Source: Pseudodesulfovibrio cashew (GTDB lineage: Bacteria > Desulfobacterota > Desulfovibrionia > Desulfovibrionales > Desulfovibrionaceae). From it: DNA of 64,000 nucleotides. The stretch spans positions 3,307,501 to 3,371,500 of the forward strand of contig NZ_CP046400.1 in the NCBI RefSeq assembly GCF_009762795.1, read 5' to 3'. The notes below the pieces were generated by a model that searched no databases, was not told where the DNA came from, and saw only the letters and a program-made list of their open reading frames with translations. Below are positions 1-64,000 of this stretch, in pieces (within the stretch, counting starts at the first letter, position 1; each line of letters opens with the position of its first letter). A program made the translations under genes and the position numbers.

Positions 1-133
1 TTTTTCCCGCTCTTATCCATTCCAGTGTAGAATGGCAATATTCAGCGCATCCATATCATCTATTGCCTCCGATGGACAGGTAAGCTATGAAAACACGCCC
101 GAACAACAACGATACGACTCTCAAGAGGATTTG

Positions 134-1546
134 ATGGGATTCTTCAGTAAACTGAAAAAGGCCTGGGCCAAGCCGGAAGATGTGGCGCAGCAGGCCTTGG
201 ATGAATACAAGCGGCAACAAGGCCTCGACGTGGAGCCCGAACCGGCAGAGGAGCCGGTTCCCGAGCCGGAAGCCGCCGCTCCTATAAAGGAAACGACGCC
301 GGAGCCTGTACCTGCCCAGCCAGAAACCGATGCCGCACCGGTGCCCACCGAGGACTGGCAGGCTGGCCTGACTCTCTCTCTGCGACAGGCGGAGCCCAGA
401 CTCTCCCAGTGGTTGAACATCATCGTCGAAGGCGTGGAAGAAAAAGGCCCCGCCTTGTGGGACCGGCTGGCCTTTCTGTTCAAGGCCCTGGGCGCCCCCG
501 AGGATGAAGCACAGAATTTCATCGGTAAATTCGAAACATGGCTCGACGAAATGGGCTATGTGGCCGTGGCCGAGTTCAAATCCGAACTCCAATACCGTTT
601 GGCACTGGCACTGGATCTGGAGGACGAGGAAGACGAACGGGACCGCCTGTTCCTCAAACTTTCCGAAGGAATATCCAAGACCCGCGAGCAGATAACCAAA
701 CGCATCGACGGCCTGCTCTCCTCCCACTCCTCCTTGGACGACGATTTCTGGGAGGAATTCGAAGAGATTTTGATCATGGCGGACGTGGGCATGGAAGCCG
801 CAAACCAGCTCATGGAAAACCTCAAGGCGCGCGCAAAGAAGGCCGGTACCGACGATCCCGATGACTTCAAGGACATCCTGAGAGCCGAACTCGAAGACAT
901 TTTCAAGGTTCCGCCGCGCATTGAGGCTGTAAATCCGCCCGAGGTGCTGATGATGGTCGGGGTGAACGGCGTGGGCAAGACTACCACCATCGCCAAGCTT
1001 GCCCACCGCGCTCAGATGCAGGGCCGCAAGGTGCTCATTGCAGCGGGCGACACCTTCCGCGCGGCAGCTATCGAACAACTCGAGGTCTGGGCCAACCGCA
1101 TTGGTGCGGGATTCTTTGCCAAGGCCGAGGGCAGCGACCCGGCCGCAGTGGCTTATGAAGCCATGGATAAAGCTGTGGCCGAGGGCTACGACCTGCTCCT
1201 GCTGGACACGGCCGGTCGGCTGCACACAAAAATCAACTTGATGGAAGAATTGAAAAAAATCGAGCGAGTGGTTGGCAAGAAACACGAGGGTGCTCCCCAC
1301 CGGACCATCCTGGTTATCGATGCCACCACCGGCCAGAATGCTCTGTCCCAGACCAAGCTGTTTAACGAGGCTGTGGGTGTGGACGAAATCATTCTGACCA
1401 AACTCGACGGCACGGCCAAGGGCGGTGTCGTCGTGGCTGTCACCCTACAGAACAAGCTGCCGATCACCTTTGTCGGGCTCGGCGAAAAGATGGAAGACCT
1501 GAGGCCGTTCAACGGCAAGGACTTCGCCAAGGCATTATTAACCTAA
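134..1546 (+). CDS. ftsY: Signal recognition particle receptor FtsY
   Basis: SRP receptor GTPase that docks ribosome-nascent chain-SRP complexes at the inner membrane for co-translational insertion. The 470-residue product has the usual order: acidic Glu/Pro-rich A region (about residues 20-100), helical N domain, and SRP-type G domain with P-loop GVNGVGKTT (about 276-284), DTFRAAAIEQL, DTAGRL (about 358) and TKLDGTAKGG (about 420). The reading frame is open back to an ATG at 32, but I chose the ATG at 134 because an AAGAGG ribosome site lies just before it and MGFFSKLKK is the normal FtsY beginning. The S1-domain gene follows 23 bases after the stop. Confidence 0.96.
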   Translation: MGFFSKLKKAWAKPEDVAQQALDEYKRQQGLDVEPEPAEEPVPEPEAAAPIKETTPEPVPAQPETDAAPVPTEDWQAGLTLSLRQAEPRLSQWLNIIVEGVEEKGPALWDRLAFLFKALGAPEDEAQNFIGKFETWLDEMGYVAVAEFKSELQYRLALALDLEDEEDERDRLFLKLSEGISKTREQITKRIDGLLSSHSSLDDDFWEEFEEILIMADVGMEAANQLMENLKARAKKAGTDDPDDFKDILRAELEDIFKVPPRIEAVNPPEVLMMVGVNGVGKTTTIAKLAHRAQMQGRKVLIAAGDTFRAAAIEQLEVWANRIGAGFFAKAEGSDPAAVAYEAMDKAVAEGYDLLLLDTAGRLHTKINLMEELKKIERVVGKKHEGAPHRTILVIDATTGQNALSQTKLFNEAVGVDEIILTKLDGTAKGGVVVAVTLQNKLPITFVGLGEKMEDLRPFNGKDFAKALLT

Positions 1547-1569
1547 ACCTTTAAGAAACGGTACAAATC

Positions 1570-3039
1570 GTGTCAGAAGAATTCAAGGATCGCAATGGGA
1601 TCGAGGAAGGTGAAGCTTCCTTTGCCGAACTGTTCGAACAGTACAGCGAAGGCGGCGGGGACGACCTGAACGTCGGCGACAAAGTCGCCGGCTCCGTCAT
1701 CCAGGTGGGCGAGACCACGGTTTTCGTCGACACCGGCACCAAGCTGGACGGCATCGTGGAAAAGGAGGAGTTGCTGGACGAAGACGGCAACTGCACCGTC
1801 AAGGAAGGCGACACCGTGGAACTCTACGTGGTCGGCAAGGACTCCGGCGGCATCAAGCTTTCCCGCGCCCTGTCCGGCATCGGTGGCCTGGCCATGCTTG
1901 AAGAGGCCAAGGCGGGCGGTCTGCCCGTTGAAGGAACCGTGGATTCCACCTGCAAGGGCGGTTTCAACGTCACCGTCATGCAGCGACGCGCTTTCTGCCC
2001 GGTCAGCCAGATTGACAACCGTTTCGTGGAGAACCCCGAGGAATACGTGGGCAAGACCATGGAATTCCTGATCACCAAGCTGGAGCAGCACGGCCGCAAC
2101 GTCGTCATCTCCCGCAGGGCGCTACTGGAGCGGGAAACCGCCCAGGCCGTGGAGAACTTCACCGCCGAGACCCAGGTGGGCGACGTGGTGGAAGGCATTA
2201 TCACCCGGCTTGCTCCCTTCGGCGCTTTCGTCGAAATCATGCCCGGCCTGGACGGACTGGTACACATCTCCCAGATCGGACACGGCCGCATCGGTCATCC
2301 CGAGGAAGCGGTGAGCGTGGGACAACGGGTCAAGGCCAAGGTTACCCGCTACGAGCACGACGACAAGGGCCGCCTCAAGATTTCCCTGTCCATGAAGGAA
2401 CTGGCCCAGGACCCCTGGGATACAGTGACCGCAACCTTCTCCGAAGGCGACAAGGTCACAGGCAAGGTAGTGCGGCTGGCCGACTTTGGCGCCTTCGTGG
2501 AGATCGCGCCCGGTGTGGACGGTTTGGTGCACGTCTCCGAGATGAGCTACACCCAGCGCGTCCACAAGCCTTCCGACTTCGTCAAGGAAGGTCAGGAGGT
2601 CGCGGTCAAGATCAAGTCCATTGACCCTGCGGCGCGCCGAATCGGCCTGTCCATGAAGGATGCCGAAGGCGACCCGTGGATGGAAGTGGCAGAGAAGTAC
2701 CAGGCCGGACAAAAGGTCACGGGCACCGTGGAGAAGCAGGAGCAATTCGGCATCTTCATCCAGCTTGAGCCCGGCATTACCGGCCTGCTGCCCAAATCCG
2801 TCATTGCCCGGAGCGAAAACGCGGCGGCCTTTGAAAAGCTGCACTCCGGCGACAGCGTTGAGATCGTCATAAGCGAGGTCAAGGCTGCTGAGCGCAGGAT
2901 TTCCCTGACCACCGGCGATGCCGCGGACGATGGCGACTGGAAGCAGTTTGCCCCCAAAAAGTCCAAGCCTTCCAGTGATTCCGGCAACATGGGATCTCTT
3001 GGTGCAGCGCTTCAGGACGCCTTCAAAAACAAGAAATAG
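1570..3039 (+). CDS. S1 RNA-binding domain protein (ribosomal protein S1-like)
   Basis: RNA-binding protein of 489 residues with five S1 (OB-fold) repeats at about residues 33-100, 111-185, 198-274, 290-365 and 375-448; repeats three and four carry the classic GAFVEI...DGLVH(I/V)S signature. Ribosomal S1 usually has six repeats and about 560 residues, so this is either a short S1 or a paralogue; the role is probably mRNA binding during translation initiation. The start is GTG with a weak ribosome site. The gene ends at a strong bidirectional terminator shared with the convergent pseudouridine synthase. Confidence 0.88.
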   Translation: MSEEFKDRNGIEEGEASFAELFEQYSEGGGDDLNVGDKVAGSVIQVGETTVFVDTGTKLDGIVEKEELLDEDGNCTVKEGDTVELYVVGKDSGGIKLSRALSGIGGLAMLEEAKAGGLPVEGTVDSTCKGGFNVTVMQRRAFCPVSQIDNRFVENPEEYVGKTMEFLITKLEQHGRNVVISRRALLERETAQAVENFTAETQVGDVVEGIITRLAPFGAFVEIMPGLDGLVHISQIGHGRIGHPEEAVSVGQRVKAKVTRYEHDDKGRLKISLSMKELAQDPWDTVTATFSEGDKVTGKVVRLADFGAFVEIAPGVDGLVHVSEMSYTQRVHKPSDFVKEGQEVAVKIKSIDPAARRIGLSMKDAEGDPWMEVAEKYQAGQKVTGTVEKQEQFGIFIQLEPGITGLLPKSVIARSENAAAFEKLHSGDSVEIVISEVKAAERRISLTTGDAADDGDWKQFAPKKSKPSSDSGNMGSLGAALQDAFKNKK

Positions 3040-3060
3040 CGTCACTCGACAAACAACAAA

Positions 3061-3094
3061 AAAGCCCCGGCCTGTTCAGACCGGGGCTTTTTTT
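3061..3094. terminator. Bidirectional intrinsic terminator
   Basis: Ten-base stem AAAGCCCCGG/CCGGGGCTTT (3061-3070 with 3081-3090), ten-base loop, then a T-run; the A-run before the stem serves the opposite strand. It lies between convergent genes ending at 3039 and 3108. Confidence 0.9.
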
Positions 3095-3107
3095 CATACA
3101 AAACAGC

Positions 3108-3929
3108 TTAAAACGGTGAGGATGCCTCGGCGACAAAACCGGGAAATTCGATGCGCTGATGATGCAGCCGCAAGCCGCCGTTTCCCGCACTGCCATAGAG
3201 GGAGTCACCTACGATGGGGTGCCCGATGGATGCCAGGTGGGCCCGAATCTGGTGTCTCGCCCCCCTCTTTATCAGGCAACGGACCAGGGTGGTCCGCGTC
3301 TCATGATCGTGAGAAAGCGTCTCTACCCCTGTCCAGCGCCCCTCATCCGGATTATCTCCCTCAAGTACTCGGGTCTTCTTGCGGTCATCCGTATCCAAAG
3401 CGTTCTTGACGGTAGCCAGCCCATCCAGCCGCCCCTGGACCTCGGCAAGATAAAACTTCCGAAGCTGTCCCGCCTCTTCCAGCTCCTGATAGCGTGTAGC
3501 GGCTTCGGGATTCAATGCCACAAGCAGCAACCCGGAAGTCAGGAAGTCCAACCGATTCAGAAGAGTGACCTCCCCATCGAACAGGTCTGGCAGGACCGCC
3601 TCCACACTGGCGTCATCCTTGCCCTCAATGGCGGCTGAATGCACGCCGCCGGGTTTGTACACGGCAGCGAAATCGCCGGTTTTCTCGACCACAAAAACGC
3701 CCAGTTCCGAATGCGTCACGGCTTCCTGCTCCCTGTTGATAAGAATTTCCTGGCCTGCCCGGACCTTGTATCCGGGCTTGCGGGGAGCGTCCGAAACCCG
3801 GACACGCCCCTCGTCGCACAACCTGCGGCGCAGGCGGAGCCCGGACTCGGGCAACGGTGACGCAAGGACCTTATCCAGGCGCAGGCCGTCACTTGATTCC
3901 GGCACGATGAAACTGATTTCAGCGGACAT
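3108..3929 (-). CDS. RluA-family RNA pseudouridine synthase
   Basis: Isomerises uridine to pseudouridine in rRNA or tRNA. The 273-residue product has an N-terminal S4-like RNA-binding region (about 15-70) and the RluA catalytic domain. The catalytic Asp is D128 in LLNRLDFLTSGLLL, and the late motif RHQIRAHLASIGHPIVGD is present. The target base cannot be told from sequence. It is a single-gene unit on the reverse strand, convergent with the S1-domain gene. Confidence 0.92.
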   Translation of the reverse strand: MSAEISFIVPESSDGLRLDKVLASPLPESGLRLRRRLCDEGRVRVSDAPRKPGYKVRAGQEILINREQEAVTHSELGVFVVEKTGDFAAVYKPGGVHSAAIEGKDDASVEAVLPDLFDGEVTLLNRLDFLTSGLLLVALNPEAATRYQELEEAGQLRKFYLAEVQGRLDGLATVKNALDTDDRKKTRVLEGDNPDEGRWTGVETLSHDHETRTTLVRCLIKRGARHQIRAHLASIGHPIVGDSLYGSAGNGGLRLHHQRIEFPGFVAEASSPF

Positions 3930-4054
3930 GCCCGATTATTGCCCGATCAAAGAATAATCCGCAAGTATTTCAAGCCTCGTTGACGCATAAAACAAATAGT
4001 CCTAGTGTGTGCCGACAATTGAACGCCGTTGCGGATTCGAAACGAAATTTCTCC

Positions 4055-4084
4055 TGGATGCATAACCGGTTGGGATTGCATCCA
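4055..4084. promoter_or_regulatory. Inverted repeat upstream of ornithine-cyclodeaminase-like gene
   Basis: Perfect eight-base inverted repeat TGGATGCA/TGCATCCA separated by 14 bases, about 80 bases before the chosen start at 4164. It may be an operator or a leader hairpin; no T-run follows, so it is not an ordinary terminator. Confidence 0.35.
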
Positions 4085-4163
4085 GACAATGCGAAAAGAC
4101 AACTACCGCTTGCGCCGGAACAAGGCTTTCATGGGAAACGATAGAGAGGCAAGGAACGGATAT

Positions 4164-5147
4164 ATGACAACGGAAGTGCTTTGGATATCGGCGGCTGAGA
4201 TCAGCGCGCTGAACATCCCCATGCAAGACATCATGGAACGGGTGGAGGCGGGATTCGCCTCCGTGGGTCGTGGCGAGACGGAAATGCCGGCCAAGATCGG
4301 CATTCACCCGAGAGAGAACTGCTTCATACACGCCATGCCCTGCTACGTGGGCGGGGAAGACCTGGCCGGGATCAAATGCATTTCGGGCTATCCGCCCAAT
4401 CCGGCCAAGGGGCATCCGTACATAACCGGCCTCATGGTCCTTTGCGATCCCGCCACCGGCCTGCCCCTGGCAGTCATGGACGCAGCCTGGATAACGGCCT
4501 GGCGCACTGGCGCGGCCTCGGGAGTTTATGCCCGCCACTTCGGCAACCAGGACAGCGCCTCCGTGGCCCTCATCGGAACCGGCGTGCAGGCCAGAACCAA
4601 CCTCCTGGCAATGAAGGAGGTCTTCCCCAGACTCGACACCGTTTTCTGCCAGGACATTTCGGACGAGGCCATGGCCCGCTTCATCAATGACATGCAGCCC
4701 CTGCTCCCGAAGGCTGAATTCGTCGCCTGTCCGGACATCCCCGCCGCCGTAGGGGATGCGGACGTGCTCATCACCTGCACCCCCATCGTGGAGGCGCCAG
4801 AACGACCCGTGGCCCGATCAATGATCAAGCCGGACTGCCTCGCCATTGCCGTCGACTACGATGCAGCGCTCAACGCCGATGTGTTCGCGGGTGGACACTT
4901 CACCTGCGACAATTTCAACCAATACACCTGGACCCGGGAACAAGGGGGATACTTCCGAAACGGGTATCCCGGCCCTGCCGACATTGACGCGGACATGGGA
5001 GAGATATGCTCGGGCGCAAAGGAAGGCTTGCGTGCAGGACAACGCGGCGCGGTGCTCATGGGCATCGCCAGCCACGACGTCATGACCGCCGCCCTGGTTC
5101 ATGAAAAAGCTCTGGCCGCCGGGATCGGTACCGAGGTGAAACTGTAG
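4164..5147 (+). CDS. Ornithine cyclodeaminase / mu-crystallin family protein
   Basis: NAD(P)-dependent protein of the OCD/mu-crystallin family, whose members act as ornithine cyclodeaminases, alanine dehydrogenases or imine reductases; the substrate here is unknown. The 327-residue product has the family Rossmann motif in VALIGTGVQART (about 135-146) and the early substrate-side signature around KIGIHPRENCFIHAMPCY. The frame is open further upstream, but the ATG at 4164 has an AAGGA site eight bases before it and gives a normal family length. It ends two bases before the start of the EamA permease and heads a tightly packed forward run. Confidence 0.88.
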   Translation: MTTEVLWISAAEISALNIPMQDIMERVEAGFASVGRGETEMPAKIGIHPRENCFIHAMPCYVGGEDLAGIKCISGYPPNPAKGHPYITGLMVLCDPATGLPLAVMDAAWITAWRTGAASGVYARHFGNQDSASVALIGTGVQARTNLLAMKEVFPRLDTVFCQDISDEAMARFINDMQPLLPKAEFVACPDIPAAVGDADVLITCTPIVEAPERPVARSMIKPDCLAIAVDYDAALNADVFAGGHFTCDNFNQYTWTREQGGYFRNGYPGPADIDADMGEICSGAKEGLRAGQRGAVLMGIASHDVMTAALVHEKALAAGIGTEVKL

Positions 5148-5149
5148 CC

Positions 5150-6031
5150 ATGACCGGATATCTCTACGTCCTCGCCGCTGCCGTCATGTGGGGTGTGATC
5201 GGCATCTTTACCAAGCACATCCTGGCCGAAGGGCTCTCCGCCCTGGAGATCGCCTTCTGGCGCGCCATGTTCGGTTGGCTCATGTTCCTGGCCCATGCCA
5301 CACTCAAAAAGCAGCTTAGAATAGCCCGCACGGACCTCCCCCCCCTGCTCGGTTTCGGCTTCATCTGCGTGACCTTGTTCTACAGCTCCTATCAACTGGC
5401 TATCCGCGACGTTGGCATGGCCATGGCTGCGGTGCTGCTCTATACGGCCCCGGCCTGGGTGGCGGTTCTCTCCTGGCTGGTGCTCAAGGAGCGCATGACC
5501 AAGACCAAGACTTTCTGCGTAGCCATGACCATCCTCGGCGTGTCCAGCATCAGCCTGGGCCCGCAACTGACGAGCGGTGCGAGCTGGCAATTCGGCTGGT
5601 TCGGCCTCGCGGCGGGTCTTATTTCAGGGCTGACCTACGCCCTCTACTACATCTTCGGGAAGAAGTTCCTCTACCGCTACGAGACTCCGACCATCTTCGT
5701 CTACGCCATGCCCTTCGGAGCCGCACTGCTACTGCCCTTCGTGAACTTCGCGCCCAAGTCGGCCTCGGTCTGGATGTGGCTTATCAGCCTCTCCGCCGTG
5801 ACATCGTACGGCGCGTTCTCCGCCTACTATGCGGGCCTCAAACGTCTGGACGCCACGCACGCCTCGGTGGTCGCCACCTTCGAACCCGTGGTTGCCGCCG
5901 TGCTTGCCTACTTCCTGTTCGGGGAAAAATTCTCCCTGCTCGGCTATGCCGGTGCCAGCCTGATCATCCTGGCCGTCTTCATGGTCGTCATGACCGGCTC
6001 CCGGGCCAGCCGCGCCGCTGCGGAGGGATAA
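5150..6031 (+). CDS. EamA/DMT-family transporter
   Basis: Inner-membrane permease of the drug/metabolite transporter superfamily, 293 residues with about ten hydrophobic helices arranged as two EamA repeats (about 5-140 and 150-280). The repeat ends carry typical motifs such as LLYTAPAWVAVLSWLVLKE and ATFEPVVAAVLAYFLFGE. The family exports amino acids, nucleotides or other metabolites; coupling to the amino-acid-related enzyme two bases upstream suggests a metabolite exporter, which is inference. Confidence 0.9.
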   Translation: MTGYLYVLAAAVMWGVIGIFTKHILAEGLSALEIAFWRAMFGWLMFLAHATLKKQLRIARTDLPPLLGFGFICVTLFYSSYQLAIRDVGMAMAAVLLYTAPAWVAVLSWLVLKERMTKTKTFCVAMTILGVSSISLGPQLTSGASWQFGWFGLAAGLISGLTYALYYIFGKKFLYRYETPTIFVYAMPFGAALLLPFVNFAPKSASVWMWLISLSAVTSYGAFSAYYAGLKRLDATHASVVATFEPVVAAVLAYFLFGEKFSLLGYAGASLIILAVFMVVMTGSRASRAAAEG

Positions 6032-6037
6032 CCACGC

Positions 6038-9000
6038 ATGTCCGAACTCAGGCAAGTCAAAGCGTCCGCAGGGTCGGGCAAAACCTACCAGCTCACCCGC
6101 CGTTTTCTCGGCCTGCTCGACCACGCCGGGGAAACCAGCCGCCCCTTTGCCTGCGCCTCCAGGCCCCACCAGGGCTACGCCTGGCCCGAGATCATGGCTG
6201 TGACCTTCACCAACAAGGCCGCCGCCGAGATGAAAGAGCGAGTCATCTCCGGCCTCAAGCAGGCCGCACTGGACCGTAACGACGAAGGCTCGGAATCCCA
6301 CGCCTGCTCGCCTGCCAAGGCCGCCAAGGCCGTGGAAGCCATCCTACGCCGCTACCACTACCTAAACATCAGGACCATCGATTCACTCCTGGCCCTGCTC
6401 TTGCGCCTCTTTGCCTTGGAATTCGGCATCCGACCGGATTTCCAGATGATCTTTGATGAAAGTGAACTGTTCGAAGCGGTCTACGACCACTTTCTGGCAC
6501 TATGCGAGGCTGACGAACCGGAGCGAGACCTGCTTGCCGGGGCCATGAAAACCCTGATCCACACCGAAGGCAGGTCCGGCTTCTGGGTGCAGGATACGGT
6601 GCGAGGCCGTCTGCTGGACCTGACCCGCTTCCTGCGCGCCGAAAGCGGCCCCCTGCTCACGGACCAGGAGGAGATCCTACAGTTGCTCATGGCCGGACAC
6701 GCCGACTTCCTCGGGACGGTCAACTCCACCATTGAGTATTTCGCCGACACCGGGCTGCCCTTTGCCAAACGCTTCATCGATTTTCTAGAAGCATGCCGAG
6801 TCTGCGCCCTGTTCGATCCCCCCAAGGATTCGGCCTATGTCGCCAAGGAGAGCCTTCGCGACTGCGTGAACAAGGCGGGCAAGGACAAGGTGGATGACCG
6901 GGCAGAGGCGGCCTACGCCGAATTGAAGCAGGTGCATGCCCGCTACACCGTAGACCAAGCCATGCTCTCCGGGGCCTATTTTCTGGCTCCGGCGGTAAAT
7001 ATGGCCCTACGCTTCCTCAATGGCCTGGACGAGTTGCAACGACAGCGAGGCCTGGTCCTGGGTTCCTCCCTGGCGGGTTTTGTGGATCACCTCCTTAGCC
7101 GAGGCGACGCCGTTTCCGAGGCATACTGCCGCCTGGGCTGCCGCCTACATCATCTCCTGGTGGACGAATTCCAGGACACTAGCCGCGAACAGTGGCGGGC
7201 CATAACTCCGCTCTCGGGAGAATGCCTGGCCAAAGGCGGTTCCCTCTACTATGTGGGCGACGTCAAGCAGGCCATCTACGGCTGGCGCGGCGGCGACTCC
7301 GATCTCTTCGACGAGGTCCTGACCCAGCCCGACCTCGCCTCACTGACGGAGAACGCCGAGTCGGACACCCTGCCGGACAACTGGCGCAGCTTCCGCCATG
7401 TGGTGGAATTCAACAACCATTTCTTTCGGAATTTCGAAGTGCTTCCCCAGGCCTGCGCCTTGGCCGAAGCGATCTTTCCTGCCGTGCCCGACGAATTCAC
7501 GGCGAGCTTCGCGCAGGACCTCACGGCCAACTTCGCTGACTGCGCCCAGGACATCCCGGCCAAACACGTGACCACCCTGGGATATGTGCGCATGGAGCGC
7601 CTGCCGGGCGGCAGGAATGAGGAGATTGAAGAACAGGCACTGGAGGCGCTGGAGGAACGGCTGGACGAACTGACTGCCCGCCGCCCATACAGAGACATTG
7701 CCGTCCTGGTCCGTACCCACACCCACGCGGCACTGGTATGCGACCTCCTGGTGCAGAAGGACATCCCAGTCATCACGGAAAACTCTCTGCAACTGGATCG
7801 CCATCCCGTGGTCAGGCAACTGACCGGTCTGCTCGGTTTTCTTGATTTTCCCAGGGACGACCTGGCCTTCCTAACCTTCGCCTCGGGACGTGAGGTCTTC
7901 CTCTCAGAAGCCGACATATCGGAAGAGACCTTCCACGACTGGCTTGCCAAACCCAGAAAACGCCCTCTGGGCGTCTGTTTCCGCGACGATTTCCCCGAGG
8001 CTTGGCAGCGGCTCATCGAGCCCTTTTACAATCAATCCGGGCTAATGACGCCCTACGACCTGACCCGCGAAGCCATCCGTGTCTTCCGCGTGCTGGAGCG
8101 CCACCCCGAGTCGGAGCTCTATGTGCGCCGCCTGCTGGAGGTGGTCCATCTGGCCGAGGAAAACGGCTACGGCTCCCTGTCCGGTTTTCTGGAGTTCTGG
8201 GCTGAAAAATCCGGCGAGGAAAAGGTCCCCCTGCCGGAAAACATCGACGCAGTAAGGATCATGACCATCCATAAGTCCAAGGGGCTGGAATTTCCTGTGG
8301 TCATCATCCCCTTCCATAACTGGCCCGTGCGCCCGGACCGGGATTTCCACATCGCCCGCCACGGCCAACACCGGGTGCTTACCCCCATGAAGAAAAGCCT
8401 GGGCAAGCCATACCTGACCAGCCTGGGCCGGGCCGTGCGCGAACAACTGAATCTGCTCTATGTGGCCTGGACCCGCGCCCGCGAGGAGCTCTACGGTTTC
8501 TTCACGGAGAAACCGGCCAACTCCCCGGCCCTGGCAGCCATGAACCTGTTTCTGGACATGGACGGGGACGAAGCGGTTTTCGAACACGGTGAGACACCGG
8601 AAGGAGCCACCGCCTCGGCCAAACCCGCTGCACCCGTGACGCGTGACCTTCCTGCCGGGACGGAGACGGTCAGGCTCATGGACTGGCTCCCTCGCCTGCG
8701 CGTCTATCGTCACAACCGGGACGAATATTTCTACAACGAACGCATGCGTGGCGAAGTGGCCCACCGGGTCATGGAACACCTGCGGATCACCGGAGACGAC
8801 CAGAGGGATTCGGAGAGGGCCATGACCCTGGCCCTGCGCGACTTCCCGGCCTTGGGGGCTCTGGATGAGCCTGAGCAAGAACGGCTGGAAGCGGACCTGC
8901 GGGGCATGACCGCATGGGCGCTCTCCGAGCCCCGTCTGCGGTGCTGGCTCGCCACGGGTGAGCGCGAGCCCGAGGTCATGGACGCGGACGGTAACTTCAA

Positions 9001-9193
9001 GCGGCTGGACCTGCTCTACCAGGGCGAGAAAACCGTGGTCGCCGACTTCAAGACCGGCCAGCCCTCGCCCAAGAACCGCACCCAGGTGCTGGACTACATG
9101 ACCATCCTCGAACAGACGGGCGTGATAGCGCCCAAAGGATTCCTGGTCTACCTCGACCTGCGGGAAATCCACGAAGTGGGAGGGGAAGGATAG
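6038..9193 (+). CDS. addA: AddA-type ATP-dependent nuclease/helicase subunit
   Basis: Superfamily 1 UvrD-type helicase fused to a PD-(D/E)XK nuclease, 1051 residues, probably the AddA-like subunit for double-strand-break end resection ahead of RecA. Visible motifs: Walker A ASAGSGKT (9-16), Walker B LLVDEFQDTS (about 372), motif III GDVKQAIYGWRGGD (about 407), motif V-like TIHKSKGLEFPVVI (about 742) and nuclease core VVADFKTGQ (about 1000). Its TAG stop overlaps the GTG start of the partner by one base, suggesting coupled translation. The length is slightly short of classical AddA (about 1200). Confidence 0.9.
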   Translation: MSELRQVKASAGSGKTYQLTRRFLGLLDHAGETSRPFACASRPHQGYAWPEIMAVTFTNKAAAEMKERVISGLKQAALDRNDEGSESHACSPAKAAKAVEAILRRYHYLNIRTIDSLLALLLRLFALEFGIRPDFQMIFDESELFEAVYDHFLALCEADEPERDLLAGAMKTLIHTEGRSGFWVQDTVRGRLLDLTRFLRAESGPLLTDQEEILQLLMAGHADFLGTVNSTIEYFADTGLPFAKRFIDFLEACRVCALFDPPKDSAYVAKESLRDCVNKAGKDKVDDRAEAAYAELKQVHARYTVDQAMLSGAYFLAPAVNMALRFLNGLDELQRQRGLVLGSSLAGFVDHLLSRGDAVSEAYCRLGCRLHHLLVDEFQDTSREQWRAITPLSGECLAKGGSLYYVGDVKQAIYGWRGGDSDLFDEVLTQPDLASLTENAESDTLPDNWRSFRHVVEFNNHFFRNFEVLPQACALAEAIFPAVPDEFTASFAQDLTANFADCAQDIPAKHVTTLGYVRMERLPGGRNEEIEEQALEALEERLDELTARRPYRDIAVLVRTHTHAALVCDLLVQKDIPVITENSLQLDRHPVVRQLTGLLGFLDFPRDDLAFLTFASGREVFLSEADISEETFHDWLAKPRKRPLGVCFRDDFPEAWQRLIEPFYNQSGLMTPYDLTREAIRVFRVLERHPESELYVRRLLEVVHLAEENGYGSLSGFLEFWAEKSGEEKVPLPENIDAVRIMTIHKSKGLEFPVVIIPFHNWPVRPDRDFHIARHGQHRVLTPMKKSLGKPYLTSLGRAVREQLNLLYVAWTRAREELYGFFTEKPANSPALAAMNLFLDMDGDEAVFEHGETPEGATASAKPAAPVTRDLPAGTETVRLMDWLPRLRVYRHNRDEYFYNERMRGEVAHRVMEHLRITGDDQRDSERAMTLALRDFPALGALDEPEQERLEADLRGMTAWALSEPRLRCWLATGEREPEVMDADGNFKRLDLLYQGEKTVVADFKTGQPSPKNRTQVLDYMTILEQTGVIAPKGFLVYLDLREIHEVGGEG

Positions 9194-12087
9194 TGCGCAA
9201 CATCACCCTGATCCCCTGGCAGAACGATTTCATCCCGGCCCTGGGACGGCTTCTGGTCGCGCGCGACGATTTCAGCCGATGCACCGTGCTTTTCACCCAT
9301 GATCGGCCTCGCCGCTATCTCAAGGCGTTCTTCAAGGAGTGCCATGATCTCCCGCGCCCGGTTTTCCTGCCGCGCATGACCTCGGTGACGGAGTTCACCG
9401 CCGGACTGCGGCGCGAGCTGGCCTCGGTCCCGGTCAAGGCCGTCCACCGGCTGGACCTGGTGGAATTGCTGCGTACCATTGTCTCCGACCTCCACGCTTC
9501 CGGGCGCGGCCTGCTGGCCCGTCTGCCCGAGCTGGATCGGGAGGCGTTCCTGCCCTGGGGCATGCAACTCGCCGGGCTTCTGGACGACCTCCTTCGCCAG
9601 GACATCGAGCCCGAAGATCTCACCTACATGGAGGGCGAGGTCTCCCTGTATGCCAGCGGCCTGCTGGAGCAGCTCGGGGCCATCCACCGGGAATATGTCA
9701 ATCGCTTGTCCGAACGAAACTGGACCACGCCGGGACTAGACTGCGCCTTTGTCACCCGAAATATCATCGCAGTGACCGAACAACTGCGGGAACGCCCGGT
9801 GATCGCTGCAGGCTTTTACGCACTGAGCGGCACCGAGGACATACTTTTCAGGCGGCTGTGGGAGGATGGCATCCTGCATCCGGTCATCCACTCCGACCCG
9901 GCCCTGGCGCTGGGCGAGACTCCCCACTGGGCAGCCGCCGAACACACGGCGTGGCTCGGACGCTGGAAAACGCGCGCCGAAATCCCCGAAGGCGATGAAG
10001 CGCAGATCGGAGAACCCGTGATCCATTTCCGCGAGGGCTTCGACCGCCACTCGCAACTGGCGGCCCTGACCGAGGACATGGCAGCCGCCCCGGACCGGGA
10101 TGGCAACGCCGTGATTCTGCCGGACGAAGGCGCGCTCCTGCCGGTCCTGCACAACCTGCCGGACAAGGAGCCGAACATTTCCATGGGCTATCCCCTGGAT
10201 CGGACATCACTGGCCCGGCTGGTAGAGACCCTGCTGACTCTCCAGGAAAACCGGCTGGAGGACGGACGCTACTATTGGCGTGATGTCATCTCCCTGATCC
10301 GCCACCCCTACCTTCGCCTGCTCGGCCCTGAGCACCGCCCTCTGCGCAGGATATTTCACGTGTGGGAGGCCGAGATCCGCACGGGTGAAAGGTACATCGA
10401 CCCTCTTGCCTGGCATCCTCCTTACGGTGACGAAATCCTGGACGGCGTGGATCGGGCGGAGGCTGAGCCGCTGCGCCGTTCCGTCCTGGACTACTGCCTG
10501 GACGGCTTCACAAACGTCCGTTGTCTGGAGGATCTTGGCAGAGCTCTGAATTCGCTCGCGGCCATGCTCCACGAACATGGGGAAGGGCTCTGGCACACTT
10601 ATCTCGTGGACGCGGAATGCCTGTTCCGCTTGACCACCTCGGTAGTGCCCCAACTGCGCAACGTGGAAGCGCGGCATGAGGAATTCAGCCGCTCCACCCT
10701 GTTTGCCCTGCTGCGCGGCATCCTGTCCGGAGAGCGCGTCTCCTTCGAGCCTGACCCGCTGGGCGGCCTCCAGGTTCTGGGCGTGCTGGAGACACGGCAG
10801 CTCCACTTCCGTCGACTCTTCATCCTCGACGCCGTGGAGGAAAGGCTGCCCGGCACCAATCCCTACGACCCGCTCCTGCCCGACGCCCTGCGCAAGCTGC
10901 TTGGCCTGCCCGACGCCAGGGAGCGAGACAACGTCTCCGGCTACAACTTCTACCGGCTGCTCATGGGAGCCAAGGAAGCGTTCATCTATTACCAGAGCGG
11001 CGTCCAGCCCGGCCTGCTCGACGCCAAATCCGTGCGAAGCCGCTTCGTGGAGCAACTCCTATGGGAACGCGAAAAGCGGGAAGGCCGAATCCTGGCCCAC
11101 GACCGGGACGTCATCCGCACGGTGACCTTCCCCACCGGCTCCCTGCAACGCGCGCCACGCCCAGTTCCAGCCACCGAAGCCGTCCGCTCTCGACTCATGG
11201 AAATACTGGTCAAACGCGGCCTGTCGCCGTCGGGGCTGGACCGCTACATGCAGTGCCCCAAGCAATTTTTCTACAGCTATCTTTGCGATGTTCGCCCAGT
11301 GGACCAAGTGAACGAGGAAGGCGACCGCAGCGAATTCGGCTCCCTGGTCCACGAAGTGCTCCGTGAATACCTCACACCGCACATCGGGCGAAAGACCCGC
11401 CTCGGCGAGTTGGACCCGGAACCGCTCGCGGCTCTGTTTGCAGAAAAATTCGCCGGGAGCGAACTGGCCCGGACCCTGTCCTTTGACACGCGCATGGCCC
11501 TGGTTCACACGGGCCGCCACCGACTGGAACGCTTCCTCGCCTCCCAGGAGACCGCCACGCTGCTCGGGCTGGAACAACGGCTGGAGACCACGGTCGAGAT
11601 AACCGCACCATGCCCGCCCATCGTCCTGAAGGGTTTCCTGGACCGGGTTGAGGAACGCGAGCAAGGGGTATATATCCTTGATTACAAGACGGGCGGCGGG
11701 GTCACTCCGAAGAAAGCCGTATGGGAAGACATGGACCTATGGGACCGCATCCACGGCTTTGTCCGGGCCGAGGACGACCCGGGCCTGACCGAAGACGTCG
11801 CCCGAGTCGTCCAATCCATCCAGCTTCCGGCCTACATGCACCTGTACCACGCGAGCGAAGGGACCGTTCCGCACAACGCCGGGCTGATCAAGCTGGCAGA
11901 GGACGGCAAAACCGAACTGCTCTTCCCCGACAAATGGACAGAAGAGGAGCGCGAGGACGTGGTCGGCAATATGACCCCGCTACTGATCAGGACGTTGATC
12001 AATCACATGCTCACCACAACGGTATTCGCCCCTCAACCGGGCCGCCGCTGCAAGTGGTGCGACTTCAAGGCCCCCTGCGGGCAATAA
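9193..12087 (+). CDS. addB: AddB-type PD-(D/E)XK nuclease subunit with Fe-S cluster
   Basis: Partner of the preceding helicase-nuclease, 964 residues. The N-terminal part resembles the inactivated helicase fold of AddB/RexB and lacks a clear Walker A. The C-terminal nuclease has LSPSGLDRYMQCPKQF (Cys about 688), VYILDYKTGGG (about 829) and a closing CKWCDFKAPC group (about 953, 956, 962). One Cys before the nuclease and three after it is the iron-sulfur cluster arrangement known for AddB. The start is GTG, overlapping the addA stop by one base. Confidence 0.88.
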   Translation: MRNITLIPWQNDFIPALGRLLVARDDFSRCTVLFTHDRPRRYLKAFFKECHDLPRPVFLPRMTSVTEFTAGLRRELASVPVKAVHRLDLVELLRTIVSDLHASGRGLLARLPELDREAFLPWGMQLAGLLDDLLRQDIEPEDLTYMEGEVSLYASGLLEQLGAIHREYVNRLSERNWTTPGLDCAFVTRNIIAVTEQLRERPVIAAGFYALSGTEDILFRRLWEDGILHPVIHSDPALALGETPHWAAAEHTAWLGRWKTRAEIPEGDEAQIGEPVIHFREGFDRHSQLAALTEDMAAAPDRDGNAVILPDEGALLPVLHNLPDKEPNISMGYPLDRTSLARLVETLLTLQENRLEDGRYYWRDVISLIRHPYLRLLGPEHRPLRRIFHVWEAEIRTGERYIDPLAWHPPYGDEILDGVDRAEAEPLRRSVLDYCLDGFTNVRCLEDLGRALNSLAAMLHEHGEGLWHTYLVDAECLFRLTTSVVPQLRNVEARHEEFSRSTLFALLRGILSGERVSFEPDPLGGLQVLGVLETRQLHFRRLFILDAVEERLPGTNPYDPLLPDALRKLLGLPDARERDNVSGYNFYRLLMGAKEAFIYYQSGVQPGLLDAKSVRSRFVEQLLWEREKREGRILAHDRDVIRTVTFPTGSLQRAPRPVPATEAVRSRLMEILVKRGLSPSGLDRYMQCPKQFFYSYLCDVRPVDQVNEEGDRSEFGSLVHEVLREYLTPHIGRKTRLGELDPEPLAALFAEKFAGSELARTLSFDTRMALVHTGRHRLERFLASQETATLLGLEQRLETTVEITAPCPPIVLKGFLDRVEEREQGVYILDYKTGGGVTPKKAVWEDMDLWDRIHGFVRAEDDPGLTEDVARVVQSIQLPAYMHLYHASEGTVPHNAGLIKLAEDGKTELLFPDKWTEEEREDVVGNMTPLLIRTLINHMLTTTVFAPQPGRRCKWCDFKAPCGQ

Positions 12088-12099
12088 GGAAAGACAACC

Positions 12100-12543
12100 A
12101 TGCAATACAGTGAAGGAACCATCGGCAGGGTCTTCACCCTGCGCCTCGAAGACGGCGAACGCGTGCCAGACGTCATCGAACAATTCGCCAAGGAGCATGA
12201 CATCCGCTGCGCCCACTGCACTCTGGTGGGTGGTATCGACTCGGGAGAACTGGTGGTCGGTCCCGAGGACGGCAATGCCGAAGTCATCAAAGCCGTGCAC
12301 CTGCCCATTACCGAGGCCCACGAAGTGGCAGGGGTAGGCACCCTCTTCCCGGACGAGGATGGCGAACCGGTCCTGCACATGCACGCGGCCCTCGGACGCG
12401 ACGGCAAGACCCGCGCCGGCTGCGTACGCCCCGGCCTGGACGTCTGGCTGGTTGGCGAGGTCGTGATCATGGAAATCCTGGGCACGGATATGCTTCGCAA
12501 GGTCGAACCGAAGAGCGGCTTCAAGCTGCTGGCCAAGGACTAA
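12100..12543 (+). CDS. PPC (DUF296) domain DNA-binding-type protein
   Basis: 147-residue protein made of a single PCC/PPC domain (DUF296), related to plant AT-hook nuclear-localised proteins and to stand-alone bacterial proteins of unknown role. Visible family signals are the LVGGIDSGELVVGP stretch and a metal-site-like HMHAALGRDGK (His-x-His near residue 90). It starts 12 bases after addB and ends 3 bases before the next gene, so it is probably co-transcribed. The biochemical role is unknown. Confidence 0.8.
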   Translation: MQYSEGTIGRVFTLRLEDGERVPDVIEQFAKEHDIRCAHCTLVGGIDSGELVVGPEDGNAEVIKAVHLPITEAHEVAGVGTLFPDEDGEPVLHMHAALGRDGKTRAGCVRPGLDVWLVGEVVIMEILGTDMLRKVEPKSGFKLLAKD

Positions 12544-12546
12544 ACC

Positions 12547-13740
12547 TTGCTCAAAGCCGATATCATCATCTGCGGGGCCGGAATCATCGGTCTGACCCTG
12601 GCCCGTGAACTGGTCGAGGCCGGTTATTCGGACATCATCATCTTCGACAAGGAAGATGCGCCGGGTTACCACGCCTCGGGCAGGAACAGCGGCGTGCTGC
12701 ACGCGGGCATCTACTACGATCCCGGTACGCTCAAGGCGAAGATGTGCCTGGAAGGGAACCGACGCATGCAGGCCTATTGCGAGGAACATTCCCTGCCACT
12801 GCTCAAGACCGGGAAGGTCATCGTCACCCGGACCGCCGCCGAACTGGACACCCTGGATGAACTGCAACGCCGGGCCACGGCCAACGGCGGCACAGTGGAG
12901 ATGATCGACGCCAAACAGCTTGCGGAAATCGAGCCCAATGCGAGGACCGTCCTGCGCGCCCTCCACTCCCCGCTCACCGCCGTAGTCGATCCCAAGGCGA
13001 TCCTGCAATCCTTGCGCGATGAACTGGAACGCTCGGGAAAGGTCCGCTTCCTCTTCGGCACCCGCTTTCTCGAAGCCATAGGCGACACCATACGGACCAG
13101 CCAGGGCGACATGGGATACGGCCTGTTCATCAACGCGGCGGGTGCGTTCAGCGACAGAGTGGCCCAGTCCTTCGGCATAGCAAAAAAGTACCGCCTGCTG
13201 CCATTCAAGGGGATCTACCATGTCCTGAAAAAACCTGCGGCAGACAAAATCCGTGGCTCCATCTATCCGGTACCGGACATCAAGAATCCATTCCTCGGGG
13301 TCCATTTCACCCGTAGCGCGCACAATGACGTCTACGTCGGGCCCACGGCCATCCCGGCTTTCGGCCGGGAGAACTACGGTATCTTTCGGGGAATTGACGG
13401 CGAACTGCCTGAAATCCTGCTGCGTGACGCCCAAATGTTTATGCACAACCGAAAATTCCGAGGCGTTGCCCTGAGCGAGCCGCGAAAGTATTTCTTCAAA
13501 TACTTTTTCCGAGATGCCGAAAAACTGGTCAAACATGTCGTGCCCCGAGATCTGCTGCCAAGCCCCAAGGTCGGCATCCGACCGCAGCTCGTGGACATCG
13601 AAAACAGGAAACTGGTCATGGACTTCCTGGTGGAAAAGCACAAAAACACCGTCCACATTTTGAATTCAATCTCTCCCGCTTTCACAAGCTCCATGTATTT
13701 CGCGCAATTAGTATTAAATAAATACATTCTTAACGGATAA
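12547..13740 (+). CDS. lhgO: L-2-hydroxyglutarate oxidase/dehydrogenase-like FAD protein
   Basis: FAD-dependent oxidoreductase of the DadA/LhgO group, 397 residues, which in studied members oxidises L-2-hydroxyglutarate to 2-oxoglutarate and passes electrons to the quinone pool. The N-terminus has the dinucleotide-binding motif IICGAGIIGLTLARELVEAG, followed by the LhgO-like segment ASGRNSGVLHAGIYY and later LPFKGIYH and GIRPQLVD. The start is TTG, preceded by AAGGAC. The assignment to LhgO rests on motif likeness only; another 2-hydroxy-acid substrate is possible. Confidence 0.85.
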   Translation: MLKADIIICGAGIIGLTLARELVEAGYSDIIIFDKEDAPGYHASGRNSGVLHAGIYYDPGTLKAKMCLEGNRRMQAYCEEHSLPLLKTGKVIVTRTAAELDTLDELQRRATANGGTVEMIDAKQLAEIEPNARTVLRALHSPLTAVVDPKAILQSLRDELERSGKVRFLFGTRFLEAIGDTIRTSQGDMGYGLFINAAGAFSDRVAQSFGIAKKYRLLPFKGIYHVLKKPAADKIRGSIYPVPDIKNPFLGVHFTRSAHNDVYVGPTAIPAFGRENYGIFRGIDGELPEILLRDAQMFMHNRKFRGVALSEPRKYFFKYFFRDAEKLVKHVVPRDLLPSPKVGIRPQLVDIENRKLVMDFLVEKHKNTVHILNSISPAFTSSMYFAQLVLNKYILNG

Positions 13741-13826
13741 CACTCACTTGAAACATGTGTTTATCTTGACTTGATGGTAAAATAAGCGCATGGGACAGAA
13801 AATTTAGAAATCCATGAGGTACTTCA

Positions 13827-14927
13827 ATGCAACTTCCGAGTTTGTCCTTCGGTGACCTGACCGCCAAGCTGCCCATCATCCAGGGCGGCATGGGTGTAGG
13901 CATCTCTCTTTCCGGCCTGGCCAGCGCCGTCGCCAATGAAGGCGGCATCGGGGTCATCGCCACGTCCATGATCGGCATGCGCGATCCCCAGCGCGCCAAG
14001 GACCCCGAAGGAGCGGACCATCGCAGCCTCATCGAAGAGATCCGCAAGGCGCGATCCAAGATGACCGACGGCCTGCTCGGGGTGAACATAATGTGTGCCC
14101 TGACCAACTACAGCGACATGGTCAAAACCTCCATTCGCGAAGGCGTGGACGTCATCATTTCCGGCGCCGGTCTGCCCATGGATCTCCCCGGCTACCTCCG
14201 TGAGGTCAAGGAGGAGATGAAGCAGGAAGTCAAGACCAAGCTTATCCCCATCGTCTCTTCGGGCCGCGCGGCCAATATCCTCTGCAAGAAGTGGATGAAG
14301 AAATTCGACTACCTGCCCGATGGCTTCGTGGTTGAAGGCCCCAAGGCGGGCGGGCATCTGGGATTCAAGGCCGAGCAGCTTGAAGAACCCGAGTACCAGT
14401 TGGAACGGATCGTCTCCGACGTCATCGCCGCAGTGAGACCCTTCCGAGAGTCGCACAAGAAGGACATTCCGGTCATCGCCGCCGGAGGTGTCTACACCGG
14501 TGAGGACATCGCCAAATTTCTCGAAATGGGTGCCGCCGGAGTCCAGATGGGCACCCGGTTCGTGGCCACACACGAATGCGACGCGGACGAGGCCTTCAAG
14601 CGCGCCTATGTCAACGCCAAGCAGGAGGACGTAACCATCATCAAGAGCCCGGTCGGCCTGCCTGGCCGTGCCCTGAAGAACGCCTTCCTCGACGCCGTGG
14701 CATCGGGCCTGAAGCATCCCAAGAAGTGCGTGCACAAGTGCCTGCACAGTTGTGCCGAGGAGAACTCGCCCTACTGCATCGCCCAGGCCCTGGTGAATGC
14801 CTACAGGGGCAAGCTCAACGCGGGCTTCGCCTTTGCCGGGGCAAACGCCTACCTGGTGGACAAAATCGTCTCGGTCAAGGAACTGATGAATTCCCTCAAG
14901 GACGAGTACGAGCGGCGGGTCAAATAA
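13827..14927 (+). CDS. Nitronate monooxygenase-family flavoprotein
   Basis: FMN-binding TIM-barrel protein of the NMO/2-nitropropane dioxygenase family, 366 residues. The early IIQGGMGVGISLSGLASAVA, the central VVEGPKAGGHLGF and the late VIAAGGVYTGEDIAKFLEMG followed by GAAGVQMGTRFVAT match the FMN phosphate-binding face of the family. In anaerobes such proteins may act as enoyl reductases or unknown oxidoreductases rather than true monooxygenases. A Cys-rich patch (KCVHKCLHSC, about 295-305) is an extra feature that could bind metal. It ends at a strong terminator. Confidence 0.88.
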   Translation: MQLPSLSFGDLTAKLPIIQGGMGVGISLSGLASAVANEGGIGVIATSMIGMRDPQRAKDPEGADHRSLIEEIRKARSKMTDGLLGVNIMCALTNYSDMVKTSIREGVDVIISGAGLPMDLPGYLREVKEEMKQEVKTKLIPIVSSGRAANILCKKWMKKFDYLPDGFVVEGPKAGGHLGFKAEQLEEPEYQLERIVSDVIAAVRPFRESHKKDIPVIAAGGVYTGEDIAKFLEMGAAGVQMGTRFVATHECDADEAFKRAYVNAKQEDVTIIKSPVGLPGRALKNAFLDAVASGLKHPKKCVHKCLHSCAEENSPYCIAQALVNAYRGKLNAGFAFAGANAYLVDKIVSVKELMNSLKDEYERRVK

Positions 14928-14952
14928 GCCCACCGGCTTCACTAGAATATGA

Positions 14953-14988
14953 AAAGAGGGCCTCCATTTGGAGGCCCTCTTTATTTTT
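14953..14988. terminator. Bidirectional intrinsic terminator
   Basis: Thirteen-base stem AAAGAGGGCCTCC/GGAGGCCCTCTTT with ATTT loop followed by TATTTTT, between convergent genes ending at 14927 and 15069. Confidence 0.9.
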
Positions 14989-15068
14989 GAGACGTCTGCT
15001 TAAGGATGCAGCCCAAATCTTCCTAGAAAAGAAGCACGGTGGCTTAAGCTTGTTTTTCCCGATGGCGT

Positions 15069-15575
15069 TTACTCGAAACGACGGGCGGAAATGATCGACA
15101 CCGGGTCCACCGGAACGTCGTCGAATCCCTGATAGCTTTTAGTCTTGGTCTTGCTGATCTTTTCGGCCACGTCCATTCCGTCCGCGACCTCACCGAACAC
15201 GCAGTAGCCGAAGTTATCATCATCCTCGCCCGTATGATCCAAGTCCGGATTATCCGCCACGTTGATATAGAACTGGGAGGCGGCGCTGTGCGGATCGGGC
15301 AGCCGGCCCATGGCCACGGTGCCCTTGAGATTCTTCAGGCCATTGGTCGCCTCGTTGGTGATGGGTTCGCGGGTCTCCTTCTCTTCCATGGAAAAGGTCA
15401 GGCCGCCAGCCTGTATCATGAACCCCTTGATGACACGATGAAAAAGCGTGCCGTCATAAAATTCGTCATCAACATACTGCAAAAAGTTCTCAACGGTCTT
15501 GGGGGCCTTTTCCGGAAACAGCTCCAGCAGGATTTCTCCTTCCGGGGTCTCGAGAAGAACCAGGGGATTTTCCAT
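15069..15575 (-). CDS. Cyclophilin-type peptidyl-prolyl cis-trans isomerase
   Basis: Proline isomerase of the cyclophilin family, 168 residues and no signal peptide, so it is probably cytoplasmic. The active-site strand FHRVIKGFMIQAGG (about 45-58) with its catalytic Arg and the downstream ASQFYIN and GYCVFGEVADGMDV motifs are all present. It is followed on the same strand by the terminator at 14953-14988 and preceded by the recombinase gene 25 bases upstream. Confidence 0.95.
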   Translation of the reverse strand: MENPLVLLETPEGEILLELFPEKAPKTVENFLQYVDDEFYDGTLFHRVIKGFMIQAGGLTFSMEEKETREPITNEATNGLKNLKGTVAMGRLPDPHSAASQFYINVADNPDLDHTGEDDDNFGYCVFGEVADGMDVAEKISKTKTKSYQGFDDVPVDPVSIISARRFE

Positions 15576-15600
15576 CTTTCACTCCGTATGGGGTTGATGC

Positions 15601-16551
15601 TTAGTCTTTGTCATCCTTGCCCTTGCCCAGACCGGCCAAGGGGTGCGCGGAGTCGTATACCTGCATGATGCGCTGCATGTCCAGATGCGTGTAGCGCTGG
15701 GTCGTGGTCAGGTTCTCATGGCCGAGCAACTCCTGCACGCTGCGCAGGTCGGCCCCTGCTTCAAGCATATGTGTGGCGAAGCTGTGCCTCAGCATGTGCG
15801 GATGCACGTCCTTGGGCAACCCGGCCAGACGGGCCAGCTTGGCAACGATGCGGTTGGCACCACGCCGGTTGAGACGCTTGCCGGAGCGGACGCCCAGAAA
15901 AAGCGCCTGCTCCGTGTAGTCGTCCCCGAGCAGGGCATGGCGTTGCTCCATGTAGCGACGGATGCGCTTCATCGCCGCGTCGGAGAGGGGCACGATACGC
16001 TCCTTGGCTCCCTTGCCCACCACGCGCAGCACGTCCGAGTCCACGTCATTGAGATCAAGACCGATCGCCTCGCTAATGCGCAGACCCGAGCCGTACAGAA
16101 CTTCGGCCAGTGCCAGGTCGCGCAGACCCTCCGGGTCCGGCTCGATGGCCGCCTCCATCATGGCCACGGCCTGATCCACGTTGAGGAGTTGCGGATGCCG
16201 CTTCTCCTGCTTTGGATTACGCACCCCAGCCACCGGACTTGTCGCCACGATCTTGTGTTTGCGCAGGTAATTAAAATAGGCGCGCAGGCTGGAGAGCTTG
16301 CGACCCATGGAGGTCTTGGAAAGCCGTTGCCGATGCATGTCCGCAAGAAAGCCACGCACGTTATCCCGATCAACACGCGTTGGTTTCTCCAGGCTTCGCC
16401 GGGATCGTCCGAGAAAATCCTCGAACTGCTCCAGGTCCGTGGAATAGGCTCGAATGGTAGCCTCGGAGTAACCTTTCTCCACCGAGAGATACGCCAGAAA
16501 ACCGCGTACCAGCTCGCCGTGACGTCTATCCCTTTCGCTGGTCGATGACAT
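15601..16551 (-). CDS. xerC: Tyrosine recombinase XerC/XerD
   Basis: Site-specific recombinase that resolves chromosome dimers at dif sites; 316 residues, typical for the family. N-terminal SAM-like core-binding domain (about 10-105) and C-terminal catalytic domain with R158 (GSGLRISEA), a Lys hairpin in VVGKGAKERIVP, H252-x-x-R255 (HMLRHSF), H278 (LLGHEN) and nucleophile Y287 (TTTQRYTH). XerC versus XerD cannot be decided here. Its start overlaps the end of the upstream GGDEF gene by 26 bases. Core-gene surroundings argue against a mobile-element integrase. Confidence 0.92.
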   Translation of the reverse strand: MSSTSERDRRHGELVRGFLAYLSVEKGYSEATIRAYSTDLEQFEDFLGRSRRSLEKPTRVDRDNVRGFLADMHRQRLSKTSMGRKLSSLRAYFNYLRKHKIVATSPVAGVRNPKQEKRHPQLLNVDQAVAMMEAAIEPDPEGLRDLALAEVLYGSGLRISEAIGLDLNDVDSDVLRVVGKGAKERIVPLSDAAMKRIRRYMEQRHALLGDDYTEQALFLGVRSGKRLNRRGANRIVAKLARLAGLPKDVHPHMLRHSFATHMLEAGADLRSVQELLGHENLTTTQRYTHLDMQRIMQVYDSAHPLAGLGKGKDDKD

Positions 16552-17488
16552 AGCTGGACTTGGGGTTTTCCTTAGCCTTCTTCTTCAGGCCCATGGCGAT
16601 GGAGGAGACCTCACCGTAGTGCCTGATCCGGCCTTCCTCGTTGATAACCACGGCGATGGACACGGCCATGAGCGGGAAGACCCGCGTATTGCCCTCCCGG
16701 TCAACGGAGGTGATGTTGCCCCGCTTGCGATCCTCGGGGTCGTAGAAATGCGGTACGATGTCGTCGAACGCCTTGATGATCCGCCTGCACGCGTCCTCCA
16801 CTTTGTCAGGAGGCAGGATGAAAACGAAATCGTCACCACCCACATGGCCCACAAAGCTGGGCACGCCGGGATAGCTGCGGATGGTGTTGACGATGAGCCG
16901 GGCTGACATCATCAGGATTTCATCCCCGCGCGAAAAGCCGTACTTGTCATTGTAGGACTTGAAATAGTCCAAGTCGCAATAGGCCAGGGCGAAGTCCTCC
17001 CGGGCATCAATAAGAGACTGGATTCGCTGAATGATCGAAGTGTTCCCTGGCAGCTTGGAGAGCGGGTTGGCGTCCAGGGCGCGCATGGCCCGGCACAGAG
17101 TCAGGTTGATGCGGTCACGGACTTCGGACGGATTGAAGGGACGGACCAGGAAGTCATCCACCTCAATCTGGTTCCAGTTCCATGGGGTTTCGACGTCGAT
17201 GGGGTCCACGCACATGACCACCGGCAACTGCCGGTAGACGTTTTCGCTCTTGACCAGGTTGGCCACCTCGCGGCCGGAAATGTCGCTAAGCCGGTTATCC
17301 ACAACCAGCAGGTCGGGCGGTTCGTTGAACAAATGCTCGATGGCCCCGCCGCCGTGCTCGAAGACCTTGAATTCCATCACGTCCGGAGACCACAATCCCT
17401 TGAGCATCTCGGCAAACGCCTTGTCTGGCGAAAGAAGAAAGGCGGTCTGCTTGCGCTGAAAAAGGGAATCTTCGAGGGTCTGGTTCAT
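16526..17488 (-). CDS. Degenerate receiver-GGDEF protein
   Basis: 320-residue putative diguanylate-cyclase-type protein. Residues about 15-130 have a receiver fold with a candidate phospho-Asp in LLVVDNRLSD, but the acidic pair is missing near the N-terminus (LLSPDKAF) and the conserved Lys is Arg (FLVRPF), so it is probably a pseudo-receiver. The GGDEF domain (about 150-310) has the metal-site CDLDYFKSYND and the active loop VGGDDF instead of GGDEF, with no RxxD inhibitory site five residues before it. GGDDF occurs in a subset of the family, so activity is uncertain. It is followed by xerC and preceded by the HDOD gene. Confidence 0.87.
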   Translation of the reverse strand: MNQTLEDSLFQRKQTAFLLSPDKAFAEMLKGLWSPDVMEFKVFEHGGGAIEHLFNEPPDLLVVDNRLSDISGREVANLVKSENVYRQLPVVMCVDPIDVETPWNWNQIEVDDFLVRPFNPSEVRDRINLTLCRAMRALDANPLSKLPGNTSIIQRIQSLIDAREDFALAYCDLDYFKSYNDKYGFSRGDEILMMSARLIVNTIRSYPGVPSFVGHVGGDDFVFILPPDKVEDACRRIIKAFDDIVPHFYDPEDRKRGNITSVDREGNTRVFPLMAVSIAVVINEEGRIRHYGEVSSIAMGLKKKAKENPKSSYVIDQRKG

Positions 17489-17513
17489 GAAACAATCCTG
17501 GTTGGTTACGGAA

Positions 17514-18350
17514 TCAGAAGGTCACATCCGAGACCTCAAGCAGTTGATCGGCCATCTCGTCCATGACCTTGTCCAGGTCGGACATCTTGAAGCCCAGTTC
17601 CATGAGTGCCTCGGGGCGAAGATAGGAGGTCTGGTCATCGCCTGCATTGCCGAACTCGAAGAGGCGGACCAGAAAATCCCCCAGATGGACGACGCAGGAC
17701 ATAGGTTTATAAAACTCCGCCAGTTGCGGCGCATGATGGCGGGCCATGGCCTCGCGGATGTTGGGCGGCAATCCCCAGTGCCGGGCCAGCCAGGCGTTGA
17801 TGCGGTCGTGCCCGAAACCGAGCACGTCCTTCTCCGCCTGAAAATAGGTCAGTTCCTTGGCCTGGACCGTCTCCGATATCCGCTGGTGCAATTCAGGAAG
17901 CTGGACAGCGGTAACGACCTTTCCCAGATCATGCAGCAGCCCGGCCACGGCGTACTCCTCCGGGTCCTCGAATCCGGCGCGGCGGGCGATGATGTTGCAG
18001 GCCGTTGCGCAGCCCAATGAATGCTCCCACAGGCCCTTCATGGCCTGGACCATCATGTCGAAGACCGAAGTGGAAATAATAATGCCCCGGATAACGTTGA
18101 AACCGAGCAGCACCAGGGCGTGCTGAATCGAACTGATGCGACCGGGAAAGCCGTAGATGGGCGAGTTGACCATCTTCAGGACCTTGGCTGACAGGACCTG
18201 ATCCGTGGAAATAACCTTGGCGATGGCCTCGCTGGAGGTCTCCGGGTTCTCGATGAGCGAGGTCACCTCATCCAGAACGTGCGGCAAGGTCGGCAGGTCC
18301 TTGACCGCCAGGATCTCGCCCTTGACGCTGGTTTTGAGGTCCGGTTCCAT
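17514..18350 (-). CDS. HDOD domain protein
   Basis: 278-residue signalling protein composed almost wholly of an HDOD domain, a catalytically altered relative of HD phosphohydrolases found in regulators of motility and c-di-GMP pathways. Signature stretches are LPTLPHVLDEVTSLIENPET, LSAKVLKMVNSPIYGFPGRI and the degenerate metal-site region VAGLLHDLGKVV. It sits 25 bases upstream of the receiver-GGDEF gene and 3 bases downstream of the DUF3391-like gene, so the three probably form one signalling operon. Confidence 0.9.
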   Translation of the reverse strand: MEPDLKTSVKGEILAVKDLPTLPHVLDEVTSLIENPETSSEAIAKVISTDQVLSAKVLKMVNSPIYGFPGRISSIQHALVLLGFNVIRGIIISTSVFDMMVQAMKGLWEHSLGCATACNIIARRAGFEDPEEYAVAGLLHDLGKVVTAVQLPELHQRISETVQAKELTYFQAEKDVLGFGHDRINAWLARHWGLPPNIREAMARHHAPQLAEFYKPMSCVVHLGDFLVRLFEFGNAGDDQTSYLRPEALMELGFKMSDLDKVMDEMADQLLEVSDVTF

Positions 18351-18353
18351 GGC

Positions 18354-18782
18354 CTATTCCCCTGCTCCGTATGCAGCGCTATCGCCCGTCGCATCATTTT
18401 CGGCGCCGTCGTTGTCATCGCCTTCACCCGAGAGCAACGCCTCCATGGCCTTGCGCTTGGCTTCCTGCGCTGCAGCCTTGATACGAAAATACTGGGCCAT
18501 GCGGTTCTTCACGCGCATCATCCATTTGTCCTTGGCATGACGACGAAAAAGATGGTCGAGCCGTTCCAGACGTTCGGCATAAACCGTCCCTGATCCGGCC
18601 CCGCCCATGTCCACGGGATGCCCCTGGACCGTAATGCGGTCGATCTTCATGTTCTCCAACCGGGCAATGAGGCTTTCGGTCAGCTCCATCCCCTCGGCCA
18701 TGATAGTCATGCCGCCTTCCTTGGTCACGGGCTTGGCCAGCTTCATGCCGGGGGCGGCTAGATCTATGGGTATCTTCTGCAT
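18354..18782 (-). CDS. DUF3391-like small signalling protein
   Basis: 143-residue protein with an N-terminal stretch (IDLAAPGMKLAKPV, then IMAEGMELTESLIARLENM) resembling the DUF3391 segment that precedes HD-GYP domains, followed by a basic helical part and an acidic Asp/Gly/Ala tail. No HD-GYP domain follows in this gene; the HDOD protein encoded 3 bases downstream may be its partner. The frame is open to 18851, but MQKIPIDLAAPG is the better beginning. Function unknown. Confidence 0.68.
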   Translation of the reverse strand: MQKIPIDLAAPGMKLAKPVTKEGGMTIMAEGMELTESLIARLENMKIDRITVQGHPVDMGGAGSGTVYAERLERLDHLFRRHAKDKWMMRVKNRMAQYFRIKAAAQEAKRKAMEALLSGEGDDNDGAENDATGDSAAYGAGE

Positions 18783-18876
18783 GCGGGTTCCAATTGGACT
18801 ATTTCCGTCTTCAGCACACCATGGCGGGAGTAACCAATGTACACGCCCCACCCTTCCGGCTCAAGCCCGACGCGCG

Positions 18877-19149
18877 TCAAATCTTATCAAAAAAGATAAG
18901 TACGCCCATAATGACAAAAGCCACGGCCGCTATCTTCTTGATGACCTCTGTGGGCACGTACTGGCAAATGAATTGAGCAAACATCACGCCCAGGAAGCTC
19001 ACGAGGACCAAGGCCAGGGAGGACCCCAGAAAGACGGTCCACGGTTTCTGGGTCTTGGCGGTCATCAGCATGCATGCCAGTTGCGTTTTGTCTCCCAGTT
19101 CGGCCACGAACAGGGTTCCGAAAGTCGTTGCGAGCAGTTTCCAATCCAT
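18877..19149 (-). CDS. TMEM165/GDT1 (UPF0016) family cation exporter, single-repeat form
   Basis: 90-residue, three-helix membrane protein with the family signature AELGDKTQ (about 16-23). UPF0016 proteins move Mn2+ or Ca2+ out of the cytoplasm. Most are about 190 residues with two such repeats; this gene encodes one repeat only, so it probably works as a dimer, as inferred for other single-repeat members. No second copy lies next to it. Confidence 0.85.
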   Translation of the reverse strand: MDWKLLATTFGTLFVAELGDKTQLACMLMTAKTQKPWTVFLGSSLALVLVSFLGVMFAQFICQYVPTEVIKKIAAVAFVIMGVLIFFDKI

Positions 19150-19164
19150 ATCTTTACCTCTTTA

Positions 19165-20472
19165 TTATTCTTCCCTTGCGAGATACCACATACCGGGCAG
19201 TTGCTGCACCGCGCCACGCATCTCGAGCATTATCAAAATCTTGCTTATCTTAGCCGGAGGCCACTCAAGGCGACGCCCGAGAGAATCCACATGGACCTTG
19301 TCCTCTGCGACGAGAACTTCCATGACGCGGCTCTCGTCGCCGCTCAAATTCATGGACTCACGCTCCACAGCCGAAGGACGCTTGCGCGATGCCGGCAGCA
19401 AACCGTCTCCTTTGGCGGCCCCATTGGCTCGACCTATCCGTTCGGTAGGCTCCCTGCCGGACGACGAAGTTCCCTCTACAGGAGCGGTCATGAAATTTGT
19501 CGTACCCCTCGGCGTCCCTTCCAGTTCAGATGTCGTCCCCTCTTCAAATGGCTCCGGATCCGGAATATCGTCCAACTCGCGGGCGAAATCATAACGCAGA
19601 ATCTCCACGATATCCTCGGCAGTTTCCACCAGGGCCGCGCCCTGCTTGATCAGCCGATGGCACCCGGTGAACGTTGGCTGACCAAGGGGCCCGGGGAGAG
19701 CAAAGACGTCCCGCCCCTGCTCGCCTGCCAGTCGGGCCGTGATCAGGCTGCCGCTATTGTGAGCGGCCTCGGCCACCAGAACCCCCAAGGACAGGCCGCT
19801 GATCAACCGATTGCGCACAGGAAAATGCCCGCTTCTCGGCCCCACACCCGGGCCGTATTCGGTGACGACCAGCCCCTGTTCCTCCAACTTCCGCCGTACG
19901 TCCGCATTCCGACCCGGATAATCAATGTCCAGCCCGCAACCCAGAACCGCGATTGAGCCACCAACGCCGCTCAGACCGCCGAGGTGGGCCTGACGATCAA
20001 TCCCCAGTGCCAGCCCGGAGATCACGGTGATGCCGATCCCGGAAAGCTGGGATGCAATGTGCCCGGCCGCCCGCAGGCCCAGGGCAGTGCACTCGCGGGC
20101 GCCGACGACTGCCACGCCGGGGTTGTTGAAAAGAGTCGTGTCGCCCCGGCAGTATAGCAGGACCGGCGGATCCTCCAATGTCTTGAGGGAGTCAGGGAAC
20201 CGGGGATCGAACCATGTGACCACATCCATACCCGCCCGACGAGCCAGCCGAAACTCCTCTTCGGCCTTATCGCGCCATGCCTCGGATCGACACTTGGCGA
20301 CAATGGATTTGATGAAATGACTCTCCACGCCCAGAGGAATCCAGGCTTCTGTCCTGCTGAGCGCATCATAGGCGCTATCGAAATGGGAAAAAAGCTGTTT
20401 CCATACCCTCGGGCCAAGGCGCGGGGTATGTTTCAAGGCCAGACAGGCAAAAAATTCTTTATCCAAGTCCAT
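19165..20472 (-). CDS. dprA: DNA-processing protein DprA
   Basis: DprA/Smf protein that loads RecA on incoming single-stranded DNA during transformation; 435 residues. Rossmann-like core (about 100-290) with VVGARECTALGLRAAG, ISGLALGIDRQAH, the IAVLGCGLDIDYPGRN loop and RNRLISGLS. A non-conserved linker rich in Glu, Thr and Ser (about 300-370) leads to a C-terminal winged helix (about 375-430), a usual DprA layout. Many non-competent bacteria retain dprA, so the gene does not prove natural transformation. Confidence 0.95.
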   Translation of the reverse strand: MDLDKEFFACLALKHTPRLGPRVWKQLFSHFDSAYDALSRTEAWIPLGVESHFIKSIVAKCRSEAWRDKAEEEFRLARRAGMDVVTWFDPRFPDSLKTLEDPPVLLYCRGDTTLFNNPGVAVVGARECTALGLRAAGHIASQLSGIGITVISGLALGIDRQAHLGGLSGVGGSIAVLGCGLDIDYPGRNADVRRKLEEQGLVVTEYGPGVGPRSGHFPVRNRLISGLSLGVLVAEAAHNSGSLITARLAGEQGRDVFALPGPLGQPTFTGCHRLIKQGAALVETAEDIVEILRYDFARELDDIPDPEPFEEGTTSELEGTPRGTTNFMTAPVEGTSSSGREPTERIGRANGAAKGDGLLPASRKRPSAVERESMNLSGDESRVMEVLVAEDKVHVDSLGRRLEWPPAKISKILIMLEMRGAVQQLPGMWYLAREE

Positions 20473-20545
20473 CGGGATGCTGCCCCTGTTGCGGAAACCG
20501 CTTCACATGAAAAGCGACTAGCCGCCGGAAGGCCTGACGGCGAGT

Positions 20546-21451
20546 CTATCCGCCCAATCGGCGCAATTCCTTGCGGGCCAGCTTGGCGGGAGCGGAATCC
20601 GGGAAATCCTCGACCAGGGCGCGCAGATAGAAAACTGAATTATCCGGATCGCCCACCCTTTCATACGACATGCCGATCTTGAGCAGTGCGGCAGCCGCCT
20701 TGTCGTGTTTGGGGAAACGGCCAGTGACCTCCTTGAAGGCCAGGATGGACTGGGCATAATCCTTTTGAGAATAATAGGTCTCGCCTTTCCAATAGAGCGC
20801 GTTGGGGACCAGATCATCCTTGGGGAAACGCTTGAGAAAGGCGTCGAAACCGTCGCGCGCCGCTGCATATTTACCTGCGTCGTACAGGGCCATGGCCGAT
20901 CCATAGGCGGCCTTCGGGGCTGATTTTACATTTTTTTTCGGAACAGGCTTGGGCTTGACGGCCTTGGGGGCTGGCTTGTCACGGTGAACAACCGTAGGTT
21001 CAGGGATAACCGGCGGCGGCCCGGGCACCTTGTCCCACGGCTTCTCCTCGGCGCTCTGGGCAACCGGTTCCGCACCGGATTCCGGCGCCGGCTTGCCGCC
21101 TTCCACCCATTCGTCGGGTTCGGGCTTGAGATCGGTTACCCACCCCTTGTTCGCCCCGTCCTTCATGTCGTCAGGTGCGTCGGCGGCACTGTCCGCCACA
21201 ACGCCGCCCGCCTTCAGAGCAGCGACTTCCTGCTCCAACTCGGCAATACGCTTATCTGCGTCGGCGGCTTTTTCATCAATGGTGTCCGCCTGACGCCGCT
21301 GTTCCTCGCGAAAATTTAGGAAGCTCTCCTCCAGGCTCTTGAGTCGCCACTCCGTGCTCGCATCGGTGGTCGCCTGCCGCTGTTGCATGGCGGTACAACC
21401 GACGGCAAACAGGCACAAGGCGGCAAGCAGAACGAGCTTCAGATACTTCAT
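20546..21451 (-). CDS. CpoB/YbgF-like TPR lipoprotein
   Basis: 301-residue predicted lipoprotein with signal peptide and lipobox FAVGC (Cys 19). A coiled coil follows (about 30-85), then a Pro/Lys-rich linker (about 100-175) and a C-terminal tetratricopeptide array beginning YGSAMALYDAGKYAAARDGF and ending near residue 300. This is the layout of CpoB/YbgF, which links the Tol-Pal system with peptidoglycan synthesis during division. No tol or pal genes are nearby, so the link is by family only. Confidence 0.82.
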   Translation of the reverse strand: MKYLKLVLLAALCLFAVGCTAMQQRQATTDASTEWRLKSLEESFLNFREEQRRQADTIDEKAADADKRIAELEQEVAALKAGGVVADSAADAPDDMKDGANKGWVTDLKPEPDEWVEGGKPAPESGAEPVAQSAEEKPWDKVPGPPPVIPEPTVVHRDKPAPKAVKPKPVPKKNVKSAPKAAYGSAMALYDAGKYAAARDGFDAFLKRFPKDDLVPNALYWKGETYYSQKDYAQSILAFKEVTGRFPKHDKAAAALLKIGMSYERVGDPDNSVFYLRALVEDFPDSAPAKLARKELRRLGG

Positions 21452-21647
21452 GCGGCAATCTCCAGTGATGCGACGTCAAACATTGCATGATGAATAGTCG
21501 ATGAACGGGTTTTTGGCAAGGAATCGTTGGGAATCAGCCGGCCGGAAACCCCTTCCGCGCCTTGCATCCGAGACGTTTTTCAGGCACATAAGCCCACGGG
21601 ACGGCCCCTCTCGCGTCGTCCACACTATCCGGAGACAGATTACCGCC

Positions 21648-22562
21648 ATGACATTACAAGAGACATTGACCATGACGGCCCTCATGCTGGCGCCCGCTTT
21701 CTTCAGCCTGCTCGGCATGGCCGCCCTGGGCAGCCCCGCCGTCGCCACCCTCGGCGAAATCGCGGCCAAGACCAAATCCAGGGTCTTTTACGAAAAATAC
21801 GGACAGCAAACCGCCGCCATGGGCCTAATCCTTTTCATTCTGCTGATCCTCGTGGAAGTGGGCGGCATCGCCCTCATCTACGTAAAGTTTCCTCAATACA
21901 TCAGGGACATCCTGACACCGGGGACTCCGTTCACCCTGGTGCTGGCAGCCCTGGGTGCGTTCACGCTTCTGGGGATTCCCTATCTGGCCTTCTGGAAAAA
22001 GATGCGCAATGCCAAGGCGCTGCGGTTGATCCTCGGCATCGGCGCATCCCTGGCTGGAATCGCAATGGTGGCCTTGGCCATTCCTGCCAAGCTGACCTTC
22101 GGCCTCCCCCCGGAGCAGATCACCCCCGCCATTCAGGCCATGCTCCCGCCCATGGCGGTCATGTACTGCATCCAGCTTCTCACCGCTGCAGCAGGACTGA
22201 GCTGCGCCTACCTGGTCATGCGCCGCAACAAGGATGATTTCGGACGTGACTACTACAATTTTTCCCTCAAGCTGGCAGCACGTTGGTCGCTGATCCCCAT
22301 GCTTGGCTTCCTGGCCTGCCAGGGCTGGCTGTTCGCCGTGCTTCCCGAGAACTTCAAGACCCTTGTCATGGGCACCCCCCTGGGCATCGTCTGGGCTGCG
22401 GGCGCCGGACTGGGCCTCGTTTGCGCCATTCTCTGGCTGATTATCGCCAGAAGCGCCACTCCCCTGCGTCTCAAGGGACTGAGCTTCCTGAATGCGCTGC
22501 TCCTCTGGCTTGTCCATACAGCCAGCGCGGTGCTTTTCCTGAACCTGATGTCCATGAGCTGA
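21648..22562 (+). CDS. Multi-pass membrane protein of unknown function
   Basis: 304-residue integral membrane protein with about seven or eight hydrophobic helices and short charged loops (for example AAKTKSRVFYEKYGQQ near residue 40 and MRRNKDDFGRDYYNF near 200). The frame is open from 21501, but the ATG at 21648 gives a clean membrane-protein start; a GGAG lies about 13 bases before it. I do not recognise a family. It stands alone between the divergent CpoB-like gene and the convergent cheA, and ends at a terminator. Confidence 0.72.
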   Translation: MTLQETLTMTALMLAPAFFSLLGMAALGSPAVATLGEIAAKTKSRVFYEKYGQQTAAMGLILFILLILVEVGGIALIYVKFPQYIRDILTPGTPFTLVLAALGAFTLLGIPYLAFWKKMRNAKALRLILGIGASLAGIAMVALAIPAKLTFGLPPEQITPAIQAMLPPMAVMYCIQLLTAAAGLSCAYLVMRRNKDDFGRDYYNFSLKLAARWSLIPMLGFLACQGWLFAVLPENFKTLVMGTPLGIVWAAGAGLGLVCAILWLIIARSATPLRLKGLSFLNALLLWLVHTASAVLFLNLMSMS

Positions 22563-22590
22563 TCAACGGCTGAACAAGACATGAACAAAA

Positions 22591-22625
22591 AAAGGCCGGG
22601 ATGCATTCGCATCCCGGCCTTTTAA
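22591..22625. terminator. Bidirectional intrinsic terminator
   Basis: Fourteen-base perfect stem AAAGGCCGGGATGC/GCATCCCGGCCTTT with ATTC loop, flanked by A-run and T-run, between convergent genes ending at 22562 and 22637. Confidence 0.92.
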
Positions 22626-22636
22626 TATTCGTGCTT

Positions 22637-25612
22637 CTAGGATTGTTTGGGCGCGGGCAGGCCTGCACCTATAGTCGCGGCTTCCTGCTTTCTGCCAAGC
22701 TGAGTGGACAGGGCGTAGATCTCATGCGGATCGAGAATCAGAACCACCGAGCCATCGCCCATGATGGTCGCGCCGGACAGCCCCTTGAGATTGAAGTTGT
22801 TCAAATACTGGCCAAGAGGCTTGATGACAATCTCCTGCCTCTCCAGCAGCCGGTCCACGACCAAGCCCAGACGGCGATCGTTGTCATGAATGACGACCAT
22901 GGGCAACACTTGCCGTTGATCCATGGTCTGGGCCAGGCCAAGCAGCTCGGACAACTCCACGATACCAAGAACTTCGCCGCGCAGGGTCACGGCCTTGCGC
23001 TTGTTGACGTCGGAGAGCTTCTCCACCTCGATCTTGGTGGTCTCCGAGACCGCGTCCAGAGGGATGGCAAAGGTATCGCCCGCCACCTGGACCATTAGAG
23101 CATCGATAATGGCCAGAGTCAGTGGCAGGGTCAAAGTGAGCTTGGTCCCCTTGCCCACTTCGGACTGGGTGTGAACGCTGCCCTTGAGATTCTTGATGTT
23201 GGTTTTGACCACATCCATACCCACGCCTCGTCCCGAGATATCTGTGACCTTCTCGGCGGAAGAAAAACCGGGGGCAAAGATGAGATCCAAGGCCTCGCGA
23301 TCATCCATCTGGTTGGCTTCCTCAGGGGTGAGAATGCCCTTGCGGATGGCCACGGCCTTGAGCTTTTCCGGATCCATGCCACGCCCGTCGTCCTCGACCT
23401 CGATGGCAACGGAGTTGCCCTTGTGATAGGCCCGCAGCCAGACATGCCCTTTGGGCTTCTTGCCTGCGGCGATACGCTCCTGCTCATCTTCGAGACCGTG
23501 GTCCACGGCGTTCCTGACCAGGTGGACCAGGGGATCGCCGATCTCCTCGACCACGGACTTGTCAAATTCGGTCTCCTCGCCTTCCATGATCAGTTCCACC
23601 TGCTTGCCGGACTTGCGGCTGAGGTCGCGTACCAAGCGCGGGAAACGTGAAAAGACTGACTGAACGGGCACCATGCGCACCTTCATGATGGTGTCCTGCA
23701 GATCGTCGGAAATTCGCGCCATGGCGTAGGTGGTTTCCGTGAGCTGCTGGGCCACAACATGCACTTCCTCGTGCCCCTCTTCCAAAGCACGGGCGAGCAT
23801 GGCGTAGCGGTTGCGGTTGATGATCAACTCGCCGATCACGTTCATCAGGTGATCCAGCTTGTGATGGTCAACGCGGATAGTGCTCGATGCCTTGGGCTTT
23901 GCCGGAGGCTGATTTCCGGAACTTCCCCGGCTTGCCGTCGGCGCAGCCTGCGCGGCGGGCTTGGGAGCGGGCTTTGACTCTGTCTTCGGCACGGGTGGCG
24001 CGGTAGGTTTCGGAGCAGGCGCAGCCTTGGGCTGAGCGACCGCCTTCTTCTCTGGAGCGGGCTCGGCCTTGGGAGCGGGCTCGGCCTTGGGAGTTGATTC
24101 GACTTTGGGAGCGGCGGCGGGGACCTTGACGTCTACAGTCGGGTCTTCCATCGGCTCACCGGAAATCTCCTCGACCTTCTTGAGAATCATATCCTTGAGA
24201 ATGGCGAATTCCTGATCCAGAATGTCCAACATCAGGGAGAAATCCATATTCGATTTCCTGCCCTGGTCCACCAGGCCCACGTTGCGGCCGGCATACTCCT
24301 TTATTTCGTCGAGCCCCATGTACCCGGTGGAGTTATGAATGGTCTGGAAAGTCCTGAACAGCGCGTCCACGATATCCCGCTGGCCGGGATCTTCACGAAG
24401 CATCTTCAAGGCCACGACTGCGCTTTCAAGCTGCTGGCCGATGGTCATCACAAACAAGGAAATATCCTCAGGATCGTACTCGGACACTGCGGCACCTGCT
24501 GATGCAACGGAATCTGCCGGCTCTTTCGCAACCTCTTCAGCCGGTTCCTCTTCTATTTCGGCCTGTTCGGACACGCCGACGTTTTCCCTTTCGCTGGCCA
24601 GGTAATCGCGAACCTCGGCCACATCACCCTCTTCGGTGACCCGTTGGAGCAATTGGACCATAATGCTGGTATCCAGCGGCGTGACCCGATTTGTCTCCAG
24701 ATCCACCTTGCCCACCAGGTCCTCAATCAGGTCCACTGCGGATAAAAGCAGGTCGATGATGCCCTGACCGCACTCCATTTCCCCCTTGCGGACCTTGTTG
24801 AGCAAAGTTTCGGCCTCATGGGTCAACGCATTGAGTTCCCTGAACCCGATGATGCCGCTATTGCCTTTGAGATTATGGAAATAGCGGAAAGTGTCGTTTA
24901 TCATCTCCTCGCTGTCGTCCGGGCCTCCTTCCAGAGTCAGCAAACAACGATTGAGATTCTCGATAATCTCGTGCGCCTCCTCGAGGAAATCGGCAAGGTG
25001 CCCCTCCCCGACTGTCGTCAGTCCATACGGAGTGTCATCGAAATTCGGATCCGGCTGCGGTGTATAGGATGATGTCATGGTTTTCTCCTCCCTCTCCGCT
25101 GCGGGCGGAACGGGCGCGGTGTCGATTTCGGCCTGTGCTTCGGCTTCCGGTTCAGGGGCGGCAACGGGGGCTACTTCATCCACTGACTCGACCTCAGGCG
25201 GAGCGACGAGAGCTGGTTCGCCTGACAGGACCGCCTCTATCTGGTCAAGAATGGGCTCGGTATCGACGTCCCCCTCAACACCATTGTTCTCCAAGTTGTC
25301 GACCATGGTCCTCAAGGCGTCCGTGGCGGAAAGGATCAAATCCATGATCTCTTCCGTAACGCGCATGGAGCCTTGGCGAAGCTCATCGAGAATATTTTCC
25401 GCCTTATGCGCCAACTTGTTGATTTTATTCAATCCAAGAAATCCAGATGCCCCCTTGAGGGAGTGCATCGGACGGAAGATCTCATTGAGTAGTCCAAGAT
25501 TATCCGGGGACTTCTCCAACTCGAGCAGATTGGGCTCAATGGTTTCCAAATGCTCTTTGGCTTCAATGAAAAAGTCGGCTAAGATTTCCGAATCAAGAAA
25601 TTCCTGGCTCAT
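22637..25612 (-). CDS. cheA: Chemotaxis histidine kinase CheA with three HPt-like domains
   Basis: 991-residue CheA. Order: HPt1 with H50 (MHSLKGASGFLG), HPt2 with His about 245 (FHNLKGNSGIIG), HPt3 with His about 425 in HNSTGYMG where the usual Lys is Thr, a Pro/Ala/Lys-rich linker (about 505-610), dimerisation domain (KLDHLMNVIGELIINRNRY), ATPase domain (HLVRNAVDHGLE about 700, DDGRGMD about 742, GRGVGMDVVKTN about 797), and a CheW-like domain (about 855-985). It closes the reverse-strand chemotaxis operon; the kinase would phosphorylate the CheY encoded just upstream and the CheB receiver. Confidence 0.95.
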   Translation of the reverse strand: MSQEFLDSEILADFFIEAKEHLETIEPNLLELEKSPDNLGLLNEIFRPMHSLKGASGFLGLNKINKLAHKAENILDELRQGSMRVTEEIMDLILSATDALRTMVDNLENNGVEGDVDTEPILDQIEAVLSGEPALVAPPEVESVDEVAPVAAPEPEAEAQAEIDTAPVPPAAEREEKTMTSSYTPQPDPNFDDTPYGLTTVGEGHLADFLEEAHEIIENLNRCLLTLEGGPDDSEEMINDTFRYFHNLKGNSGIIGFRELNALTHEAETLLNKVRKGEMECGQGIIDLLLSAVDLIEDLVGKVDLETNRVTPLDTSIMVQLLQRVTEEGDVAEVRDYLASERENVGVSEQAEIEEEPAEEVAKEPADSVASAGAAVSEYDPEDISLFVMTIGQQLESAVVALKMLREDPGQRDIVDALFRTFQTIHNSTGYMGLDEIKEYAGRNVGLVDQGRKSNMDFSLMLDILDQEFAILKDMILKKVEEISGEPMEDPTVDVKVPAAAPKVESTPKAEPAPKAEPAPEKKAVAQPKAAPAPKPTAPPVPKTESKPAPKPAAQAAPTASRGSSGNQPPAKPKASSTIRVDHHKLDHLMNVIGELIINRNRYAMLARALEEGHEEVHVVAQQLTETTYAMARISDDLQDTIMKVRMVPVQSVFSRFPRLVRDLSRKSGKQVELIMEGEETEFDKSVVEEIGDPLVHLVRNAVDHGLEDEQERIAAGKKPKGHVWLRAYHKGNSVAIEVEDDGRGMDPEKLKAVAIRKGILTPEEANQMDDREALDLIFAPGFSSAEKVTDISGRGVGMDVVKTNIKNLKGSVHTQSEVGKGTKLTLTLPLTLAIIDALMVQVAGDTFAIPLDAVSETTKIEVEKLSDVNKRKAVTLRGEVLGIVELSELLGLAQTMDQRQVLPMVVIHDNDRRLGLVVDRLLERQEIVIKPLGQYLNNFNLKGLSGATIMGDGSVVLILDPHEIYALSTQLGRKQEAATIGAGLPAPKQS

Positions 25613-25694
25613 TCGATGCCCTTATGTTTTGACGTCAGGCCCCTTGCGGACCGAACAACGCGGGATTCATGCCCGCTGCCTCCTCATCAAGGAA

Positions 25695-26063
25695 TCAGCC
25701 GAGCAGCATCTTTACGTTGCGCACCAACTTTTCAGGCTGCGCAGGTTTGACCATGTACAGATTGGCGCCGACGGTCAAGCCCGTCGCAATATCCTTGTCC
25801 TGCCCCTCGGTGGAAAGTACGACAATGGGGATGTCGCGATAAGCCTCCTGCTCCCGCACGGTCTTGATGAAGGTCAAACCGTCCATGCGCGGCATGTTCA
25901 CATCGGAAACAATGAGATCCACCTGCTCTGCGCTGTATAATTTTTCCAGTCCGTCCAGTCCGTCTTCCGCCGAAGTGACCCTGAATCCTTCCTTCTTCAT
26001 GATGAAGGCCACCAGATTCCGAACCGTCTTGGAATCATCAACAATGAGAATATGCTTGGCCAT
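25695..26063 (-). CDS. cheY: CheY-like response regulator
   Basis: Single receiver domain of 122 residues: acidic pair and start MAKHILIVDDSKTVRNLV, phospho-Asp in IVSDVNMPRMDGL, Thr/Ser site VLSTEG, and Lys in MVKPAQPEKL. It probably relays CheA phosphorylation to the flagellar switch or another output. The frame is open to 26147; the ATG at 26063 was chosen because a GGAGGAAG ribosome site precedes it and it gives the standard length. Confidence 0.93.
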   Translation of the reverse strand: MAKHILIVDDSKTVRNLVAFIMKKEGFRVTSAEDGLDGLEKLYSAEQVDLIVSDVNMPRMDGLTFIKTVREQEAYRDIPIVVLSTEGQDKDIATGLTVGANLYMVKPAQPEKLVRNVKMLLG

Positions 26064-26157
26064 GACTTCTCGCTTCCTCCAAAACTTGTGTAAAAAAACA
26101 ATTATGCCGCACGGGGCATCCGCCCCGATACGCTTCCCCCCATTCAAGCCAGTTCCG

Positions 26158-27033
26158 CTATTCCTCCTTCTTGTAGACGATCGCTCCTGGATAGTGGATC
26201 GGCTTGAAGGCCCGGCTGATATTGTGCAACGACTCCGAATGGCCGATGATCAAATACCCTCCCGGCAGGAGATTGTCGTAGAATGACCCAATGACTCTTT
26301 TTTTCATTTCATCGTCAAAATATATTATCACATTGCGACAAAAAACGATCTGGGAACGCTCCACCAACCGGGTTTGCGCCCGGTCCTTGAGATTGATGGG
26401 GCCGAAGTTGACGATCTTCTTGACCTCTTCCTTCAAGGTGTTGGTTCCTTTGTCCATGATAAAATACCGTTGCGCGATCTCCTTGGGCGTGGTGCGCAAG
26501 GTATAATCATTATATACACCACGGCGCGCCGTTTCCAAAACCCGTCCGGAAAGATCGTTGGCAGAGATTTTGATGTCCCATTGCCCCACCTCGGCCTTGA
26601 GCATTTCATGAATGATCATGGAGATGGTATAAGGCTCCTCCCCGGTGGAACAACCGGCGGACCAGATCCGCAGCTTCCTTCCCTTGCTGCGGCATCCCTC
26701 AAGCACCTCCGGCAGGACCTGCTCTTGAAACACCTGCAACTGCGGTGGGTTGCGATAGAAACTTGTCTCATTAGTCGTGATGACCTCGAACAGTTTCTTC
26801 AATTCCTGATCCTTGCCCGCATCGTACCGCAGGTAATTGTAATACTCCTCGAAATTACGCAGCTTGAGTTTCTTCAACCGGTTGCCAAGCCGATTCTCCA
26901 ACAAATACTTGCGGTTGTCTGCGACATATATCCCGCATTGATCATAAATGAAATCCCGCAGGCTCAAGAACTCCTGTTCAGTTATCTTGAGTTCCTTGCC
27001 AAGGGAAATAGTCTTGGAAAAAAGCGACGACAT
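26158..27033 (-). CDS. cheR: CheR chemotaxis protein methyltransferase
   Basis: 291-residue SAM-dependent glutamate methyltransferase that modifies chemoreceptors. N-terminal CheR domain (about 18-80), then the catalytic domain with ITTNETSFYRNP, LRIWSAGCSTGEEPYT (SAM-binding), DLSGRVLETARRGVY, IVFCRNVIIYFD and a late GGYLIIGHSES. It lies between cheY and the HEAT-repeat gene and is part of the same reverse-strand operon. Confidence 0.95.
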   Translation of the reverse strand: MSSLFSKTISLGKELKITEQEFLSLRDFIYDQCGIYVADNRKYLLENRLGNRLKKLKLRNFEEYYNYLRYDAGKDQELKKLFEVITTNETSFYRNPPQLQVFQEQVLPEVLEGCRSKGRKLRIWSAGCSTGEEPYTISMIIHEMLKAEVGQWDIKISANDLSGRVLETARRGVYNDYTLRTTPKEIAQRYFIMDKGTNTLKEEVKKIVNFGPINLKDRAQTRLVERSQIVFCRNVIIYFDDEMKKRVIGSFYDNLLPGGYLIIGHSESLHNISRAFKPIHYPGAIVYKKEE

Positions 27034-27041
27034 GTACCCTA

Positions 27042-28979
27042 TTACTCCTGGGATTCCTGCAAAGCGGTAATGGCGTTTTCCGCCGCACTGACCAATTCAT
27101 ATTCATCGCTGTCCGCCAAATCGAGCAAAGCCCGGAAAGCCGCCGTTCCGCCGATGTGACCAAGGGCCTCGATGACCTTCAGGACCATGAAGCGGTTCGG
27201 ATTCGCCAGCAACTCGATGAGTCTCGCGGTAGCCTGTTCATCCCGGTATTCGCCCAGGGCGTCTATAGCCCGTATCTTGACCCAGTCGTCGGGATCGTCC
27301 AGGGCACCAATAAGATAGGGAAGAAATTCCGGAGCCTTGCATTGCCCAAAAATTTCGACCACGGTCATCCTGACGTCCTTGCTTTCGTCCCCGATCATGG
27401 AGATGACCAAAGGCTTCCACTCTTCGCTGACGTCGCAAATGGTGACAAGTGACTCCACGGCCACCTTGCGGATATCGGGAATCTCGTCTTTCAGCCCATG
27501 CTTGATGTGTTCCAGATTCTCAAGCACGCCGACCTTGCCCAGGGCGTATACGGCCATAAGCCGCGACATGGGGTCTTCGCTCCCGGCCATTTCCTTGAAC
27601 CGGTCGCGGATCTCCGGACTGTCTATGGCGATGCAGGCCTCCAGAGCGGCCTCCTTCACGTCGTCATACTGATGGGAAAGGAGGGGAAAAATCCTGTCTG
27701 CCACTTCGGCTAGCCGTAGCCTTTCACCCAGCATGTAAACCGCGCTCTTGAGCACGGTGCCGTCCCGGTGTTCCTCCAGGATGCGGATAAAGAAATCCTT
27801 GGCTTCGATGTTACCGCGCTCGGCGGCAACGGTGACGATCTGCCGCTGGATGGGCAGCCCCACCTGCCAGAAAGCGTCCATGAGCACCTTGCATACCTGA
27901 TGCTCGCCGTCACAATGGTCCGGAGAAATCTGGGCCAGAGCCTGGACGGCAGCCCTCGCCACGTCCTGATCCTCGCCAAGGACTCCCTCCTCCAGGGCGT
28001 TGGTCATGCCAATCCTTGCAAGGGCGTCGATTGACGCACCATAGCGTTCATGGTCGCCGTCCGGATCAAGCCCGCCGGCAATTCGGAGAATGCCCTCGGA
28101 AGCCTTTTCCCCGCCCACGTACGCCAGGCCATTGATGGCCGCATCCTGAATTTCGACATCCTCATCCTCAAGCGCCACCAGCAGATACTGACGGAACCGC
28201 TCGCGCTCCTCGGCACTAAGCAGCGTGAGGGACTTGCCTCCAAGAATTCTGACCACGGCCTTGACGATCTTGTTGCGCAATGCAGTGTGGGAGCCCTCCA
28301 TGCGACGGAGCAGCATGGTCACGGCCTTGACGTTGCCCAGCTCTCCAAGGGCGTCGATGATCATGGAGGCGACCAGGTCCGAAGCCTTGTCCAGGGCCTT
28401 GACCATGGCATCAACCGAGCTGGAATGGCCAATTTTGGTCAACGCCTCAATGACGGAATACTGGACCCACTCTTCATCTTCTATGGCCTTGTTCAGGCAA
28501 GTGGCGGCTTCCGGCTTCCCCAATTCCCCGAGGCTGACGGCAGCCTGATACCTGACGTTCACCTCCGGGTCCTTGAGCAGCGCCTCGCACAACGGCTGGA
28601 CGGCCAGAGCGGTGTCACTGGAGCCGAGAATGTCGGCAACAAAAATTCGGATGTCCGGATCATCGTCATGAATGAGCTCGATAAGGGAAGGCAAATCCTG
28701 GCTACCGACCTCGCGCAGGATGTCCATGGACAGGTTGCGAACCGGTGCTTCATCCGATCGCAGCAGAGGCAGGACCGCACGCACGGTTTCCTTGCCTCCG
28801 ATCTTTCGCAGGGAGCTGTCCGCCGCTTCCTGAATGCCCAGATGGTTGGTCGTCAACAATGCGGCCAGGGCGTCCACCGCCTCCACGCAATTGTCTTCTC
28901 CCGCCCTGAAAGCACTGTCGCGCACGACTTCCTTATCGTCGCTTTTCAGCAGAGCTAGGTACTCGGTACATTGTGCCAT
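27042..28979 (-). CDS. HEAT-repeat scaffold protein in chemotaxis operon
   Basis: 645-residue protein built almost entirely of HEAT/PBS-lyase-like repeats of about 31 residues, such as VRYQAAVSLGELGKPEAATCL and VKIRAIDALGEYRDEQATARL. No enzyme motif or membrane segment is seen, so it is probably a protein-binding scaffold. The frame is open to 29234 inside cheB, but the ATG at 28979 has GGGGAAGAG just before it and lies after the cheB stop. Its place between cheB and cheR suggests it organises the adaptation enzymes or receptors; this is inference. Confidence 0.85.
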   Translation of the reverse strand: MAQCTEYLALLKSDDKEVVRDSAFRAGEDNCVEAVDALAALLTTNHLGIQEAADSSLRKIGGKETVRAVLPLLRSDEAPVRNLSMDILREVGSQDLPSLIELIHDDDPDIRIFVADILGSSDTALAVQPLCEALLKDPEVNVRYQAAVSLGELGKPEAATCLNKAIEDEEWVQYSVIEALTKIGHSSSVDAMVKALDKASDLVASMIIDALGELGNVKAVTMLLRRMEGSHTALRNKIVKAVVRILGGKSLTLLSAEERERFRQYLLVALEDEDVEIQDAAINGLAYVGGEKASEGILRIAGGLDPDGDHERYGASIDALARIGMTNALEEGVLGEDQDVARAAVQALAQISPDHCDGEHQVCKVLMDAFWQVGLPIQRQIVTVAAERGNIEAKDFFIRILEEHRDGTVLKSAVYMLGERLRLAEVADRIFPLLSHQYDDVKEAALEACIAIDSPEIRDRFKEMAGSEDPMSRLMAVYALGKVGVLENLEHIKHGLKDEIPDIRKVAVESLVTICDVSEEWKPLVISMIGDESKDVRMTVVEIFGQCKAPEFLPYLIGALDDPDDWVKIRAIDALGEYRDEQATARLIELLANPNRFMVLKVIEALGHIGGTAAFRALLDLADSDEYELVSAAENAITALQESQE

Positions 28980-29022
28980 TTGGTTCTCTTCCCCCATACC
29001 GTAGTGTTTCCTGCCGGTGTCA

Positions 29023-30090
29023 CTACATGTAAAGATTGGACAGAATGGTTTCCGCCAGATCATCCAGATCCACGACGGCATCCGCCAGATTCTCGTCGAC
29101 GATGGCCTTGGGCATGCCGTAGACCACGCAGGTGGAGTCGCTTTGCGCCAACGCCCTGCCGCCCTTGGCCTTGAGAGCCCGAATTCCCTCGCAACCGTCA
29201 TTGCCCATGCCGGTAAGAATGACCCCGAGGGCACGCTTGCCCACAGCCTCGGCCACGGAACTGATGAGCACGTTCGCCGACGGTTTGTAAAGCTCCCCGG
29301 CGGGCTCGTCGGTCACCACCACGTCGATACGGCTGATTTTCTGGTCCAGCACCACATGCCTGCCGCCGGGAGCGACGAACACGCAGCCGGGCCTGAGCAC
29401 GTCGCCGGGCTCGGCTTCCTTGACCGAAAGCTTGCTGACGGAGTTGAGGCGCTGGGCAAAAGGCCCGGTGAAGGCTGCCGGCATATGTTGGGCAATCACG
29501 ATGCCTGCCGGAAAGTCCTCGGGGAGCGAAGACAGAATCTGCTGCACCACGGGCGGACCTCCGGTGGAAACGCCGATAGCTACCACGTCCCGCTTTGGCC
29601 TTCCCGTCCTCGTAGGCATTGGCCTCTTTGCCGGGGCCGGAGACGGAGCCTGGGGCTTGGCCACGGCGTGACGTACAGGCGCTCGATGACGCAGCTTGCG
29701 CAAGGCGACCGCCTTCACCTTGGCTATGAGGTCCTTTTCAATCTTGATGATGTCCAAAGAGACCTTGGAAAGTTGTTTGGGAATGAAATCAACGGCCCCG
29801 AGCTCCATGGCCTTGAGCGTGGCCTCTGCTCCTTCGGTGGTCAGGGAGCTGACCATGAGCACCGGCCTCGGCGACTCCATCATGATGTGCCTCAGAGCGG
29901 TCAACCCGTCCATCCGGGGCATCTCTATATCCATGGTAACCACGTCCGGATCGAGCTTGCGCACCAGATCCAGGCCTTCCCGGCCATCCCTCGCCGTGCC
30001 TACGACGTTGATTCCAGGATCTTTTTCCAGCATGGTGCCGATGGCCTTCCGCATGAAGGCCGAGTCATCCACGACAAGAACTTTGATCAC
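29023..30090 (-). CDS. cheB: CheB receptor-modification methylesterase
   Basis: 355-residue protein-glutamate methylesterase/deamidase. Receiver domain (about 1-120) with VVDDSAFMRKAIG, phospho-Asp in VVTMDIEMPRMDGL and Lys in FIPKQLSK; a Pro/Arg-rich linker (about 140-165); catalytic domain with the Ser in VAIGVSTGGPP, the His in IAQHMPAAF, and the Asp in ILTGMGNDGCEG. First gene of the reverse-strand chemotaxis operon, with about 236 bases of upstream sequence before the tRNA gene available for its promoter. Confidence 0.96.
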   Translation of the reverse strand: MIKVLVVDDSAFMRKAIGTMLEKDPGINVVGTARDGREGLDLVRKLDPDVVTMDIEMPRMDGLTALRHIMMESPRPVLMVSSLTTEGAEATLKAMELGAVDFIPKQLSKVSLDIIKIEKDLIAKVKAVALRKLRHRAPVRHAVAKPQAPSPAPAKRPMPTRTGRPKRDVVAIGVSTGGPPVVQQILSSLPEDFPAGIVIAQHMPAAFTGPFAQRLNSVSKLSVKEAEPGDVLRPGCVFVAPGGRHVVLDQKISRIDVVVTDEPAGELYKPSANVLISSVAEAVGKRALGVILTGMGNDGCEGIRALKAKGGRALAQSDSTCVVYGMPKAIVDENLADAVVDLDDLAETILSNLYM

Positions 30091-30326
30091 GTATTGGGCT
30101 CCTTGTTCCAGCTAAACGGCATCCGCCAAGCCGTTCTACAGGCCGGATTCACCCGGCCACAAGCGGTAAACATACGCATCCCTCCCCGACAGGGAAAGAC
30201 CTATTTTCCGCAATTTCCGTGAAAATATAGGTGTATTTAGCCGCTTTGTCCATGGCATTAGAATAAAGGCTCAACTTTTGCCTTGCCTTTTAATCTCCCG
30301 TGGGCTAAACACCCCTCTCACGCAAT

Positions 30327-30403
30327 CGGGATGTGGCTCAGTCTGGTAGAGCGCTGCGTTCGGGACGCAGAGATCGGAGGTTCAAATCCTCTCATCCCGA
30401 CCA
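30327..30403 (+). tRNA. tRNA-Pro (CGG)
   Basis: 77-base tRNA including an encoded CCA. Acceptor stem CGGGATG/CATCCCG with discriminator A, D-arm GCTC/GAGC, anticodon stem CTGCG/CGCAG with loop TTCGGGA (anticodon CGG, proline), five-base variable loop, and T-arm GGAGG TTCAAAT CCTCT. It stands directly upstream of a stretch of unrecognised genes, a common integration position. Confidence 0.97.
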
Positions 30404-30412
30404 GACATTACA

Positions 30413-30450
30413 GGCACTTACGGCAAAAGCTGTAAGTGCCCTTTTCTTTT
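30413..30450 (+). terminator. Intrinsic terminator after tRNA-Pro
   Basis: Stem AGGCACTTAC/GTAAGTGCCC with inner GGC/GCT and AAAA loop, followed by CTTTTCTTTT, ten bases after the tRNA end. Confidence 0.85.
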
Positions 30451-30682
30451 ATCCTACACTTTTATCCGACAAGCACGTCGGATATATCCCGCTATGTACC
30501 ACTCTTGGTCCACCACCATTTTTTCTTTTTCATTCCCTTTCCGGCCGAGATGACCCGAGTCCTCCACCAAGTCTCCCTCCCATGCCCCAAGCCTCCCACC
30601 GCAACCTCCCGAAACCACAGAGAAGAGTCTAACCTCTTTTTTTTGTTTCTTTTTACTCGTTGACGCCTAACAGAATCGAGCT
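30451..30682. other. Pyrimidine-rich intergenic stretch beside tRNA
   Basis: This gap is strongly C/T-rich on the forward strand from about 30500 to 30660. It also contains a small hairpin ATCCGAC/GTCGGAT (30464-30482). I see no gene in it. A similar T/C-rich run follows the first block of unknown genes at about 32550-32625. Confidence 0.5.
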
Positions 30683-30736
30683 ATGATTTCGATTCGTTGG
30701 CCGTTCTGGCCGGTAACCGCAAACGACGGGGGTTTG

Positions 30737-31072
30737 ATGCGGATTCAAGACCTTCTGGTCAGACAATTGGTCGATATACTCGAGGACGAGGAGCGGCAGG
30801 AGGTCGTCGAACACCTCACTGACACGAGTCCGTATTGGTATCTGTGGGTCAGCGACGTGATCATGTGTAAGGGGGCTGTTTTTCATCATGTTTTTGTCCG
30901 CGAAGTCCCTGGCGGCGGCTACGAGGGATACGTCTACCGCGGTTTCGACGTTGTCGAACCGATCCTGGAGACCGGACTCGTTTTCGACGCCGAGGCTGCG
31001 GCTAGGCAGTGGCAGGAGATCGTCGACAGTCCTGACACCGCGTTGTGTGTCGTTATTAACCGCGAATGCTAG
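30737..31072 (+). CDS. Unknown protein, first gene of tRNA-adjacent block
   Basis: 111-residue acidic protein without signal peptide or membrane helix; I do not recognise a family. The centre is rich in aromatic residues (TSPYWYLWVSDVI; GGGYEGYVYRGFD). The frame is open from an ATG at 30683 (129 residues), which has no ribosome site; the ATG at 30737 follows GGGGG and fits the GGGGG-type sites of the next two genes. It is the first of four short, tightly packed forward genes and overlaps or abuts the next one. Confidence 0.55.
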   Translation: MRIQDLLVRQLVDILEDEERQEVVEHLTDTSPYWYLWVSDVIMCKGAVFHHVFVREVPGGGYEGYVYRGFDVVEPILETGLVFDAEAAARQWQEIVDSPDTALCVVINREC

Positions 31073-31083
31073 GGGGTGATGGC

Positions 31084-31455
31084 GTGGAAATCAGCAGAAA
31101 AGACGTCGTTCTCGACGATGCCATATTTTCCGAGCTGGTAAGGGTAGGATCAATTGCGCAGTGTTCGATGTTCGATATTTTTGCAGGGATCCGGATTTAT
31201 CTCGAGGAAAACGGCGAGGTCGTCGCAGAATTCCTCCCCGATGACGGTACGCTACATTACGTAACGTTCCGCCTTTGCGAGTGGTCTCCAGCAGAAGAGG
31301 CACCTGCAAAAATAGTCCGGGCTTATGAAGCCGCTCTGCGAAAGGCAGATTGCGGAGGTGGTGTTTACGACATTTTCACCGGCCAAAAAATCAATACTCC
31401 AAAACGAAAGGGGGAACTCGGTGAAAAACTCAGGCGAAGAATTGAGGCGCAGTGA
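31084..31455 (+). CDS. Unknown protein, second gene of tRNA-adjacent block
   Basis: 123-residue protein of unknown function. I chose the GTG at 31084 because it follows an unusually strong AGGGGGTGAT ribosome site at 31071-31080; an ATG at 31066 in the same frame would overlap the previous gene by seven bases and add six residues. Features: no Trp-rich or membrane segments, a central acidic part, and a basic tail (NTPKRKGELGEKLRRRIEAQ). It overlaps the next gene by about 35 bases, as in phage-like gene packing. Confidence 0.55.
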   Translation: MEISRKDVVLDDAIFSELVRVGSIAQCSMFDIFAGIRIYLEENGEVVAEFLPDDGTLHYVTFRLCEWSPAEEAPAKIVRAYEAALRKADCGGGVYDIFTGQKINTPKRKGELGEKLRRRIEAQ

Positions 31456-31624
31456 ATATGACGACCGGGATGAAGATCAGGATTTTGAAGGCCAAAAACG
31501 CTACATACAGAAACTTTTAGCAGATTTCGGCCTGGCAGTTGAAACTGTCGAAAACGACGACGGATCAGTGTCGTTCTACTTTTCTGACCCAGACGAACCG
31601 GGGCCGGACGACACGGAACAATGA
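31421..31624 (+). CDS. Unknown small acidic protein
   Basis: 67-residue highly acidic protein starting at a GTG preceded by AAAGGGGGAAC. The N-terminal half is charged (RRSEYDDRDEDQDFEGQ) and the C-terminal half predicts a short beta/alpha unit (YIQKLLADFGLAVETVENDD, then GSVSFYF). No family is recognised. It starts inside the end of the previous gene, and the next gene begins ten bases after its stop. Confidence 0.5.
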   Translation: MKNSGEELRRSEYDDRDEDQDFEGQKRYIQKLLADFGLAVETVENDDGSVSFYFSDPDEPGPDDTEQ

Positions 31625-31633
31625 GGAGTGAAA

Positions 31634-32506
31634 ATGGAAGACAAGCTGACACGAAAATCACGCCGCCAAGGGGCGCTGGAGAACGGCGAAATCAACAAAG
31701 ACGATGCGCACCAGCAGGAGATTCTTTGCTCATGGCCGGAGCTATTCTCCGTCCCCGAAGCCCTGGCATCAGAGATCAATCTCCGTTCCGGGTTCCTGCA
31801 AATCTCAACCCCGGGAATGCCGGTCAACGAGTTCGGACATGCGGTAAACGATCTCAAGCGCCACGGGCTTATCCCTGGCGGAATCCGGCCGCACCACTTG
31901 CTCTGGGATGGACAAAATATCGTCGACCTGATGCGCAAGCTCCGCGTCCTCCAGCTCCACGGCACCGTCCATTTTTATGATCTCCCAGGCTATGATCTTG
32001 GCCATCCTGCCGTCCTGACGACAGACGCGTCTTGCCAGTGTCTCCTCGACGACACAATCCACGGAAGACACATCTCCAAATATACAGGCCGCGTCGCATC
32101 GCTCGACTCTATCGAGCATTACGAGGCCATCGCGAAAAAATGTCTCCGTTCGCCGATCGTCACCCCAGCAACAGTCTACAAAGCCGGTTTCGAGATGACC
32201 GGCTTTGAAGCCCTCCCCGACCTGACCGAAGTACGCAAGCGGATCCCCGAAGACGGCCCAGCAACAATCAAAACACGCTGTGTCTACTGCGGCACTGCGG
32301 TCAAAGTTCGCGGGTACATGCAAGACCGGGAGCCGCATTACGAAGTCGATACGTCCCCGAGGTGTCCCCACCTCCGCCTCCTCGCCGGACAATTCCGGCT
32401 CGATGGACACGGCAGTCAGTTTTTCGATTTCCTTGTCGTCCGCCACGTCCGCGAACCAGACCGCAAGTCTCCCGCGTCACCCAAGTCTCCCAAGGCCGAC
32501 GACTGA
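31634..32506 (+). CDS. Unknown protein with Cys4-type putative zinc site
   Basis: 290-residue soluble protein of unknown function. Near residues 215-250 it has CVYCG and a later CPHL with His residues close by, which may form a zinc-binding site. The start is ATG at 31634 with TGAGGAG six bases before it (a GTG at 31628 is possible). It is the last gene of this block and ends just before a terminator. The minus strand is also open over much of it, a side effect of GC-rich codon use. Confidence 0.6.
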   Translation: MEDKLTRKSRRQGALENGEINKDDAHQQEILCSWPELFSVPEALASEINLRSGFLQISTPGMPVNEFGHAVNDLKRHGLIPGGIRPHHLLWDGQNIVDLMRKLRVLQLHGTVHFYDLPGYDLGHPAVLTTDASCQCLLDDTIHGRHISKYTGRVASLDSIEHYEAIAKKCLRSPIVTPATVYKAGFEMTGFEALPDLTEVRKRIPEDGPATIKTRCVYCGTAVKVRGYMQDREPHYEVDTSPRCPHLRLLAGQFRLDGHGSQFFDFLVVRHVREPDRKSPASPKSPKADD

Positions 32507-32533
32507 TCCCCGTCAAGCCGTCAGCCCTCCTTT

Positions 32534-32563
32534 AGGCCCCCACTTCGGGGGCCTTTTCTTTTT
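32534..32563 (+). terminator. Intrinsic terminator of first unknown block
   Basis: Stem AGGCCCCC/GGGGGCCT (32534-32541 with 32547-32554), five-base loop ACTTC, then TTTCTTTTTC. It marks the end of the 30.7-32.5 kb block. Confidence 0.88.
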
Positions 32564-32796
32564 CCATCTTCTTCCAACCTTTTTCCTTCCACTTTTTCAA
32601 ACGCATAAAATCTTTTTTTTCGTGTTACCGTCTTTGGTCTTGTCCGAATCAACAAAACCCGGTCAGCGCCATGGGATTTTGCGTTTTGGTTATAGCGCAA
32701 AAAATATTGTTGTAAACAGTTGAAATTGCTCATTTTGGTATGAAATAACTAATGCATGGAGTGAGGCTGAACCCCGCAAAACAAGGAGATGAAGAA

Positions 32797-33156
32797 ATGG
32801 GAAATGACAAGTTGAAGATGACGGCAGAGCAGTGCGCCAGTGCAGGTATCGCGCGCATCGAGGACGAGGCAAACGAACTCGCAATTGTGCCTGACAACCT
32901 GCCTGGAGGTTATGGGTGGGCGGTTTATAACTTCTCTGACTGGGACCTGATTTGCACTGCCCCGGGACACCTTACGGCTGAGGCGGCTGGTTACGCCGCA
33001 ACCATGTGGCTGAAGGGTCGCGATACCGGATACGAGCAGGGAGAGGAATCTGGTGCCGATTCGGTGCGAAGAGGGATGCTCAAACTTCTTGGGTTCGACA
33101 AGGCAACCGTCAAGGTTCTCGACGACTACGGCGTTGCAAGGCCAACCAACATCTAG
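32797..33156 (+). CDS. Unknown protein, paralogous to the next gene
   Basis: 119-residue soluble protein. The C-terminal half has a WxxGxDxGYEQGEESG segment that resembles WFEGYDCGLQEGEAMG of the next gene, and both end with short helical tails, so the two are probably paralogues. The frame is open from 32752, but the ATG at 32797 has AAGGAG eight bases before it. The leader AACAAGGAGAT(A/G)AA is shared with the two following genes. No known family. Confidence 0.62.
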   Translation: MGNDKLKMTAEQCASAGIARIEDEANELAIVPDNLPGGYGWAVYNFSDWDLICTAPGHLTAEAAGYAATMWLKGRDTGYEQGEESGADSVRRGMLKLLGFDKATVKVLDDYGVARPTNI

Positions 33157-33201
33157 CTTTCAACGGCCCCGTGGGCGGCGGGGCCAACAAGGAGATAAAT
33201 C

Positions 33202-33513
33202 ATGGAAATCAAGAGCGACACAGATCTGGATATGACCGCCAGGGAGTTGGGGAACGGCTTCACTTCCGATGTTATCGGCGGTGCCATTGTAGCCGCTGGC
33301 ACTGGCTCCGAATGGGAGTGGTTCTACATGCGGAAAAACGGCGACGATAGGTACGAGGAAACCCTCATCCTTCCCGGCGACCTCTCCATCCGCATGGCGA
33401 AGTTCATCATCCTCCAGTGGTTCGAGGGCTACGACTGTGGCCTCCAGGAAGGCGAGGCAATGGGCAAGGCCGAAGCCAAGCACAAGATGCAAATGGCGCT
33501 TGGCCGCATCTAA
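33202..33513 (+). CDS. Unknown protein, paralogous to the previous gene
   Basis: 103-residue soluble protein of unknown function. A central aromatic stretch (SEWEWFYMRKNGDD) is followed by ILQWFEGYDCGLQEGEAMG and a helical tail, matching the layout of the preceding gene. A strong AAGGAGAT site stands seven bases before the ATG, in the same leader sequence as its neighbours. The gap between stop and next start is about 63 bases. Confidence 0.62.
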   Translation: MEIKSDTDLDMTARELGNGFTSDVIGGAIVAAGTGSEWEWFYMRKNGDDRYEETLILPGDLSIRMAKFIILQWFEGYDCGLQEGEAMGKAEAKHKMQMALGRI

Positions 33514-33576
33514 CCACAACCCGTCCCCAGGAGGCAGGGGACGGCCCATAAAAACGGAAAACAAGGAGATAAAGAG

Positions 33577-34218
33577 ATGGAACTGTCGAGGGAAATGATC
33601 AGGAATATTTTCAGGGCACCGGAAGCCTCCACCGACCGCCTTGTACGTGTCACCGTTCGACCGGATGTCAGGTTCCTAGACGGCCGAGGCCGAGAGAAGG
33701 ATTGGTTGCCAGACGTCGATGAGGTCAAAACCTGGGCCTGTGTCGTTCACGGCCAGTGCTACGTGAGCAAGCACAATGGGGTGGTGTTATCAGGCCGGTC
33801 CCGGCCGATCGTCAACGACACGTGTCAGGATGGTGATCTTGCGACAGGGGCGCAGACAGTGCGCCTCGCGCCTGGCACTATCGTCCAGTCCGGAATATCA
33901 ATCGTGTTGCGCAATGGTTTTCGGACTGTGACGGCGGTCGTCGGAATCGTTCCGGAACCTAACCCAATTCCCGCAGACAATGATTTCAGTGACGTGAATC
34001 TTTGGCCCCAGGACGCCGCCGTCAAGACGTCGGAAAGCCTCACGCACTTTGCGACGATCAAGGTCGAGGGGGTTGTGCAGTTGTCGCCAGAAGACGCGCG
34101 GTTGATCTCAAACTTTCGAGAAGATATTCGAATCCATGGCGAAAAGCATGTCCGAAAGGTATTGGATTTTGTGGCAAACCAAATAAGAAGAAGGATGGAC
34201 AAGGCCCAACCAAAGTAA
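33577..34218 (+). CDS. Unknown protein, third gene of repeated-leader set
   Basis: 213-residue protein without recognised domains. It has a central beta-rich part and a basic helical C-terminus (DFVANQIRRRMDKAQPK). It starts with the same AACAAGGAGATAAAG leader as the two genes before it and closes that set. The stop lies inside the loop of an 11-base perfect inverted repeat (34197-34234), which may end the transcript. Function unknown. Confidence 0.58.
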   Translation: MELSREMIRNIFRAPEASTDRLVRVTVRPDVRFLDGRGREKDWLPDVDEVKTWACVVHGQCYVSKHNGVVLSGRSRPIVNDTCQDGDLATGAQTVRLAPGTIVQSGISIVLRNGFRTVTAVVGIVPEPNPIPADNDFSDVNLWPQDAAVKTSESLTHFATIKVEGVVQLSPEDARLISNFREDIRIHGEKHVRKVLDFVANQIRRRMDKAQPK

Positions 34219-34234
34219 AGTCAGGGCCTTGTCC
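34197..34234 (+). repeat. Inverted repeat spanning a stop codon
   Basis: Perfect 11-base inverted repeat GGACAAGGCCC/GGGCCTTGTCC with a 16-base loop that contains the stop codon of the gene ending at 34218. No T-run follows, so a terminator role is uncertain; a Rho-dependent or mRNA-stabilising hairpin is possible. Confidence 0.6.
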
Positions 34235-34337
34235 TGTGAAGTAAGAAGTTACTCCGGTCTGAATAATGGTCCCTGCGTCATCTCTTCCCAAAAAGCTCTA
34301 CCCATTTCATGTTCAACCTGCTAGAGTCCTTAGCATC

Positions 34338-34360
34338 TCTGACCGGGGGCAAAGGTCAGA
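34338..34360. promoter_or_regulatory. Inverted repeat upstream of tetraheme/octaheme cytochrome operon
   Basis: TCTGACC and GGTCAGA, a seven-base perfect inverted repeat with a nine-base spacer, ends 26 bases before the start of the tetraheme gene. It could be an operator or a leader hairpin. The half-sites share TGACC/GGTCA with the palindrome before hcp, but the spacing is different. Confidence 0.4.
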
Positions 34361-34386
34361 ACAGGAATATACAACATGGAGGAGGT

Positions 34387-34959
34387 ATGGATCGAAAAAC
34401 GAAATCGATCTTGCTCATCGCTTTTGGAATCGTGATAGCATTCCCGATCTTTAGCATGACTTACTACACCATGGTGAGGACATCGACGCCTGCTTTTTGT
34501 GGCTCATGCCATGAAATCAGTCCTGCCGTTATGGCATGGAAATCGTCAACGCATGTCAATAATGGTCAAGGGTTTGTGGCAGACTGTATGGACTGTCATT
34601 TACCTGCACCACATGACACGTTTGACTTTTTTTATGCCAAAGCAGCTCACGGCCTCAAGGATGTCGTTGCCCACTTTACCGGTGGAGCGGAGACCTATGA
34701 CCGTCAAGTCATGAAAGAGCATGTCTGGTCAACCATGAAAAATGACCAGTGCATGAAATGCCATCGCAACCTGCTGCATATGCCAGCGAAGCGGGGAGCA
34801 ATGTTGGCGCATCGCAAAGTACTCTATGCCAACAATGGCGAGGAATACCGATGCACCGACTGTCACAGAGAATTGGTTCACAATGTCCGACAGTTCTACG
34901 ACTACAAGCAGTTCAACGCTCCGTATCGAGCCAATGGCCTGCGAACTCTAGGGAAATAG
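34387..34959 (+). CDS. NapC/NrfH-family tetraheme quinol dehydrogenase
   Basis: 190-residue membrane-anchored cytochrome c. One N-terminal helix (about 8-28) anchors it in the inner membrane; four CxxCH sites at about 38-42, 67-71, 122-126 and 156-160 bind haem. The family takes electrons from the menaquinol pool and hands them to a periplasmic reductase. The ATG at 34387 has a GGAGGAGGT site. The octaheme gene begins 11 bases after its stop, so the two make one complex, comparable to the HaoC/CycX or NrfH partners of other organisms. Confidence 0.92.
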   Translation: MDRKTKSILLIAFGIVIAFPIFSMTYYTMVRTSTPAFCGSCHEISPAVMAWKSSTHVNNGQGFVADCMDCHLPAPHDTFDFFYAKAAHGLKDVVAHFTGGAETYDRQVMKEHVWSTMKNDQCMKCHRNLLHMPAKRGAMLAHRKVLYANNGEEYRCTDCHRELVHNVRQFYDYKQFNAPYRANGLRTLGK

Positions 34960-34970
34960 GAGGGTTTGGA

Positions 34971-36350
34971 ATGAGAAGAAACGTGATTATAACACTGGCT
35001 ATCGCGATGACCGCCCTTTTCGCGACAGCGGCGGCAGCACAAAACTTCCCGAAGGTTCGGGAATTGCGCATGGATAGGGCAACTCCACCTCAGGGTGTTG
35101 CCTGTATCGAATGTCATAAACAGGAAACTCCGGGCATCTTTGCCGATTGGGCTATGAGTCGACACGCCTCGGCAGGTATCACCTGCCTTGACTGCCACCA
35201 GGCACAACCCGGCGATAAAGATATCGCAGTAGACCATGAAAAATATTACTCCAGAGGCGATATGCCCATGGGCGAGAAACAGTACTTTGTTCCCATCGCC
35301 TCTCCCGTCACCCCCAAAGACTGCTCCCGTTGCCATCCCGACGAGGCCAAGCAGTATTCCAAGAGCAAGCACGCCAACACGATTGAAGTCATGTGGAAGA
35401 TCGACCCGTGGCTGAATCAGGGCATGAATTCCGACAATGAACGGAAGACCGGTTGCTACTACTGTCACGGAACGGTGCTCAAGATGAAAGATGGCAAGCT
35501 GGACCCGGCCACCTGGCCCAATGTCGGCGTCGGTCGTGTGAACCTGGATGGATCCCTTGGTAGCTGTACCAGTTGTCACACCCGTCACCGTTTCTCGGTG
35601 ATGGAAGCACGCAAGCCCGAGACCTGCGGCCAGTGCCACCTGGGCCCGGATCATCCACAAATAGAGATCTTCAACGAATCCAAGCATGGCGACATCTACC
35701 AGGCCTTCAAGCACGAATACAACTTCGACTCCGCTCCCGGAGCATGGACTCCCGGTGTGGATTATCGCGCCCCGACTTGTGCGTCCTGTCATATGTCCGG
35801 TTCCGGCAAGCAGCCGACCACCCACGATGTGACCGAACGTCTTTCCTGGGAACTCCAGGCTCCCCTGACTGTTCGTCCGCAGGACTTCAAGCCGTTCCCG
35901 TCCGGCACGGATTGGAAAGTCGAGCGTGACAAGATGAAGGACATCTGCAAGCAGTGCCACGGCACCGCTTGGGTCGAGGATCATTACACCCAGACCGACA
36001 AGGCTGTGGAAGAGTATAACGAGAACTACTTCAAGCCTGCCAAGAAGATGCTTGATGATCTGTACACCAAGGGACTGCTCGACAAGTCCAAGTTCTTCGA
36101 CGAACACCTTGAAGTCGAATACTATGAACTGTGGCACCACGAAGGCCGTCGCGCAAGAATGGGTTCTGCCATGATGGCCCCGGACTATGCATGGTGGCAT
36201 GGGTTCTATGAGTGCAAGCACCGCTACAACAAGTTCATGGAAGAAGCGCGGCACCTCATTGAGACCAACACCAAGGCCTACAAGTACCCTGACTTCCCGA
36301 ACACTGGTGGAGATACCACCAAGCCTGTGGAAGTTTTTGGCAAGCAGTAA
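34971..36350 (+). CDS. Octaheme cytochrome c, hydroxylamine-oxidoreductase (HAO) family
   Basis: 459-residue periplasmic cytochrome with a cleavable signal (hydrophobic 5-22, ending AAAAQ). It has eight CxxCH sites: CIECH, CLDCH, CSRCH, CYYCH, CTSCH, CGQCH, CASCH and CKQCH. It has no CxxCK, so it is not a standard NrfA nitrite reductase. The late MAPDYAWWHGFYE is like the C-terminal part of HAO-family proteins. With a quinol dehydrogenase immediately upstream it probably runs reductively, for example nitrite to hydroxylamine or ammonium, as proposed for epsilonproteobacterial HAO. The catalytic Tyr cross-link of ammonia-oxidiser HAO cannot be judged by eye. Confidence 0.87.
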   Translation: MRRNVIITLAIAMTALFATAAAAQNFPKVRELRMDRATPPQGVACIECHKQETPGIFADWAMSRHASAGITCLDCHQAQPGDKDIAVDHEKYYSRGDMPMGEKQYFVPIASPVTPKDCSRCHPDEAKQYSKSKHANTIEVMWKIDPWLNQGMNSDNERKTGCYYCHGTVLKMKDGKLDPATWPNVGVGRVNLDGSLGSCTSCHTRHRFSVMEARKPETCGQCHLGPDHPQIEIFNESKHGDIYQAFKHEYNFDSAPGAWTPGVDYRAPTCASCHMSGSGKQPTTHDVTERLSWELQAPLTVRPQDFKPFPSGTDWKVERDKMKDICKQCHGTAWVEDHYTQTDKAVEEYNENYFKPAKKMLDDLYTKGLLDKSKFFDEHLEVEYYELWHHEGRRARMGSAMMAPDYAWWHGFYECKHRYNKFMEEARHLIETNTKAYKYPDFPNTGGDTTKPVEVFGKQ

Positions 36351-36373
36351 GCCACCTAACCGTTACCAATATC

Positions 36374-36408
36374 AAGAGGGAGGGGCTTAAGCCACTCCCT
36401 CTTTTTTA
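36374..36408 (+). terminator. Intrinsic terminator after octaheme gene
   Basis: Stem AAGAGGGAG/CTCCCTCTT with inner GGCTTAAGCC and a T-run (CTTTTTTATA). It separates the two-gene cytochrome operon from hcp. Confidence 0.88.
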
Positions 36409-36555
36409 TATTCAGCACTTGGACCGATGATTTATTCCTTTAACGCCACTAACCGATTCCTATTGATGAGGTCATGTTTAGTAGATACGATGAGAGTGTT
36501 TTTGCTTGAGTTTAGAGACGCTACACTCTCACATTTTCAAACAGCACGGAAACCT

Positions 36556-36759
36556 ATGCTTACCTATACCTTGATTGGCGTGTTGGCCTTTATAGCGGGC
36601 CTTGTTTTTGGAAGATATCTTTTGCCCTTTCCCCTATGGGATAGAGGGGGTTCCCTCGCCCGCCGAAATCGTAGGCAACCAGCCAACTTGAATCGCTTCA
36701 ATTTTGACAAACAAAAAAAATACGAAAAAGAAGGCCGTAAATTTCCATTTTCATATTAA
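36556..36759 (+). CDS. Possible small membrane protein
   Basis: Candidate 67-residue protein with one N-terminal helix (MLTYTLIGVLAFIAGLVFG) and a strongly basic tail ending KKYEKEGRKFPFSY. The frame is open from 36427, but the upstream part does not look like a protein. No clear ribosome site precedes the ATG at 36556. It lies in the 650-base gap between the octaheme gene and hcp. I would treat it as tentative. Confidence 0.35.
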   Translation: MLTYTLIGVLAFIAGLVFGRYLLPFPLWDRGGSLARRNRRQPANLNRFNFDKQKKYEKEGRKFPFSY

Positions 36760-36850
36760 TGAACTGTCGCCTGCCAAAAGGAAAGCATTCGACAACCACT
36801 CAGCAACGATTGATTTTTATAGAAGACTAGCTGGCTACAAGTGTTATTAA

Positions 36851-36864
36851 TTGACCCAGGTCAA
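36851..36864. promoter_or_regulatory. FNR/HcpR-type operator upstream of hcp
   Basis: TTGACCCAGGTCAA is a near-perfect 14-base dyad (TTGACC/GGTCAA around CA) with the arm spacing of CRP/FNR-family sites. It resembles the palindromes predicted for HcpR, the regulator of hcp genes in sulfate reducers. It lies 137 bases before the hcp start. Confidence 0.7.
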
Positions 36865-37001
36865 AGACAACTCCGACCAATGAAGCTAAACTATGCCCCA
36901 ACAGACTTAATAACTCAGTGTGATAACGATTAGGATAGTAACGTATCTTTCCTACTCTATTGAGATTTTCAAGCGATAACCCTTAACGCGAGGAGACATG
37001 T

Positions 37002-38663
37002 ATGTTCTGCTACCAATGTCAAGAAACGGCTAAAAACGCAGGTTGTACAATCAAAGGAATGTGCGGAAAGCCGGAGGAAACGGCCAATCTTCAAGATCTT
37101 CTGATTTTTGTCCTTAGAGGTATCGCCGTATATGGAGCAAAACTTAAGGAATTGGGACACCCGGACCGGACAAATGACGATTTCGTACTCCAAGGATTAT
37201 TTGCAACCATCACCAACGCAAATTGGGATGATGTCCGTTTCGAAGGCATGATTGAAGAAGCCCTGAATCGCCGTGACGCGCTCAAAGCGAAATTCATGGA
37301 TGCTTACAAGGCAAAAAATGGCAAAGAATATACAGACTCTCTGCCCGAGGCAGCGACATGGAGTGGGCCGGTTTCTTCCTTTGCGGAGAAAGCCAAAACC
37401 GTCGGCATCCAGGCCACGGAAGACGAAGATGTACGCTCCTTGCGAGAGTTCCTGATCATCGGCCTCAAGGGCGTGGCAGCCTATGCCGAACATGCCGCTG
37501 TACTTGGCTTCCGCAAGCCGGAAATCGATGACTTCATGCTTGAAGCACTGGCATCTACGACCAAAGATCTGTCTGTTGATGAAATGGTCGGCTTGGTTAT
37601 GAAGGCTGGAGAAACCGCAGTCACAACGATGGCTCTGCTGGATGAGGCCAACACCACCACATACGGAAACCCGGAAATCACCGAAGTCAACATCGGTGTA
37701 GGCACTAAGCCCGGCATCCTCATCAGCGGCCATGACCTCAAGGACATGGAAGAGCTGCTCAAACAGACTGAGGGAACGGGCATCGACGTCTATACGCATG
37801 GCGAGATGCTCCCTGCCAACTACTATCCGGCCTTCAAGAAGTATGACCACTTCGTAGGCAACTATGGTGGTTCATGGTGGCATCAGAACACGGAATTCGA
37901 GGACTTCAATGGCCCAATCCTTCTGACCACCAACTGTCTCGTGCCGCTCAAGAAAAGCAACACCTACCTCGACCGTCTCTATACAACGGGCGTCGTGGGG
38001 TACGAAGGAGCCAAGCATATCGCCGAACGTCCTGAAGGCGGAGCCAAGGACTTTTCGGGGATCATTGCCCAGGCAAAGCAGTGTTCGCCCCCTACGGAAC
38101 TCGAAAAGGGCACCATCGTCGGCGGCTTCGCGCATCATCAGGTCACCGCATTGGCCGACAAAGTCGTGGATGCCGTCAAGTCCGGTGCAATTAAACGATT
38201 CGTGGTCATGGCAGGTTGTGATGGACGCCAGAAGTCTCGCGAGTACTACACGGAAGTCGCAGAAAACCTTCCCAAAGACACGGTTATCCTGACCGCCGGA
38301 TGTGCCAAGTTCCGCTATAACAAGCTGAACCTCGGGGACATCGGTGGCATCCCGCGTGTCCTCGATGCAGGTCAGTGTAATGACTCCTATTCTCTTGCCG
38401 TCATTGCCCTCAAGCTCAAGGAAATCTTTGAACTGGAAGACATCAACGACCTCCCGGTGTCCTACGACATCGCCTGGTACGAGCAAAAGGCAGTCGCGGT
38501 CCTTCTCGCCCTGCTCTTCCTGGGCGTCAAAGGCATCCGCCTGGGGCCGACTCTGCCTGGATTCCTGTCCCCCAATGTAGCCAAGGTCGTCATTGAGAAG
38601 TTCGACCTCAAACCCATCGGAACCGTTCAGGAAGACATCGCTGCCATGATGGCTGGCAAATAA
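37002..38663 (+). CDS. hcp: Hydroxylamine reductase / hybrid-cluster protein Hcp
   Basis: 553-residue class I hybrid-cluster protein; reduces hydroxylamine to ammonium in vitro and acts against NO-derived stress. The N-terminal [4Fe-4S] ligands are C3, C6, C15 and C21 (FCYQCQE...[11 protein letters not shown]), the Desulfovibrio-type spacing. Hybrid-cluster regions are visible in [58 protein letters not shown] and [18 protein letters not shown] ribosome site precedes the ATG. The upstream FNR/HcpR-type palindrome and downstream terminator suggest a single-gene, HcpR-controlled transcript. Confidence 0.97.
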
Positions 38664-38674
38664 CATCAATAGCC

Positions 38675-38714
38675 CAGTGCCCGCCGGATTGCAGTTCGGC
38701 GGGCACTGCTTTTT
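38675..38714 (+). terminator. Intrinsic terminator after hcp
   Basis: Twelve-base stem CAGTGCCCGCCG/CGGCGGGCACTG with ten-base loop, followed by CTTTTTCC. Confidence 0.9.
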
Positions 38715-38777
38715 CCTGACTTTCAAGTTGGCATGCACGATTCACCCCAATCCGTATGCAAAAATAAAAGAGCGATA

Positions 38778-39371
38778 ATGAAAAAACAGTGTGATCCATT
38801 AGTGCTAACAGATGAAGACATCCTTGATGCCATGCAAGCCATGCAGGGCTATGTGGACATTACACCGGGGACGTTCAAAGAAATTTATTCGATATCGTAT
38901 GATTTGGCTTTGAAAAGAATCAGATCATTGGGAAAAGCGGAAGAGATCATGACCGCGCCCGTTCATTGCCTGAACAAAGAAATGAGCCTCACAGAGGCGG
39001 CTTCTTTCATGGCCGAACACGGCATAAGTGGCGCTCCGGTTGTCGATGGCAAAGGGCTCGTCTGCGGGGTCATTTCTGAGAAAGACTTTCTCCGCAAAAT
39101 GGGACTACCAACAACCGCAGGCATCATGTCCGTCGTTGGAGAATGTCTGACAGTCAACAAGTGCTTGGTTTCCGGCCTGCGAGGCCATTACGTCCATGAA
39201 ATAATGAGCCAACCTCCCATATCCGCACGGGAGGAAACAACGCTGGCTGAAATCTCACAACTGTTCACGAACCATTCAATAAATCGAATCCCCATCTGCA
39301 ATATGGATGGATCCCCCCTCGGAATCATAACGAGAAGCGATCTCGTCAGCTCCATGTGTCAAACGGTGTAA
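38778..39371 (+). CDS. CBS-domain pair protein
   Basis: 197-residue soluble protein with a short helical N-terminal part (about 10-55) and two CBS domains (about 60-125 and 140-195), recognisable from EIMTAPVHCLNKEMSLTEAA, ISGAPVVDGKG and INRIPICNMDGSPLGIITRS. CBS pairs sense adenine nucleotides and often gate transporters. The next gene, four bases downstream, encodes an HPP-family membrane protein; HPP and CBS domains are fused in some bacterial proteins, so here they probably act together. Confidence 0.82.
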   Translation: MKKQCDPLVLTDEDILDAMQAMQGYVDITPGTFKEIYSISYDLALKRIRSLGKAEEIMTAPVHCLNKEMSLTEAASFMAEHGISGAPVVDGKGLVCGVISEKDFLRKMGLPTTAGIMSVVGECLTVNKCLVSGLRGHYVHEIMSQPPISAREETTLAEISQLFTNHSINRIPICNMDGSPLGIITRSDLVSSMCQTV

Positions 39372-39374
39372 TAG

Positions 39375-39911
39375 ATGAATATTTTTGGAAAAATGAAAGG
39401 AACCACGCAGAGTCCTCCCAGAGTCGGAAGCTCAGAGGTAGTCTGGTCGTGGATAGGCGCCTTTCTCGGCATTGCGCTTGTGGGTTCATTTCAATCTTTG
39501 ATTGTCGATAGCATTGACCGCAACCTTCTGATCGGTTCATTCGGAGCCACGGCAGTCCTCGTCTACGGAGCGATACGCAGCCCGTTGGCGCAGCCACGAA
39601 ACGTCCTCGGCGGACATGTCCTCTCGGCGATAGTCGGTGTGCTGTCATTTCAGATAGCGGGGGACATCACCTGGCTGGCGGCGGCCCTGGCCGTATCTAC
39701 CGCCATAGCGTTGATGCACGTAACCAAGACATTACACCCTCCGGGTGGTGCGACCGCGCTCATAGCCGTGATCGGCGGCGATTCGATCCACAACCTGGGA
39801 TATTTTTATGCGCTGATTCCGGTTGGTCTCGGAGCGATTCTTCTCCTCGCAGTCGCATTAGTGGTCAACAATATGGCCGGTAAGCGGCGTTATCCCGAGT
39901 TCTGGCTTTAA
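39375..39911 (+). CDS. HPP-family membrane protein (possible nitrite channel)
   Basis: 178-residue protein with five hydrophobic helices and the namesake LHPPGGATAL motif (H121-P-P). The family is little studied in bacteria, but a plant chloroplast HPP protein transports nitrite. The position between hcp and the flavodiiron gene and beside a CBS regulator fits a nitrite-handling role; this is inference. It starts four bases after the CBS gene stop. Confidence 0.85.
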   Translation: MNIFGKMKGTTQSPPRVGSSEVVWSWIGAFLGIALVGSFQSLIVDSIDRNLLIGSFGATAVLVYGAIRSPLAQPRNVLGGHVLSAIVGVLSFQIAGDITWLAAALAVSTAIALMHVTKTLHPPGGATALIAVIGGDSIHNLGYFYALIPVGLGAILLLAVALVVNNMAGKRRYPEFWL

Positions 39912-39968
39912 ATTGGCTAGCTTCAAAGCGAATACGCTTCAACCAATCACACCATAAAGGGGGATAAA

Positions 39969-41156
39969 ATGAGTTTCAAACTGACAGAGAGCGTTACCTG
40001 GGTCGGTAAGATTGATTGGGAATTACAAAAATTCCATGGAGAGGAGTACTCAACTTTCAAAGGCTCTTCTTACAATTCATACCTCGTCCGAGATGAGAAA
40101 ACAGTTCTGATCGACACGGTCTATGGCCCCTTTGGAAAGGAATTCGTCGCCAATCTGGAAAGAGAAATCGATTTGGACAAGATCGACTACATCGTCATGA
40201 ACCACTGCGAGGTGGATCATAGCGGGGGGCTACCGGAACTCATGCGCCGCATACCGGACGTACCGATTTACTGTTCGGCCCAAGCGGTAAAAATACTGAA
40301 AGGCTACTACCACTCCGACTGGAATTTCCAGGTGGTCAAAACGGGAGACACTCTCTCCCTGGGAGAGAAAACCCTTTCCTTCATTTCAGCCCCGATGCTC
40401 CATTGGCCGGACTCCATGTTCACCTATATGGACAAGGAGAACGTCTTATTCAGCAACGACGCCTTTGGTCACCATCTCGCATCCGACCTAATGTACAACG
40501 ATTTGGTCGATCAGGAAGAACTCATGAACGAATGCATAAAATATTATGCAAACATCCTCACGCCGTTCAGCAAGTTAGTGACAAAAAAGATCAACGAAGT
40601 GGTTGGGCTGGGATTGCCCGTTGACTTCATCTTCCCCAGCCATGGCATCATGTGGCGCGATAATCCTCTTCAGATCGTACAGAAATATCTGGAGTGGGCA
40701 GGCGATTATCAGGAAGATCAAATCACCATCATCTATGACACGATGTGGAACAGCACGCGGGACATGGCTGAAGCGATCGCTTCGGGCATCCGCCAGGCAA
40801 ACAAAGACGTCGTCATCAAGATTCTCCATGTCGGGCAGCGCGACAAGAATGACATTCTTACGGAGATATTCCGCTCCAAAATGGTGGTAGCAGGTTGTTC
40901 GACCATCAACAAAGGCATTCTCTCCCACATGGCGGGCATGCTCGAAATGATCCACGGGCTTGCCTTCAAGAACAAGAAAGGAGCAGCCTTCGGCTCCTAC
41001 GGCTGGTCGGGAGAGAGTGTCAAAATGATTTCTGACAGTCTTGAAAAAGCAGGAATAGAAGTGGTCACGGACGGATTGAAAACATTGTGGAAGCCTGACG
41101 AAGCGGGTCGCCGAGAATGCGAAGCATACGGTAGAAAACTCGCAGAGAACTTATAG
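39969..41156 (+). CDS. roo: Flavodiiron protein, rubredoxin:oxygen oxidoreductase (Roo)-type
   Basis: 395-residue A-type flavoprotein that reduces NO to N2O or O2 to water with electrons from rubredoxin. The N-terminal metallo-beta-lactamase-like domain (about 1-245) holds the diiron motif HCEVDH (79-84), a later His in APMLHWPDSM and an SHGIMW segment; the C-terminal flavodoxin domain (about 250-395) binds FMN (TIIYDTMWNSTRDMAEAI). The ribosome site is AAGGGGG. No rubredoxin gene is adjacent. With hcp and the octaheme genes it makes a nitrosative-stress set. Confidence 0.94.
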   Translation: MSFKLTESVTWVGKIDWELQKFHGEEYSTFKGSSYNSYLVRDEKTVLIDTVYGPFGKEFVANLEREIDLDKIDYIVMNHCEVDHSGGLPELMRRIPDVPIYCSAQAVKILKGYYHSDWNFQVVKTGDTLSLGEKTLSFISAPMLHWPDSMFTYMDKENVLFSNDAFGHHLASDLMYNDLVDQEELMNECIKYYANILTPFSKLVTKKINEVVGLGLPVDFIFPSHGIMWRDNPLQIVQKYLEWAGDYQEDQITIIYDTMWNSTRDMAEAIASGIRQANKDVVIKILHVGQRDKNDILTEIFRSKMVVAGCSTINKGILSHMAGMLEMIHGLAFKNKKGAAFGSYGWSGESVKMISDSLEKAGIEVVTDGLKTLWKPDEAGRRECEAYGRKLAENL

Positions 41157-41173
41157 CCTTGAAAGGAAATAAT

Positions 41174-41503
41174 ATGAGCAATACCAAGAAAGTTGGAGTC
41201 GCTTTTGAAATTGAGGGATCAATTCAGTATGCCGATGACTCTGTGGTCAGCCAGACTCTGCTCAACAAGGATACAGGAACAATCACACTCTTCGCCTTTG
41301 ACGAAGGCCAGGGACTGAGCGAACACACAGCCCCGTTTGATGCAGTTGTCCACATCCTGGACGGACAGGCCCAGATCACCATTGGTGGGGAATCTCATGC
41401 AGTGAGCAAAGGCGAGATGATCATCATGCCTGCCAACATTCCTCATGCGCTTCATGCCGAGCAAAAGTTTAAGATGCTCCTGACTATGATTCGGGGAGAA
41501 TAA
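41174..41503 (+). CDS. Cupin-domain protein
   Basis: 109-residue single-domain cupin, with the metal-site regions DEGQGLSEHTAPFDAVVHILDG and MIIMPANIPHALHAEQKF, as in small stress-linked cupins. The substrate is unknown. I chose the ATG at 41174, preceded by AAAGGAAAT, over an in-frame TTG at 41159. It starts 17 bases after the Roo gene and is probably the last gene of that transcript; a 15-base hairpin follows at 41558-41593. Confidence 0.88.
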   Translation: MSNTKKVGVAFEIEGSIQYADDSVVSQTLLNKDTGTITLFAFDEGQGLSEHTAPFDAVVHILDGQAQITIGGESHAVSKGEMIIMPANIPHALHAEQKFKMLLTMIRGE

Positions 41504-41953
41504 AGCAATACAGTTTAGAATCAAATCGCAACCGCAATCCCTCCAGAATTGAAAGAGCCAATGAGTCCTTTCCTTTATAAAGGGCTCATTGGCCAATAAG
41601 TATACAAAAGGGGCTTATCCGACTTCTAGTTACTCGGATAGTCAATCCCCGCCAGCGCCCTCAGGAAGACAGAGTCTCACCACGCGGTATTCCCGTGGTA
41701 GATAGCCTTAATCCCAAGAACTTTGTCGAACACATCGGATACACCGAGTGGGCTTTCAGAAGGAAGTCCTAGTAAGGCTTCTTTGGTTACCATTTGGCAC
41801 CCAATGTTCCGAGCCTCCTCTTTTCGTCACACCCGGTTGCGCCATCTGAGAATAAGTATTACATTTTAATAAAAGAGAACTCATTGTGTTGACGGTTGGA
41901 GGCACTCAGGCAAAGGATAATATACGACCAAACCTTGCAAAGGAGGCGCTTGT
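41504..41953. other. 450-base gap with hairpins and a possible gene remnant
   Basis: This gap holds a 15-base-pair hairpin (41558-41572 with 41579-41593, one wobble pair, no T-run), a second hairpin TATCCGA/TCGGATA (41616-41640) and ACCACG/CGTGGT near 41679-41699. On the reverse strand a short frame with an ATG near 41792 reads MVTKEALLGLPSESPLGV and continues for about 38 codons without a clear ribosome site; it may be a remnant of a lost gene. No complete gene is seen. Confidence 0.45.
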
Positions 41954-42184
41954 ATGGGCGGATGTTGCGATCAAGGCTATAAGCCTAAGGAAGCGGAAAA
42001 TGTTGCCAAGGATCCGGTCTGTGGAATGAAGGTGGATTGTGGGAAGAAGGATGCCCTCAAGATCAATCATGATGGTCAGGACATCTTTTTTTGTAGCACA
42101 GCCTGCATGACCAAGTTTATAAACGATCCTGGAGCCTATTGTAATCCAAAGAAGTCGCTATTCTGTTTTTTCAAGCGACACTAA
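41954..42184 (+). CDS. Small YHS-domain metal-binding protein
   Basis: 76-residue protein with a YHS-like domain: CGMKVDCGKKDALKINHD followed by FFCSTACMTKF. Such Cys-rich modules bind copper or other soft metals and often stand next to, or inside, copper ATPases; the ATPase encoded at 42641 begins with a similar module. A further Cys pair lies at the N-terminus (GGCCDQ) and one near the end. The ribosome site AAAGGAGGCG is strong. First gene of the copper island. Confidence 0.82.
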   Translation: MGGCCDQGYKPKEAENVAKDPVCGMKVDCGKKDALKINHDGQDIFFCSTACMTKFINDPGAYCNPKKSLFCFFKRH

Positions 42185-42236
42185 ACCTCAGGGGAGCAAG
42201 AAATCTTGTTCCCCTGCAAACTTATATGAGGTTACA

Positions 42237-42512
42237 ATGAACACATTTCTTGCCAATACTGTTGCTCCTATGACCTCTAATGGTTCTGGGAACTGGGATG
42301 GACATATGATGAATACGCCCTTCGGTGGTCTAATGATGGTGCTTATTGTGGCCGCCATCGCTTATTTTGTATTCATAAGCATGAGAAGCTCTAACAGAAA
42401 GGATGGAAATGACTCCCCTCTGGAGATTTTGAAGCAGCGTTATGCCAGGGGGGAGATCGATAAGGAAACCTACGCTCGAATGAAGGAAGAAATCGAAAAC
42501 GGGAAGCGATAG
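42237..42512 (+). CDS. SHOCT-domain small membrane protein
   Basis: 91-residue protein with one transmembrane helix (about 31-48, GGLMMVLIVAAIAYFVF) and a C-terminal SHOCT motif (PLEILKQRYARGEIDKETYA). A Met/His/Asn-rich N-terminus (WDGHMMNTPFG) probably faces the periplasm. SHOCT proteins of this size often accompany copper exporters. A close relative is encoded at 57579 in the Cus operon of this window. Confidence 0.82.
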   Translation: MNTFLANTVAPMTSNGSGNWDGHMMNTPFGGLMMVLIVAAIAYFVFISMRSSNRKDGNDSPLEILKQRYARGEIDKETYARMKEEIENGKR

Positions 42513-42565
42513 TGCGTAAAAAACGCACACATTGTCAGAGTAGGTCATATCTATTCTTTATTCCC

Positions 42566-42580
42566 CTTATTCGAAATAAG
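42566..42580. promoter_or_regulatory. Short inverted repeat before copper ATPase
   Basis: CTTATT and AATAAG, a six-base perfect inverted repeat around CGA, 60 bases before the ATPase start. It is a possible repressor or activator site; no known regulator box is recognised. Confidence 0.3.
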
Positions 42581-42640
42581 ATGAGATTGTTTAATATTGT
42601 TGTCAGGAGCGGTTAATACAATACTCAGTCGGAGGCTGCC

Positions 42641-45088
42641 ATGAGCGAATCTTATCATGATAAACGCGAGGAAAGCTCTCATTCAAACAACACAGATCCT
42701 GTCTGTGGAATGGATGTCAAAAACGATGAAAACGCGCTCAAGACGTCCATTGATGGAAAAGATTATTTCTTTTGCAGCGACCATTGTTTGAAAAAATTTA
42801 CCGACAATCCCAATGAGTATATCGAGGAAAAGGCCACCCCCCTTGATCCCGAAGCTTCAACTCAAACGAATGGCTATATTTGTCCAATGCATCCTGAGGT
42901 TCGACAGAACAGTCCAGGATCATGTCCCAAGTGCGGAATGGCCCTTGAGGCAGAAATCCCTACGTCCAATGCTGTAAGATACACATGCCCTATGCATCCT
43001 GAGGTTATGCAGGACGGGCCAGGCAGTTGTCCGAAATGCGGCATGGCCTTGGAGCCAATGACCGTGGAGGCCGACGAAGAGAATCCCGAATATGACTTTA
43101 TGCGAAAACGATTCTGGATTTCAGCATTATTCTGTATTCCTCTCGTCATAATAGCAATGCGCGACATGTTGCCGGGAGGGGAATATCTTGACCATCTGGC
43201 ATCCAATGAAACGTATCACTGGTTAGAACTGGCATTGGCAACTCCCGTCGTTGCGTGGAGCGGATGGGTCTTTCACGTCCGGGCCATCCAATCCATAATG
43301 AACCGCAGCCTCAACATGTTCACCCTTATTGGCCTCGGAACTTCAGTGGCCTACATTTACAGCATCATTGCCGTACTATTCCCTGATATATTCCCCACAT
43401 CTTTCCGCGATGAATCAGGAGCAGTCGGCGTGTATTTCGAAGCCTCTGCCGTCATCATCACTCTGGTCCTCCTCGGACAGATGCTTGAACTCAAAGCTCG
43501 GGGGCAGACCAGCGCTGCCATCAAGAGCCTTCTCGGGTTGGCCCCCAAAACCGCTCGTAAAGTATCCGATGACGGTACGGAAGAAGACGTTCCTTTGGAG
43601 GAGGTGCTTGTCGGTGACAAGCTACGAGTGCGCCCCGGAGAAAAGATACCGGTAGACGGCGTCGTGATTGACGGCAACAGCAATGTGGACGAATCGATGA
43701 TTACTGGCGAACCACAACCAGTGGGCAAGACCTCGGGAGATAAGGTCGTAGGTGCTACTGTCAACGGCACAGGCTCGCTGGTCGTGGAGGCTGAAAAGGT
43801 GGGCGCTGATACACTTCTGTCCCAAATCGTCCATATGGTTTCCGAAGCCCAGCGAAGCCGTGCTCCTGTGCAAAAACTCGCCGACACTGTGGCCGGAATC
43901 TTCGTTCCGTTGGTCATCGGCGCGGCGGTAATAGCTTTCACAATCTTTGGAATTTGGGGACCAGCCCCCAAGATGGCGCACGCCATCATCGTGGCGGTAT
44001 CCGTCCTTATCATTGCATGCCCGTGCGCCCTTGGACTGGCGACGCCCGTATCGATCATGGTCGCCATGGGAAAGGGGGCCTCCGCAGGCGTGCTGTTCAA
44101 AAACGCCGAAGCGATAGAGACATTCAAGCAAGTTGATACGCTGGTTGTCGATAAGACGGGAACCCTGACGGAAGGCAAACCAAAGCTGACCAAGATGGAA
44201 GTCATTGACGGTACGGATGAGAAAACATTTCTCTCTTTGGTAGGAAGCGTTGAACGCAACAGCGAACACCCCTTGGCTGAAGCCATTGCCACAGGAGCGA
44301 AACAACGTGGAGCTGCATTCAAGGAAGTTGAGGCATTCGAATCCGTAACCGGCAAGGGGGTCGGAGCCATCGTTGCAGGCCACAAGATTCTGTTGGGCAA
44401 CAGCAGATTGATGGCTGACAACGATATCGACACTCGTGAGCTGACCCCAAAGGCCGAGACCTTGCGGAGCGAAGGGAGTACCGTCATGTTCGGTGCTGTG
44501 GATGGTAAGGCGACCGGCCTACTCTGCGTCGCAGATCCTATAAAAGAGACAACACCTCAGGCTATTGAAGCACTACATAATGAAGGACTGTACATCGTTA
44601 TGTTGACAGGAGACACGGCCACGACAGCCCAGGCTGTCGCTTCCGAGCTTGGCCTTGATGACGTCATTGCGGAAGTCCTGCCAGACGGAAAGGCCGCAAC
44701 GATAAAACGGCTTCAGGAAGAAGGTCGAACCGTTGCCATGGCTGGAGACGGTATCAACGATGCCCCCGCACTGGCGCAGGCTCATGTGGGGGTTGCCATG
44801 GGAACCGGGGCCGATGTCGCCATGGAAAGCGCAGGAGTCACTCTGGTCAAGGGTGACCTGAGAGGGATAGTCCGGGCCAGAAGGTTGAGCCAGGCGACCA
44901 TGCGAAACATCAAGCAGAACTTGTTCTTCGCATTTATATACAACGCATTGGGCATCCCCATAGCGGGCGGTGCGCTTTTCCCAATGTTCGGCATTTTTCT
45001 CAATCCCATGATTGCGGCAGCTGCCATGAGCTTCAGTTCCGTTTCTGTGATCAGCAACGCTCTGCGTTTGCGTGGCGCAAAGCTTTAA
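42641..45088 (+). CDS. Copper/silver-exporting P1B-type ATPase
   Basis: 815-residue P1B ATPase that pumps Cu+ (or Ag+) across the inner membrane. N-terminal YHS module (about 22-66, DPVCGMDV...FFCSDHC), then two heavy-metal-binding motifs [23 protein letters not shown] (about 85-110 and 117-142), eight membrane helices with the ion-site CPC (about 460-462), phosphorylated Asp in DKTGTLTEG (about 504), HPLAEA (about 543) and [10 protein letters not shown] (about 702). It lacks the usual HMA CxxC domains, the SilP/CopA2-like layout. A GGAGG ribosome site precedes the ATG. It is followed closely by the truncated kinase gene. Confidence 0.95.
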
Positions 45089-45126
45089 AGAGCGAGATTC
45101 TGTCCATGCAAGAAAAGGAGGCATCA

Positions 45127-45708
45127 GTGGTAAACCCAAAGACCATTGTGACCGCCGTATTAGTGCTTGCCATCTCGGCGTCCCACTATGTCACGGCCAT
45201 GACCGACCTGCGACCACATGTGGTTCTCAGGGAACTCTACTATCTGCCTATTATCCTGTCTGGCCTGTGGTTCGGAATGAAAGGAGGGCTAGGTGTTTCT
45301 GGACTGATCGTACTACTTTACGCACCAATGATTATACTCAACTGGTCTGATTTGGCCGCAGTTGATTTAGAGCGCATCCTGGAATGTGGATTGTTCATAA
45401 CGGTGGGCCTACTGACGGGCCTATTGCGAGACCGGGAACAAGCCAAAGAAAGCCAGCGGGCAGAACAGGTCGCCGCCTTGGCAGGCACTGTGGCTCATGA
45501 AATCAACTCTCCGCTTTTCGCAGCCTTGTCCGCTGCCCAGATGCTGGAAGAAGATTTGGAAGACCAAAGCAAAGAGGATGTTGGACTCATCATCCGTAAC
45601 TTAATGGACATCAAGGAACAAGTGCGCAAAATATCCGGCATCAAGGACGTGATCCTGCAGGATTACGCCGGAAACACACAGGTCGCCACCTTGGGTGGAG
45701 AGGAATAG
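45127..45708 (+). CDS. Membrane histidine kinase lacking an ATPase domain
   Basis: 193-residue protein with four hydrophobic helices (about 5-100; ELYYLPIILSGLWFGMKGGL) and a HisKA domain with phospho-acceptor His about 124 in TVAHEINSPLFAALS, ending right after the dimerisation helices (VRKISGIKDVILQDYAG). There is no ATP-binding domain before the stop, and a terminator follows. I chose the GTG at 45127 because AAAAGGAGG stands just before it (an ATG at 45106 is in frame). The sensor part is similar to the kinase at 46462-47457, which lacks the His. The two may form a split kinase. Confidence 0.83.
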   Translation: MVNPKTIVTAVLVLAISASHYVTAMTDLRPHVVLRELYYLPIILSGLWFGMKGGLGVSGLIVLLYAPMIILNWSDLAAVDLERILECGLFITVGLLTGLLRDREQAKESQRAEQVAALAGTVAHEINSPLFAALSAAQMLEEDLEDQSKEDVGLIIRNLMDIKEQVRKISGIKDVILQDYAGNTQVATLGGEE

Positions 45709-45751
45709 AGGCTGGATTAAAAAGGCCATTCAACTGTAAGCTAACTGGAAC

Positions 45752-45795
45752 AGTTTGGGTGGCGGCAAGCAGACTCGCCGCCACCCGAAATACGG
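45752..45795. terminator. Bidirectional hairpin terminator
   Basis: Ten-base perfect stem GGGTGGCGGC/GCCGCCACCC (45757-45766 with 45777-45786) with ten-base loop, between convergent genes. T-runs are short on both sides, so efficiency is uncertain. Confidence 0.7.
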
Positions 45796-45796
45796 G

Positions 45797-46276
45797 CTAC
45801 TTCTTCATCTTTTCCTTGTCCATCTGAGGGCCTCCCTTTGGCATCATTTCCATACCGCCGTTCATCATGCCCATGCCGCCTTTCATCATGCCCATGCCGT
45901 TCTTTCCTTCCTTCTGCATCATCATGCCGTCACGCATCATATCCATGCCACCCTTCATCATACCCATGCCGCCTTTCATCATGCCTTGCATCATGGGGTT
46001 GTCGCCGCCCATCATGCCCATCTTCTTCTGCATCATGCCCATCCCCTCATCGGCGGACTTAAGGCCTTCTTCCACATCCTTGATGCCGTCCTGGCCCTTT
46101 TCCATCATCATCATGCCTTTTTGCATCATGCCCATGCCCTTTTGCATCATCCCCATGCCTTCACTCATCATCATGCCTTTTCCGGCCTTATCCATGTCAC
46201 CCTTGGCAAACGCAGGAGCCGAAGCGAGTGCAAAAACAGCAATAATTGCGATTGTAAAAATGGACCGCATCTTCAT
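45797..46276 (-). CDS. Secreted methionine-rich protein
   Basis: 159-residue protein with a signal peptide (MKMRSIFTIAIIAVFALASA, cleavage near AFA-KG). The mature part is mostly repeats such as GMGMMQKG, MMKGGMGMMKGGM and contains about 44 Met in some 134 residues, no Cys and no His. Thioether clusters like these bind Cu+ or Ag+, so a periplasmic copper sponge or carrier is likely (inference). The frame is open to 46417, but the ATG at 46276 follows GGAGGTTAACTCA and starts the signal peptide. Confidence 0.8.
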   Translation of the reverse strand: MKMRSIFTIAIIAVFALASAPAFAKGDMDKAGKGMMMSEGMGMMQKGMGMMQKGMMMMEKGQDGIKDVEEGLKSADEGMGMMQKKMGMMGGDNPMMQGMMKGGMGMMKGGMDMMRDGMMMQKEGKNGMGMMKGGMGMMNGGMEMMPKGGPQMDKEKMKK

Positions 46277-46461
46277 TGAGTTAACCTCCGATTTGTTGAT
46301 ACCGCACCCTTCTCTCTGTCCGAACATCGGGCAGCAAGCGGATAGCGTCAAGATTAGCACATACTTCATAGAGAGGATAGGGGGGGCATAAAACTCCTGA
46401 CGCCTTTCGTGCCTCACACAATCATTACTTCAATAATTCCTGACTATTATCTCGCTATTAT

Positions 46462-47457
46462 TTAAACACAACGAGGAACGATAATAGAGAATGAGGAGCC
46501 AGCACCATGTTTACTCTTCGCCGTTATATCTCCACCCACATCGCGCATAGTTCTTTTGCAGGCAGCAAGGCTGAGGCCACTTCCCCCTTCCTTGGTGCTA
46601 TAGAATGGAGAGAACAACTTGCAGACGTTTTCCTCACTAATTCCAACGCCCTGATCATCAATCCGAAGCTCACAATGATCGCCGTGTCGACACGTCGATA
46701 CAACAACATTGTCACCGGGCTTGGATGCGTCCATTGCATTATCCAGCAGCTTCGCAAGCACCCAGGCGATAGCGGTAGAATCGACTTTTGACGGACAACC
46801 GCTTTCATCTTCCTTGACTTCCAGAGTTATATTCATGTCCCTGAACATCGGCTTATACTTTTGCACGATCTCGCCAACCGCATCGTTAAGATCAACGGTA
46901 GTAATTTGCAGAGTATCCTTGGCGGCATACCGGGTCATGGATTTTACCATATTATCCATGACGTCCAATTCCCCATTAAAATCCTGATTGAACCGAGGTA
47001 AACTCAAGCCTCCACCTCGCTCGAACAGAGTTCGTAACGCATGAAGATTATCCTTGATCTCCCAACTGAGGACCCCGACGGTCTTGCCTAACGTGCTCAA
47101 GCGCTCTGCTGCGATGAGTTCCTGATTTTTACGCCTCTGCCGGTCGGACAGCCAACCGAGCAGACCGGCCACAAAAAGGAAAATTGCAACTTGCGAAACC
47201 ATCACCGGCAGAGGCATGGAATGCGCACTATCTGTCTCCATCCCTGTCAGAAAGAGGATCGAGACAAGAATAGAAGTCCAAAGTCCAGGCTTCAGACCAA
47301 ACCAATACGCCGCCAGCAGGATTGGAATGAAAAACAATTCACGATGCAAACCATGATAGCTGAACGGACCATGAATCCCACTGAAATGCAGAACAGATGC
47401 TGCCGCGATCGTCAGGACCAATATATATTTCTTCATGCTTATCTTTCTAGAGCTCAT
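46462..47457 (-). CDS. Membrane histidine kinase with Trp in place of the phospho-His
   Basis: 331-residue protein: four hydrophobic helices (about 8-103; RELFFIPILLAAYWFGLKPG), a HisKA-like helix pair and an intact ATPase domain with N box LLDNAMDA (about 239-246), IDDQGVGISEE (about 267) and STKEGGSGLSLAACKR. The H box reads VLSWEIKDNL: Trp 132 stands where His should be. AGGAG precedes the chosen start at 47457. It follows the PepSY gene by 30 bases and is probably in its sigma-54 transcript. The sensor region resembles that of the ATPase-less kinase at 45127. Confidence 0.84.
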   Translation of the reverse strand: MSSRKISMKKYILVLTIAAASVLHFSGIHGPFSYHGLHRELFFIPILLAAYWFGLKPGLWTSILVSILFLTGMETDSAHSMPLPVMVSQVAIFLFVAGLLGWLSDRQRRKNQELIAAERLSTLGKTVGVLSWEIKDNLHALRTLFERGGGLSLPRFNQDFNGELDVMDNMVKSMTRYAAKDTLQITTVDLNDAVGEIVQKYKPMFRDMNITLEVKEDESGCPSKVDSTAIAWVLAKLLDNAMDASKPGDNVVVSTCRHGDHCELRIDDQGVGISEENVCKLFSPFYSTKEGGSGLSLAACKRTMRDVGGDITAKSKHGAGSSFSIIVPRCV

Positions 47458-47487
47458 GACAATCTCCTGAAATGACAATAATCTTGC

Positions 47488-47913
47488 TTACTGGTTAACA
47501 GACCGCACGGCCCCAGTGTTCTTTTGCACGATCAGCTTGTCGACGAGAGAACCGTCGTGTGTGACCACATCAACCATGTAATCATTTTCACGGTCTACGA
47601 CCTCTCCGATAGTAAGATTCGGATTTCGGGCGATCTGACTCTTAACGATGGATTCGGCCTGCCCAGCTGTTGAAACAGCTTGATTCTGACCGTAGTTGCC
47701 ACCAGAGGAATTCCATCCTTGATTCCCTGTCATCCCGGAGCCACTGGAACCACTCATACTACCACCGCTTCCCATCATGCCGCCAAAGGAACCGCCTTGC
47801 CCGTTCCCCTGCATACCTCCCCCCATCATGGCGAAAGAAGATGGCACGGAAACAGCCGCAGCAACGACAATAATACCCATAGCGAAAAGAATGTTTTTCA
47901 TAATATTCTGCAT
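47488..47913 (-). CDS. Secreted Gly/Met-rich protein with PepSY-like C-terminus
   Basis: 141-residue exported protein. Signal peptide (about 5-28, ending SSFA-MM), a low-complexity Gly/Met/Ser part (about 30-80), and a PepSY-like fold (about 85-141, ESIVKSQIARNPNLTIGEVV). Probably a small periplasmic protein tied to metal stress. The ATG at 47913 follows GGAG in the leader that is duplicated at 51201. A sigma-54 promoter stands upstream at 47966-47982, and the kinase gene follows on the same transcript. Confidence 0.78.
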   Translation of the reverse strand: MQNIMKNILFAMGIIVVAAAVSVPSSFAMMGGGMQGNGQGGSFGGMMGSGGSMSGSSGSGMTGNQGWNSSGGNYGQNQAVSTAGQAESIVKSQIARNPNLTIGEVVDRENDYMVDVVTHDGSLVDKLIVQKNTGAVRSVNQ

Positions 47914-47949
47914 ACAAACTCCAATGTTTGCCGATCCCTTCGGCGTTGA
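47910..47949 (-). repeat. Duplicated 40-base leader, copy 1
   Basis: 40 bases around the ribosome site and start of the PepSY gene match 38 of 40 bases at 51201-51240, the leader of the frameshifted lipoprotein gene. The likeness continues through the sigma-54 promoter upstream. Confidence 0.85.
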
Positions 47950-47965
47950 CAATGTAGATAGGCAA

Positions 47966-47982
47966 GGCAAACCGCGTGCCAA
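47966..47982 (-). promoter_or_regulatory. Sigma-54 promoter for PepSY-kinase operon
   Basis: Reads TTGGCACGCGGTTTGCC on the reverse strand, a match to the -24/-12 consensus (TTGGCAC, five bases, TTGC). It lies about 55 bases before the PepSY gene start. A candidate activator site is found 126 bases further upstream (48109-48125). Confidence 0.85.
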
Positions 47983-48108
47983 ACGCTTTTCATTTAAATA
48001 TATTTAATAAAAACAGATTGATACAAGAATGCATACAAAGTTTAAAAGGCTACGCACTTCTCTTTACGGGCTCCAAGCTGTTTAAAAACTGTACGCGCCT
48101 AGCCAGAG

Positions 48109-48125
48109 TGACTATTTTTTAGACA
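48109..48125 (-). promoter_or_regulatory. Candidate enhancer site for sigma-54 activator, copy 1
   Basis: TGACTATTTTTTAGACA is a dyad with TGNCTA/TAGNCA arms. Similar sites lie at nearly the same distance from the other two sigma-54 promoters of this island (51403-51419 and 56877-56893). The ZraR-like regulator at 53709 is the probable binder. Confidence 0.6.
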
Positions 48126-48336
48126 GCCCAATGGATACCCCATCATATGTTTCAAAAACTGAATGGGTATTATCTGCAGCATTGGCCCATGCATAAACAC
48201 GTCACTTCTGGCCAAAAGAGAGACGAGGATTCTTCCAAAATTTCAGGCGGTCTGTCGACAAACAGCTAAGAACAGCATACAATATAGGATCAAAAAAAGA
48301 CCAATTTGACGTATATAGGCCACACTGAGGAAGACA

Positions 48337-50139
48337 ATGTTGAAACAATTCTTTTCACGCCGTCAGTTTGTTAGAGGGCTTGCTGTTGGGGGGACGCTGC
48401 TCGGCATGGGGATATCACCGGCCGCGCTGCTGGCCTCGACAAGTTCCACTGCCCATGCCCCGGTTCTCAAGGGCAAAAACTTTAATCTGACCATTGCTCC
48501 GCAACCAGTTAATTTCACTGGTGCCCAACGGACTGCCACTGCCATCAACGGCTCGGTTCCGGGACCGACACTTCGCTGGAAAGAAGGAGATACCGTCACG
48601 CTCAACGTAACAAACAACCTTGCGGAAACCAGTTCCATCCATTGGCACGGCATCATCCTGCCGGAACGAATGGACGGAGTCCCAGGGATCAGCTTCGACG
48701 GAATCGCACCGGGAACCACCCACCGCTATCGGTTTACGGTAAACCAGAGCGGCACATATTGGTATCACAGCCATTCGGGATTTCAGGAACAGACTGGCAT
48801 GTATGGAGCGATCGTCATCGATCCCATAGATCCCGAACCGTACAGCTTCGATCGAGACTTTGTACTCGTTCTCTCTGACTGGTCGGACGAGGACCCGACC
48901 TCCATTTATTCCAAACTAAAAAAGCTGAGCCACTATTACAACTTCAACGAGCGCACCATCTGGGACCTGACCAGGGAAATAGAGGAAAAGGGGCTCCTCC
49001 GCACATGGAATGACCGTGCCATGTGGAACCAGATGCGTATGTCCGACCGTGACCTGTCGGACGTGACGGGCTATACTTATACTTTTCTCATAAATGGCCA
49101 GACACCGGCCGACGGTTGGACAGGGCTCTTTAAGCGCGGTGAAAAAGTTCGCCTACGCATCATCAACGGCTCCGCCATGACCTTTTTCGACCTCCGGATA
49201 CCCGGCCTAAAGATGACCGTGGTAGCGGCGGACGGCCAAGACATCGTCCCTGTCTCTGTTGATGAATTCCGTATCGGCGTGGCTGAAACATACGACGTCA
49301 TCGTCGAGCCCAAAGATGACAGCGCGTATTGCATCTTTGCACAGGCCATAGATCGCTCAGGCTATGCGCGGGGCACCCTGACGCCGGATGTATCCATGAA
49401 AGCGGAAGTCCCTGAGATGGATCCACTTCCTATCTTGGGCCATCAGGACATGGGCATGGCGATGAATATGGAAGGAATGGACCACGGGGGCGGCATGGAC
49501 ACGGCTTCCCACGATAGCATGAACATGACCGGAGCCCCGGCAATGGACCATTCCCAGCATCAAATGGCCAAACCGATGCAGGACATGGCAATGCTCGGGC
49601 GAGCCGGGTTCGGCAGCCAAGCGCCCATCAACCATGCCCCCACGGAATACGGCCCCCATGTCGATATGCGAGCCGACAACCCGTTGGCCAGGCTTGACGA
49701 TCCAGGTGTCGGCCTGCGCGACAATGGCCGCAGGGTGTTGACCTATTCCGATCTCCGAAACCTCTACCATACGCCGGACATGAGAGAGCCTGAACGAGAG
49801 ATACAACTCCACCTGACAGGCAGCATGTCCCGTTACATGTGGTCAATCAACGGTGTGAAGTATGCGGATGCGGAACCGATCCATTTCAAATATGGCGAAC
49901 GGCTGCGTATAACGTTCGTCAATGACACCATGATGAACCACCCGATGCACCTGCATGGCATGTGGTCAGATCTTGAAACGGGCGATCCGCACACCATCCC
50001 CAGGAAGCATACTGTAATAGTCCAACCCGGCTCAAAGCTGAGCTGCCTTGTCACTGCCGATGCAATGGGGAGTTGGGCCTTCCATTGTCATCTGTTGTAC
50101 CACATGCTCGGCATGTTCAGAAAAGTCGTCGTCAGATAG
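48337..50139 (+). CDS. Tat-exported multicopper oxidase (CopA/PcoA type)
   Basis: 600-residue periplasmic oxidase that in relatives oxidises Cu+ to Cu2+ and stores copper. Tat signal SRRQFV (residues 7-12) with hydrophobic region to about 35. Three cupredoxin domains with ligands in IHWHGII (about 103), YHSHSGFQEQTG (about 145), HPMHLHGMW (about 540) and HCHLLYHMLGMF (about 586-597). A Met/His-rich insert (MGMAMNMEGMDHGGGMD, about 367-420) is typical of copper-resistance CopA. A multicopper oxidase needs O2, a notable gene for an anaerobe. copB follows ten bases later. Confidence 0.95.
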   Translation: MLKQFFSRRQFVRGLAVGGTLLGMGISPAALLASTSSTAHAPVLKGKNFNLTIAPQPVNFTGAQRTATAINGSVPGPTLRWKEGDTVTLNVTNNLAETSSIHWHGIILPERMDGVPGISFDGIAPGTTHRYRFTVNQSGTYWYHSHSGFQEQTGMYGAIVIDPIDPEPYSFDRDFVLVLSDWSDEDPTSIYSKLKKLSHYYNFNERTIWDLTREIEEKGLLRTWNDRAMWNQMRMSDRDLSDVTGYTYTFLINGQTPADGWTGLFKRGEKVRLRIINGSAMTFFDLRIPGLKMTVVAADGQDIVPVSVDEFRIGVAETYDVIVEPKDDSAYCIFAQAIDRSGYARGTLTPDVSMKAEVPEMDPLPILGHQDMGMAMNMEGMDHGGGMDTASHDSMNMTGAPAMDHSQHQMAKPMQDMAMLGRAGFGSQAPINHAPTEYGPHVDMRADNPLARLDDPGVGLRDNGRRVLTYSDLRNLYHTPDMREPEREIQLHLTGSMSRYMWSINGVKYADAEPIHFKYGERLRITFVNDTMMNHPMHLHGMWSDLETGDPHTIPRKHTVIVQPGSKLSCLVTADAMGSWAFHCHLLYHMLGMFRKVVVR

Positions 50140-50148
50140 GAGGTCGCC

Positions 50149-50862
50149 ATGAAACGATACCTGATTCTCACTCTGCTCCTTCTGCTCATGCCTATACTCT
50201 CGAATGCCGAAGAGATGCAGGACGACCCTATTCTGTTCAGCCTGACGGTGGACAAACTGGAAATGAAAGCGACTGAGGGCAGCAACCCTATTGAGTGGGA
50301 TGCCGAAGCGTGGGTTGGCAGGGATCTGAACAAACTATTCTTCAAGACAGAGGGAGAATACCGCGAAGAGAAAATTGAAAACGCCGAAATCCAGGCTTTA
50401 TACAGCCGGGCCATAACGTCGAACTGGGATTTTCAAATCGGCGGCAGAAAGGACTCCTACCAAGAACCGGGGAAACCGGATCGCAATTGGCTCGCGTTTG
50501 GGTTTTACGGAGTCGCACCTTATGGCTTCGACGTGGACGCCGCATTTTTCCTTGGCGAAGATGGAAGAACCTCGCTTCGTTTCAAAACCGAATATGAAAT
50601 TCTGCTGACTCAAAAGCTCGTATTGACACCGGAACTGGAAATGAATTTCTTCGGCAAAGACGATTCAGCGACCCAGACGGGATCAGGTCTCTCCGAAACC
50701 GCGATGGGAATCAGGCTTCGTTACGAAATCATAAGGGAATTCGCCCCCTACATCGGCCTCGATTGGACAAGGCTCTGGGGTAAATCAGCAGACTACGCCA
50801 AGGAGGAGGGAGGGGACTATGACAATATCCGATTTGTAACAGGGATCAGATTCTGGTTCTAG
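50149..50862 (+). CDS. copB: Copper resistance outer-membrane protein CopB
   Basis: 237-residue protein of the CopB/PcoB family, with signal peptide (about 1-20, MPILSNAEE) and a beta-rich remainder (LQIGGRKDSYQEPGKPDR-like turns and WLAFGFYGVAPYGFDVDAAF) ending in RFVTGIRFWF, a typical outer-membrane beta-barrel end with terminal Phe. CopB is short here because it lacks the Met/His-rich N-terminal insert common in other members. GGAGGT precedes the ATG, and the gene follows the oxidase closely. Confidence 0.9.
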   Translation: MKRYLILTLLLLLMPILSNAEEMQDDPILFSLTVDKLEMKATEGSNPIEWDAEAWVGRDLNKLFFKTEGEYREEKIENAEIQALYSRAITSNWDFQIGGRKDSYQEPGKPDRNWLAFGFYGVAPYGFDVDAAFFLGEDGRTSLRFKTEYEILLTQKLVLTPELEMNFFGKDDSATQTGSGLSETAMGIRLRYEIIREFAPYIGLDWTRLWGKSADYAKEEGGDYDNIRFVTGIRFWF

Positions 50863-50905
50863 GTACTCGGAAACCAGCCATGACCAAGCCATCCCGGTGA
50901 CCTTG

Positions 50906-50937
50906 GAAGTAATGGGATGGCCCAGTCCCATTACTTC
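50906..50937 (+). terminator. Hairpin after copB (probable terminator)
   Basis: Twelve-base perfect stem GAAGTAATGGGA/TCCCATTACTTC with an eight-base loop, 43 bases after the copB stop. The T-run is weak (TAATATC), so the terminator role is probable but not certain. Confidence 0.6.
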
Positions 50938-51037
50938 TAATATCAGGATATACCTCTACGTGTTTTTTCTTAGTCAAGACCATAAAGATTTCTCGGAATA
51001 TCAAATCGTATAGCTAGTAATTCCAGCCTTGGTTCCC

Positions 51038-51204
51038 TCACATGCCAGAATCATTGGCGTGACTCATATGACCACCATACGAACCGTCATGTCTCTGCCC
51101 AATATGTCCAAACCCTGCGGGGGCGCAGGCGGCCAAGATTGTTAAGGTTGCCAAAACAAAAACCAAGCACGTGATCAAAAAAACTTTTTTATACCAGTAA
51201 GCAT
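51038..51204 (-). CDS. Small lipoprotein requiring a -1 frameshift
   Basis: From the ATG at 51204 (GGAG leader as in the PepSY gene) the zero frame reads MLTGIKKFF and stops at 51175. The codons ATA AAA AAG form the slippery heptamer A AAA AAG (51190-51184). A -1 slip there opens a frame giving MLTGIKK followed by VFLITCLVFVLATL, a lipobox LAAC (Cys about 27) and a His/Gly/Met-containing tail, 55 residues in all, ending at 51038. Either programmed frameshifting, a real inactivating mutation or a sequencing error in the homopolymer explains this. The product would be an outer-membrane or inner-membrane lipoprotein possibly binding metal. Confidence 0.62.
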
Positions 51205-51240
51205 ACAAACTCCAATGTTTGCCGACTCCTTCGGCGTTGA
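51201..51240 (-). repeat. Duplicated 40-base leader, copy 2
   Basis: Matches 47910-47949 at 38 of 40 positions, including the ribosome site and start codon. The two copies also keep the same 17-base distance to their sigma-54 promoters. Confidence 0.85.
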
Positions 51241-51256
51241 ATATACGCAGAGGTAT

Positions 51257-51273
51257 GGCAAGCTGCGTGTCAA
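51257..51273 (-). promoter_or_regulatory. Sigma-54-like promoter for small lipoprotein
   Basis: Reads TTGACACGCAGCTTGCC on the reverse strand. It matches the -24/-12 pattern except that the -24 GG is GA, which could weaken or disable it. It is in the same position relative to the leader as the promoter at 47966. Confidence 0.6.
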
Positions 51274-51402
51274 GAGCGCCCTCTATCACTATATGTACTG
51301 TAAAAACAGACTGATACAGAGATAAAAAGGAGAACAAACCTTAAGTTCGCTCTCCCTCAAAGGCACTTGATTGCCAAAACAAATGTACACCACAAGCCAA
51401 GG

Positions 51403-51419
51403 TGACTAATTTATAATCA
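51403..51419 (-). promoter_or_regulatory. Candidate enhancer site for sigma-54 activator, copy 2
   Basis: TGACTAATTTATAATCA lies 129 bases upstream of the promoter at 51257-51273. The preceding GCCAAGG also matches GCCAGAG before copy 1. Confidence 0.5.
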
Positions 51420-51435
51420 ACAGAAAATCGAACGC

Positions 51436-53550
51436 CTATAAGACCTTCATGATCGTTATAGTTATGTCATCCAGCTTCTGTGCGTCCCCCCGGAATTCGT
51501 CCAATGCATACATCAAGGTCTGAATTATCTCATTTGCAGAATGGTCAGAATGATCACGAAGTATATCTCTCAACCTCTGCTTGCCGAACATCTCCCCACT
51601 CGAGGAATGCGTTTCCCATATTCCGTCAGTACCCACGGCTATAATGGTCCCGGAGTTCAAATGCTCAATTTCGCATAACTCAAAATGCACCTCGTCAATT
51701 ACCCCCAAAGGCATCCCCTCCCCCGCAAGCTCCACAAACGAGTCCTTGGCCGGATCATAGAGCAAGGCGGGATCATGTCCAGCCCGAACCCACCGTAACG
51801 CCTTGTCTTCGGTCAACTCCATAAGGAACAGCGTCATAAACCGCCCCGATAAGTCCATATCCTCAAACATCAATGCATTGACCGATTCGACAATACGGTC
51901 CAACCGCGCGTCACTTCCAGCCTGACAATGCAGGTACGCTCTGGCCGAAGACATCATGAGCGCAGCCGGTACGCCATGCCCACTGACATCCCCGACTGCG
52001 ACCACAAGCCCTTCTCCGTCAGCTGTCACTCTTGGGATGAAGCCATAATAATCGCCGCCGGTTTCGTCACAGTATTCACTGATCGCTGAGATGTCCGCAC
52101 CAGGAAACACCGGGGCCGACAACGGCAGAAGGCTCTGCTGCACTTGCTGCGCCACTTCCAGTGAACTTTTCAACGCCACCCGTTCCTGGAGTTCCGGCAC
52201 CATCCCGTTGAATGCCTGGCCGAGTTGTCCTATTTCATCCGTACTGCGCACTTCGACCCGTGTCGAAAAATTACCCTTGGCGACCTTTCGAAACGCGCTG
52301 GCAAGCGCAGCAATATTCCGAGTAAAAAGCCTAGACAGAAGCAGAGCCAGAACAAGTACTGTGACGCACACGCTCAAGGCGAAAATGACCATTTTCGCAT
52401 TGTGTCTACCGACTTGAGACAGAACATATTCTTTAGAAGACAAGGCATCCTTGATCACATCCTCTCTGGGGACGATCAACATGAGCGCAGTTCCGTCAGC
52501 ATCTACCGGTGCAAAACTCCACAGAGCTTCCCTGCCATCATAAGGCATGGCGACAGTCATTGGCTCCTGCTTGCGCAAGGAGTCCACAGCGTTATCGTAT
52601 TGTTCCTGATCGTCAGAAATGAGTCTTGCCGTCTCTTCAGGGAGAGTCCAGTGACGCCCCATGACTTCGGAGGCTTGTTCCTGAGCTATTACCCTGATTC
52701 TATCGGCATGATCGGTGGAAAAGTCAGCCTTGACAAGGAACGATTTTGTCTCATGCGAAAAGATTCTTGTCTGGTGCTCCCCTCCCAAAAGCGAGTCCAC
52801 CGGAATCACGAAGGACACTTCACCTTCCACATTACCATGGATATCACGCACAGGAGCAGAAATACGAAAAGCCGATCGTCCAGTCCGGGAATCAATCCTT
52901 GGAGAGGCCCATTGCAAAGATTGGCTTAAAGTGGCGTCAATATCTTCCATAACAAAACGCCGCATCCCCATTCCCATCCGCATCGGCATCATGGCCCGAG
53001 AGTCTTTCGACACACCGGGATATGCTATCGTGACGCCGTCGGGAAGCCTGACCTCAATCCAAAGGATAAGCCCTGGGGACTCAAGCTTTACCTGCTCAAG
53101 CAACGGCAACAGTTTGTCATTAACATCGGACTCTGCGTCGACAGGGACAACGGTTAGCTTTTGAAAATCAACTCCCAAACTCTCTGTACGGCCCATGCGT
53201 TGAAAGTAATACTGCTCAGCCATTCTTCGGATTTGTTCTCCAGAAGGGGACAATATGCCCGATACTCCAACATGAGAATGCCCATAGAGAACCCCTTCGA
53301 TTTTGGATGCCAAAAAGAGCGCAGCCGATTCAAGCAATTGTCTTTCCCGCCCAAGAACCTGAGCTCGATCCTTCACGATACGCGTCAAGCCGGTACTGGC
53401 CTTGTGAATAAGGACATTTTCACTCCGCGTTGCCAAGTCATCCCCGAGACGAGTGAGATCATTACGAACAACAGCTCCGACGCATAGCAACGGCACCAAT
53501 GAAATAAAAAGCAAAAGAATCAGCAGTTTGTATCGAATACTCATGTTCAT
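51436..53550 (-). CDS. Membrane PP2C (SpoIIE-type) phosphatase with HAMP domain
   Basis: 704-residue sensor phosphatase. An N-terminal helix (about 9-30) and a second helix (about 395-415) frame a periplasmic sensor (cache-like) domain. A HAMP region follows (about 415-470, IAALASAFRKVAKGNFSTRV), then a SpoIIE/PP2C domain (about 490-700) with metal-binding VVAVGDVSGHGVPAALMM, MTLFLMEL, VRAGHDPALLYD and GTDGIWETHSSSGEMFG. Such proteins dephosphorylate anti-sigma-antagonist proteins, but no STAS or RsbW gene is near. It lies downstream of the ZraR-like regulator on the same strand and may respond to metal stress. Confidence 0.9.
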   Translation of the reverse strand: MNMSIRYKLLILLLFISLVPLLCVGAVVRNDLTRLGDDLATRSENVLIHKASTGLTRIVKDRAQVLGRERQLLESAALFLASKIEGVLYGHSHVGVSGILSPSGEQIRRMAEQYYFQRMGRTESLGVDFQKLTVVPVDAESDVNDKLLPLLEQVKLESPGLILWIEVRLPDGVTIAYPGVSKDSRAMMPMRMGMGMRRFVMEDIDATLSQSLQWASPRIDSRTGRSAFRISAPVRDIHGNVEGEVSFVIPVDSLLGGEHQTRIFSHETKSFLVKADFSTDHADRIRVIAQEQASEVMGRHWTLPEETARLISDDQEQYDNAVDSLRKQEPMTVAMPYDGREALWSFAPVDADGTALMLIVPREDVIKDALSSKEYVLSQVGRHNAKMVIFALSVCVTVLVLALLLSRLFTRNIAALASAFRKVAKGNFSTRVEVRSTDEIGQLGQAFNGMVPELQERVALKSSLEVAQQVQQSLLPLSAPVFPGADISAISEYCDETGGDYYGFIPRVTADGEGLVVAVGDVSGHGVPAALMMSSARAYLHCQAGSDARLDRIVESVNALMFEDMDLSGRFMTLFLMELTEDKALRWVRAGHDPALLYDPAKDSFVELAGEGMPLGVIDEVHFELCEIEHLNSGTIIAVGTDGIWETHSSSGEMFGKQRLRDILRDHSDHSANEIIQTLMYALDEFRGDAQKLDDITITIMKVL

Positions 53551-53708
53551 CTCCCTGGCAAGGTCTGCCGCTCGTTTTATTCTCCGGCCACGCTGATATG
53601 CGGCTTATCCGTGAGTCGGAGAATGGAATTGCAACAACAGGTCCATCGCTCCATTTTTCCCAATAGCGAACAAGGAATCCTTCTTCGACGACACACACCA
53701 CAATGACA

Positions 53709-55067
53709 TTACAGCCCGTATTTCTTTAACTTATTGTTTAGAGTCGTCCTTGTGATGTCGAGTATTTTGGCCGCTTCGCTTTTGTTCCAGCCGGTCTGCT
53801 CAAGTGTTGCCAAAATGGCTATTTTTTGGACATCTTCCAAAGGCTGGCCTCCAAGTTGCCCTTTATCGGATTCGGTCTGATCGGCCTGCTCGTAATCCTT
53901 GGTCAGACTGGCAGGGAGTTCCTTTTCTGTAACATACTCGCCCATACACAGGATGATGGCGCGTTCAATCATGTTTTCCAGCTCGCGGACATTGCCAGGC
54001 CAAGAATGACGGATAAGCATATCCATAGCCAGAGGACTAAATCCCTTAACAGTTTTCCTATTCTTTTCGGCGAAGCGCTCAAGGAAAAAATTGGCCAACA
54101 GGGGGACATCATCCTGCCGTTCACGGAGAGCTGGCAATCTCAGCACCATGACATGCAACCTATAGTATAGGTCTTCGCGAAAACGGCCCGCTTCCACCTC
54201 GGCCTTGAGATCCTTATTGGTGGCGGCGAGGATGCGGACATCCACAAACTGCACAGTATCGCTACCCACCCGTTGAATTTCACGTTCCTGCACGGCACGG
54301 AGCAATTTAGCCTGCATGGGCATGGATATTTCCCCGATTTCGTCAAGGAAGATCGTTCCCTTGTTCGCCTGCATGAACCTGCCATCGCGGCGCTTGTCCG
54401 CTCCGGTAAACGCTCCTTTTTCGTGACCGAACAGTTCCGACTCCAGAAGCGTCTCTGAAAGTGCGGCGCAGTTGATCGTCACGAGTTGCTTCTTTTTTCG
54501 GGCGCTGGTTGCGTGAATCGCCCGGGCAATCAGTTCCTTGCCTGTCCCGGATTCTCCGGTAATCAGAACCGTGGCTTCCGTGGGCGCTACTACCTTGACC
54601 ATATCAATGACGTCCCGCATGGCAGAGCTGGTCCCGATGATGCCGGTGAGAGATTGTCCGGCGGAGACGGTTTCCTTGAGGTGGCGGTTCTCTTCGGACA
54701 ATCGCTTATGGTCGAGGGCACGCTCCAGAGTTATCTTGAGTTCGTCAAAATTGAGGGGCTTCGTCAGGTAATCATAGGCTCCGAGCTTCATAGCTTCGAC
54801 CGCCACGTCAACGGATGAATACGCCGTCATTATGAGTACGGGAATGGCCGGGTTGAACGCCTTGATCTCTTCCAGCGCTTCAATGCCACTGACTTTTGCC
54901 ATGCGAACATCCATGAGCACCGTGTCATACGGATTCTCCTTGACAGCCGCGACCGCCTCGCCTCCATCCATCGCGGACGCTGTTTCATATCCCCAACCGC
55001 CAAGGATGGTTTCGAGCATCGACAGGTGCCCTTTGTCGTCGTCGACAATGAGTATATTGGTCTTCAT
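53709..55067 (-). CDS. Sigma-54-dependent response regulator (ZraR/NtrC family)
   Basis: 452-residue activator. Receiver domain (about 1-120) with VDDDKGH, phospho-Asp in TVLMDVRMAKVSG and Lys in YLTKPLNF; AAA+ domain (about 140-370) with Walker A GESGTGKELIARAIH, sigma-54-contacting GAFTGADKRRDG and Walker B GTIFLDEIGEIS; C-terminal Fis-type helix-turn-helix (about 405-450, WNKSEAAKILDITRTTLNNKL). It starts 12 bases after the kinase gene upstream and is the likely activator of the three sigma-54 promoters in the island. Confidence 0.95.
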   Translation of the reverse strand: MKTNILIVDDDKGHLSMLETILGGWGYETASAMDGGEAVAAVKENPYDTVLMDVRMAKVSGIEALEEIKAFNPAIPVLIMTAYSSVDVAVEAMKLGAYDYLTKPLNFDELKITLERALDHKRLSEENRHLKETVSAGQSLTGIIGTSSAMRDVIDMVKVVAPTEATVLITGESGTGKELIARAIHATSARKKKQLVTINCAALSETLLESELFGHEKGAFTGADKRRDGRFMQANKGTIFLDEIGEISMPMQAKLLRAVQEREIQRVGSDTVQFVDVRILAATNKDLKAEVEAGRFREDLYYRLHVMVLRLPALRERQDDVPLLANFFLERFAEKNRKTVKGFSPLAMDMLIRHSWPGNVRELENMIERAIILCMGEYVTEKELPASLTKDYEQADQTESDKGQLGGQPLEDVQKIAILATLEQTGWNKSEAAKILDITRTTLNNKLKKYGL

Positions 55068-55079
55068 GATTGCAAGCCT

Positions 55080-56855
55080 TTATGTGGATTGAGGTAATGA
55101 GATGGTGAAAGTCGTCCCGTTGCCGACGGAACTTGCAAAATCGACGTATCCGCCGTGCCCTTCAACTATCTTACGGACAACGGCGAGGCCGAGTCCCGTC
55201 CCCTGGCTTTTGGTCGTAAAATAGGGATCAAATACAGTAGCCATGTTTTCTTCGGCGATACCGTGTCCTGTGTCCTCAACCTGGATGATCAGGTCCGTAT
55301 CGGATTTCAGGACTCTCAAGGTCAACCGACCTCCGGCATCCATGGCCTGAATGGCGTTTATTCCCATGTTCAACAGTGCCTGAATCATGCGGTCGGCATC
55401 CAGCTTTACGGGTGGGAGATCAGACTGTACGTCGATTACGACTTCGATCCCGAGGTCCGTCGCATCCTGCTGGAATAGACGAGAGACTGTGTCCATGACA
55501 AAGGCCATGTCCACTTCCTTCGGGCTGATCTCAGAAGGACGAGAAAAATCGAGCAGTTCGGATATAACGCGGTTTAGTCGTTCTGTTTCGGCAATCATGA
55601 CCATTGCGGCTTTCCGATTGTCACTGTCTTCGTCAAACAGTCCGGCGAAGTAGGTCGCGTAGCCCTTGATACTGCTGAGTGGGTTGCGAACTTCATGCGC
55701 GATACCTGCTGCGAGATTGCCGATGGCGGCCATCTTCTCCCGCTGCTTCATTTCCGCCTGGAGTCTGTGGATTTCTGTCAGGTCACTCAGAATAAATATT
55801 GCACCAAGCGACAAACCTTCATCGGAAACAACCTGTGCGACACCGATATTGCCTGGGAAGCACTTGTCGCCTGAACTGACTTGCAACTCCTTGGTAATAG
55901 GCCCTTTCATCCCGGATGACTCCGATGCCAGTTCTACGATTGCAGCGGGAAGCACATCGTTCACATTCTGATGCAAAGCTATTTCAGCCTCAACGCCAAG
56001 CAATGATGCCGCATCACCATTGATATGGGTAACGATATCATCCGGACCGGTCACAACGAGGCCGATGGGGAGATGTGCGACGATCTCTGAAGCGAAGATT
56101 TGCGAATCCTTCAACTGCTGACGTGACCTCCGATATGCCTGAACCCAGAAGAGTGAAATCATGCAGCCAAGGCCCACGAGCAAAAGAACACCCGAAGTCA
56201 TGATCATTACCCTGACGTCGGTTTGGCGCGCCTCGATAAAGGGCTCGGTATCAAGACCAATAAAGATCAGCGGCCTGTCTACGGTTTTGCCGGCAGTCTC
56301 GGCTCCGTTCATCCCCCAACGAGTGTTTTCGGCCCTCTCTTGGGCTCCCATCATGTGGTGCCCCATCATTTGGTGCATCATTCTGGAGCCACCGGTTCCG
56401 AGAGAAACGAACTCTTTATAGACGACGAAAGAATCGGCTTGATCTCCGTCCTCCATGATCATCCACCGGGCCTGTTGGCCTGGGGACATGGCCCTTATTT
56501 GGTCAGAGCCAAGATATGTGCTGCCTATCTTTGCTTCGTCATTGTGGGCGATCACCCGCCCTTCGCGGTCCGTCAAGAGAATGAATCGTATGTCCGGCAG
56601 TTCAGCGGTCGCGTCAATCAGTGCTTGGAGCCTGTCCTGTGCACCATAGCTTCCCATCATGCCCGCACGCGCCCCAGCTTCGAAAGATCTAATCAGTGCC
56701 TCGCCTTTTTCGCCGAGCACCTTCTCCATATCGCGAACTTCACGATTGTAGTTGAACACGGCAAGAGCACCAACCACCAAAGTCATGATGACGGCCATGC
56801 CCAGAACCATCCAGACAGGCGCAGAACTTCCCAATAGTCTTCTATTCAATGACAT
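55080..56855 (-). CDS. Membrane sensor histidine kinase (ZraS-like)
   Basis: 591-residue sensor kinase. Helix about 12-34, periplasmic domain (about 35-180) with a Met/His-rich patch MMHQMMGHHMMG (about 160-171), second helix about 200-220, PAS domain (about 240-350), HisKA with His in GIAHEVRNPLSSIKGY (about 385), and ATPase domain with NMGINAIQAM, EDTGHGI and TKSQGTGLGLAV. The Met/His patch is a likely soft-metal site (inference). GGGAG precedes the ATG at 56855. Upstream partner of the sigma-54 regulator; divergent from the ZraP-like gene. Confidence 0.93.
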   Translation of the reverse strand: MSLNRRLLGSSAPVWMVLGMAVIMTLVVGALAVFNYNREVRDMEKVLGEKGEALIRSFEAGARAGMMGSYGAQDRLQALIDATAELPDIRFILLTDREGRVIAHNDEAKIGSTYLGSDQIRAMSPGQQARWMIMEDGDQADSFVVYKEFVSLGTGGSRMMHQMMGHHMMGAQERAENTRWGMNGAETAGKTVDRPLIFIGLDTEPFIEARQTDVRVMIMTSGVLLLVGLGCMISLFWVQAYRRSRQQLKDSQIFASEIVAHLPIGLVVTGPDDIVTHINGDAASLLGVEAEIALHQNVNDVLPAAIVELASESSGMKGPITKELQVSSGDKCFPGNIGVAQVVSDEGLSLGAIFILSDLTEIHRLQAEMKQREKMAAIGNLAAGIAHEVRNPLSSIKGYATYFAGLFDEDSDNRKAAMVMIAETERLNRVISELLDFSRPSEISPKEVDMAFVMDTVSRLFQQDATDLGIEVVIDVQSDLPPVKLDADRMIQALLNMGINAIQAMDAGGRLTLRVLKSDTDLIIQVEDTGHGIAEENMATVFDPYFTTKSQGTGLGLAVVRKIVEGHGGYVDFASSVGNGTTFTISLPQST

Positions 56856-56876
56856 ACGACTCCCGCAGGACAAAAA

Positions 56877-56893
56877 CGATCATTTTTTAGACA
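56877..56893 (+). promoter_or_regulatory. Candidate enhancer site for sigma-54 activator, copy 3
   Basis: CGATCATTTTTTAGACA matches copy 1 at 14 of 17 positions, including the ATTTTTTAGACA half. It ends 130 bases before the sigma-54 promoter at 57024. Confidence 0.5.
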
Positions 56894-57023
56894 CTCGCCA
56901 TCCTTATCTGATCAAAAATTAACCACACATCGGAAGTTTGGCAAGTGACCATATCCCTCACCTGCGCCCTTAAAACAATAAAAGCAACATGATTTCAATA
57001 CATTAATACAAGAAAGAAGAACT

Positions 57024-57040
57024 TTGGCACGCCCCTTGCC
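57024..57040 (+). promoter_or_regulatory. Sigma-54 promoter for ZraP-like gene
   Basis: TTGGCACGCCCCTTGCC is a full match to the -24/-12 consensus with correct spacing, 47 bases before the ZraP-like start. It probably drives the whole zraP-SHOCT-cus series. Confidence 0.9.
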
Positions 57041-57087
57041 TTATGAGCAGTACGAACACGTTACAAACCTTATCGGAGGAATTTATC

Positions 57088-57510
57088 ATGAAGAAGACTT
57101 TTATGACACTGGCACTGGTTGCGGCTATCGCTCTCGTTTCCGTAAACGCCATGGCCTGGGGCATGCATGGATACCAGGGCAACGGGTACGGCATGCACCA
57201 AACCACCCAGGTCGACACCAAGGCGTATCAGGAATTTCTGGATTCCACTGCCGACCTGCGAGCGGCAATCAGTGCTGACCGGGCTGAGGTTGCAGCCCTC
57301 ATGGCCGGACAGAACCCGGATGCCAAGCAGGTTCGCACCCTGACCGAACGGATCAATAAGAACATCGCCACTCTCGACGAAAAGGCCGAAGCGCTTGGCC
57401 TGCCCGAACACGGCTTCATGGAACGCGGCATGATGCACGGAGGCATGATGCACGGCGGCATGATGGGCTTCAATGGACACGGAAACGGTTACAACTGTCC
57501 GGCTTGGTAA
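57088..57510 (+). CDS. ZraP/Spy-like periplasmic metal-stress protein
   Basis: 140-residue exported protein with signal peptide (about 1-22, ending VNAMA-WG). The mature part has two helices (about 45-115, KAYQEFLDSTADLRAAISAD and QVRTLTERINKNIATLDEKA) in the Spy/CpxP/ZraP style, framed by an N-terminal Gly/His/Met patch and a C-terminal MMHGGMMHGGMMGFNGHG. ZraP binds Zn2+ and acts as a chaperone that feeds back on ZraS. GGAGGAA precedes the ATG at 57088, and the sigma-54 promoter lies upstream. Confidence 0.87.
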   Translation: MKKTFMTLALVAAIALVSVNAMAWGMHGYQGNGYGMHQTTQVDTKAYQEFLDSTADLRAAISADRAEVAALMAGQNPDAKQVRTLTERINKNIATLDEKAEALGLPEHGFMERGMMHGGMMHGGMMGFNGHGNGYNCPAW

Positions 57511-57531
57511 CCACACGGACACGATGAATTC

Positions 57532-57557
57532 AGCGGGAGGGAGCTTTCCCTCCCGCT
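57532..57557 (+). promoter_or_regulatory. Intergenic hairpin between ZraP-like and SHOCT genes
   Basis: Eleven-base perfect stem AGCGGGAGGGA/TCCCTCCCGCT with GCTT loop. It is followed by ACAACTTTTC, not a full T-run, so partial termination or mRNA protection is likely. This could set a higher level for the ZraP-like protein than for the efflux pump downstream. Confidence 0.6.
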
Positions 57558-57578
57558 ACAACTTTTCAGGAAGGCACC

Positions 57579-57830
57579 ATGTTCAACTGTAATTGGGGAT
57601 TCATGAACAGTTTCGGCCACGGCTTCGGCATGGGCGGCTTCGGATTCATCTTCAATCTGCTCTTCATCGGACTCCTTGCTTATTTGGTCTACAAGATCAT
57701 TAAGCGAGTTTCCCGCTCCGATGGGCGACAGGACCGGAATGATTCTTTGGAAATCCTGAAGCGCAAGTATGCAAACGGAGAAATCAATTCGGAAGAATTC
57801 AACAGAATGCGTGAAATCCTTAAGGCATAA
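57579..57830 (+). CDS. SHOCT-domain small membrane protein
   Basis: 83-residue protein with a Gly/Phe-rich start (GHGFGMGGFGF), one transmembrane helix (about 23-42) and a C-terminal SHOCT motif (SLEILKRKYANGEINSEEF). It is like the protein at 42237, so SHOCT proteins accompany both copper export systems of the window. AGGAAGG precedes the ATG. It belongs to the ZraP-Cus series. Confidence 0.85.
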   Translation: MFNCNWGFMNSFGHGFGMGGFGFIFNLLFIGLLAYLVYKIIKRVSRSDGRQDRNDSLEILKRKYANGEINSEEFNRMREILKA

Positions 57831-57973
57831 ATCAAGCCTGTACCACCCCATGAGAGACATAGTGTTGCGCTGCCCAATTATCGTTTCCCATTATACTACT
57901 CCTCATCATCAATTTGGGGTATGCTGTTAGTATCTTAGAAGCCCTGAGTGACAACCCCCATTTCGGAGCCAGA

Positions 57974-59335
57974 ATGAAATTCACAACACCAAGAGTCTTC
58001 ACGATTCTGATCACGCTTACCTTGTTGTGCGTCCCTGTTGTACACGCCGGCGATTCCGAACAGGCCGTCAAGCAAAACGGTGCTCCCAGCAGCTACCTCG
58101 GCGACCGAGAGGAGTTGAGCGACCTGCGCGTCTTCCTCAAGCTCGCGGCCGAGAACAACAATGAACTGCGGGCCTCTTTCCAGAAGTGGCAGGCCGCGGT
58201 CAAGAAGGCTGTAGGAGCTGATACGCTCCCCGATCCGAAATTCTCTTTCGGCTACTACACCACGCCTCTGGAAACGCGCGGTGGCCCGGCCCGCTACAGG
58301 TATGGTCTTTCCCAGACTCTGCCGTTCTTCGGCAAGCTCGGCTACAAGGAACAGATGGCTTTGCGTGAAGCGGACGGCTTCAAGGCGAAGTTCGACAGTC
58401 TGAAGCTGACGACCTTTTTCGAGGTCAAGAAGATCTACTACGAATACTCGTATCTTGCGCGGGCGATTGAGATAACGAAGGAAAACATCGAGTTGATGAA
58501 GTACCTCGAAAAGATCGCCACCGCCCGTTACACCACAGGCTCCGCCAAGCATTCAGACATCATCCGCCCACAGGTCGAGCTCGGCAAGCTCGAAGATCGG
58601 CTCAATTCTCTCAACGACCTGCAGCGCCCTCTTGCAGCAAGCCTCAACGCCTTTCTGGATCGCCCTGCCGATACGGCAATTCCGTTCCCCGATTCCATAC
58701 CGGTCATGTCCTTCACCGAACCCGAGGACACCCTGTTTGACGACATCCGCGCCAATCCGAATCTGACCTATTGGGAAACCGTGGTCGCCAAGGAAGAAGC
58801 AGGCAAGAACCTCGCCGAAAGCAACTACTTCCCCGACTTCACCTTCGGCGTCGACGTCACCGAAGTCGATGACGCCCGCAACCCCGGCGTCATGGGCGAC
58901 GGGCAGAATCCGATCATGACGTCCATGTCCTTCAACATCCCCATCTGGCTCAACGCCCGTGAAGCAGCCGTCGATGAAAGTCAGGCCAAGATTCTCGCCG
59001 CCAAGCGGAGCAGGGCGGGGCTTGAACGCAAGCTGACCGCGGGCCTCGAACTCGCCCTCTACAAGTACCGTGACGCTGGCCGCAAGATCGGCCTCTATCG
59101 CGACACCCTCGTGCCCAAGGCTGAGCAATCCCTCGGTGTGACCATGGAAGCCTTCATGACCGGTCGGGGCACCTCTCTTGACCTCATTGATGCAGAACAG
59201 ACCCTGTTGGAACTCCAGCTCGCCTACTATCGCGCTCTGACGGATCAGGCGCAGCGACTGGCTGAAATCGAAACCATTGTGGGCCGCGAACTCCCTTGTC
59301 AGTTCCACGGTTCGCTTCTCAAGAAAACGCAATAA
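57974..59335 (+). CDS. CusC/TolC-type outer-membrane efflux protein
   Basis: 453-residue outer-membrane channel of the heavy-metal RND (CusCBA/CzcCBA) type. Signal peptide (about 1-25, ending VVHAGD), then two TolC-like halves with long helices (about 45-235 and 255-445). The frame is open from 57914, but the ATG at 57974 has GGAGCC before it and starts the signal peptide. The YHS gene begins two bases after the stop, then the membrane-fusion and pump genes. Confidence 0.9.
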   Translation: MKFTTPRVFTILITLTLLCVPVVHAGDSEQAVKQNGAPSSYLGDREELSDLRVFLKLAAENNNELRASFQKWQAAVKKAVGADTLPDPKFSFGYYTTPLETRGGPARYRYGLSQTLPFFGKLGYKEQMALREADGFKAKFDSLKLTTFFEVKKIYYEYSYLARAIEITKENIELMKYLEKIATARYTTGSAKHSDIIRPQVELGKLEDRLNSLNDLQRPLAASLNAFLDRPADTAIPFPDSIPVMSFTEPEDTLFDDIRANPNLTYWETVVAKEEAGKNLAESNYFPDFTFGVDVTEVDDARNPGVMGDGQNPIMTSMSFNIPIWLNAREAAVDESQAKILAAKRSRAGLERKLTAGLELALYKYRDAGRKIGLYRDTLVPKAEQSLGVTMEAFMTGRGTSLDLIDAEQTLLELQLAYYRALTDQAQRLAEIETIVGRELPCQFHGSLLKKTQ

Positions 59336-59337
59336 TT

Positions 59338-59607
59338 ATGTTGAATAAAGCACTCGCGACCATGCTGGTCTTTTTTGCCCTGGGCACGGCTCCTCTCGGG
59401 AATCATGCCTCCGCGCAATCGACCGAACAGAAACTCTGCCCCGTGATGGGGTTTGACATAACCCGGGAACTTTTCACGGACTACAAGGGAAAGCGCATCT
59501 ATTTCTGCTGCCCGGACTGTCCTCCCAAGTTCAAGAAAAGCCCGGAAAAATACATGAAAAAGCTGCTTGACAATGGCGTCGTCCCGGAAGACGCACCGCA
59601 GGCATAG
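59338..59607 (+). CDS. Exported YHS-domain protein
   Basis: 89-residue protein with signal peptide (about 1-26, ending ASAQS) and a small YHS-type Cys motif: KLCPVMGFDI, YFCCPDCPPKFKKSPEKYM. It is probably periplasmic and binds Cu+ or Ag+ for the Cus pump. An in-frame ATG exists at 59296 inside the channel gene; the ATG at 59338 fits the signal peptide. It takes the place that CusF has in Enterobacteria, but is unrelated in sequence. Confidence 0.85.
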   Translation: MLNKALATMLVFFALGTAPLGNHASAQSTEQKLCPVMGFDITRELFTDYKGKRIYFCCPDCPPKFKKSPEKYMKKLLDNGVVPEDAPQA

Positions 59608-59618
59608 CCGAGGAAGAC

Positions 59619-61748
59619 ATGAGTACATTCAGAAATTCGAAGATCGCCGTGATCGTCATCGTTGTCAGCATTGCTGCCTTTGCTGCCGGCTACATAGCCA
59701 AGGGCACCGACGTCCCGCCGCCGACAGCGCCTCACGCCGAGGAAGTCGGTGAGCATGACCTCGAAGAACATTTCGACGAGAACGGCAATATTACGTGGAC
59801 CTGCTCCATGCACCCGCAGATTCAGCTCCCTGAGCCGGGAAAGTGCCCCATCTGCTTCATGGAGCTGATTCCCCTCGAACGCAAGGACGAGGGCGAGCAG
59901 TCCAGTATCCGGGAAATCACGCTGACGGACGAGGCGCGCAAGCTCGCGGGCATCTCGACCGAGACGGTCAAGCGGCTGGATGTGGCCGTGGAAACTCGCA
60001 TGGTCGGCAAGGTCGACTACGATGAGACGCGGGTCCGGAACATCACCGCATGGACCGGCGGCCGCGTGGACAAGATGTACGTCGATTATACAGGCGACAC
60101 CGTCAGGCAGGGACAGCCCATGGTTTCCGTCTACAGCCCCGAATTGCTCACCGCGCAGGCAGAACTGATTCAGGCCGTGAAGGCCATGGGCGACCTCAAG
60201 GACAGCAAGCTTGATCTGGTCAGAAGGAGCGCTGTGCGCACCGAAGAGGCTGCTCGTGAGAAGCTCCGTCTGCTCGGGTTGACCAAGGCCCAGATCGACA
60301 AGGTTATTCGCGACGGCAAGGCTGCCGACCATATCACGTTGTATTCTCCCCAGAGCGGCGTCGTCATCAAGAAGGACGTCAACGAAGGGCAGTATGTGAA
60401 GACCGGCGCTTCCATCTATTCCATCGCCGATCTTTCGACGCTCTGGGTCATCCTCGAAGCATACGAATCCGATCTTCCCTGGGTTGATCTCGGCCAGCAG
60501 GTTCAGTTCCAGACCGAGGCGTATCCGGGCAAGACGTTCAAGGGCAAGGTTGTGTACATCGACCCGCTCGTCAACGAAAAGACTCGTACCGTGCGTGTCC
60601 GTCTGGCCGTGCCCAACAAGGACGGCAGCCTGAAGCCCGGCATGCTCGTCCGCGCCACACAGCACAAGGAAGGCGGTTCCAAGACCGCCGGGGAATCTCC
60701 GCTGGTCATCCCGGCTTCCGCCCCGCTGATCACCGGCAAGCGCGCCGTGGTCTACGTCGCCAACCCCGACAAGCCCGACTCGTATGAGGGCCGTGAAGTA
60801 GTGCTCGGAGCAAAGGCGGGTAATTATTACATCGTAAGGAGTGGTCTTGAGGATGGCGAACAGGTCGTCACCAAGGGCAATTTCAAGATCGACAGCGCGG
60901 TCCAGATCGTGGCCAAGCCGAGCATGATGAATCCAGCCTCAGGCGACGCCGCCATCAAGAAAGAACTTCCGGCGTTGTTCGTGTCCAAGCTCAAGATCCT
61001 TGCCGATACGTTCGCCTCGCTGAAGGAAACGGTCGCATCAGGCGATCTGAGCCGCACCCACCTCGCGTTCGGCGAGTTCAACAAGGAATTGCGTCTCATC
61101 GACGGTTCCGCGCTGGAAGGCAAGGCCGCCTTGCGCTGGAAGGAACAGTCCATGCTGCTCGGCAACGACGCCATCCTTGGGGCCGAAGCGCCTGATACCG
61201 AGCGTCTGAACGAGATATTCACGGAAATGCAGGAGCATTACTCCGTCCTCAGAAGCGCATTCAGTCTGGAGGCGTCCGACGCGGCGCACGAGGCTCCTAA
61301 AGTCTTCCGTCAGCAACTCGGTCTGGTTTATGCCGCATACGAGCCCATGGCTCAGGCGCTGGCCACCGATGATGCCGAAGGCGCCCGCAAAGCTGCGGCC
61401 AAGGTCTCCGGCGCACTGCGCCTGATCGACGAAACCGTACTCGACGGCCCGTCCCACAACGTCTGGACCGGCGCCCTTTCCAAGATGAATGACGGATTGG
61501 CCGCCATCCGCGACGCCAGCGACATCGTCGGCATCCGTACGGGATTCGGCCCGCTTTCCGCCGGTCTCGGCGAAGCCATCGCCAAGCTCGGCGTCGACAC
61601 CGACGGTCCGTTGTTCGAGATATTCTGCCCCATGGCCTTCGACTACGAGGGAGCCACATGGCTCCAGCGCACAGAGGAAGTACACAACCCGTACTTCGGC
61701 ACGGCCATGTCAACCTGCGGCGAAATCAACCAGCAGCTCAAGCGGTAA
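59619..61748 (+). CDS. CusB-type membrane fusion protein with extended C-terminus
   Basis: 709-residue periplasmic adaptor of the heavy-metal RND system. N-terminal anchor helix (about 9-27), heavy-metal-binding module TWTCSMHPQIQLPEPGKCPI (about 60-85), then the usual barrel-sandwich/hairpin/beta-barrel series (about 100-440, with VRNITAWTGGRVDKMYVDYT and PQSGVVIKKDVNEGQYVKTG). CusB is about 400-520 residues; the additional about 260 residues contain helical DUF3347-like regions and a late CPMAFDYEGATWLQ, like other SRB and Bacteroidetes adaptors. It connects the CusC channel with the CusA pump. Confidence 0.92.
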   Translation: MSTFRNSKIAVIVIVVSIAAFAAGYIAKGTDVPPPTAPHAEEVGEHDLEEHFDENGNITWTCSMHPQIQLPEPGKCPICFMELIPLERKDEGEQSSIREITLTDEARKLAGISTETVKRLDVAVETRMVGKVDYDETRVRNITAWTGGRVDKMYVDYTGDTVRQGQPMVSVYSPELLTAQAELIQAVKAMGDLKDSKLDLVRRSAVRTEEAAREKLRLLGLTKAQIDKVIRDGKAADHITLYSPQSGVVIKKDVNEGQYVKTGASIYSIADLSTLWVILEAYESDLPWVDLGQQVQFQTEAYPGKTFKGKVVYIDPLVNEKTRTVRVRLAVPNKDGSLKPGMLVRATQHKEGGSKTAGESPLVIPASAPLITGKRAVVYVANPDKPDSYEGREVVLGAKAGNYYIVRSGLEDGEQVVTKGNFKIDSAVQIVAKPSMMNPASGDAAIKKELPALFVSKLKILADTFASLKETVASGDLSRTHLAFGEFNKELRLIDGSALEGKAALRWKEQSMLLGNDAILGAEAPDTERLNEIFTEMQEHYSVLRSAFSLEASDAAHEAPKVFRQQLGLVYAAYEPMAQALATDDAEGARKAAAKVSGALRLIDETVLDGPSHNVWTGALSKMNDGLAAIRDASDIVGIRTGFGPLSAGLGEAIAKLGVDTDGPLFEIFCPMAFDYEGATWLQRTEEVHNPYFGTAMSTCGEINQQLKR

Positions 61749-61760
61749 CCGGTGGGCGAT

Positions 61761-64000
61761 ATGGACAACCAACCGCGCATAGAAGCAAAGACTCTGACGG
61801 ACAAGGTCATCCGGTTCTGTCTGGAGCAGAAGCTGATCGTCTTCCTGCTCGTGGCTCTCATTATGGGTTGGGGCATGGTGGTCGCACCCTTTGACTGGAG
61901 CACGGGAAGCCTCCCGCGCGATCCGGTTCCCGTGGACGCCATCCCGGACATCGGTGAAAATCAGCAGATCGTCTTCACCCAGTGGATGGGCCGTTCCCCG
62001 CAGGACATGGAAGATCAGGTCACGTATCCGCTCACCGTTTCACTGCTCGGCATTCCCGGCGTCAAGACGGTCCGCAGCTACTCCATGTTCGGCTTCTCGA
62101 CCATCTACGTCATCTTCGACGAGAAAGTGGAGTTCTACTGGTCCCGTTCTCGGCTGCTCGAAAAGCTGAACAGCCTTCCTCCCGGCACCTTGCCGCAGGG
62201 CGTCCAACCGACGCTCGGCCCGGATGCCACAGCTCTCGGTCAGGTCTTCTGGTACACCCTCGAAGGGCGTGACGAGAACGGCAACCCCACGGGAGGCTGG
62301 GATCTCGACGAACTCCGCAGCATACAGGACTGGTACGTCCGTTACGCGCTCCTCGGGGCGGACGGCGTCAGCGAAACGGCTTCAGTTGGCGGTTTTGTCA
62401 AGGAATACCAGATCGACGTCGATCCCGACGCCATGCGGACCGCTGGTGTCACATTGCAGGACGTGTTCTCCGCCGTGAAGCAGTCCAACCTCGACGTCGG
62501 CGCTCGCACCATTGAAATCAACAGCGTTGAATACCTCATTCGCGGCATCGGTTTCGTCAAGAAACTGGCCGACATCGAAGAAGCGGTCATAAAGGTCAGC
62601 AACAACGTGCCCATCAGAGTCAAGGACGTGGCGCAGGTCACGCTCGGCCCGGCATTGCGGCGCGGTGTGCTCGACAAGGGCGGCGCAGAGGCCGTGGGTG
62701 GCGTTGTCGTCGTCCGTTACGGCGAGAACCCGCTCCAGGTCATCAAGAACGTCAAGAAGAAGATCGCCGAGATCTCGCCGGGCCTGCCCAGCAAGACGCT
62801 GGCCGACGGTACCGTCTCAAAAGTCACCATCGTCCCGTTCTATGACCGTTCCGGCCTGATCAACGAAACCCTCGGCACGCTGAACACGGCCCTGACAGAG
62901 GAAGTGCTCATTACCATCATCGTCGTGCTCATAGCGGTCATGCACCTGCGTAGTTCGCTGCTCATCTCGTCGCTGCTGCCCATGGCGGTCATGATGTGCT
63001 TCATCGGCATGAAGACCTTCAAGGTGGACGCCAATATCGTCGCGTTGTCAGGTATCGCCATCGCCATCGGCACCATGGTCGATATGGGAATCATCATCTG
63101 CGAGAACATCCTCAAGAAGTTTGAGCACGCCTCGTTGGAAGAGAGCCGGATGAAGGTGATCTTTGACGGCGCCTCGGAAGTGGGCAGCGCCATCATGACC
63201 GCAGTGGCCACAACCATCGTCAGCTTCCTGCCCGTCTTCGCCATGGAGGGACCGGAGGGCAAGCTGTTCAAGCCGCTGGCCTATACCAAGAGTTTTGCGC
63301 TCATTGCCTCCATCATCGTTGCGCTGACCGTGCTCCCTGCCATCGCGCATCTCATCTATCGCCGCAAGACCCCAAGCACCAGGAAGGGGCTGCCGAATCA
63401 TCTGGTGGATATTCTCTATATCGCAGCCGGAGTGGCAGTCTCCGTGTTCGTGAAGTGGTGGCTCGGCATCTTCCTTGTGGCCCTCGGCCTGCACCGCATG
63501 TTCGGTCATTTCCTGCCGCCGCGCGTGGAAGCTCTGTTCGGCAAGGTGGAGAACTGGGGCGTCATCGCGATGGTGACGATCTTCCTGTCCACACATTGGC
63601 TGCCCCTCGGCCCGGAAAAGGGTGATTTCAAGAACGCCATCTTCGTCGTCGTGCTCATCGGCGGCCTGATGCTCTTCTTTCAACTTTTCCAGCACTGGTA
63701 CACCACCATGCTGCGCTGGGTACTCGACCACAAGGCCACGTTCATGTGCCTGCCTGCCGCAGTCATCCTCTTCGGCGGACTGGCCTGGTTCGGCGGCGGG
63801 GCCATGACGTCCTGGCTGCCCGATGCCATCCGCGCCTCCGGCCCGGTGGGTGCGCTGATGAAAACCTTCCCCGGACTGGGCAAGGAGTTCATGCCGCCGC
63901 TTGACGAGGGCTCGTTCCTCTACATGCCGACGACCATGCCCCATGCTTCCATCGGCGAGGTACAGGACGTCCTGTCCAAACAGGACATGTCCATGCTGAA
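61761..64000 (+). CDS. cusA: CusA-type heavy-metal RND efflux pump (cut by window end)
   Basis: RND proton antiporter that expels Cu+/Ag+ through the CusB/CusC complex. About 746 of an expected 1040-1250 residues are in the window, without a stop. The first helix, the VDAIPDIGENQQIVFTQW stretch and the GIAIAIGTMVDMGIIICEN region with the proton-relay Asp are all visible, as is PPLDEGSFLYMPTTMPHAS near the end. An in-frame GTG at 61752 is an alternative start. An extra membrane block near residues 540-640 (after RRKTPSTRKGL) is longer than in E. coli CusA and is found in related deltaproteobacterial pumps. Confidence 0.94.
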   Translation, partial: MDNQPRIEAKTLTDKVIRFCLEQKLIVFLLVALIMGWGMVVAPFDWSTGSLPRDPVPVDAIPDIGENQQIVFTQWMGRSPQDMEDQVTYPLTVSLLGIPGVKTVRSYSMFGFSTIYVIFDEKVEFYWSRSRLLEKLNSLPPGTLPQGVQPTLGPDATALGQVFWYTLEGRDENGNPTGGWDLDELRSIQDWYVRYALLGADGVSETASVGGFVKEYQIDVDPDAMRTAGVTLQDVFSAVKQSNLDVGARTIEINSVEYLIRGIGFVKKLADIEEAVIKVSNNVPIRVKDVAQVTLGPALRRGVLDKGGAEAVGGVVVVRYGENPLQVIKNVKKKIAEISPGLPSKTLADGTVSKVTIVPFYDRSGLINETLGTLNTALTEEVLITIIVVLIAVMHLRSSLLISSLLPMAVMMCFIGMKTFKVDANIVALSGIAIAIGTMVDMGIIICENILKKFEHASLEESRMKVIFDGASEVGSAIMTAVATTIVSFLPVFAMEGPEGKLFKPLAYTKSFALIASIIVALTVLPAIAHLIYRRKTPSTRKGLPNHLVDILYIAAGVAVSVFVKWWLGIFLVALGLHRMFGHFLPPRVEALFGKVENWGVIAMVTIFLSTHWLPLGPEKGDFKNAIFVVVLIGGLMLFFQLFQHWYTTMLRWVLDHKATFMCLPAAVILFGGLAWFGGGAMTSWLPDAIRASGPVGALMKTFPGLGKEFMPPLDEGSFLYMPTTMPHASIGEVQDVLSKQDMSML

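Follow-up and report, generated by a model that had tools for sequence, protein, structure and literature searches.

Two neighbouring genes in the genome of Pseudodesulfovibrio cashew raise the question of whether a pair of incomplete histidine kinases can make up one enzyme. They lie within 2.3 kb, about 0.75 kb apart and on opposite strands, in a copper island covered by the window analysed here (64,000 nucleotides; contig NZ_CP046400.1, positions 3,307,501 to 3,371,500; Table 1). The short protein carries the phospho-acceptor histidine and lacks an ATPase, and the long protein carries an ATPase and has tryptophan in place of the histidine. A first-pass annotation proposed that a heterodimer of the two could work as a split kinase, or that the tryptophan protein could be a nucleotide-gated decoy. 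The results presented below indicate that the two are probably separate accessory sensors, not halves of one enzyme.

Table 1. Features of the copper island, with positions counted within the window.
Feature	Position	Strand	Basis and remarks
Copper P-type ATPase gene, directly upstream of short gene	42641..45088	+	ORF, Pfam
Short protein: four-TM DUF4118-type sensor and HisKA, no ATPase	45127..45708	+	ORF, Pfam, homologues, AlphaFold2 model
HisKA domain of short protein	45475..45633 (genome 3352975-3353133)	+	30.7 bits in genome scan, above cut-off
Acceptor His codon CAT of short protein (VAHEINSP)	45496..45498	+	Sequence
Met-rich protein gene, between short and long genes, downstream of long gene	45797..46279	-	Signal peptide by eye; no Pfam family
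Long protein: four-TM sensor, degenerate DHp, intact ATP-binding (CA) domain, 331 aa	46462..47457	-	ORF, Pfam, model
HATPase_c of long protein	46474..46782	-	78.6 bits in genome scan
TGG (Trp132) at phospho-acceptor position of long protein (SWEIKDN)	47062..47064	-	Sequence, alignment
Small ORF directly upstream of long gene	47488..47982	-	No Pfam family
HAMP-SpoIIE (PP2C-type) phosphatase with Met-rich loop	51436..53550	-	Pfam; homologues near long gene in G649, G651, G658
NtrC-type sigma-54 response regulator	53709..55067	-	Pfam; homologues at other loci
Complete sensor kinase: sCache, PAS below cut-off, HisKA, HATPase	55080..56873	-	Pfam; homologues at other loci

Translation of the short gene from GTG 45127, which is preceded by GGAGG, gives 193 residues, and the alternative ATG 45106 gives 200; three close homologues of 192-194 residues support the length. 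DUF4118 (31.3 bits) and HisKA (29.1 bits against a cut-off of 26.9) both exceed their Pfam thresholds, the acceptor histidine is present, and the Pfam search of the protein found no HATPase. A full kinase truncated ahead of a downstream ATPase remnant was considered and rejected, because the long-family profile found no such remnant behind the gene in the three forward frames (best E 0.71). Among the 72 HisKA matches in the 3.9-Mb genome (69 above cut-off), two have no HATPase downstream, and of these two only that of the short protein is above cut-off. The AlphaFold2 model (200-residue numbering, mean pLDDT 81.9) comprises membrane helices and a DHp hairpin (85-150/154-187), followed by a low-confidence tail (187-200). 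Alone, the short protein cannot act as a kinase or phosphorylate itself.

The long protein, which begins at ATG 47457, scores 77 bits for HATPase_c in the Pfam protein search, which did not recognise a HisKA domain; its best NCBIfam matches are HisKA-type sensor kinases. The predicted structure is that of a standard histidine kinase with four transmembrane helices, a DHp hairpin and a CA domain (mean pLDDT 81.9, pTM 0.47); ZraS, HK853 and YycG structures come first among its fold matches, and the DivL structure 4q20 ranks 15th. With the N, G1, F and G2 motifs kept on a DHp-CA fold and the acceptor histidine replaced, it has the sequence features of a DivL-type pseudo-histidine kinase. An anti-sigma GHKL serine kinase of the RsbW/SpoIIAB type does not match these features, given the DHp hairpin in the model and HATPase_c as the best match, and the anti-sigma kinase family is absent from the Pfam hits. 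The first-pass description of the two reading frames is thus borne out: they flank the Met-rich gene, the 193-residue product has an acceptor histidine and no ATPase, and the 331-residue product has a complete ATPase and tryptophan for histidine.

Loss of the histidine extends through most of the long family. At the H-box site, 55 aligned rows carry Phe (25), Trp (9), Leu (6), His (6), Val (4), Gly (3), Ile (1) or Ser (1), so that the histidine is missing from 49 of them. Because six rows keep it (L108, L110, L112, L161, L164 and L166), the family is not uniformly pseudo-kinase, and the idea that its members never carry the histidine was rejected. The Trp type forms a single clade (support 100/100), with Trp in all nine distinct proteins. 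On the tree, the His/non-His state changes at least four times, or six times by loss if the histidine was never regained. The annotation had counted three base changes from a His codon to TGG; the count is correct, but a direct step is not implied, since in relatives this site is occupied by Phe, Leu, Gly, Val, Ile or Ser. The tree omitted the fragments P0026 and P0027, the duplicates L107 and L136-L138, seven of the 14 full kinases, and L114 and L115 (the same protein as L113); it kept near-identical pairs, such as P0016/L155 and P0050/L158, and its rows are therefore not independent.

The ATP site is conserved throughout, with N240, D268, G270, G292, G294 and G309 invariant in all 55 rows. 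DHp helix 1 has a mean pairwise identity of 0.41 among the His-less rows and likewise among the six His-bearing ones, against 0.70 among seven full kinases that carry this sensor type; for the CA domain the corresponding values are 0.45, 0.50 and 0.43. The comparison is rough, with few full kinases and groups of unequal depth. The H-box proline is missing even in the six His-bearing rows. At +4, a position that in HisKA kinases belongs to the phosphatase motif, 48 of the 49 His-less rows have Asp or Glu and the seven full kinases have Thr or Ala. Both sides of the H-box thus appear to have been given up in the long family while ATP binding was kept. An invariant Cys221/Cys262 pair, perfect in an initial 28 proteins, was dropped as a family hallmark when wider sampling broke it (Cys221 in 54 and Cys262 in 49 of the 55 rows). 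One outlier on a long branch, from genome G843 (L168), has Ser at the histidine site and neither cysteine.

The sensors of the two proteins, described in the first pass as similar four-helix regions, are homologous (29% identity over residues 9-133, E 7e-10). When the long protein was searched against its own genome, the sensor was covered in only one of 71 matches, that to the short protein. In the sensor tree, however, a branch with support 100/98 sets the long family apart, and the short sensors cluster with those of full histidine kinases; this tree does not include L111 (long), two full kinases (L024 and L022), L140 (short) or three Usp-like fusions. The idea that the two genes arose when a single ancestral kinase gene split recently was rejected, as the short and long sensors fall into different clades.

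The short form is itself a conserved family. The motif H-E-x-N-[ST]-P is kept by all 33 proteins checked, the one in the window included, and each ends 68-90 residues past the histidine. Homologues occur in metagenomes and, from the scan of genome contigs, at 17 loci (L013-L029), 12 of which are labelled Desulfobulbaceae or Desulfobulbus; genome searches added G016, G301, G478 and G791. L029, a 106-residue C-terminal piece, was counted as short-bearing and lies outside the 33. The closest relatives (80, 77 and 59% identical) are on small metagenome contigs, so the short/long pair may be fixed in the clade of the window's own genome. A second class of HisKA-only proteins, of about 552 residues with GAF-GAF-PAS-like parts (by eye) and the same kind of DHp and tail, was seen near a full kinase and a receiver at loci L037, L039 and L046.

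A split kinase should be kept together, and the two families are distributed largely independently. Genome searches recovered the long family from 15 of the 288 genomes searched in the window's family (Desulfovibrionaceae), from 14 of 257 in the order containing Desulfobulbaceae (that of G667, the genome of L014), and from one of 395 in a phylum-wide search; the last two figures differ enough to show that sampling and the limit on candidates matter greatly. The 14 genomes in the order remain from 16 after removal of L169 and L170, which are full kinases. The short family is absent from all 14 other long-bearing genomes of the window's family, in which every candidate was scored, including the Trp-type genomes G649, G651 and G658. 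Of the long-bearing genomes, 14 of 15 in the family, 13 of 14 in the order and 27 of 29 overall were found to have no short form, and 20 of 22 short-bearing genomes no long form. Both were found in two genomes, that of the window and G791 (2 of 29 long-bearing, 2 of 22 short-bearing), well below what a pair kept together would give. Where genomes were searched for both, the short family occurs in two of 29 long-positive and one of 261 long-negative genomes, or, without the window's genome, in one of 28 and one of 261, numbers too few for a clear association.

Candidates scored per genome numbered five (phylum), seven (window's family), eight (order, long family) and up to 39 (order, short family), the last in 80 genomes (16 with a long-family match and 64 others of the 257); other genome searches scored seven, 10 or 15, and some absences could be misses. 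The samples are species representatives, and many of the short-bearing genomes are metagenome-assembled (MAGs). At E<=1e-40 and with every candidate scored, the long-family profile gave 15 matches in seven of 20 short-bearing genomes, and no match reached the score level of the long family. Eleven of the 15 include the sensor, all with an intact histidine, and the other four (L151-L154) are kinase core alone. A search of plasmids returned a single record, from Pelobacter propionicus, in which both queries matched the same sensor-ATPase gene.

G791, which belongs to another order, places its short and long genes 33 kb apart in one copper island, with CzcCBA-like, SpoIIE, histidine kinase, regulator, copper ATPase, multicopper oxidase and CopB homologues, a gene ensemble much like that of the window. 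The same pairing, which the annotation had suggested seeking in other copper islands, thus recurs there and was not found in the other long- and short-bearing genomes. With this one recurrence, the annotation's own ground for refuting the pair, absence of the pairing from every other genome, does not hold. The association is with the island, and not clearly with each other.

The neighbourhoods of the two genes point to different modules. The stop of the copper ATPase gene lies 17 bases ahead of the short start at ATG, or 38 ahead of GTG, and the two genes likely form one operon. Copper-ATPase homologues occur in the stretches of nine of the 20 other short loci (L015, L017, L018, L019, L024, L025, L026, L139 and L140), with multicopper oxidase and CopB homologues also at L018, L025, L026 and L140; these 20 loci are L013-L029, L120, L139 and L140, and many of their stretches are short contigs. 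The long gene has homologues of the histidine kinase, regulator and SpoIIE phosphatase nearby in all four Trp-type genomes that were examined (the window, L136, L137 and L138), and in G658 a gene related to the small ORF upstream of it (36.7%) is likewise directly upstream. The window's family has five distinct proteins of the Leu type (L109, L111, L113 = L114 = L115, L116 and L118); a Ser/Thr kinase was recognised by eye near all of them except L116, and a PP2C phosphatase, again by eye, near L113-L115 and L118. The complete kinase of the island is a candidate partner for both incomplete kinases. Neighbourhood is no proof of partnership.

The explanation favoured here, held with reasonable confidence, is that two separately inherited two-component accessory proteins have met in one copper island, the long one a pseudo-histidine kinase and the short one a HisKA-only accessory. 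The long protein would be a DivL-like membrane pseudo-histidine kinase of the island's kinase-regulator-SpoIIE module that has given up the acceptor histidine and the H-box proline and kept a complete-looking ATP site. Its ATP binding would set its conformation, and it would act through the complete kinase or regulator, most likely by ATP-dependent dimerisation with, or docking on, kinase 55080-56873 and regulator 53709-55067. The nucleotide-gated decoy of the first pass agrees with this picture, as a pseudo-kinase with an intact ATP site would fit the sequence evidence. The short protein would belong to the copper-ATPase/multicopper-oxidase module as a membrane protein with HisKA alone and, since self-phosphorylation is impossible, would most likely be an acceptor, phosphatase or docking subunit for a complete kinase or its regulator. 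A full kinase is its likelier phosphate source, because one with the same sensor type occurs in seven of 20 short-bearing genomes, 1.1-6.8 kb away in three; in the window's genome the nearest candidates are kinase 55080-56873 and the long protein, with which the short protein could form a heterodimer. Activities, partners and the copper signal are what we infer from sequence. Several observations run against this explanation: the adjacency at about 0.75 kb, the short gene's status as the only above-cut-off HisKA in the genome with no ATPase, the short protein as the only sensor relative of the long one, and the presence of both in G791.

Most of these observations favour a split histidine kinase, in which the related membrane and DHp domains of the two proteins join them into a heterodimer, the long ATPase phosphorylates the short histidine in trans, and the phosphate passes to a regulator. 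The losses are exactly complementary, acceptor and ATPase lying on separate proteins with complete CA motifs in the long and a complete H-box in the short, and precedents are reported in CheA3/CheA4 (PMC3591291) and Hik36-Hik43 (PMC7656254). The annotation was right that two complementary incomplete kinases exist, each belonging to a conserved family; obligate pairing, however, is rejected by the genome distribution. The short protein is missing from 27 of 29 long-bearing genomes, the three other Trp-type genomes among them, and the long protein from 20 of 22 short-bearing ones; the genes are on opposite strands, the sensors in separate clades, and the counts without the window's genome too few for a clear association. 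Such a kinase is considered unlikely. In a broader version, judged rather more improbable still, the long family, having repeatedly given up its own histidine, would serve generally as a catalytic-only subunit and phosphorylate in trans other DHp-bearing membrane proteins encoded in copper islands; its client here and in G791 would be the short protein, giving a split kinase from two operons with different histories, each half with its own signal.

A possible but less than even alternative leaves the long protein uninvolved and has the short protein heterodimerise with a complete kinase, of the same sensor type or otherwise kinase 55080-56873, which phosphorylates the short histidine. This is a sharper form of the favoured explanation for the short protein and is compatible with it. 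Full kinases of the same sensor type with an intact H-box occur in seven of 20 short-bearing genomes, four of them at 1.1 kb (L022), 1.3 kb (L024), 6.8 kb (L017) and 33 kb (G016) from the short gene, short sensors group with such kinases on the tree, and kinase heterodimers are known, for example RetS-GacS (PMC12189002); yet at E<=1e-40 the other 13 genomes, many of them MAGs, lack one, as does the window's own genome in the long-protein search. That the long protein is instead a GHKL-type Ser/Thr kinase, its phosphate removed by a nearby SpoIIE/PP2C phosphatase in the manner of a partner switch, is very unlikely. Genes for SpoIIE (from BLAST with the window's SpoIIE) or for PP2C (by eye) accompany the long gene in the stretches of the window, L136-L138, L110, L113-L115, L117 and L118, and Ser/Thr kinases (by eye) in L109, L111, L113-L115 and L118, but no such gene was recognised in the stretches of L107, L108, L112 and L116, the full two-helix DHp is retained, HisKA-type sensor kinases are the best NCBIfam matches, the anti-sigma kinase family is outside the Pfam hits, and no substrate was seen. 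Each protein has lost a catalytic residue or domain, which could also mean that one or both genes are decaying; this reading is scarcely credible and largely refuted by conservation, as lengths and motifs are maintained across many genomes, with the ATP site invariant in 55 rows and the histidine in 33 short proteins.

Separation of the ATPase-bearing and His-bearing parts is familiar from Mycobacterium tuberculosis, in which Rv0600c and Rv0601c are encoded side by side. In the sections of the reports cited here, a split kinase is established for CheA3/CheA4 of Rhodobacter sphaeroides (PMC3591291) and, from two-hybrid tests, reported for Hik36-Hik43 of Synechocystis (PMC7656254); one survey puts potentially split and bifunctional histidine kinases at no more than 1.7% (PMC3591291). 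CheA3/CheA4 resemble the present pair in having the acceptor on one protein and the ATPase on the other, but are mutually dependent chemotaxis proteins, whereas the short and long proteins are membrane sensors found mostly apart (PMC3591291). Hik36 and Hik43 likewise make one kinase from two proteins, one bearing an HPT and the other CheA-like parts, and the passages cited name no shared membrane sensor (PMC7656254).

For the favoured accessory role of the long protein, pseudo-histidine kinases are established in DivL (PMC4211667) and RocA (PMC7028121), as far as the cited sections describe them. In DivL of Caulobacter, the acceptor histidine is replaced by Tyr, once by Ala, the N, G1, F and G2 boxes are kept, and the protein works through CckA and DivK (PMC4211667). 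The long protein shares the replaced histidine, the four boxes and the kinase fold; DivL, however, has PAS domains and Pro555, whereas the long family has a four-TM sensor, no proline, an acid at +4 and a location mostly near metal-resistance genes (PMC4211667). Since DivL binds ATP weakly (57 uM for TNP-ATP), it is no precedent for an ATP-gated mode (PMC4211667). RocA of Streptococcus is also a kinase-like membrane protein and is described as working without autophosphorylation through the complete kinase CovS, but it keeps a dispensable histidine and a CA domain without several key residues, the reverse of the Trp-type long proteins (PMC7028121). Neither family was found among the titles and abstracts returned by the literature searches, including those on copper resistance of sulfate reducers. 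What is new is two variants of known systems, the short and long families, and no new kind of system.

DivL and RocA are single cases, whereas the tree of the long family shows several changes of the histidine alongside a constant ATP site. The family is thus a natural experiment on what a histidine kinase ATPase does when autophosphorylation is impossible, and the short HisKA-only family poses the mirror question. Both reside largely in metal-resistance islands, in which copper tolerance offers an easily measured read-out.

The ATPase domain of the long protein (46462-47457), the member with Trp in place of the acceptor His, carries two cysteines, at residues 221 and 262. In the alignment, Cys221 is retained in 54 of the 55 long-family rows and Cys262 in 49 of 55, and one of seven full kinases with the same sensor type has a cysteine at position 221. 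The pair is possibly a metal or redox site.

A 4-TM sensor of the kind seen in the short and long proteins is also found fused to a domain that by eye resembles a universal stress protein (table; L-numbers denote loci in other genomes or contigs). Soluble HisKA-only proteins, by eye GAF-GAF-PAS-like, have a DHp and tail resembling those of the short protein; a full kinase and a receiver lie near the three tabulated, and similar matches occur in many of loci L037-L090.

Ser/Thr kinases lie near genes of both families, accompanied by a PP2C phosphatase in five of the seven loci; near the L109-L118 long genes, both were identified by eye from sequence.

Features and coordinates (plain coordinates, window; L-numbers, within locus)
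Feature	Coordinates	Context
HAMP-SpoIIE phosphatase	51436-53550	window copper island
HisKA-only protein, ~552 residues	L037:8609-10267	
HisKA-only protein, ~552 residues	L039:8621-10279	
HisKA-only protein, ~552 residues	L046:8609-10267	
Sensor + universal-stress-protein-like fusion (by eye)	L113:171-992	near long gene
Sensor + universal-stress-protein-like fusion (by eye)	L120:7573-8421	near short gene
Sensor + universal-stress-protein-like fusion (by eye)	L017:15928-16773	near short gene
Ser/Thr kinase region	L109:9195-11159	near long-family gene
Ser/Thr kinase region	L111:9311-11275	near long-family gene
Ser/Thr kinase region	L113:2022-4802	near long-family gene
Ser/Thr kinase region	L118:4976-7498	near long-family gene
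Ser/Thr kinase region	L014:1103-3690	near short-family gene
Ser/Thr kinase region	L016:388-3104	near short-family gene
Ser/Thr kinase region	L020:2122-4759	near short-family gene

Homologues of the HAMP-SpoIIE phosphatase lie near the long gene in three other loci (L136, L137 and L138), and one adjoins the short gene in L120. The sensor part of the window protein contains a Met-rich run, MMPMRMGMGMRRF, as if a Ser/Thr phosphatase sensed copper.
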